The position numbers and the translations under genes were made by a program. Below, in pieces: positions 1-32,431 of a stretch of 32,431 bases of DNA (the first letter of the stretch is position 1; the number at the start of each line of letters is the position of its first letter). The DNA comes from Neptuniibacter caesariensis (GTDB lineage: Bacteria > Pseudomonadota > Gammaproteobacteria > Pseudomonadales > Balneatricaceae): positions 853,600-886,030 of the forward strand of contig NZ_CH724126.1 in the NCBI RefSeq assembly GCF_000153345.1. The letters are read 5' to 3'. The notes under the pieces are model-generated. The model had not been told where the DNA came from. It was given only the letters and a program-made list of their open reading frames with translations, and did not search any database.

Positions 1-76
1 GGGTCGTTAGCTCAGTCGGTAGAGCAGTTGGCTTTTAACCAATTGGTCATAGGTTCGAATCCTATACGACCCACCA
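1..76 (+). tRNA. tRNA-Lys (anticodon UUU)
   Basis: Complete 76-nt tRNA with the 3' CCA encoded. The acceptor stem pairs GGGTCGT (1-7) with ACGACCC (67-73). The anticodon loop reads CTTTTAA (32-38) with TTT at 34-36, so it decodes AAA/AAG lysine codons. The T arm carries GGTTCGAATCC. The last 19 nt (58-76) are duplicated exactly at 236-254 as part of the repeat described below. The window starts at the first base of the tRNA, so its promoter and any upstream tRNAs are not visible. Confidence 0.98.
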
Positions 77-358
77 CTTTCTTAATTTCTACACATTTTT
101 TTATTTTCTATATACAAGATAGTTGTGCCTTTCTGTCGTATAGGGTGAGAACCGTACCCGTAGGGAGGTTCGATTCGTAGGGCGTAGCCCGAAGAAAACA
201 GCGGAGCTTGCGACGCTGGCCCGCAGGGCATTAGTAATCCTATACGACCCACCACTTTCTTAATTTCTACACATTTTTTTATTTGCTATAAGCAAGATAG
301 TTGCGCATTTCTGTCGTATAGGGTGAGAACCGTACCCGTAGTGAGGTTTGATTCGTAG
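58..358 (+). repeat. 178-bp-period repeat starting inside the tRNA-Lys 3' end (tyrT/rtT-like)
   Basis: Bases 58-180 recur at 236-358 with an exact offset of 178 bp, no gaps, and about seven mismatches in 123 positions by eye. The identity begins at A58 in the tRNA T loop, so each copy starts with the last 19 nt of the tRNA including CCA; the five bases before differ (gttcg versus ttagt). Bases 181-235 separate the copies and are not repeated after the second. The same geometry, a 178-bp repeat beginning with 19 bp of tRNA 3' end, is what I recall for the E. coli tyrT locus, whose repeat is processed to rtT RNA. That parallel is from memory and not tested. Confidence 0.9.
61..144 (+). repeat. 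Inverted copy of the tRNA 3' strand within the repeat
   Basis: CCTATACGAC (61-70, tRNA T stem/acceptor 3' strand) is the perfect reverse complement of GTCGTATAGG (135-144). The second repeat copy keeps the pair at 239-248 and 313-322. The reverse complement of 135-157 reads GGTTC, five bases, then CTATACGAC, so it looks like a decayed inverted tRNA T-arm/acceptor half. In a read-through transcript the inverted copy could compete with the tRNA 5' strand for the 3' strand. Confidence 0.75.
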
Positions 359-389
359 AGCTCGGCGTTGGAAGCACCTCCTACACAAT

Positions 390-408
390 CCTGCCGTGCT
401 GGTTTTTT
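390..408 (+). terminator. Terminator-like hairpin in REP unit 1
   Basis: CCTGC (390-394) pairs with GCTGG (398-402, one G-T wobble) over a CGT loop, followed by six T residues. It could end transcripts from tRNA-Lys. Confidence 0.5.
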
Positions 409-482
409 ATGCCTGCTAGAAACGCGCGTGGGAGCGGCATCTTGCCGCGAGGACTCGGTGCTGGAAGCACCTCCTACACAAT

Positions 483-503
483 CCAGCCATGTGCTGGTTT
501 TTT
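483..503 (+). terminator. Terminator-like hairpin in REP unit 2
   Basis: CCAGC (483-487) and GCTGG (493-497) form a perfect 5-bp stem over CATGT, followed by six T residues (498-503). The stem is short, but the same structure is conserved in all three units. Confidence 0.5.
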
Positions 504-577
504 ATGCCTGCTAGAAACTTGCGTGGGAGCGGAATCTTGCCGCGAGGGCTCGGCGCTGGAAGCGCCTCCTACAACAT

Positions 578-598
578 CCTGCTATGTGCTGGTTTTTT
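578..598 (+). terminator. Terminator-like hairpin in REP unit 3
   Basis: CCTGC (578-582) pairs with GCTGG (588-592) with one wobble over TATGT, followed by six T residues. It is the last of the three tandem terminator-like structures before the diguanylate cyclase gene. Confidence 0.5.
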
Positions 599-772
599 AT
601 GCCTGAAAGAAGCATGGTAGGAGCGGCATCTTGCCGCGAAAGTCGGTGTAGGAAGCACCGACTGGAAAACCCTAGCATTCTACGAACTCGTATCTAGAAA
701 CTAGTGTCTATATTGATCCTACCTGCTACATTTAAATAACTACAAAAAATATGGCTTTAGTAAGGGCTTTTT

Positions 773-1708
773 ATGCTTCATCCGGATCAGCGAGTATTTG
801 AGGATAAGGATGGTCTTGTGCCATTAGATAAATGGCAGAAAACAGTCGATGTTATGGCGCGTATCTTTCAAGCGCCAGCAGGATTTGTCGTCCAGTATAC
901 GCCACTGGGCTATCAAGTTGTTATTGCCAGCAATCAGGAATCTAACCCCTACCCAGCAGGTGTTGAGATCTCTCCTGATACGAATATCTTTTGCAAGAAG
1001 GTTGTGCAGCAAGGTGAAGCGCTTTATGTTCACAACGCCCCTGAAGAGCCTGAGTGGGATACAAACCCTGAGGTAGCAGAGGATGGCTTCAGGTCCTATT
1101 TAGGCCTGCCGGTGAATTGGCCTTCGGGTGAGCCGTTTGGCACCATTTGTGTTATGGATTATGAAGCCACCGACTATCGATCCGATTATGTGGATCTTGT
1201 GGGTGAGCTTAGAGATCTGATCGAAGCGGATCTTGAGATCCTGTCACAGTTCCAGGAGATCAGTAACCTGGCGATGACCGATGATCTGACGGGCTTATAT
1301 AACCGCCGCGGCTTTATGACCGTGGCTTCGCACTACACAGTGCTGGCTAAGCGCTCAGGGCTCTCATTGGGTTTGCTGTATCTGGATATGGATGGCCTAA
1401 AAGAGATTAATGATCAGCAGGGGCATAGTGCTGGTGATCAGGCACTCAGGACTCTGGCAACAGCAATAAGGTCTGTTATCAGGGAGAATGATGTTCCCGC
1501 AAGGTTATCGGGGGATGAGTTTGTGATTCTGGCGGTGGCTAGGGATAAGATTGAGTTGGATACGCTGTCTGAAAGGATCCGCTCTGTGATGAAAGAGAAT
1601 AGCTTAAGTGTGAGTGTAGGCGGTGTACTAATTGATGCAGGACGTACACTGGAGGAGTGGTTGCAGCTCGCGGACAAAAAAATGTACGAACACAAACACT
1701 CCTCCTGA
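773..1708 (+). CDS. GAF-like sensor diguanylate cyclase (GGDEF domain)
   Basis: Predicted cytoplasmic enzyme that makes cyclic di-GMP from two GTP. The 311-residue protein has an N-terminal GAF-like sensor region (about residues 25-160, with the GLPV...GTICVMD pattern typical of such domains) and a C-terminal GGDEF domain opening with TDDLTGLYNRRGF. The signature is SGDEF at 246-250, a variant with the first Gly changed; the rest of the active-site loop (ARLSGDEF) is normal. An inhibitory I-site REND (237-240) sits the expected five residues upstream, so product inhibition is plausible. No membrane segment is seen, so the sensed signal is internal and unknown. The start has AAGGG about 8 nt upstream. 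It ends four bases short of the convergent greB gene. Confidence 0.9.
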   Translation: MLHPDQRVFEDKDGLVPLDKWQKTVDVMARIFQAPAGFVVQYTPLGYQVVIASNQESNPYPAGVEISPDTNIFCKKVVQQGEALYVHNAPEEPEWDTNPEVAEDGFRSYLGLPVNWPSGEPFGTICVMDYEATDYRSDYVDLVGELRDLIEADLEILSQFQEISNLAMTDDLTGLYNRRGFMTVASHYTVLAKRSGLSLGLLYLDMDGLKEINDQQGHSAGDQALRTLATAIRSVIRENDVPARLSGDEFVILAVARDKIELDTLSERIRSVMKENSLSVSVGGVLIDAGRTLEEWLQLADKKMYEHKHSS

Positions 1709-1712
1709 TGCT

Positions 1713-2222
1713 TCAGGGCTTATATTCTATCCGCAGAATTTCGTACCAGGCTTCACTACCGTCCGGCTTTTCCAGGCAGACTTCATCGCCAAGTTGCTTC
1801 TTAAGAATAAGCCGCGCTAGCGGCGAGTCCACTGAAATGTAGTCCGCTTCGTCGCCGATCTCATCTGGGCCGACAATGCGGAAGCGTTTTTCCAGTTCTT
1901 CTTCATCTAGCAGGGTTACCCAGGCACCAAAGAACACCGTATCCTGTTTATCTGGGGTCGGAGCTCGATCAACAACGACCATATCTTCGAGACGCTTTGA
2001 CAGGTACCTGACACGGCGGTCAATCTCGCGTAATTGCTTCTTACCATAGATATACTCGGCATTCTCTGAACGATCACCTTGTGCGGCGGCTTCTTTGACT
2101 GATTGAGTCACTTCCGGACGTTTTACTTTCCAGAGATACTTCAGTTCGTCATTAAGCCTTTTATAGCCTTCTGCGGTTATATACTTGGAACTGCGCGGCT
2201 GAGGTGGGCGCCATCTTCCCAT
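1713..2222 (-). CDS. greB: Transcription elongation factor GreB
   Basis: GreB rescues backtracked RNA polymerase by stimulating cleavage of the nascent RNA 3' end. The 169-residue protein contains the full GreA/GreB layout: an N-terminal coiled coil with the acidic tip (GDRSENAEYIYGKKQLREIDRRVRYL) and a C-terminal FKBP-like domain with VFFGAWV, FRIVGPDEI and DYISVDSPLARLIL, all close to E. coli GreB. It carries roughly ten extra N-terminal residues (MGRWRPPQPR) compared with E. coli GreB. GreB rather than GreA is supported by the YLWKVKRPEV and FFGAWV segments. It stands alone, convergent with the diguanylate cyclase and divergent from the 2327 gene. Confidence 0.96.
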   Translation of the reverse strand: MGRWRPPQPRSSKYITAEGYKRLNDELKYLWKVKRPEVTQSVKEAAAQGDRSENAEYIYGKKQLREIDRRVRYLSKRLEDMVVVDRAPTPDKQDTVFFGAWVTLLDEEELEKRFRIVGPDEIGDEADYISVDSPLARLILKKQLGDEVCLEKPDGSEAWYEILRIEYKP

Positions 2223-2326
2223 AATTTGCTAATTCCCGGTTTTTATTGGTTTTCTGGTAAAGAATTTTAACCGCTTGCCGATACAAACGGGACTATCTTA
2301 GCTAATTATTCTTTTGATCAAGCCAT

Positions 2327-2758
2327 ATGCGTACCGAACAAATCCAAACACGTATTGAGGGTTATACCTCAAATCTGAGCCAGGCGGTTCAGAGTGGCAG
2401 TGGTGCGCAATTCTCAATGCTACTGAGTTTGATCCACTCCAATCAGCAGTTGATGAAGCCTGATGCCGCGCCGGTTGTCGGTGATGGGAGTTTTGCTCTT
2501 CCGCAGGTAGAAACGGTCTATCCTGATCCAAGCGAACTGCATGATGGCCAGGTAGTCGAGCGCCTAAACACTGCTGTGCATGACGGTTTAGTGGGTGATT
2601 TCGCTTACGTTAATGGTTATCTGTATAGCCACAGTAATACACCACGTCAGCAGAAACTTGCTTCAGATGAGTATGCAAAGGTCGGGTTGATGTCGACTGG
2701 GCAGCTTATGATCGATGAGATTGAGCAATCCCGGGAGCAGATCAAAGTCGCTGCCTGA
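2327..2758 (+). CDS. Conserved hypothetical protein, 143 aa
   Basis: I do not recognise the family. The protein is soluble, with no signal peptide or membrane helix. An N-terminal, probably helical, glutamine/serine-rich region (about residues 1-45) is followed by a central proline/aspartate-rich stretch containing YPDPSELHDG and a helical C-terminus ending in EIEQSREQIKVAA. Codon use matches the neighbours and the frame is open throughout, which supports a real gene. I see no clear Shine-Dalgarno before the ATG. It is divergent from greB (about 104 bp apart) and convergent with the tail of the dap block. Confidence 0.7.
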   Translation: MRTEQIQTRIEGYTSNLSQAVQSGSGAQFSMLLSLIHSNQQLMKPDAAPVVGDGSFALPQVETVYPDPSELHDGQVVERLNTAVHDGLVGDFAYVNGYLYSHSNTPRQQKLASDEYAKVGLMSTGQLMIDEIEQSREQIKVAA

Positions 2759-2797
2759 TTGTTACGTTGGCGGGTAAGGTTAATGGTCTAAGGCTAT

Positions 2798-3181
2798 TTA
2801 CGTTCGCCACTGAATCTTTTCTTCAGATCCGTTTTCTACTTTCCAGTATTCGTCTGGATCATCGCCATCATTCCAGCCTGAAGCGATACAGCGGATTTGT
2901 GTTTCCAGGCCTTCTGATGCATTACGTGCGCAGCTCAGATCGGTTAGCCATGGTGTTTCGTTCTTCTTAAACCAGACACTGGTCCAGGCTTTACCTGCAA
3001 CTTTCTCCTGAATCATGACAGGAACCTGCTGATTCGCAAACGTAAGTACCAGCTGGTGGTTTTGTCCTTTGCTGGAAACTGCGCTGATGGAGTCCGCCTG
3101 TTCCGCCAACCAATGGCTGATGGCATCAGGGGTGCAGTTCTTAACGTATATTTCAATATCAGGGTGTCGGATTTCGGTCAT
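2798..3181 (-). CDS. Conserved hypothetical protein, 127 aa
   Basis: The family is not recognised. This small soluble protein is rich in Trp and acidic residues, with HWLAEQADSI, a central KAWTSVWFKKNETPW segment and a C-terminal SGWNDGDDPDEYWKVE segment. The pattern suggests a compact alpha/beta domain. It is the last gene of the leftward dap-rlmA block and its start overlaps the end of the preceding membrane-protein gene by 23 bp, suggesting co-transcription. The ATG at 3181 has no strong ribosome binding site, so translational coupling is likely. Confidence 0.75.
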   Translation of the reverse strand: MTEIRHPDIEIYVKNCTPDAISHWLAEQADSISAVSSKGQNHQLVLTFANQQVPVMIQEKVAGKAWTSVWFKKNETPWLTDLSCARNASEGLETQIRCIASGWNDGDDPDEYWKVENGSEEKIQWRT

Positions 3182-3446
3182 TTTTGTTGTCGCTGATTAA
3201 ACGGAGAATGCGAAGCAAACTGAGGCTGATATAGCCAAACGCTGCCAGTATGATTCCAATGCCCAGTATGATCAAGCCGAGCAAGGCGAGAATCTCCTGC
3301 GATACTGAGCTTTTTAATAGAAACTCTGCGGTACCCAGGATAAGAAGACCAACAAAGAAGGTAACAAAGCCGATGCCCAGTATCTTCAGATCTCTTTTGG
3401 GGTTATTGGTGCGTTTATGTAGCCAGAGTCTCAGCTTGTTGCTCAT
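3159..3446 (-). CDS. Small two-helix inner-membrane protein
   Basis: The 95-residue protein has a basic N-terminus (MSNKLRLWLHKRTNNPKRDLK) and two hydrophobic segments at about 21-44 and 51-81, followed by a short charged tail. By the positive-inside rule the N-terminus should be cytoplasmic. Its ATG overlaps the rlmA stop codon as ATGA (3443-3446), a typical coupling arrangement. No family or function is recognised. Confidence 0.75.
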   Translation of the reverse strand: MSNKLRLWLHKRTNNPKRDLKILGIGFVTFFVGLLILGTAEFLLKSSVSQEILALLGLIILGIGIILAAFGYISLSLLRILRLISDNKNDRNPTP

Positions 3447-4273
3447 ATGCGGTGGAAGATTCCCAGATTAACATCTGCTGTTAAGTCTAGCGTCTCCAGG
3501 TTCAGAAGACGCTGGCGAGCTTCCTCTTTCAAGCGCTGCCCATGGGGTGTCATAGCAAGCAGTGAATCAATCTCTTCTTCACCGTTCAACTGGAATTGAA
3601 AATTAACCGATTCGGTCCGCTCAAGGCTGAAATAATCTTTAAGCGTGGCCGCCGGGTCAAAATGGCTCTCGCGAACGCTCTCATAGATAGCTTCGCGTAG
3701 TTCCAATAGATGTTTAGCGCCGGGCCATGCTACCAAGAGGTATCCTTCGCTTTTTAGCGGTTTAGCCAGAGCTTCCGGCATCAGCCGGCTGAACAGAACT
3801 AGCTGAAGATCAAGGGAGTTTTGCGGTACCGGTGTCGCTGCGCCTGAAGCAACCAGCCAGGTAATCTGCTTACTGCGTGAGCAAGCGGCTTTAACCGCAT
3901 GCTTCGAGATGTCGAGGCCAGTGATAAGGGGTGATGAGCCATGTGCAGTCAGATGTTGTTGCAGTCGATCGGTGTAATAGCCTTCCCCGCAACCCATATC
4001 CAGAATACAAGGTTCAGGTTTGCTGCTAAGGAGTTCGGCGCACAGCTGGTTTACCTTATCGGATAAAGGTTTATAGAAACCATTATTCAGAAAGCGCCGG
4101 CGAGCCTGAACCATCTCGGGGTTGTCGCCTGGATCTTTGGAGCGCTTCTTATGTGCTAGTAACAGGTTCCAGTAGCCCTGTCGTGCTGCATCGAAGCTAT
4201 GATTGGCTTCGCAGCGAAGGTTTTTATCATTCTGAACCAGCGGCGCTTCACAGACAGGGCAGGATAACTGCAT
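3443..4273 (-). CDS. rlmA: 23S rRNA (guanine-N1)-methyltransferase RlmA
   Basis: RlmA methylates N1 of a guanine in hairpin 35 of 23S rRNA (G745 in E. coli) using S-adenosylmethionine. The N-terminal zinc finger is visible: C5, C8, C21 and H25, counted from the ATG at 4273. It is followed by the family signature HKRSKDPGDNPEMVQARRRFL and the SAM-binding motif ILDMGCGEGYYTDRL. A GTG one codon upstream (4276) lies nearer to an AAGGG sequence and could also serve as start; I prefer the ATG because MQLSCPVC aligns with the MSFSCPLC start of E. coli RlmA. The gene begins just after the dapE stop codon. Confidence 0.93.
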   Translation of the reverse strand: MQLSCPVCEAPLVQNDKNLRCEANHSFDAARQGYWNLLLAHKKRSKDPGDNPEMVQARRRFLNNGFYKPLSDKVNQLCAELLSSKPEPCILDMGCGEGYYTDRLQQHLTAHGSSPLITGLDISKHAVKAACSRSKQITWLVASGAATPVPQNSLDLQLVLFSRLMPEALAKPLKSEGYLLVAWPGAKHLLELREAIYESVRESHFDPAATLKDYFSLERTESVNFQFQLNGEEEIDSLLAMTPHGQRLKEEARQRLLNLETLDLTADVNLGIFHRI

Positions 4274-4282
4274 CACGTGCGC

Positions 4283-5523
<1,241 letters not shown>

Positions 5524-5540
5524 GGTGTAAACGAAGGCGC

Positions 5541-6572
5541 TTAGTTGTGCTTGTGTAGCTCTTCGTTTAGCTCGATTGCTGATTTGTTGGTCTTAACTTC
5601 GATGCGACCGTTCTGGGAATTACGGCGGAACAGAAGATCAGACTTGCCAGCCAGTTCAGCGGCTTTAACAGTGTCTACTTCGTTGTTCTGGTCGTCCAGA
5701 ATTGTCACTTTGGAGCCTGCTGTTACATAAAGGCCCGCTTCCAGTGTGCAACGATCGCCCAGAGGCAGACCCAGGCCAGCATTGGCACCCAGCAGGCAGT
5801 TTTCGCCAACAGAGATGATCACGTTGTTGCCGCCAGACAGTGTGCCCATTGTAGAGCAGCCGCCACCCAGGTCAGAGCCGTTGCCAACAACAACACCTGC
5901 AGAGATACGGCCTTCAACCATGCTGACACCCATAGTGCCTGCATTGAAGTTAATGAAACCTTCGTGCATCACTGTTGTGCCTTCACCTACGTGAGCACCC
6001 AGGCGTACACGAGAAGCATCACCGATACGGATACCTGCTGGAACAACGTAATCCGTCATTTTCGGGAATTTGTCGATAGAGTTTACGCTCAGGATGCGGC
6101 CTTGTGCACGGGCAGCCAGTTGGCGTTTTGGTAGATCATCCAGAGAGATTGCGCCTTCGCTAGTCCACGCAACGTTAGGCAGCAGACCGAAGATACCGGT
6201 CAGGTTAATGCCGTGAGGCTGAACCAGACGGTGGGAAAGCAGAGCAAGCTTCAGGTAAGCTTCTGCTGTCGTAGTTGGGCCTTCATCGCTTTCCAGAATA
6301 CACAGAACCAGTGCCTGTGAAGTACCTTCCAGAATCTCAACGATTTCTGCCTGCTCTTCAGCGCCGACAGACAGGAATGCTGCTTCAAGATCTTTCAGCT
6401 GTGGCTCAGCCAGTTCAATTGCAACGTTACCGCCTTCGTAGCCAACTTTTTCTGCTACCGCTTTAACGATTGCATCATCTGCGTTCAGCAGTGGTGCGTT
6501 GTAATAAACTTCCAGTAGTTCACCAGCGGATGATTTAGTGCCTACACCCAGACCGAATGCAAAATTTGCCAT
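5541..6572 (-). CDS. dapD: Tetrahydrodipicolinate N-succinyltransferase (long form)
   Basis: DapD transfers succinyl from succinyl-CoA to tetrahydrodipicolinate, the committed step of the succinylase branch of lysine synthesis. At 343 residues it belongs to the long DapD type found in Pseudomonas rather than the 274-residue E. coli type. The left-handed beta-helix is apparent in the glycine-rich hexapeptide region (GDASRVRLGAHVGEGTTVMH... and GNGSDLGGGCSTMGTLSGG). The ATG at 6572 has GGAG 8 nt upstream (TTTGGAGAAAACA), which fixes the start; a TTG four codons earlier overlaps that ribosome binding site. It lies 29 bp after the ArsC-like gene. Confidence 0.95.
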   Translation of the reverse strand: MANFAFGLGVGTKSSAGELLEVYYNAPLLNADDAIVKAVAEKVGYEGGNVAIELAEPQLKDLEAAFLSVGAEEQAEIVEILEGTSQALVLCILESDEGPTTTAEAYLKLALLSHRLVQPHGINLTGIFGLLPNVAWTSEGAISLDDLPKRQLAARAQGRILSVNSIDKFPKMTDYVVPAGIRIGDASRVRLGAHVGEGTTVMHEGFINFNAGTMGVSMVEGRISAGVVVGNGSDLGGGCSTMGTLSGGNNVIISVGENCLLGANAGLGLPLGDRCTLEAGLYVTAGSKVTILDDQNNEVDTVKAAELAGKSDLLFRRNSQNGRIEVKTNKSAIELNEELHKHN

Positions 6573-6601
6573 TGTTTTCTCCAAAATATTAATTCGTTAG
6601 C

Positions 6602-6946
6602 TTAAGCAAACAGCTCAGCGTATTCTGTATCTTTAAAGCCTACTTTACGAACACTACCGGTATCCAGCAGTGGACGTTTGATCATTGCTGGGTGTTCCAG
6701 CATTAGCTTGATAGCTGAGGTTTCATCAATGTTGTTCTTTACTTCATCAGACTGCTGACGCCAGGTCGTTCCGCGTTTGTTCAACAGTAGTTCCCAGCCC
6801 AGTTCGTTGACCCAGCCAGTGAGTTGTTCTTCAGATAAACCGTCTTTGCGATAATCATGGAAACTGTATTCCAGGTTATTTGCTTCCAGCCATTTCTTGG
6901 CTTTCTTGATCGTGTCGCAATTTGGAATGCCGTACATCGTGATCAT
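6602..6946 (-). CDS. ArsC/Spx-family thioredoxin-fold protein (YffB-like)
   Basis: The 114-residue protein starts MITMYGIPNCDTIKKAKKWLE and contains RPLLDTGSVRKVGF, characteristic of the ArsC/Spx/YffB fold. A single cysteine (about residue 10) occupies the redox position with no CXXC partner, as in the YffB/ArsC-like group. Arsenate reduction is not shown. YffB-type genes are commonly found beside dapE/dapD in gammaproteobacteria, as here between dapC (12 bp) and dapD (29 bp), so it is probably co-transcribed; its role in the pathway, if any, is unknown. Confidence 0.9.
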   Translation of the reverse strand: MITMYGIPNCDTIKKAKKWLEANNLEYSFHDYRKDGLSEEQLTGWVNELGWELLLNKRGTTWRQQSDEVKNNIDETSAIKLMLEHPAMIKRPLLDTGSVRKVGFKDTEYAELFA

Positions 6947-6958
6947 ATCGGGTCCCTG

Positions 6959-8155
6959 TTACAGTGATTCAACGTATTCGCGGATACGATTAGCGGCTTC
7001 TACGCACTCTTCAACCGTTGCAACCAGCGCCATGCGGACAAAGCCCGCACCCGGAAGCTTACCCTCGGTTTCACGGGACAGGTAACGGCCAGGTAATACG
7101 GTTACATTCTGAGAGGCAAACAAACCCTGCGCGAATTTATCGTCTGCGATCGGTGTTTTTGCCCAGAGGTAAAAGCTGGCATCAGGGTGTTGTACGTCCA
7201 TAACCGGCTCAAGGATTCGGATTACCGCATCAAATTTATGGCGGTACTGATCACGGTTATCCAGAACGTGGTCCTCATCACCCCATGCTGCGATGGACGC
7301 GAGTTGGTGCTGAATCGGCATCGAGCAGCCATGATAGGTACGGTATGACAAAAACGGTTTCAGCAGCGCTGCGTCGCCTGCGACAAAACCAGAACGAAGC
7401 CCAGGAAGATTAGAGCGCTTAGACAGACTGTGCATAACGACACAGTTCTTATAATCGTCACGGCCCAGTTCAGCGCATGCCTGCAGAAGGCCTACCGGCG
7501 CATTTTCTTCATCCAGGTAAATCTCTGAATAGCACTCGTCAGAAGCAACGATGAAATCGTATTTGTCTGACAGTTCGATCAGTTTTTTCAGCGTTTCAAG
7601 ATTGGTTACTGCACCCGTTGGATTACTCGGTGAGCAAAGGAACAGTAGCTGGCAACGCTGCCAAACCTCTTCAGGGACTGCATCGTAGTCTGGAATAAAA
7701 TTGTTATCCGCCAGGCAGTTCAGGTAATAAGGCTCCGCACCGGCCAGGTAAGCCGCTCCTTCATAGATCTGGTAAAACGGATTAGGTGAAATAACCAGTG
7801 CGTCAGGAGCACGATTAACGGCTGCTTGTGTGAAAGCAAAGATCGCTTCACGGGTGCCATTAACCGGCAATACGTTATCTTCTGCTGACAGTGTGCCTTC
7901 ATTCAGGTTGAAGCGTCGAGAACACCAGTTTGCGATCGCTTCACGAAGCTCAGGCAATCCTTTGGTTGTTGGGTAGTTAGCCAGTTTATCGATGTTATTG
8001 ATAAGGCACTCTGCCACAAATGGAGGTGCCGGGTGTTTCGGCTCACCTATGGAAAGCGCGATATGCTCGAGATCCGCAGGAGGGGTGACTTCCGCTTTCA
8101 GCGCAGTCAATTTCTCAAATGGGTAAGGCTGTAACAGACTCAAATCGCGGTTCAT
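6959..8155 (-). CDS. dapC: Succinyldiaminopimelate transaminase
   Basis: This PLP-dependent class I aminotransferase is predicted to convert N-succinyl-2-amino-6-ketopimelate to N-succinyl-LL-diaminopimelate with glutamate as donor. At 398 aa it has the expected length. Visible fold-type I features are SPSNPTGAV (about 175-183), ASDECYSEIY (about 204-213) and the PLP lysine K246 in SLSKRSNLPGLRSGF. The DapC assignment rests on both the sequence pattern and the adjacent dapD and dapE; a related ArgD-like or generic transaminase is less likely. The ATG at 8155 has an AAGGA ribosome binding site. It is the first gene of the leftward block, so the promoter should lie in 8156-8300. Confidence 0.93.
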   Translation of the reverse strand: MNRDLSLLQPYPFEKLTALKAEVTPPADLEHIALSIGEPKHPAPPFVAECLINNIDKLANYPTTKGLPELREAIANWCSRRFNLNEGTLSAEDNVLPVNGTREAIFAFTQAAVNRAPDALVISPNPFYQIYEGAAYLAGAEPYYLNCLADNNFIPDYDAVPEEVWQRCQLLFLCSPSNPTGAVTNLETLKKLIELSDKYDFIVASDECYSEIYLDEENAPVGLLQACAELGRDDYKNCVVMHSLSKRSNLPGLRSGFVAGDAALLKPFLSYRTYHGCSMPIQHQLASIAAWGDEDHVLDNRDQYRHKFDAVIRILEPVMDVQHPDASFYLWAKTPIADDKFAQGLFASQNVTVLPGRYLSRETEGKLPGAGFVRMALVATVEECVEAANRIREYVESL

Positions 8156-8300
8156 AGGGGTCCTTAATTGCCAAAGGCCGGGCTGGTTAACAAAAAATCA
8201 AAAAAAAAGCAGAATTTAAGGCGCAAAATTATACCTGAGAACAGGACTAGGATTAAGACCTAATTTATCGGCCTTTCGGCTGTTTATAACCTGCTATTGC

Positions 8301-8329
8301 TTGGGGTTAACGGAAAAAATGACTATGCT
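8301..8329 (+). promoter_or_regulatory. Candidate sigma70 promoter for the PilZ gene
   Basis: TTGGGG (8301-8306) and TATGCT (8324-8329) are separated by 17 bp and lie about 29 bp before the PilZ ATG. The match is moderate (3/6 and 4/6) and was judged by eye. Confidence 0.35.
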
Positions 8330-8357
8330 AATGATGAGAAGTCATACGATTGTTTGA

Positions 8358-8717
8358 ATGAGTAAGTATATGAATCCTGAAAGGCGGATATATCCCCGTT
8401 TGAATGTGAATATAGCGGCGGAACTTTCTACCAGGGAGGGAGAAACAGCTGATGTAACTCTGATCAACTTAAGTCTGGGAGGCATGTTGGTCGAGGGCGG
8501 TCCTGAGATGGCCGAGTTAAAACCACCTGTGCAGGGTGCACCGTTGGAGCTTTATCTGCATTTTGGCTTAGCGGATGGACCTGTACATTGTTTATGTCGA
8601 GTGGTCTATAACCAGCGCCAGTCGCAGCGCTGTTTGCGCTACGGGCTATCGATTCTAAGTGTTGATCATCAGGCCTCGGAACGGTTGCAGGCTTATATTC
8701 AGCAGCAGCTCAAGTAG
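8358..8717 (+). CDS. PilZ-domain c-di-GMP-binding protein
   Basis: The 119-residue single-domain protein carries both PilZ ligand motifs: RxxxR (R10-IYP-R14) and the downstream N37-x-S-x-x-G (NLSLGG). The beta-barrel continues to PVHCLCRVVYNQ, with a C-terminal helix ending LQAYIQQQLK. Intact motifs predict c-di-GMP binding; the downstream target is unknown. A second in-frame ATG four codons in (8370) is an alternative start, as neither has a strong ribosome binding site. It is divergent from dapC and its last 8 bp overlap the convergent RND permease gene. Confidence 0.88.
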   Translation: MSKYMNPERRIYPRLNVNIAAELSTREGETADVTLINLSLGGMLVEGGPEMAELKPPVQGAPLELYLHFGLADGPVHCLCRVVYNQRQSQRCLRYGLSILSVDHQASERLQAYIQQQLK

Positions 8718-11700
8718 TCTGAGCCGCTGCTTTTTCTGATGCTTCTGGGCTTGAAGTGTCAAGGCCTGCATTATCAAGGTCAGGGCTGTCGAGTCCGAAT
8801 TTAGCCCTGACCTCTTCAATAATGGTCAGGGTTGCTGGGACAAACAGCAGAATCAGGACAGTGCCATAAGCCAGACCGAAGACAATTGCCACGGCCATAG
8901 GGATCAGGAACTGTGCTTGTAGAGAGGTTTCGAACAGGATCGGCGTCAGGCCAGCGATGGTTGTCAGGGATGTAAGCAGAACCGCACGTAGGCGCTGGCA
9001 TGCGGCTTCAACAATCGCGTCCTGTATCGCCATACCTCGTTTCCTGAGTTCCTTGTAGAAGGTCACCAGAACGATTGAGTCATTGATCACGATCCCTGAT
9101 AAACCAAAACAGCCGAACAGAGAAAGGATTGTCATACTCAGTCCCATGACCCCGTGACCTAAAATAGCTCCGGTCAGACCCAGCGGGATGGCCAGCATCA
9201 CCGCAATTGGCCAGCTGTATGAAGCGAAAACCCAGGCGAGAATAATAAAAATCAGCGTTAGAGCCAGCATCAGGCCAAGCTTCATATCTTCAAGTGTTTC
9301 GCGCTGACTTTTATTCTTACCTTCGAAGCTGGCGTTGATTCCATATTGTCCAAGAATCTGATCCAGCTTACCTGCTTTGAGATCGGCGATGATCTCATCG
9401 GCATTGGCTGCACTTTCATCCAGGTCCGCGGTCACTTTGATTGAAAGCTGTCCATCAACTCGCGTGAGTGTGTCCAGGCCCTGTTTCGCTCTGAAGGTCA
9501 CTACGTTACTGAGTGGAGTTGTACCTCCGCTTGGCAGCACAACCGGTAACTGCTCTATACTGCTGAGACGGTCCCGCTCAGCTTCTGGTAGCTGGATTCG
9601 CACCTCGATCTCATCGCGGTTGTCATAAAAGTTTTGGACTTCAAGGCCATCAAAGGCAGTTCGCAGCTGACGGCCAACAGTATCCAGTGTTAGCCCTGCA
9701 GCTTTACCGGCCGGGGTCAACTCGTAGATCAGTTGGGATTTACCAAACGGCAGATCATCATCGATATTGCTCAGTCCCACGTAACCTTTGAGCACTTCCT
9801 GAAGGTCCAGTGAGGCTTGCTTTATGGTACGGATATCTGTACCGGAAAGTTTCACCTCGATAGGTTTGCCGGGTGGTCCGCTCTTGCTAACATCGATAGA
9901 GAATTTCTCAATGCCCGCCGGTAACTGAATCCGTTTTCGCCACTCTCTGTTGAGCTGGCTGGTACTCACTTCTCGGTCATCTCCAGGGAAAAGTTCAACC
10001 TGAAGAGAGCCGAATTCATCCCCACTATTTCCGGAAGCTGAGTTTCGCGAGAAGGCCGCGCTTCGCAGTTGCTGGAAAGCAACTTTAACGTTATCGCCGC
10101 CTAGGGCCTGATCTGTTTCTTCCAGCGTCTGATCAAGATGTTGTAGAAATTCGTCCACTCTGAACGAATCAGTACCGGCGACAAATTGCACGTTCGCGGT
10201 CATGGTGTCTCGTTCTACTGCGGGGAAGAAAGTGAATTTTATCCGACCGCCGGCCATCAGACCGATCGCAATAATAAAGATCGCGAAAGCTGTAGCTATG
10301 GTTGCGCCACGGTACTTCACCGCCATTCTGACGATCTTACGAAAGTGCACATCCTTGAAGTGATTAAAGCCATTATCCAAACGTATACGCAGCTTTGAAG
10401 GATGGAGGTCATCCACTTTCTTAATGCTGTGATGAAGATGACCAGGGAGAATCAGGAAGCACTCGACCAGAGACGCCAGGATCACACAGATAACCACGGT
10501 GGGGATATCAATCAAGATATTACCGATCGTTCCGCCGATTAAAAGCAGTGGCAGGAATGCTGCAATGGTGGTCATCGATGATGCCATAACCGGCGCAAGC
10601 ATACGGTGAGCACCGCCAATGGCTGCCTGTAAGCCGGGCTCGCCCATCTGCACGTGGGTCAGGGTGTCTTCGCCAACAACAATGGCATCATCGACAATAA
10701 TCCCCAGGGCCATAATGAGGCCGAAGAGACTGATCATATTGATCGTGCCGCCAATACCGTAAAGCACCGCAAGTGTCGCCATAAAGGAGACCGGAATACC
10801 GATAGTCACCCAGAATGCTACCCGTGCATTAAGGAACAGGAACAGAATAGCGATCACCAGAATTAATCCGCCCAGGCCATTTTTCAGTAGCAGATTGATT
10901 CGCTGCTGAACCGGTTGCCATCGCTCATCGTATGTCACCATGGTGATATTTTCTGGCAGGGTCGGACGGATCTCTTCAAGCCACTCGTTAAGAATGGCGG
11001 CAGATTTCAGTGTGTCCTGGGTTTCTGTCCTGCGCAGGCGGACCATTACCGCGGGCTCTCCTTTATATTTGAGGAGAACCTGACTATCTTTGGTTGCCAG
11101 TGACACATCGGCAATATCACCAAGACGTACCAGACGTCCTTCGTTATCGGTGATTACGGGTAACTGGCGGTAACCTTCGACATCTCGCTGTTGGTTCAGG
11201 CTGCGTATCTGGCGTGAGCCGTCGCCTTTGGCTGCCGTTCCTGCAGGCAGGTCCAGACTTCGTTGACGGATGCTGGAGGCGATATCAGCCATTGTCATAT
11301 CCAGCTCGTTGAGTTGAGATGCGGGCAGTTCAATGCGGATCTGTTTGTCAGGCAGGCCAGTAAAGTCGACTTTGTTTATTCCCCGGCTCAACAGCTCCTG
11401 CTCAAAGCGCTGGGCAAAGGGACGGAGTTCTTCCAGCGAACCATTTTTACTACTAAGAATCAGGCTGGCGATCTGCTCATAACGAATAATTCGCTGGGTC
11501 AGTGGCTCTTCTACATCAGAGGGCAGTTCACTGCGAACACTGTCAATCTTCTGTTTTACTTCATCGAGGAGATAATCGACATCGGTGTCTTCATCTACTT
11601 CGATACGAATTGAGGCCGAACCTTGTAAAGCCGTTGAGTAGAGTGCATCGATACCGGTCAGTGATTTCAGTTCTTCCTCGATTGGCAGGATGATCGAGCT

Positions 11701-11904
11701 TTCTATATCCTCTGCAGCGGCACCACTCCAGGGGACAGAGACCGTAATGACATCCAATTCGAAAGAGGGGAAAAACTGCGTGTTAAGTTTTTTAAGTCCC
11801 CAGACACCGGCCAGGATCATCAGCAGCATAAACAGGTTAGCCGCGACTCTGTGGCTGGCAAAAACAGCCGTCAGGTTTTGCAAAGGCCCCTGATAATTAT
11901 TCAT
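8710..11904 (-). CDS. RND-family efflux permease (AcrB/HAE-type)
   Basis: Inner-membrane, proton-driven exporter of 1064 residues, the full length for the family. It has a first membrane helix at about 16-37, two large periplasmic loops and the central and C-terminal membrane bundles. The proton-relay aspartates of helix 4 are D405-D406 in GIIVDDAIVVGED. In helix 10 the sequence is LSGIVINDSIVLV rather than the lysine-bearing SAKNAIL of AcrB; this is usual in a separate RND subgroup and I do not treat it as damage. Substrates cannot be predicted. The start overlaps the preceding membrane fusion gene by 8 bp. No TolC-type gene is nearby, so the outer-membrane channel must be encoded elsewhere. 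Confidence 0.94.
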   Translation of the reverse strand: MNNYQGPLQNLTAVFASHRVAANLFMLLMILAGVWGLKKLNTQFFPSFELDVITVSVPWSGAAAEDIESSIILPIEEELKSLTGIDALYSTALQGSASIRIEVDEDTDVDYLLDEVKQKIDSVRSELPSDVEEPLTQRIIRYEQIASLILSSKNGSLEELRPFAQRFEQELLSRGINKVDFTGLPDKQIRIELPASQLNELDMTMADIASSIRQRSLDLPAGTAAKGDGSRQIRSLNQQRDVEGYRQLPVITDNEGRLVRLGDIADVSLATKDSQVLLKYKGEPAVMVRLRRTETQDTLKSAAILNEWLEEIRPTLPENITMVTYDERWQPVQQRINLLLKNGLGGLILVIAILFLFLNARVAFWVTIGIPVSFMATLAVLYGIGGTINMISLFGLIMALGIIVDDAIVVGEDTLTHVQMGEPGLQAAIGGAHRMLAPVMASSMTTIAAFLPLLLIGGTIGNILIDIPTVVICVILASLVECFLILPGHLHHSIKKVDDLHPSKLRIRLDNGFNHFKDVHFRKIVRMAVKYRGATIATAFAIFIIAIGLMAGGRIKFTFFPAVERDTMTANVQFVAGTDSFRVDEFLQHLDQTLEETDQALGGDNVKVAFQQLRSAAFSRNSASGNSGDEFGSLQVELFPGDDREVSTSQLNREWRKRIQLPAGIEKFSIDVSKSGPPGKPIEVKLSGTDIRTIKQASLDLQEVLKGYVGLSNIDDDLPFGKSQLIYELTPAGKAAGLTLDTVGRQLRTAFDGLEVQNFYDNRDEIEVRIQLPEAERDRLSSIEQLPVVLPSGGTTPLSNVVTFRAKQGLDTLTRVDGQLSIKVTADLDESAANADEIIADLKAGKLDQILGQYGINASFEGKNKSQRETLEDMKLGLMLALTLIFIILAWVFASYSWPIAVMLAIPLGLTGAILGHGVMGLSMTILSLFGCFGLSGIVINDSIVLVTFYKELRKRGMAIQDAIVEAACQRLRAVLLTSLTTIAGLTPILFETSLQAQFLIPMAVAIVFGLAYGTVLILLFVPATLTIIEEVRAKFGLDSPDLDNAGLDTSSPEASEKAAAQTT

Positions 11905-13195
11905 TGCCTGTACCTGCCGCCGCGGTGTCAGTATTGATGCTGATGTCTTTTACTCTTAGACCAGAAATAGCATTAGGCAGTTGTGTCGTGATGATTCTAT
12001 CCCCGGCGCTAATGGTGTTACTCCGGACAAGAACTTGAGGTTTCCCCGTTTCATTGGAGTCTCCAATTCGCTCCACCTTAACCGCTTCAAGGCGCCCTTC
12101 GCTGGTAACCCGGTAGACTCTATCCAGGCCATAAAGCGATTGCGGAGGCAGTGCGATAAGGTTCTCTTCCGCTGGTAGCTGCACCTCAATGGCCAAAGAC
12201 CGGCCTGGTTCAGGTAGGTAAGTATCAGAGTTAATGCGGAATAACGCGTCTACGCCTGCGCGGCCGCCATTAACTTCTGCGGCAATTCGGTCAAGTGTCA
12301 GATTCAGCAACTGGCCATCGATACTGCCTTGAGCGATGGCTGCATCGTCTTGGTTGTTCTGGCGAAGCTTGGGCAGCACTCGATTCGGAATTTGAGCGCG
12401 GACTTCAAGGCGTTTCTGGCTATACAAGCCTATCAAAGCATCTCCGGCTCTGACCCGATCACCAGGGGCAACACTAAGGCTGGCGACTCGGCCATCAAAG
12501 GGCGCTTTTATCTGGGTACGCTGCAGATCAAGGTTTGCCGCCTGTAGCAGGCTTTGGGCGCGTTTCAGCTGGGATTCAAGTTGTGCAAGTCGGTTTGGAT
12601 GATCTGCGATATCGCGCTCTCGCTGAGTAAGAGAGAGGGACTGTTGCTGATAAGCCTGGCGAGCCGAATCAAGTTGTTCCTGGCTGCTAACTTTACGTTT
12701 AATCAGGTTTTCATAACGTCTTACTGTTTTCAGGCTGAGCTGTAGCAGATTTTTCTCGATCTTTAGCGCTTTTAGATCGGTTTGATGGCGAACTTTCTCT
12801 GCTTCTATCTGAGCAAGGTAGTTATCAACATCGGCCTGACGTTGATCGACTAATAGCCTGGCATCACTGTCATCCAGTTGAATCAGCAGTTGGTCAGGCG
12901 CAATGATCTTGCCTTCATCGGTATGCACCTCTTCTACGAAGGCCGTAACCGCTGCAGTTACGCGAGTCATGCGTGGTGACTCTACCTTGCCATAAAGGAC
13001 CAGGGAGGGTTGATGAGTACCGGCTTGTGCGGCGATCGTTTGTACACTCCATACCTTTTCGGAGATAGGCCTGGAGGGGGCTTGCGGCTTACTCTTCATC
13101 AATACGATGAAAGCTACAATCGCGATGGCTAAGATCGCTATAGGTAATAGCCATTTGATAAGGGTGGATCGATTATCTGTTGGTGCAGCGCTCAT
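11897..13195 (-). CDS. RND efflux membrane fusion protein (periplasmic adaptor)
   Basis: Adaptor linking the RND permease to an outer-membrane channel. From the ATG at 13195 the protein is 432 aa, with an N-terminal membrane anchor (KWLLPIAILAIAIVAFIVLM), a lipoyl-like half (VTAAVTAFVEEVHTDEGKIIAPDQLLIQL), a long alpha hairpin rich in Gln, Leu and Lys, the second lipoyl half (IKAPFDGRVASLSVAPGDRVRAGDALIGL) and a beta-barrel C-terminal part. GGAAAACGAA precedes the ATG; a TTG four codons upstream is a poorer start. It is translationally coupled to the permease. No TetR or LysR regulator is adjacent, but palindromes lie just upstream of the start. Confidence 0.93.
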   Translation of the reverse strand: MSAAPTDNRSTLIKWLLPIAILAIAIVAFIVLMKSKPQAPSRPISEKVWSVQTIAAQAGTHQPSLVLYGKVESPRMTRVTAAVTAFVEEVHTDEGKIIAPDQLLIQLDDSDARLLVDQRQADVDNYLAQIEAEKVRHQTDLKALKIEKNLLQLSLKTVRRYENLIKRKVSSQEQLDSARQAYQQQSLSLTQRERDIADHPNRLAQLESQLKRAQSLLQAANLDLQRTQIKAPFDGRVASLSVAPGDRVRAGDALIGLYSQKRLEVRAQIPNRVLPKLRQNNQDDAAIAQGSIDGQLLNLTLDRIAAEVNGGRAGVDALFRINSDTYLPEPGRSLAIEVQLPAEENLIALPPQSLYGLDRVYRVTSEGRLEAVKVERIGDSNETGKPQVLVRSNTISAGDRIITTQLPNAISGLRVKDISINTDTAAAGTGNE

Positions 13196-13219
13196 TTCGT
13201 TTTCCAATGCTCACAAGGA

Positions 13220-13239
13220 ATACAATGTATAGGCCTATA
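13220..13239 (-). promoter_or_regulatory. Adjacent palindromes upstream of the RND operon (possible operator)
   Basis: ATACAATGTAT (13220-13230) is a perfect odd-centred palindrome and TATAGGCCTATA (13228-13239) a perfect 12-bp palindrome that overlaps it by 3 bp. They lie about 25-45 bp upstream of the operon ATG, just downstream of a possible -10 (TAATAT, leftward). The position suits a repressor site. The 12-mer ATACAATGTATA recurs at 23487-23498. Confidence 0.45.
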
Positions 13240-13338
13240 TTAGCTGATTAAAAACTAGAAGGTCAGCAACCGTTGCGTATCTTTACAATTCCGCTCTGAG
13301 TGCTAACTTACTGAAATTCCTATCATCAGGAGAATAAT

Positions 13339-14181
13339 ATGCATACGGATAGCGTACGTTGTCTGAATCCAACTGGATTTCACAACATGGTTTACCATGA
13401 ATGGGGCAGCGCAGAAAATGACCGTGTCATCGTTTGTGTACATGGATTGGCTCGCAACAGTAGGGATTTTGATGAACTGGCGTTAGCCCTTTCCCGGGAT
13501 TACCGGGTAGTCTGCCCTGATATTGTCGGACGTGGCGAGAGCGATTGGTTACCGGCAGGTCAGGTTTATGGTTTGCCGCAGTATCTGAACGATATCAATA
13601 CCTTATTAGCGCGTTTGAACGTTGATCAGGTGGATTGGATAGGTACCTCAATGGGTGGCATCATCGGTATGAGTCTGGCAGCATTGCCGAATTCTCCGAT
13701 TAAGCATCTGGTGTTAAATGATATCGGTGCTTTTGTTCCGGCCACTGCGTTAGCTCGAATTTCAGACTATCTGGGTGATAAACGCTTTGAAACCATCGAA
13801 GCGGTCGAAGCTTACATGCGCAATACCTATGTCGCTTTTAAAGATCTGAGCGATTCCCAATGGCGCCATTTGGTAAAACATGGCTGCAAGCCGCTCGATG
13901 ATGGTAGCTACTGCCTGCATTATGATCCCGCCATTGCCCAGGCAACTCAGGCAGCGGTTCAGGATGTTGATCTGTGGCCAGTATGGTCAGCGGTCAATAT
14001 ACCGCAGTTGCTTATTTGGGGTGAGGAATCTGACGTGTTACAGGAAGAAACCGTGCGAAAGATGCAGGCAAACGATAAACTGGATCTTTATTCTGTGCCG
14101 GGGGTACCGCATGTGCCTTCGTTGATGGAGTCTGATCAGATCCATCGTGTACAGCAATGGTTAAGAGATCATCGTAAATAA
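13339..14181 (+). CDS. Alpha/beta hydrolase
   Basis: The 280-residue alpha/beta-hydrolase-fold enzyme has the full predicted triad: nucleophile S104 in GTSMGG, acid D232 in WGEESDVL and H258 in VPGVPHVPSL. The oxyanion-hole segment is HGLARNSRDF, followed by PDIVGRGESDW. It is probably cytoplasmic, as no signal peptide is seen; the substrate is unknown (esterase or lactonase types are possible). A good AGGAG lies 7 nt before the ATG. It starts a rightward three-gene set, followed after 15 bp by a kinase. Confidence 0.9.
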   Translation: MHTDSVRCLNPTGFHNMVYHEWGSAENDRVIVCVHGLARNSRDFDELALALSRDYRVVCPDIVGRGESDWLPAGQVYGLPQYLNDINTLLARLNVDQVDWIGTSMGGIIGMSLAALPNSPIKHLVLNDIGAFVPATALARISDYLGDKRFETIEAVEAYMRNTYVAFKDLSDSQWRHLVKHGCKPLDDGSYCLHYDPAIAQATQAAVQDVDLWPVWSAVNIPQLLIWGEESDVLQEETVRKMQANDKLDLYSVPGVPHVPSLMESDQIHRVQQWLRDHRK

Positions 14182-14196
14182 TCTAAGGAGCATTGG

Positions 14197-15201
14197 ATGG
14201 GCGTTATTACCCGTTGGCCTCAGGATCAGTTATGCCTTAGCTACAGAGAACGTGAAGAAGCGGTTGCTGCGGTTGAGAAAGCCTTTGCATCTACTTTGGA
14301 ATCGCTCAAGGTCGATATCGGGCTGGTGGATATGTTCGAAGCGATCTATGTGCCTTTAGGTGCCTGGTTAGCGTGCCGAAAACGGCAGAAAGACGGGCCG
14401 TTAGTGATGGGAATTAATGGGGCGCAAGGGGCAGGTAAATCAACCCTGTTCAATCTGATCGAGGTTATTCTCACTGAGGGTTTCGGATTAAAAGTAGTCG
14501 GTTTTTCGATTGATGATCTCTATAAAACCTATGATGAACGTGTAGAACTATCTGAGACGATTCATCCGTTACTTCGGACCCGAGGAGTTCCTGGAACACA
14601 TGATGTTGGCCTGGGTGTAGAGATTCTGAACTCCCTGAAAAACAGTGATGAGAATACAGTCACTAAGATCCCTGTATTCGATAAATCTACTGATGATCGC
14701 TGCCAGGCTGCTGTATGGCAGGAGTGGGTTGGGCCTGCAGATGTCATTGTTCTAGAAGGCTGGTGTGTTGGAGCAGACCCGCAAGCACCTGAAGCGCTGG
14801 TGGAACCGATCAATGCTTTGGAAAAAGAGAAGGATCCAAACGGTGCCTGGCGCGATTATGTTAATGCGCAATTAGCGGGTGCCTACAGCGAGCTATTTTC
14901 GATGATCGAAGTCCTGGTGATGCTCAAAGTGCCAAGTATGGATGCGGTGTTCGAATGGCGCTCGTTACAGGAGAAGAAGCTCGCTGAGCGAGTTAAATAC
15001 ATTTACGACACCCAGCAGCCTACTGAGCATTTAAGGATAATGAATGAGGAGCAGATTCAGCGCTTTATTCAGCACTATGAGCGTTTGACGCGGCATATGC
15101 TGGAGGAGATGCCATCAAGAGCTGATATTACCCTGCACCTGAATGACAACCATAAGATCTCCGAGATCACTATTAATAATCCGCTGCAAAGCTGTGGATA
15201 A
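14197..15201 (+). CDS. P-loop kinase, D-glycerate 3-kinase-like
   Basis: The 334-residue P-loop NTPase has a Walker A at 75-82 (GAQGAGKS) followed by GFSIDDLYKTYDERVEL, HPLLRTRGVPGTHDVGLG and IVLEGWCVGADPQ. This is the pattern of the plant/cyanobacterial-type glycerate kinase family (GLYK, phosphoribulokinase-related), which phosphorylates D-glycerate to 3-phosphoglycerate. The family call is fairly firm; the substrate is inferred. An AAGGAG Shine-Dalgarno lies 7 nt before the ATG. It is sandwiched between the hydrolase and a lipoprotein gene (8-bp gap), so the three are probably one transcript. Confidence 0.85.
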   Translation: MGVITRWPQDQLCLSYREREEAVAAVEKAFASTLESLKVDIGLVDMFEAIYVPLGAWLACRKRQKDGPLVMGINGAQGAGKSTLFNLIEVILTEGFGLKVVGFSIDDLYKTYDERVELSETIHPLLRTRGVPGTHDVGLGVEILNSLKNSDENTVTKIPVFDKSTDDRCQAAVWQEWVGPADVIVLEGWCVGADPQAPEALVEPINALEKEKDPNGAWRDYVNAQLAGAYSELFSMIEVLVMLKVPSMDAVFEWRSLQEKKLAERVKYIYDTQQPTEHLRIMNEEQIQRFIQHYERLTRHMLEEMPSRADITLHLNDNHKISEITINNPLQSCG

Positions 15202-15209
15202 GGAAGCGC

Positions 15210-15860
15210 ATGCGTAAATTTGTTAGATCTATCTGTTTGGCATCGGCCTTGTCATTACTGGCAGGTTGTCAGACAGCTTATTACTCCGCGATGGAGCAAG
15301 TCGGTATCCATAAGCGTGATATTTTGGTTGATCGTGTTGAAGATGCCCGCGAGTCACAGGAAGATGCTCAGGAACAGTTCCGAGATGCGTTGGAACAGTT
15401 CAGGTCAGTTGTGAGCTTTGATGGCGGTGAGCTGGATACCCTATACAATCGGTTGCAGGGTGAGTATGACGACAGTGTTGCCGCCGCTGAGGATGTGAGT
15501 GCGCGAATTCGCAAGGTTGAACAAGTCTCAGAAGATCTGTTCGAGGAATGGGAAGATGAGCTGACGAAATACAGCAACCGTAAACTACGTGATCAGAGTG
15601 CGGCAAAACTGCGTACCACTAAGGCACGCTATGCCGAGTTGTTACGTAGTCTGAAAAAAGCCGAAAAGCGTATGCCGCCTGTACTCAGTGCGCTGCAGGA
15701 TAACGTGCTTTATCTTAAGCATAACCTGAATGCCCGAGCGGTGGGCTCACTGAAATCTGAATATCGTGGTATCAAAAGCAATATTGATCTGCTTATCAGA
15801 GACATGGAAAAAGCGATCGCAGATTCGGATCGCTTTATTAAACAGATGGAACAAGGGTGA
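15210..15860 (+). CDS. DUF2959-type coiled-coil lipoprotein
   Basis: The 216-residue protein has a lipoprotein signal peptide with lipobox LLAGC (Cys20), so it should be lipid-anchored in the envelope. The mature part is almost wholly helical and highly charged (RVEDARESQEDAQEQFRDALEQFRSVVSF and later KKAEKRM), matching the DUF2959 family as I remember it. Function is unknown. AAGGAAGCGC precedes the ATG. It is the last gene of the hydrolase/kinase operon and convergent with another lipoprotein gene. Confidence 0.88.
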   Translation: MRKFVRSICLASALSLLAGCQTAYYSAMEQVGIHKRDILVDRVEDARESQEDAQEQFRDALEQFRSVVSFDGGELDTLYNRLQGEYDDSVAAAEDVSARIRKVEQVSEDLFEEWEDELTKYSNRKLRDQSAAKLRTTKARYAELLRSLKKAEKRMPPVLSALQDNVLYLKHNLNARAVGSLKSEYRGIKSNIDLLIRDMEKAIADSDRFIKQMEQG

Positions 15861-15879
15861 GTCTTATCTGTCCCAAATC

Positions 15880-15899
15880 AGGTTAGATATCTAAGCCTA
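15880..15899. repeat. Palindrome between convergent lipoprotein genes
   Basis: TTAGATATCTAA (15883-15894) is a perfect 12-bp palindrome, extended by AGG and CCT arms with a one-base bulge. It lies between two convergent genes, but no T run follows on either strand, so a terminator role is only possible. Confidence 0.4.
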
Positions 15900-16583
15900 G
15901 ATCGGTAAGAAGGTCATCGACGCCGCGCCATGAACCACTCGGTTAATGGTGCGGCTTGTTTTATCAGAGATCACGTCCGCCATAATATCCTGACCGCCAA
16001 TGAGTTTTCCCATGATGCGTTCAAAGCTGTAATTGGTAATTCCCTCTTCTGAAACACCATTGCTGAGAATATACAGATTGCCCTGAGGATCTTTGCGATT
16101 GTTCAGGTGCCAGGCGACGGATTCCAGGTTGCGTGCTGAGTTATACAGCTTTTGCTGATCAAGGTCGTCGAGAATAAATATCTCCTGTTTACCCTCATAA
16201 GCGCGATCGAGCATTCCCGTGATACCGGCCATGATTGCGAAGACCCGATCACCTTCGAAGTTATCTGAAAATGCGAGTGGTACTGCAGCAACACCGTCCA
16301 GATTATTGAGTTCAGCGAATCCGTCCGGGAGCCGCTGAGTGGGAAAAAGTTGTTCCAGACGCTTATCTACCGTCATTCCCGGAACTTTCTGTAGCTCTTT
16401 AGGATTACGCTTGTAAAGCTTGATCGTTAATTCACGAGAGAGTTTACGCCAGTTTTTAATGCTCAGGTCGGCAACCATGTCGATGTCAGACTTGGCCAGG
16501 TTTTTTACGTCAAAGGGTTTGGCATTTTTATCCATACATCCTGACGCAAAGATAAGTACCATAGAGAGAAGCAATAGACGCAT
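15897..16583 (-). CDS. Conserved hypothetical lipoprotein, 228 aa
   Basis: An N-terminal lipoprotein signal (MRLLLLSMVLIFASGC) with Cys16 as the lipidated residue predicts envelope anchoring. I do not recognise the family by number. The mature region has a helical N-terminal part (LSIKNWRKLSRELTIKLYKRNPKELQ), a possible membrane-proximal hydrophobic patch (VFAIMAGITGMLDRAYEG) and a conserved-looking C-terminus (TSRTINRVVHGAASMTFLPI). AAGGG lies 6 nt before the ATG. It is divergent from the ketosamine-kinase-like gene with only about 80 bp between. Confidence 0.8.
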   Translation of the reverse strand: MRLLLLSMVLIFASGCMDKNAKPFDVKNLAKSDIDMVADLSIKNWRKLSRELTIKLYKRNPKELQKVPGMTVDKRLEQLFPTQRLPDGFAELNNLDGVAAVPLAFSDNFEGDRVFAIMAGITGMLDRAYEGKQEIFILDDLDQQKLYNSARNLESVAWHLNNRKDPQGNLYILSNGVSEEGITNYSFERIMGKLIGGQDIMADVISDKTSRTINRVVHGAASMTFLPI

Positions 16584-16665
16584 GGGATCCCTTAATAATG
16601 CGTTTAACAGTTCCTGAAACTATAAATGCAGAGGGATGAGCTATTCAAGTGGAGACAGAGCAGCC

Positions 16666-17508
16666 ATGAAAGGATTAGATACCTGGTTAATGCAGCAAGG
16701 TCTTAGTATCCAGAAAGATCAGAATGTTTCAGGGGGCTGTGTGGCAGTCTCTAGAAGGCTGACATTGAGTAATGGACAACAGGTATTTGTTAAATCAATG
16801 GACAAGCCAGCCACAGGATTATTCAGGGCAGAAGCGGCTGGTTTAAAGGCATTGGGAGAATGTACTGACATATCCGTGCCTGAGGTCATTTATACCGGAG
16901 AAGACTGCCTGATTCTCGACTATATAGAGACGGGTGAAAGATCAGGTGATTTTGAGCAGCTGTTAGGGCAACAGTTAGCTAGCTTGCATCAGATGTCGGT
17001 TCCCTCTTTTGGTTTTACGTTGAATACCTTTTGTGGCTCCACGGAACAGCCTAATCTGAGCACTTCTGATGGTTACGCGTTTTATGCTGAACATCGTTTT
17101 GGGTATTTGGCTCGACAGTGCTTTGAACAACAGTTAATTGGTAAAGAAACGCTAAGGGGTATTGAATCGATCTGTAATCGATTGCAAGAGCTGATACCGC
17201 AACAAGAGCCAGCTCTATTACATGGGGACCTTTGGGCAGGGAACGTAATGAGCGATCGACGGGGGCTGCCGATATTAATTGACCCCGCGGTATACTGGGG
17301 TTGGCCCGAAGCAGACCTGGCGATGACGCAATTGTTTGGTGGTTTTAGTCATGCTTTGTACCAGGCATATCAGGAAGTTTCTCCTTTAGAGAGAGGCTGG
17401 CGAGTGCGTTTCCAGATCTATAATCTGTGGCATCTATTGAATCATTTGTATCTGTTCGGGGAAAGTTACAGGGCAGATGTCATGGCCGTTGTAGCTAAAT
17501 ACCGTTAA
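16666..17508 (+). CDS. Fructosamine/ketosamine-3-kinase family protein
   Basis: Members of this APH-like kinase family phosphorylate sugar adducts on protein amines (protein repair) or ribulosamines. Visible features are VFVKSM for the ATP lysine region, LLHGDLWAGNVM for the catalytic loop and LIDPAVYWGWPEADLAM for the metal-binding DPA segment. I place the start at the ATG at 16666 (280 aa; GGAG about 11 nt upstream), because an in-frame ATG at 16636 has its GAGGG directly adjacent and would add ten residues beyond the usual family start. The substrate is inferred from family. It stands alone, rightward, upstream of pdxH. Confidence 0.87.
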   Translation: MKGLDTWLMQQGLSIQKDQNVSGGCVAVSRRLTLSNGQQVFVKSMDKPATGLFRAEAAGLKALGECTDISVPEVIYTGEDCLILDYIETGERSGDFEQLLGQQLASLHQMSVPSFGFTLNTFCGSTEQPNLSTSDGYAFYAEHRFGYLARQCFEQQLIGKETLRGIESICNRLQELIPQQEPALLHGDLWAGNVMSDRRGLPILIDPAVYWGWPEADLAMTQLFGGFSHALYQAYQEVSPLERGWRVRFQIYNLWHLLNHLYLFGESYRADVMAVVAKYR

Positions 17509-17543
17509 GCACTGAAGCATATTTTTAACGTCTGAATTAATGC

Positions 17544-17549
17544 TATAGT
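17544..17549 (+). promoter_or_regulatory. Extended -10 promoter element upstream of pdxH
   Basis: TGCTATAGT (17541-17549) is an extended -10 with TATAGT as hexamer, about 40 bp before the pdxH ATG. A T-rich weak -35 (TTTTTA, 17522-17527) lies 16 bp upstream. Confidence 0.45.
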
Positions 17550-17589
17550 TGCTCAACTTTATGATGAACCCTGTTTACAAGAGACTTGT

Positions 17590-18237
17590 ATGACGAATAA
17601 AGGCGACTTGACGGCTCAACGCCGTGAATATCTGGCGCAACCTCTGCGACGTGAAGATCTGAACGAGGATCCTATCGCTCAATTTGCAAAGTGGATGGAT
17701 GATGCCATCGCCGTGTCTCCTGATGATGCAACTTCGATGACACTGGCGACGGCTTCTAAAGAGGGAATGCCATCTGCGCGGATTGTGCTTCTAAAGCACT
17801 TCGATGCTGATGGGTTTGCCTGGTACACCGATTACCGTAGCCAGAAAGGGGCTGAACTGGCGGAAAATCCTCAGGCTGAGATTATGTTCTATTGGTATGG
17901 TTTGGAACGTCAGGTCCGTATTCAGGGCAATGTTGAGAAGCTCAGCCAGGCTCAAGGTGAGAAGTACTTTAACGAAAGACCGTTAGGCAGCCGTATTAGT
18001 GCAGCAGCTTCTCATCAAAGTCATCCGGTTGAGAGTCGAGAGGCATTAGAAAGCAGCGTTAAAGCGCTTCAAGAACGCTACCCTGAAGGCGATGTTCCCC
18101 ATCCTGAACAGTGGGGTGGGTATCTGCTTAAGCCTACCCGCATTGAGTTCTGGCAGGGCCGGGAAAGTCGTTTGCATGATCGTTTTCAGTTCAATCTGAC
18201 TGATGAGGGTTGGTCCATTCAGAGGTTGCAGCCATGA
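17590..18237 (+). CDS. pdxH: Pyridoxamine/pyridoxine 5'-phosphate oxidase
   Basis: PdxH uses FMN and O2 to oxidise pyridoxine or pyridoxamine 5'-phosphate to PLP, the cofactor of aminotransferases such as the DapC in this window. The 215-residue length and motifs are typical: MTLATASKEGMPSARIVLLKHFDADGFAWYTDYRSQKGAEL, then FYWYGLERQVRIQG, and the C-terminal PTRIEFWQGRESRLHDR with WSIQRLQP at the end. Its stop overlaps the next gene's start as ATGA (18234-18237), so they are translationally coupled. Confidence 0.97.
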   Translation: MTNKGDLTAQRREYLAQPLRREDLNEDPIAQFAKWMDDAIAVSPDDATSMTLATASKEGMPSARIVLLKHFDADGFAWYTDYRSQKGAELAENPQAEIMFYWYGLERQVRIQGNVEKLSQAQGEKYFNERPLGSRISAAASHQSHPVESREALESSVKALQERYPEGDVPHPEQWGGYLLKPTRIEFWQGRESRLHDRFQFNLTDEGWSIQRLQP

Positions 18238-18911
18238 GTCAGGAAAACGAAGGTACTTTAGTAACCGTAGAGCCGCAGGGTGATGTTAAAGCCTGTGTTA
18301 TATGGCTACATGGATTAGGAGCTGATGGCTTTGATTTTAAGCCAATTGTTCCTTATCTGAAACTGCCTGAAGATGCAGGTGTACGGTTTCTGTTTCCCCA
18401 TGCTGAAGTGATGCCGGTTACCGTCAATGGCGGAATGCCGATGCGGGCCTGGTATGACATTCTAGAGATGAATATTGATCGCAAGGTGGATAAAGCATCC
18501 CTGTTAAAATCCAGTGAGCGAATCGCCCGCTTGATCGAAGAGCAGATTGAGGAAGGAATTCCAGCAGAGAAAATTATCCTTGCCGGTTTCTCTCAAGGTG
18601 GTGCAGTCGCTTATCAAACCGCGCTTTGCTTTCCTAAGCGCCTTGCCGGCCTTGTGACACTCTCTACCTATATGGCAACAGAAGAAGAGATCAGCAGCGG
18701 GCGTTCTGTGGAAAATCAGGATATCCCTGTCTGGATTGCCCATGGTTCTTACGATGAAGTAGTCCCATTACAGCTGGGTGAGCAAGCTCGGGATAAGCTG
18801 GAAAGCATGAATTATTCGCCTGTTTGGACAACGTATCCAATGGGGCATGAAGTGGTTATTGAACAGATTGAGACTTTAGGTCGCTGGCTACAAGATCAGC
18901 TAGTGAGTTAA
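18234..18911 (+). CDS. Carboxylesterase/acyl-protein-thioesterase-like alpha/beta hydrolase
   Basis: The 225-residue enzyme of the phospholipase/carboxylesterase family has its triad visible: S120 in GFSQGG, D174 in HGSYDEVVP and H205 in PMGHEV. The oxyanion segment is WLHGLGADGFDF. Hydrolysis of short-chain esters or lysophospholipid-like substrates is expected from the family; the physiological substrate is unknown. The ATG at 18234 has AGAGG upstream and overlaps the pdxH stop codon; a TTG eight codons earlier is unlikely. Twelve bp separate it from the SlyD-like gene. Confidence 0.92.
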   Translation: MSQENEGTLVTVEPQGDVKACVIWLHGLGADGFDFKPIVPYLKLPEDAGVRFLFPHAEVMPVTVNGGMPMRAWYDILEMNIDRKVDKASLLKSSERIARLIEEQIEEGIPAEKIILAGFSQGGAVAYQTALCFPKRLAGLVTLSTYMATEEEISSGRSVENQDIPVWIAHGSYDEVVPLQLGEQARDKLESMNYSPVWTTYPMGHEVVIEQIETLGRWLQDQLVS

Positions 18912-18923
18912 TTGGAGTAAAAA

Positions 18924-19394
18924 ATGAAAGTATCTGAAAACAAAGTCGTACTGTTTCACTACGCGTTAGTAAACAGTGCTGGTGAAGTGCTGGATGGTTC
19001 ACGTGGTGGCAACCCGCTCCCGTACCTGCACGGTCACAAAAACATAGTGCCTGGCCTTGAGGCAGCGATGGATAGTCGTGAAGTGGGCGATAAGTTCGAA
19101 GTAGTGGTGCCACCTGAACAAGGTTACGGCCAGCGTGATGAAGCGAAGGTTCAGGTCATTGATAGTCAGGCTTTTGCCGATTTTACTGAGCTGGAAGAAG
19201 GCATGGTTTGCCAGATGGAAGATGACAATGGCGAACTTCAGCTGGTAGGTATTACTAAAATTGAAGGTGAAGATGTCACAGTGGATGCCAATCATCCGTT
19301 TGCAGGTATCGAACTGAAGTTCGATGTAGAGATTATGGAAGTGCGAGACGCGACCGCAGAAGAGCTATCTGCGGGCCATGTAGAGCTGGACTAA
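18924..19394 (+). CDS. FKBP-type peptidyl-prolyl isomerase, SlyD-like
   Basis: Cytoplasmic prolyl isomerase/chaperone of 156 residues. The FKBP half (VVLFHYALVNSAGEVLDGS, YLHGHKNIVPGLEAAM, VVPPEQGYGQRDEAKV) is interrupted by an insert-in-flap domain (VQVIDSQAFADFTELEEGMVCQMED...HPFAGIELKF), as in SlyD. The long His/Cys-rich nickel-binding tail of E. coli SlyD is absent; the chain ends in EELSAGHVELD. GGAG lies 7 nt before the ATG. It is the last gene of the pdxH-esterase set. Confidence 0.93.
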   Translation: MKVSENKVVLFHYALVNSAGEVLDGSRGGNPLPYLHGHKNIVPGLEAAMDSREVGDKFEVVVPPEQGYGQRDEAKVQVIDSQAFADFTELEEGMVCQMEDDNGELQLVGITKIEGEDVTVDANHPFAGIELKFDVEIMEVRDATAEELSAGHVELD

Positions 19395-19470
19395 AGTCAG
19401 GCTGCATTAAGCCGGCGATGTTAGGCTTTGCCGTTAACTTTCTCCGTCTCGCATTCTAAGGAGATAAAAG

Positions 19471-19662
19471 ATGCGATTATTACTAGCTTTGTTAATTCCG
19501 TGGTTACAGTTTTTTACTATCGGTCGCCCGATAGCTGGAATCATCTGCCTGATTCTACAGCTGACTTTGATCGGTTGGATCCCAGCCGCAATCTGGTCTG
19601 TTTATGCGCTGAGCCAGTACAAGACTGATCAGAAGATTCAGGATGCAATGAACAAAGACTAA
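19471..19662 (+). CDS. Pmp3/YqaE-like small membrane protein
   Basis: The 63-residue protein has two hydrophobic helices (LLLALLIPWLQFFTIG and IAGIICLILQLTLIGWIPAAIWSVYAL) separated by RP and a short polar C-terminus. The layout resembles the Pmp3/YqaE membrane peptide family, which is linked to membrane potential or stress; the similarity is from pattern only. A strong AAGGAG lies 8 nt before the ATG, and a good terminator follows. Confidence 0.8.
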   Translation: MRLLLALLIPWLQFFTIGRPIAGIICLILQLTLIGWIPAAIWSVYALSQYKTDQKIQDAMNKD

Positions 19663-19687
19663 ATGGCTACAGACATTTAAGTCCGTG

Positions 19688-19718
19688 AAAACCGTTTCGT
19701 AAGAGGCGGTTTTTTTTA
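19688..19718 (+). terminator. Rho-independent terminator
   Basis: AAAACCGTTTC and GAGGCGGTTTT form an 11-bp stem (with G-T wobbles) over a GTAA tetraloop, followed by a run of T. It follows the Pmp3-like gene; the reverse strand also reads as a weak stem. Confidence 0.88.
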
Positions 19719-19724
19719 TGCCTG

Positions 19725-19985
19725 TTACTTAACTTTTTCCTGCCACTCAAGATCCCCAATCTGAACTTTTAACCATTCAAAGCCAATTCGCTTAGCAACG
19801 GCTGCGGCACCATCCAGGCTTTTGAATTCTCGTTCTTTCTTAGATCTCTGCAGATCCAGCGTAATGACTTCATCCTGTTTTGTCACAAATTTCAGGGTCC
19901 ATCCGCGTGCCATAGAGATCGGAATTGCCTGACAGGAATCGAACACTCCAGCTTTAAAAAGCAGCTTCACTTCTTTCTCTTGCAT
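19725..19985 (-). CDS. Small hypothetical protein, 86 aa, with plasmid-like flavour
   Basis: The protein reads MQEKEVKLLFKAGVFDSCQAIPISMARGWTLKF and later KSLDGAAAVAKRIGFEWLKVQI. This resembles small proteins sometimes annotated as plasmid replication or partition accessories, but I cannot place it firmly. AAGGAAA lies 9 nt before the ATG at 19985. A perfect 12-bp inverted repeat sits about 40 bp upstream and may be its operator. It is convergent with the Pmp3-like gene. The AT-rich flank suggests a more recently acquired or less constrained patch. Confidence 0.75.
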   Translation of the reverse strand: MQEKEVKLLFKAGVFDSCQAIPISMARGWTLKFVTKQDEVITLDLQRSKKEREFKSLDGAAAVAKRIGFEWLKVQIGDLEWQEKVK

Positions 19986-20023
19986 CTTCAATTTCCTTTT
20001 ATTGAATATTCTTTTATCTATAT

Positions 20024-20054
20024 TGATAAGTCTAATATAGATTTAGACTTATCA
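20024..20054. repeat. Perfect 12-bp inverted repeat upstream of the 86-aa gene
   Basis: TGATAAGTCTAA (20024-20035) and TTAGACTTATCA (20043-20054) are perfect reverse complements around a 7-nt spacer. The repeat lies 39 bp from the leftward ATG at 19985, a position suited to an operator. CACAA/TTGTG (20053-20067) adjoins it. Confidence 0.8.
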
Positions 20055-20377
20055 CAAGTTTTTTGTGATGTTTTTTGCTCTCTAAGTAATTGAAAAATAA
20101 GGAGAAAATAAAAATATAAAATCAAATTATTGGCGCAAAAGCTGGCTATGTAACTTATTGAAAAATAAGGTTTTTTAAAGGTGTGCTTTTTATAAAACTT
20201 AATACGATTTTTGTGTTTTGTTATGTCTTATTTTTATATGGAAAATTCAAGATTGGTTTTTGATTATTGGATTCTGTATTTCGGCATATATATGAATCTG
20301 GAAAGTGCAACGGGGGAGTTGATTAGGCGGGTGGCCAGGTTATAAAAGGAGGGGATGGCAAATTTGCTAGCAAGCAT
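20055..20377. other. AT-rich gene-free stretch
   Basis: I see no convincing gene here. The stretch is strongly AT-rich compared with the flanking genes. ATTGAAAAATAAGG occurs as a 14-bp direct repeat at 20089-20102 and 20157-20170 (68 bp apart). The only other structures are the inverted repeat to the left and a terminator to the right. Confidence 0.6.
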
Positions 20378-20403
20378 AAAAAAGCCAAGGGCAGGCCTTG
20401 GCT
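20378..20403 (-). terminator. Terminator of the leftward 59-aa gene
   Basis: AGCCAAGG (20383-20390) and CCTTGGCT (20396-20403) form a perfect 8-bp stem over a 5-nt loop. Read leftward, it runs into TTTTTT (20378-20383). It lies about 24 bp after the stop at 20427. Confidence 0.92.
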
Positions 20404-20426
20404 AATTTGAGGGATGTGATGATCAA

Positions 20427-20606
20427 TTAGTTTTTGCGGATTTCTGACTCAACCCTTCTAAGCGTGTCATTAATGTTGTCGATAGCAAGTTGCATCTCTT
20501 CACCGACAGGAGAAATTTTAAAGGTGTCGAGAAACTCGATCATGAAAGGTTCGTCATTCATCTTAGTAAGATGCTTTTTGCTCCAGGCATTGGTCTGGTA
20601 AGGCAT
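20427..20606 (-). CDS. Small hypothetical protein, 59 aa
   Basis: Reading leftward from the ATG at 20606 gives MPYQTNAWSKKHLTKMNDEP, continuing through FMIEFLDTFKISPVGEEM to NDTLRRVESEIRKN. AGGAGG lies 7 nt before the ATG, one of the strongest ribosome binding sites in the window, and a clear terminator follows, so this is a real short gene. It is predicted soluble and mostly helical; the family is not recognised. It is divergent from the 41-aa membrane peptide gene, with an FNR-like site between them. Confidence 0.85.
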   Translation of the reverse strand: MPYQTNAWSKKHLTKMNDEPFMIEFLDTFKISPVGEEMQLAIDNINDTLRRVESEIRKN

Positions 20607-20764
20607 AGGTAACCTCCTGATAAGCTCAAAACATTCCAGCTCTTATGATTATCGTCGCTGAAATATCTAGAAACGTACAATGAAGTTATGGGTCAAATGT
20701 GGCTGTTTATCAAACGAGAAAATATAAACTCGAAAATAATTCATGATACAGACCGGACTATTTC

Positions 20765-20778
20765 TTGAGCTACATCAA
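20765..20778. promoter_or_regulatory. FNR/Anr-box-like site
   Basis: TTGAG-CTAC-ATCAA differs from the FNR consensus TTGAT-N4-ATCAA at one position. If it were centred at -41.5 for the rightward gene, a TAACCT hexamer (20801-20806) would fall at -10. It lies between two divergent small genes. Confidence 0.45.
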
Positions 20779-20857
20779 TAACCCCTAATGTTGAAAGGGG
20801 TAACCTAGAGCCAATAAAAAACGCACAAAACGAAACAAATTCTGTGAGGGTGTCGTA

Positions 20858-20983
20858 ATGGTTGATGTATATAGTATGGAAGTTCTGGTTCCTAGTCTGG
20901 CAATGATCGCAGGTATGACTGCCGCTATGGTTTGGGGCTTTTTCAAAATTCGTGGTCTGATGAACGAAGACCAAAAAAAGTAA
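20858..20983 (+). CDS. 41-aa single-span membrane peptide
   Basis: The encoded peptide starts MVDVYSMEVLVPSLAMIAGM and continues through a hydrophobic span (about 8-31, ending TAAMVWGFFKI) to a charged tail RGLMNEDQKK. GAGGG lies 7 nt before the ATG and a symmetrical terminator follows 60 bp after the stop, both supporting a real gene. I do not recognise it; it is not an obvious CydX, CcoQ or CcoS homologue. The FNR-like box upstream hints at oxygen-linked expression. Confidence 0.8.
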   Translation: MVDVYSMEVLVPSLAMIAGMTAAMVWGFFKIRGLMNEDQKK

Positions 20984-21044
20984 GTGATTAAAAGCTGTGG
21001 GGGTTGTTTGTCACCTTCCTCCGATTGTCAGCAGATCATCTTGT

Positions 21045-21074
21045 AAAAAAAGATCACTAAAGGTGGTCTTTTTT
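21045..21074 (+). terminator. Rho-independent terminator (possibly bidirectional)
   Basis: AAAAAAGATCAC and GTGGTCTTTTTT pair over TAAAG in a 12-bp stem with one wobble, ending in T6. It follows the 41-aa peptide gene; the A run on the left allows leftward use too. Confidence 0.88.
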
Positions 21075-21231
21075 ATTGCCTGGCCTTTGCTTTTTTTCAG
21101 TAGCACCGACCTTATTAGCCGAAATGCCTATTACACCTTTGGCTAAATCCTATTTCTTGTCTGGTTGATTTGTGTACACTCGTTTTAGAGGAACAGAAGT
21201 TTCCCAGTATAAGAATAAAAGGAGAAGGATC

Positions 21232-21426
21232 GTGAACGAGTGCAGAGAGAGTGGCTTTTATAAAGTTCGTTATGGACGCCGATGGATTGCCGCATTTTGG
21301 TGTGGGGAATTCTGGGGGTTACCTAATGAACTCAAGCCTGGTGAAGAAGGCTGGGAGTCAGAATTGGACGCTGAACCCGATGAAATTGGCGAGTTTATCC
21401 CGATGCCGCTAGCGATGAATGCATAA
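21232..21426 (+). CDS. Small hypothetical protein, 64 aa
   Basis: Starting at GTG 21232, the protein runs from MNECRESGFYKVRYGRRWIA through FWCGEFWGLPNELKPGEEGW to FIPMPLAMNA. AAGGAG lies about 7-8 nt upstream, which favours this GTG over an in-frame GTG at 21172 that has no ribosome binding site. The N-terminus is basic and aromatic, the C-terminus acidic; the family is not recognised. It is convergent with rlmG. Confidence 0.75.
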   Translation: MNECRESGFYKVRYGRRWIAAFWCGEFWGLPNELKPGEEGWESELDAEPDEIGEFIPMPLAMNA

Positions 21427-21497
21427 TTCAGCGTGATAGAAGATACCGGGCCGATCTCGCCAATCGGCTCTGGTGAACTTCGAGAGTATTACCGTAA

Positions 21498-22634
21498 CTA
21501 CTGTTTAGCAGCCTTTAGAATGACAAACTTCTTATTGCTGGCTACGGTTGAGCAGTTGCCAAATAGTTTCTTTAGTCTTTGATGGTAGCCAAGATGTCGG
21601 TTGCCAATGACCCATATCTCTCCCCCTTTCTTTAATACGCTTTTTGCTTCGCGAAACATCTGTAGAGCAATAAAATCGCCCACAACATTTTGCTGGTGGA
21701 AAGGAGGGTTATTCAGAATCAGATCCGCACTGTTTTTTTCGATCCCTTTTAAACAATCCGTCGCTAGGAAACTTCCTGTTCGGGTGTTTGCAAAGGCAGC
21801 ATTGAAATTTTCAGAAGCAGAGGCCACTGCCATGAAAGATTCATCGACAAATGTTAGCTCAGCAGATGGATTCCTCTCAGCTGCCATCAGCCCGACAACC
21901 CCATTACCACATCCGAGATCAATAATGCGTTGATACTTGTCTTCATCAGGAAGGTGTTGAAGGAAAAAGCGTGTCCCTATATCCAGACTGTCTCGAGAAA
22001 AAACACCGGCGTGATTAATGATTTCATGGCAAGTATTTTCAAGGGTATATCCAGAAGGATAGGGGGAAACGATTTCTTTGCCATCATTCGTGCAAACCGG
22101 AAAAATCAGCCGCGCTTTCTTCTTAGCCAGCGAAGTTTTGGTTGGACCAATAATTTTTTCAAAAAGTTTAAGGGTGGAGGTATGAATCGCTTTAACCATG
22201 CCGCCTGCTATCACCCGGGTATTATCACTTAGCAGTGGCCGAATACTGATAAGCTGGTCTTCAAGCATAGCCAGGCTTTTCGGAACCTTTAGTAAAATGA
22301 GATCAAACTTTCCCACGGGATAATCAAGGCTATTACGGATCTCGGCATTCTCTTCCGGAAGGTCGTTATTTAGCAGATTCGCTTTGATGCCTGTATGAGC
22401 TAACCACGAATCACTTACAACCACAGGGGAGTAGTGATTCAATGCAACGCTCAGCGCTCCGAACTGATCATTGATAATGAGAACCTTGCTTTCTTTATTT
22501 TGCAGCAGGTTCTCTTCATTAATCTGATTGAGTATAAATTCATCCGCAGCATCCCAGGCCCTAAGTGTCTCTTTAGCTCTTTTCGGATAGCGAGATAGTT
22601 GGAATTGTCCAAAAGGTGAATCAAGAATTTCCAT
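21498..22634 (-). CDS. rlmG: 23S rRNA (guanine-N2)-methyltransferase RlmG
   Basis: RlmG methylates N2 of a 23S rRNA guanine (G1835 in E. coli) with SAM. The 378-residue, two-domain MTS-fold protein has an inactive-like N-terminal half (LILLKVPKSLAMLEDQL, LKLFEKIIGPTKTSLAKKKARLI) and a catalytic C-terminal half with SAM motif IIDLGCGNGVVGLMA and the NPPFHQQ signature, closely matching E. coli RlmG (FFMQHLPE, VFVDESPMAV, KKIFGNC). RsmC is the main alternative, but the length and these segments favour RlmG. It is monocistronic, leftward. Confidence 0.95.
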   Translation of the reverse strand: MEILDSPFGQFQLSRYPKRAKETLRAWDAADEFILNQINEENLLQNKESKVLIINDQFGALSVALNHYSPVVVSDSWLAHTGIKANLLNNDLPEENAEIRNSLDYPVGKFDLILLKVPKSLAMLEDQLISIRPLLSDNTRVIAGGMVKAIHTSTLKLFEKIIGPTKTSLAKKKARLIFPVCTNDGKEIVSPYPSGYTLENTCHEIINHAGVFSRDSLDIGTRFFLQHLPDEDKYQRIIDLGCGNGVVGLMAAERNPSAELTFVDESFMAVASASENFNAAFANTRTGSFLATDCLKGIEKNSADLILNNPPFHQQNVVGDFIALQMFREAKSVLKKGGEIWVIGNRHLGYHQRLKKLFGNCSTVASNKKFVILKAAKQ

Positions 22635-22691
22635 GGGAGCCTGCGGTCAAAAAATAATGCTGCATCTTACCACAGGTTGGCGAGGGGCTAT

Positions 22692-22729
22692 CCCCTGATA
22701 TGCCAGGGATCAACTGACATTATCAGGGG
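22692..22729 (-). repeat. Perfect 9-bp inverted repeat after yceI
   Basis: CCCCTGATA (22692-22700) and TATCAGGGG (22721-22729) pair around a 20-nt loop, just past the stop of the leftward yceI-type gene. No T run follows, so it is a possible rho-dependent or mRNA-stabilising hairpin between yceI and rlmG. Confidence 0.55.
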
Positions 22730-22742
22730 GAGATTAATGTGT

Positions 22743-23315
22743 TTACTTGGTAAATGTCAGGTTGAAACTGACAGGTACGGCAAAAGATATTGACGGTAGA
22801 TTGGCAACTTCACGCAACGCTGTTACCCCAGCGTCGAGTGCAAAATCCGCCGCATTGATTGAGATAGGTTTTGCGGTACTGACTAGCAATTTATTATCGG
22901 CTAGTTTAATGACATTCAGATCAGCAGTGATCTCTTTCTTCATTCCGTGAAGGTTTAACTCTCCTGTGACTTTCTGAGTGCTGATAGTTCCAACGGCGAG
23001 AGCATCCAGATTTTTTGCATTTACCATTGTTGTAAAACTTGCTTGGGCAAATTTACCTGTCTCAAAAAGCATGTTTTGCATACGTTGATCGCGAATCTCA
23101 ATACCTGTATTTACGGTTGTCAGGTCCAGGGTCAGTGTGGCTTTACCAGATTCATCAATACTTCCACTGAATCGATTAAAACTATGGTTTTCCAGAACCT
23201 GGGATTTTTTGATTGATGAGAAACTAAAATCAGAATTTTTCTGGTCCAGCATCCAGTCAGCTGAAACGAAGCTGCTGAACATTGATAGGGTGGCGATGGC
23301 TACAAAATTCCGCAT
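22743..23315 (-). CDS. YceI-family periplasmic protein
   Basis: Secreted lipocalin-like protein of about 190 aa. A cleavable signal peptide (MRNFVAIATLSMFSSFVSA, then DWMLDQ) precedes the YceI domain with SDFSFSSIKKSQVLENHSFNRFSG, EIRDQRMQNMLFET and TGELNLHGMKKEI. Family members bind isoprenoid-type lipids in the periplasm; the ligand here is unknown. I start it at the ATG at 23315 (AAGGAT upstream), because earlier in-frame starts would mask the signal peptide. Confidence 0.92.
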   Translation of the reverse strand: MRNFVAIATLSMFSSFVSADWMLDQKNSDFSFSSIKKSQVLENHSFNRFSGSIDESGKATLTLDLTTVNTGIEIRDQRMQNMLFETGKFAQASFTTMVNAKNLDALAVGTISTQKVTGELNLHGMKKEITADLNVIKLADNKLLVSTAKPISINAADFALDAGVTALREVANLPSISFAVPVSFNLTFTK

Positions 23316-23484
23316 GATCAATATCCTTATTTTTTTATGAAGAAGCCTGAATTGTAGAGCGTGGTTAACATTTGTCCATAGTTCGTCCAAACGCTTGTTA
23401 GAATATCAGGCTATATATTTATTTTTTATGAAATTTTCGATTTGGATTTGTTTTTGGAATAACTCTCATATATAAAGTTAATGT

Positions 23485-23499
23485 ATATACAATGTATAT
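23485..23499. promoter_or_regulatory. Palindrome ATATACAATGTATAT
   Basis: Perfect 15-bp odd-centred palindrome in the yceI/RHH intergenic region. Its core ATACAATGTATA is identical over 12 bp to the site upstream of the RND operon at 13220-13231. The role is unknown. Confidence 0.4.
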
Positions 23500-23574
23500 T
23501 CTAAGGATGTGCATTGGAGTGGCGTGTAGTTTGCTGTATTCTTGCGGTATGAAGTTGTCTTTAATGGCTAGGTT

Positions 23575-23757
23575 ATGACTGCGAAAAAGAAATCGAAAGC
23601 AAAGAAGAAAAACAGTCAGCTCGTTATTCGAATCAATGATGAGGAACGAGATGAGTTTGTTGCTTTGTGTGAAGAGTTGGATACAAGCGCTGCTCGTGAA
23701 GTACGTCGTTTTATACGAGGTTTTCTAAAAGAGCATGAATCAACGGAAGAAGAATAG
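23575..23757 (+). CDS. Ribbon-helix-helix-like small DNA-binding protein
   Basis: The 60-residue protein has a lysine-rich N-terminal arm (MTAKKKSKAKKKN) followed by a strand (SQLVIRI), helix (DEERDEFVALCEEL), turn and helix (SAAREVRRFIRGFLKEH), the size and order of an Arc/MetJ-type ribbon-helix-helix fold. DNA binding is inferred. The ribosome binding site is weak (AGG). It is followed after 45 bp by a Lys-rich peptide gene and then a terminator, so the two probably share a transcript. Confidence 0.78.
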   Translation: MTAKKKSKAKKKNSQLVIRINDEERDEFVALCEELDTSAAREVRRFIRGFLKEHESTEEE

Positions 23758-23802
23758 TTGCGTTGTTTAGCTCAAAACTAACCATCGAAGGGGTTTATCC
23801 AA

Positions 23803-23919
23803 ATGGCTAAAGTTAAGGCAAAGGCAGTTAAAAAAGCGATCAAAGCTCGTCGGGCTAAAATCGAAAAGCATGAAGGCAAACTGAAAAAGCTTAAAAAGTT
23901 ACTTAAGAAAGCTAAGTAA
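23803..23919 (+). CDS. 38-aa polylysine-rich peptide
   Basis: The peptide begins MAKVKAKAVKKAIKARRAKI and ends in LKKLLKKAK. It has 16 Lys and 2 Arg among 38 residues and a single predicted amphipathic helix. AAGGGG lies about 8 nt before the ATG and a strong terminator follows the stop, so expression is plausible. The composition resembles histone-H1-like or ribosome-associated basic tails; nucleic-acid or membrane interaction is inferred. No family is recognised. Confidence 0.8.
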   Translation: MAKVKAKAVKKAIKARRAKIEKHEGKLKKLKKLLKKAK

Positions 23920-23943
23920 CGTTTAGGTATTGCGTCTTGCAGA

Positions 23944-23971
23944 AAAGAGCGGCTATTAAGCCGCTCTTTTT
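23944..23971 (+). terminator. Rho-independent terminator
   Basis: AGAGCGGCT and AGCCGCTCT form a perfect 9-bp stem over ATTA, flanked by A and T runs. It ends the RHH/Lys-rich pair. Confidence 0.95.
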
Positions 23972-24074
23972 GTTTTTAACGATCAGTTCTTTGTAAATTC
24001 TTCTGATTTGGATTCCAGTTGTAAAAAAAGGGTATTAAGATGATTCATCCCCAACTTTACTGAAGGAGGTTGTG

Positions 24075-24992
24075 ATGTTTGGGTTTGAAATTACTGCCGG
24101 TGTTGTTGTTGTACTGGCTCTGATCGTTATCTTTTCCGGGGTTAAAATGGTACCCCAGGGGTATAACTGGACAGTTGAACGTTTCGGACGTTTTACCAAG
24201 ACGCTTCGTCCAGGTTTGAATCTGATTATTCCTTTCATCGACCGTGTCGGTGAAAAGCAGAACATGATGGAGCAGGTACTGGATGTACCGCCGCAGGAAG
24301 TAATCAGTGCTGATAACGCGCAGGTGACCACCGATGCAGTATGTTTCTATCAGGTTCTTGATGCAGCTAAGGCAAGTTACGAAGTTAACGATCTCTATCG
24401 TGCGATGCAGAATCTGGTGATGACGAATATTCGAGCAGTATTAGGCTCAATGGAGCTGGATGAAATGCTGTCTAATCGTGACTCCATCAATAGTGAACTT
24501 CTTAGTAAAGTTGATGAAGCGACTGACCCTTGGGGGGTTAAAGTAACCCGAGTTGAAATTCGCGATATTTCGCCGCCAACGGATCTGGTTGATGCGATGG
24601 CAAACCAGATGAAGGCCGAGCGAGAGAAACGTGCGGCAATCTTAACGGCCGAAGGTGAAAGGGAAGCGGCGATCAAAGTGGCTGAAGGTGAAAAGCAGGC
24701 TGCAATTCTCACCGCTGAAGGTGAAAAAGAAGCGGCTTTCCGAGAAGCAGAAGCCCGTGAGCGACTGGCGATGGCAGAAGCGAGAGCAACTAAGGTTGTT
24801 TCTGAGGCGATTGCGCAAGGTAACCCGCAGGCGCTGAACTATTTTGTCGCGCAGAAATATACCGAAGCGTTACAGAATATTGGTGCCGGCGAAAATGCTA
24901 AGGTGGTCATGATGCCGCTTGAAGCAAGCAGTGTGATAGGGTCTGTAGCAGGTATCAGCGAGTTACTGAAAGATACAAAAATAGGTTCGTAA
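24075..24992 (+). CDS. qmcA: SPFH/band-7 membrane protease-associated protein (QmcA-like)
   Basis: Stomatin-like inner-membrane scaffold protein of 305 aa. One N-terminal membrane helix ([17 protein letters not shown]) is followed by the SPFH core ([32 protein letters not shown]) and an Ala/Glu-rich coiled coil with repeats of AAIL-TAEGE (about 175-240). QmcA/HflK-type proteins associate with FtsH. AAGGAGGT sits just before the ATG at 24075; a GTG one codon earlier is less likely. It is coupled to the NfeD gene by TAATG. Confidence 0.93.
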
Positions 24993-25441
24993 TGCTGGAA
25001 TTTTTTCAATCTATCTCATTTTGGCACTGGATCATTCTGGCACTGATTCTGCTCGGAGGTGAAGCGCTGGGCGCCGCGGGTTTTATGATCGGCGTATCGA
25101 TCTCTGCATTCATCGTTGCAGGGTCGATGGCGCTTGGGGTCTTAAATGACTGGCAGCATCAGTTCCTTCTTTTCGCACTGTTTTCAGTCATCGCTTCTGT
25201 CATTGTTTGGCGCTTCTTTAAACATCGGGGCGAGCATGATGGTGCAGAGATGATCAATGATCGTGCAGCGCAGTTGATCGGTCGTAAACTTACCTTGTCT
25301 GAAAATATGGAAAATGGGCGGGGTAGAGTTCAGATAGGTGATACTTTCTGGAAAGTCGCGGCGGACGAAGATTATGAAAGTGGGACCCGGGTTGAAGTGG
25401 TTTCAACCGAAGGGATGCTTTTGCAAATCCAAAAAATATAA
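24992..25441 (+). CDS. NfeD-family membrane protein
   Basis: The 149-residue partner of SPFH proteins has two to three hydrophobic segments in the first 70 residues (IILALILLGGEALGAAGFMIGVSISAFIVAG and FLLFALFSVIASVIVWRF) and a cytoplasmic OB-fold NfeD domain (GRGRVQIGDTFWKVAADEDYESGTRVEVV). SPFH-NfeD pairs are a common two-gene module in membrane quality control or microdomain organisation. The stop codon leads directly into a terminator. Confidence 0.93.
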   Translation: MLEFFQSISFWHWIILALILLGGEALGAAGFMIGVSISAFIVAGSMALGVLNDWQHQFLLFALFSVIASVIVWRFFKHRGEHDGAEMINDRAAQLIGRKLTLSENMENGRGRVQIGDTFWKVAADEDYESGTRVEVVSTEGMLLQIQKI

Positions 25442-25461
25442 GCCGGTTTAGCCGGCTTTTT
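25440..25461 (+). terminator. Rho-independent terminator overlapping the nfeD stop
   Basis: AAGCCGG (25440-25446) and CCGGCTT (25452-25458) pair over TTTAG, followed by T residues. The stem begins within the nfeD stop codon and ends five bases before the next ATG (25466), so the next gene may need read-through or an internal promoter. Confidence 0.85.
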
Positions 25462-25465
25462 CTTT

Positions 25466-25966
25466 ATGCCAAAATTTAAATACTTATCTCATTATCCCGA
25501 GTCGCTTTTACTACAGGTTAAGGAATTGTTGGAAAGTGGGAAGCTGGCCGGGTTATTACAGAAAAAGTATTCAGTTGGGCATCAAATCCAAAGTAATAAG
25601 GCCCTTTATGCTTATACGATGGAGATCAAGCAGCGCTATTTACGTAAGTCTGATCCGCTGAGCAAGATTGAATACAGTGATAAAGTTTCAGCGCTAAATG
25701 CATTGGGTACCCATAGTCGCGTTTCTCGTGTTCAGGGCGCAAAGCTTAAGGCGAAAAAAGAGATTCGTATCGATAGCCGGTTTCGCAACCTTCCCGAGCC
25801 TTTTTTGCGAATGTTGGTCGTGCATGAACTGGCGCACCTTAAAGAGATGGACCACAACAAAGCGTTTTACAAACTGTGTGAATATATGGAACCCGATTAT
25901 CACCAGTTAGAGTTAGATCTGCGAATCTACCTCACCTGGCTTGAACATGAGAAGAAAACACCATAA
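25466..25966 (+). CDS. YgjP-like zinc metallopeptidase domain protein
   Basis: The 166-residue protein has a zinc-protease signature H120-E121-x-x-H124 (VVHELAHL) and a further histidine at 130 (MDHNKAFYKLC), followed by the YgjP-type tail YHQLELDLRIYLTWLE. Proteolysis is inferred; no substrate is known. No strong Shine-Dalgarno is seen because the nfeD terminator occupies the upstream space. Confidence 0.88.
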   Translation: MPKFKYLSHYPESLLLQVKELLESGKLAGLLQKKYSVGHQIQSNKALYAYTMEIKQRYLRKSDPLSKIEYSDKVSALNALGTHSRVSRVQGAKLKAKKEIRIDSRFRNLPEPFLRMLVVHELAHLKEMDHNKAFYKLCEYMEPDYHQLELDLRIYLTWLEHEKKTP

Positions 25967-25995
25967 ACAGTCATTCTTATTTATTTTTTGTAGTA

Positions 25996-26032
25996 GTATC
26001 AATTTATTGATACAGGTCAAACGGTCTGTTTG
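25996..26032 (+). promoter_or_regulatory. Nested dyads with an Anr/FNR-like box
   Basis: GTATCAAT-TT-ATTGATAC (25996-26013) is a perfect palindrome. Overlapping it, TTGAT-ACAG-GTCAA (26007-26020) matches the Anr/FNR box with one change, and CAAAC/GTTTG (26018-26032) forms a third dyad. All lie upstream of the heme-c GGDEF-EAL gene. Confidence 0.5.
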
Positions 26033-26053
26033 CCTCTGTGAAGAAGGCCACGT

Positions 26054-26101
26054 ATGTTTGATGATCTAATAGCTGTATTTTTTGTGTGGATTTATTGGTG
26101 A
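26054..26101 (+). CDS. 15-codon leader ORF, GTGA-coupled to the GGDEF-EAL gene
   Basis: ATG at 26054 with AAGAAGG 6 nt upstream encodes MFDDLIAVFFVWIYW and stops at TGA 26099-26101. The stop overlaps GTG 26098-26100 of the next gene (GTGA), the classic geometry for translational coupling. The GTG itself has no Shine-Dalgarno, so the leader may load ribosomes for it. Confidence 0.6.
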   Translation: MFDDLIAVFFVWIYW

Positions 26102-28677
26102 GTAAGCTGTCTGCTACGTCCATCCGTAGCTTTTTACTGAAAAGGACTTTTCTCTATTCCGCTTTGGGATTTCTGGTCCTGTTTTTTGTCACCCATCACG
26201 CTTTCAACAAAAGCGTGGAGCGAAGTGCTGTGGAAGTGGCTGAACGTGTTGCCAAGCAAACGTTCAACTCTATGTATTTGGTGATGAGTCAGGGCTGGAA
26301 CAGGCAGCAACTGAATGACTTCATCAGTCAGATGGAAACCGATAATAATTACAGCGACCTTAAAGTTAAGTTGTACCGTGGCGATTTGGTAAATCAGAAA
26401 TTCGGATTTATGCAGTCGCCGGAACAAACCGCAATTCACAAACAGGTACTGGCTTCGGGTGAAGCCCAGCTACAGATAGAAGATCAGGTTCTCAGTTATT
26501 ACTATCCGCTAAGAGCTAAAGAGGTTTGTACTAATTGCCATACCAACATTGAGGAAGGCGATACGCTGGGGATGATTGAAGTCACCCAGAAGCTGGATCG
26601 CTCCTTTTTCAACGCGCAAAAAGAACTTTTACTCACCCTGGTGCTGGTCTCTCCACTACCGCTCTTGCTCGCCTTTTTTGCAACGCGTCAGATCTCTAGC
26701 GGTGTTAACCGATCAATTACCGATCTGGCAGAGCGTATTGAGTCGATTGAATCGGTGTCTGACCTGGAGCGCTTTAAGCAAGATAAGGGTTCAATCTCTT
26801 TTAAAGAGTTGCAGGTCATACTAAGTCAGGTAAGTTCGCTTGCATCAAAGCTTAAAGACATTGCAGTTGATAAAGAGCTGCTTGAATTTGAGATAAGGCT
26901 GTTAGAGAAATTTGTAATCACCTCAGAGGTGGTGAAAGACTGGCGGGAATACGTCAGCTATCTGATGGTAGACATCAATAAGGTCATGAATGTCTACACG
27001 ATGTTTTCCATCTTTAAAGTGGAGAATGAAGTATTCGACCTGGAAATTTTCTGGTTCCAGCCTCCGTCGAAAAAAACCAAAGAACTGATGGAGCAGGCGA
27101 TCATGCGCAGGCTTGAGCATGATGACTCAATCTTTGCACTGGGTGGTGTTAATTTACGCCACAATGTAGTGAATGAGTATGCTGATGAGATCGAGCTTGA
27201 TCAGGAATCAGTGGAGTTACAGACCAAATCGTTGTTAGTAGAAACGCCGAAAATCGGCGGCATTGTAGGTATCGGCGTACACTCCGATACCATTCAGGAC
27301 TCTACAAAAGTGTTGGTACTGGAAAGTATTCTATCAACATTGCTCAATGTGGTTGGGTCTGTCAGGGCTATCTATAAATACACTAAAGACCTTGAGTATT
27401 ATGCCACCCGGGATCCGCTAACCAGCCTCTATAATCAGCGCATGTTTTGGGAGCTGCTTGATTACGAGTTAGACCGCTCAGATCGTCATGGTTATAAGAC
27501 CGCTTTGCTGCTTCTTGACCTGGATAATTTCAAATCGATCAATGACGGCTATGGCCATAGTTGGGGTGATAAGCTGCTGGCTGATTTTGCCGATTATCTG
27601 CAGAAATCATTAGGTAAAGAAGCGATCATCGCACGTTATGGTGGTGATGAATTCGTTATTGTTGTTCCTGAAGCGGATGCGGCAGAAGCCTCAGCTATTG
27701 CTGAGCTGGTATTGACGACTATCCGCAACCATTCGCTCTACTATGATTCAAATACCAATCTGAAACTGACCGGTTCTTTGGGTATGGGCATTTACCCTGA
27801 CCACGCTAAGAACAAGAAAGATCTGTTCATGTTCGTCGATAATCTGATGTATCGGGCCAAGAGCCTGGGTAAAGATCAGATCGCATTGCCAGATGAAAAT
27901 GAGCTGGTCGACATCTTTAAAGAGATGTCAGATAAGACAGTACTGGTGACCCAGGCGATTGAGAACCGCGAGCTGATTCCAGCATTTCAGCCGATTGTTT
28001 CTTCAGGTGATGGTTCGATTCACGCAGTTGAAGTACTAAGCCGAATTCAGCTTCCGGATAATAAGCTGATGAGTGCGAATGAGTTTATCGAGATCGCGGA
28101 GTCTATCGGCAAAGTACATCTGCTGGATTACATCGTAATGGATAAAGCCTTCCAGCAGGTTAAAGAAACCGGCTATGACGGTAAGGTCTTTATCAATTTA
28201 TCGCCTCGTTCAATCGTGATCAGTGACTTTATTCCGACCATTCGAAAGTTGGCGGAAGATCATCAAATCGCACCGGAAACAGTGGTGTTCGAGATTACTG
28301 AAAGGGACACAGTTAAAAATATTGCAGTGCTTGAGAGCTTTGTTCTTAATCTTAAGGATCAGGGTTTCCAGCTGGCGATTGATGACTTTGGCTCAGGGTT
28401 TTCTTCATTCCATTACCTGAAACACTTGCCGATCGATTATGTAAAAATCGAAGGTGAGTTCATCGCCAATATGGCCAATGACGCCAGAGATATGGCGTTT
28501 GTAAACAGTATCTCCCAATTGTCTCAAGAGCTTCAGGTAGAGACTGTGGCCGAGTTTGTAGAGAGTGAAGAGGTGATGAAACTGGTAGCTGAGGCGGGAA
28601 TTACTTTCTCCCAGGGCTACCATATTGGTAAGCCAACCCTACAGCTAGCAGAAGTAATTCAAACAAACCTACAGTAA
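26098..28677 (+). CDS. Heme-c-motif membrane sensor with GGDEF and EAL domains
   Basis: Predicted membrane c-di-GMP turnover enzyme of about 859 aa from GTG 26098 (a GTG at 26086 would add four). Helix 1 (about 17-35) and helix 2 (about 175-196) bracket a periplasmic domain with a covalent heme motif CTNCH (144-148), resembling DUF3365/Tll0287-like heme sensors. A linker leads to an intact GGDEF (515-519, ARYGGDEFVIVV) lacking an RxxD I-site, then an EAL domain with EVL (645-647) in place of EAL. The other EAL residues look present: INLSPRS, EITERD, IDDFGSGFSS, YVKIEG and AEFVE, so phosphodiesterase activity is plausible. A redox or gas signal controlling both halves is inferred. Confidence 0.9.
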   Translation: MSKLSATSIRSFLLKRTFLYSALGFLVLFFVTHHAFNKSVERSAVEVAERVAKQTFNSMYLVMSQGWNRQQLNDFISQMETDNNYSDLKVKLYRGDLVNQKFGFMQSPEQTAIHKQVLASGEAQLQIEDQVLSYYYPLRAKEVCTNCHTNIEEGDTLGMIEVTQKLDRSFFNAQKELLLTLVLVSPLPLLLAFFATRQISSGVNRSITDLAERIESIESVSDLERFKQDKGSISFKELQVILSQVSSLASKLKDIAVDKELLEFEIRLLEKFVITSEVVKDWREYVSYLMVDINKVMNVYTMFSIFKVENEVFDLEIFWFQPPSKKTKELMEQAIMRRLEHDDSIFALGGVNLRHNVVNEYADEIELDQESVELQTKSLLVETPKIGGIVGIGVHSDTIQDSTKVLVLESILSTLLNVVGSVRAIYKYTKDLEYYATRDPLTSLYNQRMFWELLDYELDRSDRHGYKTALLLLDLDNFKSINDGYGHSWGDKLLADFADYLQKSLGKEAIIARYGGDEFVIVVPEADAAEASAIAELVLTTIRNHSLYYDSNTNLKLTGSLGMGIYPDHAKNKKDLFMFVDNLMYRAKSLGKDQIALPDENELVDIFKEMSDKTVLVTQAIENRELIPAFQPIVSSGDGSIHAVEVLSRIQLPDNKLMSANEFIEIAESIGKVHLLDYIVMDKAFQQVKETGYDGKVFINLSPRSIVISDFIPTIRKLAEDHQIAPETVVFEITERDTVKNIAVLESFVLNLKDQGFQLAIDDFGSGFSSFHYLKHLPIDYVKIEGEFIANMANDARDMAFVNSISQLSQELQVETVAEFVESEEVMKLVAEAGITFSQGYHIGKPTLQLAEVIQTNLQ

Positions 28678-28740
28678 ATAACAGCCCTTATTTCTGAATC
28701 CTGTCCTATGCTTAATATGCATACAGAAGAGCACAGGACT

Positions 28741-29244
28741 ATGTGGAAAGTAATCGCTGTTCTAAGTATTAGCTTCATCTTTTCCGGTTGTAACCTCATG
28801 CCGGAAAATTTGCGAGTCGCTGAAAAAGTCGAGTTGCTGCCTTTTGATGAAGTCGGAGATATGGACCTTGAACCGACAAATTATCAGGCGTTATGGGGTG
28901 GTGTGATTGCCAGTACCGTTAACTTTGAAGATCGCACCCTGGTTGAGGTTATCTATTTTCCGTTGAGTGAGTCTGGTCGTCCGGATATTGATGGCGAGAG
29001 CCTGGGGCGTTTCAGAGTTTACGTGGGTGACTTCGTCGATCCATTTGTGTACCGACCTGGAAGAACTGTCACTGTTTTAGGAACACTAGGGGTCAGGGAA
29101 AAAGGCTTAGTTGGTCGTTATCCGTATGACTATACCGTACTTCATTGCCTGGAACTGCATCTGTGGAATGATATGGAACAGATCAGCATGCCTCCGCGAA
29201 TGGACCAGTATTTTCAAACAAGTCCTGCGTTCAGTTATCAGTAA
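28741..29244 (+). CDS. Slp-family outer-membrane lipoprotein
   Basis: Starting at the ATG at 28741 gives a 167-residue protein with a lipoprotein signal MWKVIAVLSISFIFSGC (Cys17). The body matches the Slp/YeaY pattern (starvation-inducible lipoprotein family): LWGGVIASTVNFEDRTLVEVIYFPL, then GRFRVYVGDFVDPFVYRPGRTVTVLGTL and a C-terminal YDYTVLHCLELHLW. An earlier in-frame ATG at 28708 would bury the signal peptide. Stress-linked envelope function is known for the family, not shown here. Confidence 0.88.
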   Translation: MWKVIAVLSISFIFSGCNLMPENLRVAEKVELLPFDEVGDMDLEPTNYQALWGGVIASTVNFEDRTLVEVIYFPLSESGRPDIDGESLGRFRVYVGDFVDPFVYRPGRTVTVLGTLGVREKGLVGRYPYDYTVLHCLELHLWNDMEQISMPPRMDQYFQTSPAFSYQ

Positions 29245-29414
29245 CCTCCTTCCAATTATGCTCGGTGATCACCTTAAAGGGTATGGGTTGTCATAATCGG
29301 GTAAAGCGTTTTCTATACTTTGGAACCGAATTAGTCCTTATCGTTTAAAATTGGGATGCTTTCCGACTGTAGTCCCGGTACTATTGCCGCCTTCGCAGGA
29401 ACAAGGGTTTTGTT

Positions 29415-30026
29415 GTGATCGAAAATTCGTGGACACTCACGCTCATCGCTGTGGCTTTGTTAGCGATTATTGGCGTGATTTTTTTCAGGTTTACAGGACG
29501 TAAACAACCGGATCTTCAGCTGTCTCAAAAGGAGAGAATGTTCAGCTCGGTATTGGAGAAAGCGGTAGGGGGACAGTATCAGATTTTCTGTAAAGTACCG
29601 ATGTCTGATGTGCTCGAAGCTAACCCGGAACTCTCTGAGCGTTCACAACGAAAAGCGCTAAAACCGGTCAGATCAAAGGTGTTGGATTATCTGGTCTGTC
29701 GAGCAGGAAACCACGAGATTGTGTGTGCCGTTGAATTGGATGATCATAGTTTTGATAAAAAGCGGTTTAAAAAACAGGACCTGTTTCTGGAAGAAATATG
29801 CCAGCAGGCTTTTCTGCCTCTGCTTCGGGTAGCGCCACAAAACGGCTACAACCTTGTTGAAATTATCGAGCGTTTTGAACGCACAATCGCTCCCGCCCCA
29901 CCGGCTGATGCACCCGTTTATCGGAGTAAATATCGCTTAGACGTGAAAAAGCGATATCAGCCCCAGTTGGAAGTTGAATCGCTCAGCAATGAGACAGATC
30001 GTACAGCTCTTCAGGAGCACAGCTAA
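29415..30026 (+). CDS. DUF2726-domain membrane-anchored protein
   Basis: A GTG start (29415, AAGGG 8 nt upstream) gives 203 aa. An N-terminal helix (LTLIAVALLAIIGVIFFRF) anchors the protein; the rest faces the cytoplasm and carries the DUF2726 pattern: LSQKERMFSSVLEKAVGGQYQIFCKVPMSDVL, then VRSKVLDYLVCRAGNHEIVCAVELDDHSFDKKRFKKQDLFLEEI. This resembles a nuclease-like fold with acidic and lysine residues in order; activity is unproven. Its 3' end overlaps the convergent YbaK-like gene by 44 bp. Confidence 0.85.
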   Translation: MIENSWTLTLIAVALLAIIGVIFFRFTGRKQPDLQLSQKERMFSSVLEKAVGGQYQIFCKVPMSDVLEANPELSERSQRKALKPVRSKVLDYLVCRAGNHEIVCAVELDDHSFDKKRFKKQDLFLEEICQQAFLPLLRVAPQNGYNLVEIIERFERTIAPAPPADAPVYRSKYRLDVKKRYQPQLEVESLSNETDRTALQEHS

Positions 30027-30480
30027 TCTCTCCGTGCGGGTTTTGAGCCATTAACTTTTGGAACTGCTCCTGCTTTAAATGAATGAGGTTTCGATGGTCT
30101 CCGGCTTCAATGTAAAGATCATCGTCTTCCTTCAAAACCTCATCCCAAACCACCTCCAGACCGAATGCCTGAGCAATAGCGGGCACAGCACCTAGTTCAC
30201 AATCACCAAAAATACGTTTTATTTCATGTTCTTTGGCAAGCCGCGCGTTTGCGCCGGTAAGATCGGAAAACTGCGGTAACATCAGTTTGTTCATCGAAGG
30301 AATCGCCGCGACCATATAGCGGTTACAATCATGGACAACGACCGCTTTAACGACTTGTTTCTTAGGTAGATCTGCAAGTAGAGCGGATTCACCGGCGGTG
30401 GAGGAAAAACTGTGTTGAACAGTGTCGTAGTGACAAGCTTTATTATCGAGATAGCTGCTCAATGTGGTAGATACTGACAT
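29983..30480 (-). CDS. YbaK/EbsC-family aminoacyl-tRNA deacylase-like protein
   Basis: From the ATG at 30480 (GGAGG upstream) the protein is 165 aa of the YbaK/ProX domain family, whose members hydrolyse mischarged aminoacyl-tRNAs. Recognisable stretches are KKQVVKAVVVHDCNRYMVAAIP (with the conserved lysine region), LAKEHEIKRIFGDCELGAVPAIAQAFGLEVVWDE and YIEAGDHRNLIHLKQEQFQKLM. Which tRNA it edits cannot be told. It converges on and overlaps the DUF2726 gene. Confidence 0.85.
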   Translation of the reverse strand: MSVSTTLSSYLDNKACHYDTVQHSFSSTAGESALLADLPKKQVVKAVVVHDCNRYMVAAIPSMNKLMLPQFSDLTGANARLAKEHEIKRIFGDCELGAVPAIAQAFGLEVVWDEVLKEDDDLYIEAGDHRNLIHLKQEQFQKLMAQNPHGEISCAPEELYDLSHC

Positions 30481-30566
30481 AATGGAGCCCTCCAGGATGA
30501 TCACTGTTTTCAGTGTAGTCTCTCGGATCTGGTGGGTCTTGAATTCTTCGCAAGCAGAATAATGAA

Positions 30567-31322
30567 ATGGCTAAATACCTTCACAGCAAATATGCTGGCG
30601 GTGATGCTGATGTGATGAAGCATGCGTGTCTGGCTTCAGTATTGTCTAAATTAGATATCTCGGTTGAGTATGTTGAAACTCATGCAGGAGCTGGACTTTA
30701 TGATCTGGATCCTGACCGAGGAGAGCATCTCAAAGGTATCGGGCGTTGTAGGTCAAACCTTACAGACCTTCCTGCATTAAAACCATATAACGGTGTGCTT
30801 GAAGAATCTTGGACGCTAGATAAAAAGATCTATCCGGCTTCACCGATCATTGCTAACAGTGCATCAGCCGTAAAATCCCTTTGCCTGTATGAGTTGAATC
30901 GGTCCGTGGCCTGTCAGCTAAAGAAGAACCTACCGGAAGCCGTAGTATGGGAGGAAGATGGTTTTCTGAGCAGGCATCATTTGAGTCACGGTTCCTTTGT
31001 ACTAATAGATCCCCCTTATAAATCATCTGATGATTATCAGCAGGTTGTTGAGTATGTCGGTGCGGCAAAGCAATCACAGGTCAGGGCTGTGATGGTCTGG
31101 TTTCCGATGATCTACAGCGATTTAACTGCCGATCTATATGATGGATTGTTGGGGCTTTACCCTGATGGCCAGTGGCTCCAGCTCAGTCGTGGTCTACATA
31201 GCGAAGGCGCGATGTCCGGCTTTGGCGTTTTCTGCTCAGACTCATCCCTCAGCAGTGACTGGCAATTAATAGTTAATCACCTTGTTTCTTCTCTTTTCCT
31301 ACAAAAAGTAAGTTATTACTAG
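30567..31322 (+). CDS. RlmJ-like 23S rRNA adenine-N6-methyltransferase
   Basis: RlmJ methylates A2030 of 23S rRNA in E. coli. The family hallmarks are kept: KYAGGDADVMKHACLASVL, YVETHAGAGLYDL and the catalytic DPPY (LIDPPYKSSDDYQQVVEYV). It is shorter (251 versus about 280 aa) and divergent: the usual YRHxFHAGNxADVxKH start reads YLHSKYAGGDADVMKH. A divergent orthologue or a paralogue are both possible. No clear ribosome binding site is seen before the ATG. Confidence 0.82.
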   Translation: MAKYLHSKYAGGDADVMKHACLASVLSKLDISVEYVETHAGAGLYDLDPDRGEHLKGIGRCRSNLTDLPALKPYNGVLEESWTLDKKIYPASPIIANSASAVKSLCLYELNRSVACQLKKNLPEAVVWEEDGFLSRHHLSHGSFVLIDPPYKSSDDYQQVVEYVGAAKQSQVRAVMVWFPMIYSDLTADLYDGLLGLYPDGQWLQLSRGLHSEGAMSGFGVFCSDSSLSSDWQLIVNHLVSSLFLQKVSYY

Positions 31323-31425
31323 CGAGCTATCCCTTGTATTTGTTGTAAAGCAAAATTGTATTCTTTCGATAATGCTAATAGAATTCATTCTCATTAAGTT
31401 GTTTGGCTGTATTAGGTGCTGGAGA

Positions 31426-32136
31426 ATGTTAAAGCGTAAGGGCTCATCTGCTCAGGTTTTGGTGGTTGAAGGCGAGCAGGGTTTAAACAATGATCTGAGC
31501 CACTCACTAGAAGCAAATGGGTATCTAGTAACACAATGCTTCAATGGAAAAGCTCTCCAGAAAGAGGGTTTAGATGATCAGCTGGATCTGATTATTTTGG
31601 GGGCTACGTCGGAGTCCACTGAAGCGGACCTCATTCAGTCAATTGTTATGCTGAGGGAAGCGGTAAGTACCCCTATTATGCTGCTTGGGCAGAAGGACTG
31701 TGTTGAAAGCAGGATCGCATTTTATACAGCTGGTGTTGATGATTACCTCACAAAGCCAGTTAATTTTTCGGAATTCCTTATTCGGGTTGCTGTCATTTTG
31801 AAAAGGGTTTGTTCAGACAGCCAGATGCCTAAACATGCTGATCTTTTATCAGGACTTGATTTTGAAATGGACAAGAGAAAAGGCTGTATACGCTCAGATG
31901 AGGTGGAGCTGCTACTAACGCCAGTGGAATTCAAACTGTTATGGGCTTTAGTCAGCAGCGGAGGCCGCGTATTAACAAAGGCTTTTCTCTATCGAAATGT
32001 CCTGAATCGTGATTTTGTCCAACATGATCGAAGTGTGGATGTACACATCAGCCGATTGAGAGCGAAGTTATCAGGGGTCGGGGTGGACACCTCACGACTT
32101 GAAACGGTCCATGGTGAAGGTTACTGCTATAAATAG
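31426..32136 (+). CDS. OmpR/CpxR-family regulator with degenerate (pseudo-)receiver
   Basis: From the ATG at 31426 the protein is 236 aa: a receiver-like domain (1-125) and a winged-helix effector (about 140-236). The effector closely resembles CpxR (LLTPVEFKLLWALV...VLNRDFVQHDRSVDVHISRLRAKL). In the receiver the phospho-acceptor Asp is Gly59 (LIILGAT), the acidic pocket is EGE (15-17) instead of EDD/EDE, and the switch Thr/Ser is Gly88 (MLLGQK), while Lys110 (LTKP) remains. Normal phosphorylation control is therefore unlikely. No histidine kinase is adjacent. A longer in-frame start at 31372 lacks a ribosome binding site. Confidence 0.9.
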   Translation: MLKRKGSSAQVLVVEGEQGLNNDLSHSLEANGYLVTQCFNGKALQKEGLDDQLDLIILGATSESTEADLIQSIVMLREAVSTPIMLLGQKDCVESRIAFYTAGVDDYLTKPVNFSEFLIRVAVILKRVCSDSQMPKHADLLSGLDFEMDKRKGCIRSDEVELLLTPVEFKLLWALVSSGGRVLTKAFLYRNVLNRDFVQHDRSVDVHISRLRAKLSGVGVDTSRLETVHGEGYCYK

Positions 32137-32159
32137 AATCTTCACATTTGCCATTTTTG

Positions 32160-32195
32160 TTTACCTTTCTTTACAGCAGATCGACCCAACTTTAC
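32160..32195 (+). promoter_or_regulatory. Phased TTTAC half-sites, CpxR-type box
   Basis: TTTAC occurs at 32160-32164, 32170-32174 and 32191-32195, at steps of 10 and 21 bp. The first two, read on the other strand, are GTAAA-N5-GTAAA, an exact CpxR-box consensus. The third overlaps a possible -35 (TTTACC), with TAGACT 16 bp on as -10. Confidence 0.6.
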
Positions 32196-32241
32196 CGAAG
32201 CATTTTGCAGAATAGACTTATCTAAAGATAAGGAGTTCGCA

Positions 32242-32431
32242 ATGAAAAAGCTCATGATGTTAGTGATGGCCAGCAGTATTATCTGGGGGGCTTCTCTCCC
32301 GGTTCAAGCTGCACCAGGACCCCATAAAAATCATCGATACCACGCGCCAGTAAAGCACTTGCCGCTAGGGGCAGTGGCAGTGGTGCTGAATGGCATCAAC
32401 TACTGGTTATCCGATGGGATCTACTATCGAA
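32242..32431 (+). CDS. Secreted DUF6515-like protein, truncated by the window end
   Basis: The first 63 codons are visible. AAGGAG lies 6 nt before the ATG. A signal peptide (MKKLMMLVMASSIIWGASLPVQA, then APGPHK) predicts export. The mature start RYHAPVKHLPLGAVAVVLNG followed by INYWLSDGIYYR resembles DUF6515-type envelope proteins, in which a YYY..G.YY pattern is common. It lies directly after the CpxR-like box and regulator gene, so it is a likely target. The gene continues beyond 32431. Confidence 0.75.
   Translation, partial: MKKLMMLVMASSIIWGASLPVQAAPGPHKNHRYHAPVKHLPLGAVAVVLNGINYWLSDGIYYR

Follow-up and report, generated by a model that had tools for sequence, protein, structure and literature searches.

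The tRNA-Lys locus and its repeat

The window, i.e. the whole stretch of 32,431 nt from Neptuniibacter caesariensis that was analyzed, opens with a tRNA-Lys(UUU) gene, in whose 3' part begins a direct repeat of 126 nt found by repeat search (58-183 against 236-361, 94% identity, spacing 178). Both copies start with AATCCTATACGACCCACCA, which is the last 19 nt of the gene; its bases 58-76 are the first copy of what is called here the tail. A preliminary description of this DNA had reported two copies offset by 178 bp, each opening with these 19 nt, and the repeat was confirmed, with the correction that the second copy does not end at 358 but reaches 361 and is incomplete. The following features have been assigned to the locus, with their basis in brackets.

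1-76, plus strand: tRNA-Lys(UUU) gene with encoded CCA (ARAGORN; Rfam tRNA, 78 bits)
58-235, plus strand: first unit, complete, 178 bp, composed of tail, AT-rich spacer, antitail and hairpin body (direct repeat)
77-134, plus strand: AT-rich spacer (sequence)
124-254, plus strand: match to Rfam RtT (RF00391), 42.5 bits against a cut-off of 45, model positions 1-130
135-146, plus strand: antitail GTCGTATAGGGT, partner of 237-248 in predicted helix P1 (folds, inverted repeat, covariation of P1)
149-171, plus strand: predicted hairpin H1, GAACC...GGTTC (fold, alignment)
174-196, plus strand: predicted hairpin H2, core GGGC-GTA-GCCC (fold)
199-218, plus strand: predicted hairpin H3, CAGCGGAGCTTGCGACGCTG, with tandem G.A (fold; both sides changed in 8 of 9 H3 pairs)
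219-229, plus strand: predicted hairpin H4, GCCC-GCA-GGGC (fold, alignment)
236-254, plus strand: repeated 19-nt tail including CCA, at which the 3' end of an RtT-like RNA is predicted (repeat; the RtT model ends at 254)
236-361, plus strand: second unit, incomplete (126 of 178 bp), broken off inside H2 (direct repeat)
361-679, no strand assigned: REP/BIME-like array with units of about 95 bp, a neighbor outside the element (direct repeats)

The antitail at 135-146 is able to pair with the 3' strand of tRNA-Lys itself as well, and the T-arm motif GGTTCGA recurs in the 3' side of H1 extended by the next two bases, GA (to 173). The unit tails in the window enclose 159 bp only. The terminator scan called no intrinsic terminator in the spacer 77-134, in contrast to many relatives, its sole call being at 483-497, and no promoter was found in window positions 1-800. 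Matches to 58-361 in this genome are the window itself, a 37-nt stretch behind tRNA-Arg and the tail of the other tRNA-Lys gene, behind which no tail copy is found.

The neighboring array, which we take to be of the REP/BIME kind, is joined straight onto the truncated second unit, and its own units carry hairpins and T-runs. REP/BIME elements resemble the tRNA-linked unit in their short hairpins, and a REP-like array adjoins the unit, but they have no tie to a tRNA tail, and the 361-679 array of 95-bp units belongs to another family of repeats. While REP/BIME elements are dispersed intergenic palindromes without such a tie, all six matches of the model R1 in this genome lie in tRNA-linked arrays.

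Relation to the RtT RNA of Escherichia coli

RtT is a known family, and RefSeq places it beside E. coli tRNA-Pro as well. The Rfam model RtT matches 124-254 over its full length with an E-value of 8.2e-7, its 42.5 bits being 2.5 bits under the cut-off of 45, and three other units of the same genome lie above the cut-off: the Ser-GGA unit (53.9 bits), a copy 3.9 kb further (53.5 bits) and the Val-GAC unit (51.5 bits). Judged from sequence, the window unit can be classed as an RtT-like homologue below the cut-off for strict Rfam membership. As in RtT, it follows a tRNA and has its orientation, each of its tandem units opens with the final 19 bp of the tRNA (the second unit being truncated), and its secondary structure is shared with the E. 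coli units in a 24-sequence alignment including two of them.

The units of the E. coli K-12 tyrT-tyrV region carry their parts in the same order as the window unit; the antitail, the GATGAGAA...GGTTCGA core, the hairpins, the tail starting from base 58, the CCA in the tail and the arrangement as tandem copies are all common to both. The window unit differs in that its tail and antitail are of the tRNA-Lys type, its second copy is truncated, its score is just under the cut-off, and its spacer is, by eye, unrelated. The likeness to the tyrT repeat proposed in the preliminary description was thus borne out as homology, on the Rfam match and the common parts found when the two repeats were compared, and this takes the place of the convergent tRNA 3'-end duplication that it had offered as one possibility. 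The annotated rttR gene (1287066-1287236, minus strand) starts 8 nt past the tRNA, and its 3' end, at 1287066, coincides with the final A of the CCA in the tail; by analogy, the end of the small RNA expected from the window unit, formerly put at 235, would be moved to the second CCA (254).

The expected presence in close relatives was found: the RtT model matches at E<=0.001 in all 11 genomes of the same genus and in 23 of 57 relatives, 22 of which are above the cut-off, and among 14 control genomes E. coli alone has a match. When a unit behind tRNA-Pro was used as a query, matches were obtained in 5375 of 5426 E. coli genomes. An origin from phage or plasmid was rejected, the window sequence 77-361 having no match in phages or plasmids and an E. 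coli unit none in phages.

RtT-family RNAs of Actinobacillus pleuropneumoniae are reported to lie near tRNA-Asn and tRNA-Lys and to have been detected by RT-PCR, with Northern signals (PMC4986893). Like the window unit they lie beside tRNAs other than tRNA-Tyr, and unlike it they are placed upstream of the tRNA genes; the text consulted does not mention a match of the tail to the local tRNA (PMC4986893). A tandem-GA motif has already been noted in RtT (PMC7657543), and rtT-like members are reported inside a BIME cluster (PMC2965389).

Predicted structure and signs of selection on it

The sequence 135-254 is predicted to fold at -49.9 kcal/mol (z -4.08, with none of 200 shuffles as good), antitail and tail forming a 12-bp helix and CCACCA being left unpaired. 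Not every single fold is as striking, the z-scores of three other units being -2.92 (E. coli), -1.63 and -1.75. A hand-drawn structure was judged on 24 sequences against 500 shuffles. Paired cells amounted to 79.6% against 68.7% in shuffles, pairs with double changes to 21 against 14.2, and the covariation score to 0.327 against 0.147, each value being reached by none of the 500 shuffles; a measure of further pair types was not above shuffles in the same test (112 of 500). Structures slid along the alignment gave far lower scores than the hand-drawn one. RNAalifold alone recovered P1, H3 and H4, with double changes in 9 of 18 pairs, but the H1 and H2 of the drawing did not appear; in the 24-sequence alignment the outer pairs of P1 are frequently open.

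Among 94 non-redundant sequences of the 144 R1 matches, G-U pairs outnumber A-C pairs in H1-H4 (57 against 17; in H4, 18 against 7, nearly all at one pair), while in P1 the two are about equal (59 against 49). Since RNA tolerates G-U but not A-C, the tRNA-sense strand appears to be the selected one. The G-U excess together with the covariation points to selection at the RNA level, although the same strand as single-stranded DNA would give the same G-U/A-C signal.

Units behind other tRNAs

The tRNAs examined for tail copies were all 38 of genome G000, 58 of 58 of G006 and 63 of the 75 listed for G007. These three genomes contain 77 tRNAs behind which the next 420 nt hold no other tRNA, and for 11 of the 77 the tRNA's own 3'-terminal 19 nt recur downstream at 15 or more of 19 positions; because mismatched tails give a mean of 0.3 and a maximum of 2 in 50 shuffles, the tail copy is not attributable to chance. 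In the present genome, local tail copies are found behind tRNA-Lys (the window), Val-GAC, Gln-CUG, Phe, one initiator Met and Ser-GGA, and degenerate ones, matched also by model R1, behind Arg-CCG and Pro-UGG; the six R1 matches lie behind Lys, Val, Pro and Arg tRNAs, with two in the Ser array. A preference for tRNAs with AATC tails was considered and is not supported: such tails occur in 4 of 6 isotypes that have a copy and in 10 of 30 that have none (Fisher p 0.14).

In the loci scanned, 47 units with a tail match of at least 16/19 were collected around 29 tRNAs (Lys 14, Val 8, Tyr 8, Ser 7, Gln 3, Pro 3, Phe 2, Met 1 and Arg 1). A typical unit has an antitail complementary to the 3' strand of its own tRNA, then hairpins, then the tail. 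The tail agrees with the local tRNA at 19 of 19 positions in 32 units, at 18 in 9, at 17 in 5 and at 16 in 1. In all 47 the match goes no further 5' than base 58; 37 open with AAT, and the remaining ones are changed within the first three letters. The unit length varies from 144 to 208 bp, and 178 bp occurs in seven units, three from E. coli and four behind tRNA-Lys. Since the length varies in this way, the 178 bp common to this locus and tyrT is coincidental, and what holds throughout is the edge at base 58; of the two numbers to which the preliminary description had drawn attention, the 19 nt, running from base 58 to CCA with an edge kept in every unit, retains its significance, while the 178 loses it, a variable spacing being what that description had itself regarded as counting against it.

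Within arrays, the tails differ at 10 of 456 sites and the remaining sequence at 214 of 3620, the tails having been pre-selected for their match. The E. coli unit between tyrT and tyrV has in common with others 117-119 of 147-150 aligned non-tail sites, with tails at 19/19. Where the T stem of tRNA-Lys is CCTGT (L038 and L040), the tail copy and the antitail are both changed accordingly; in genome G025 one P1 pair is broken. Identity of the hairpin bodies is 0.75 for the same tRNA type across genomes (35 pairs), against 0.70 for different types in one genome (16 pairs) and 0.68 for different types in different genomes (101 pairs), and these values do not support a recent spread within one genome.

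Distribution among bacteria

In the class, RtT matches were found in at least 66 of 369 genomes and R1 matches in at least 58, these counts being lower bounds with 8-10 candidates scored per genome. From RtT matches chosen without using the tail, 29 loci outside the present genome were inspected: a same-strand upstream tRNA is present at 26, and the tail agrees with that tRNA at 16 or more of 19 positions in 23 of the 26, the other three being L183, L202 and L207. The three loci without an upstream tRNA include two near a contig end. The suggestion of a general class of tRNA-tail elements, made in the preliminary description, is upheld by these 23 tails, by the 11 own-tail copies among 77 tRNAs and by the following pattern matches in other phyla.

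A scan with a degenerate pattern, one genome per species, detected at least 119 stretches, 80 of which were given as loci; by our own arithmetic, about one match is expected by chance in random sequence. Besides Gammaproteobacteria, the record titles name Bacteroidota and Verrucomicrobiota, and many of the records are metagenome bins. The 80 loci listed contain 93 pattern matches, 20 of them without a tRNA within 300 nt upstream. Among the 66 first units with a tRNA at these loci, 55 agree with the tRNA in at least 9 of the 11 tail positions that the pattern leaves free: 40 of 43 in Gammaproteobacteria and others (mismatched control mean 3.67, maximum 9), 12 of 20 in the Bacteroidota/Verrucomicrobiota group (control 0.84, maximum 3) and 3 of 3 odd ones. 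The grouping was made by title and sequence, and L287, titled Proteobacteria, was placed with Verrucomicrobiota, its unit being like that of L211. Exact tails occur in the named isolates Mongoliitalea lutea (L212) and Cecembia rubra (L250), and no upstream tRNA was found for the units of Ekhidna lutea. Antitail pairing beyond the fixed bases exceeds the control in the Bacteroidota group, at 4.38 of 8 (control 3.42, maximum 4.13), and does so clearly in the others, at 5.52 (control 3.51, maximum 3.89). Model R1 matches 20 of 30 non-gamma loci at E<=0.001, with scores helped by the bases that the pattern imposes, and at 14 Bacteroidota/Verrucomicrobiota loci Rfam at its cut-offs gives tRNA and rRNA only.

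The Bacteroidota/Verrucomicrobiota tails were also used to consider copying of a mature, CCA-bearing tRNA by reverse transcription. Among the 12 exact tails, that of L281 stands behind a gene that itself encodes CCA. Of the remaining 11, 10 are by our reading without CCA, in agreement with their genes, and that of L212 carries a CCA that its gene does not encode. Because tails lack CCA where the genes lack it, such copying is unlikely.

Interpretation

From the observed homology, architecture, covariation and match of the tail to the local tRNA, we think it probable that the window unit is a Lys-adapted homologue of E. coli RtT (rttR) RNA, a structured RNA of the same transcript as the tRNA, with ends built from the tRNA 3' half and released by tRNA processing. 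The RNA would be made in one transcript with tRNA-Lys; the antitail, a complement of the T-stem and the acceptor 3' strand, would pair with the second tail (the copy of bases 58-76) in a 12-bp helix leaving CCACCA free, and hairpins with tandem G.A pairs would replace the T-loop. Nucleases of tRNA processing may then release the RNA so that its 3' end is formed by the CCA of the tail, in line with the RefSeq annotation of rttR, and the participation of RNase P and RNase E is likewise suggested by the E. coli annotation. Tandem copies may have arisen by unequal recombination between repeated units. The most likely role would be that of a tRNA 3'-end mimic occupying or buffering tRNA-binding or tRNA-processing factors. 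Several results count against this explanation: the Rfam score under the cut-off, the near-equal G-U and A-C numbers in P1 and its often open outer pairs, the measure of further pair types, the incomplete recovery of the structure by RNAalifold, the weak z-scores of two other units, the negative promoter search in 1-800 and the fold of the window RNA together with the tRNA, in which the antitail prefers the tRNA's own tail.

That fold suggests instead a strand-exchange switch controlling tRNA maturation in cis, in which the antitail takes the 3' half of the tRNA, as is possible because the two tails are identical, and the 5' acceptor strand of the tRNA pairs with the second tail. Exactly these pairings appear in the minimum-energy fold of 1-254; in 29 tRNA-plus-unit sequences the tRNA 3' strand pairs downstream in 21, within the tRNA in 7 and with neither in 1, and both antitail and tail follow the local tRNA. 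Near-equal energies are, however, expected from the identity of the tails alone, and the folds had no shuffled control and leave out tertiary contacts of the tRNA, its modifications and folding during transcription. Moreover, the antitail may seldom be transcribed, because in many units a terminator-like hairpin and a T-run precede it, and we regard the switch as quite unlikely.

Two other readings give the RNA no role of its own. Elements integrating at tRNA 3' ends have attachment sites that directly copy the 3' part of the tRNA, T-loop onwards, and the window unit resembles these in what it copies, so that the units could be integrase relics or landing sites (att-like 19-bp cores, recombination in the T-loop) with incidental RNA structure. 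The sharp edge at base 58 in 47 of 47 units agrees with this, as do foreign genes between tail copies of the Ser array (L121) and behind tRNA-Arg (L123). But the units differ from attachment sites in being short, in their structure and tandem arrangement and in their fit to tRNAs of many types; related bodies stand behind different tRNAs with each tail fitted to its own tRNA, there are compensatory changes and a G-U excess, and body identity, which peaks between units of one tRNA type from different genomes, fits descent over recent spread. This DNA-level explanation is improbable. It is likewise unlikely that the units are functionless, degenerate duplicates of tRNA genes kept alike by gene conversion: the tRNA-like pseudo-copies in the initiator Met unit (L030), chimeras of a tRNA 5' part and a unit body joined at GGTTCGA (L072, L122) and the truncation of some arrays, that of the window included, would be expected of such by-products, but homologous bodies recur across families, H3 shows compensatory change, and the E. 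coli tyrT-tyrV unit differs at about one fifth of non-tail aligned sites while its tail is still 19/19.

Returning to an RtT-like RNA as the preferred explanation, it looks as if related elements, each copying its own tRNA, stand behind many bacterial tRNA genes, with E. coli tyrT as one case of a widespread family. A wider proposal, tentative and in our view rather doubtful, places RtT as a branch within a class of tRNA-tail RNAs that spans several phyla (Gammaproteobacteria, Bacteroidota, Verrucomicrobiota and possibly further groups). These RNAs would rebuild the T-arm and acceptor strand of the preceding tRNA, using an inverted T-arm with tandem G.A (GGATGAGAACC) and holding a cluster of hairpins in the T-loop, and would act as strand-exchange devices in cis or as tRNA-end mimics in trans, tuning tRNA maturation or sensing. 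In the openly licensed literature, a scope outside which most subscription papers lie, we found no statement of the rule that the tail matches the local tRNA; as far as that literature goes, the copying of the local tRNA by tail and antitail is new, and so are the Bacteroidota and Verrucomicrobiota forms. If correct, rtT would be one instance of a general rule and not a peculiarity of E. coli tyrT, the rule being that a structured RNA has ends copied from the neighboring tRNA and kept matching as the tRNA changes; many natural variants would become available for comparison with rtT, and its role would be testable at several tRNAs. Database names would also mislead, as is suggested by the RefSeq note "processed from tyrT transcript", which sits on the RtT unit behind E. 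coli tRNA-Pro (L330:1554-1687).

Additional observations

In the Ser-GGA array (L121:1806-3598 and 4172-4996), Pfam finds an RtcB ligase and an RF-1 domain protein, which we take to be PrfH-like, between tail copies, and a weak GIY-YIG match, below the Pfam cut-off, lies beside these genes. A UvrD-like helicase (behind tRNA-Arg, L123) and Tubulin/FtsZ-domain and WYL-domain proteins stand beside tRNA-Arg tail copies at L123 and L122, and we read these tRNA tails as having been used as insertion points. No integrase was seen among the ORFs read between the tails at L121 and L123, which are part of the ORFs there. RtT units without a tRNA within 20 kb (L179, L180) are read as having Arg-type tails displaced by insertions.

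Behind tRNA-Phe (L013, L159) the hairpin body is, as read by eye, inverted between the tails. At L072:1109 onwards (tRNA-Lys) and L122 near 4500 (tRNA-Arg), a 5' part is fused to the hairpin body exactly at GGTTCGA, which looks like recombination at this motif. Of the tRNA-like pseudo-copies behind the initiator tRNA-Met (L030), one carries hairpins in its T-loop and the one after it lacks them. A tandem of the 10-mer AACCCAGCCG follows the other tRNA-Lys gene of the present genome (L003, about 1560-1770).
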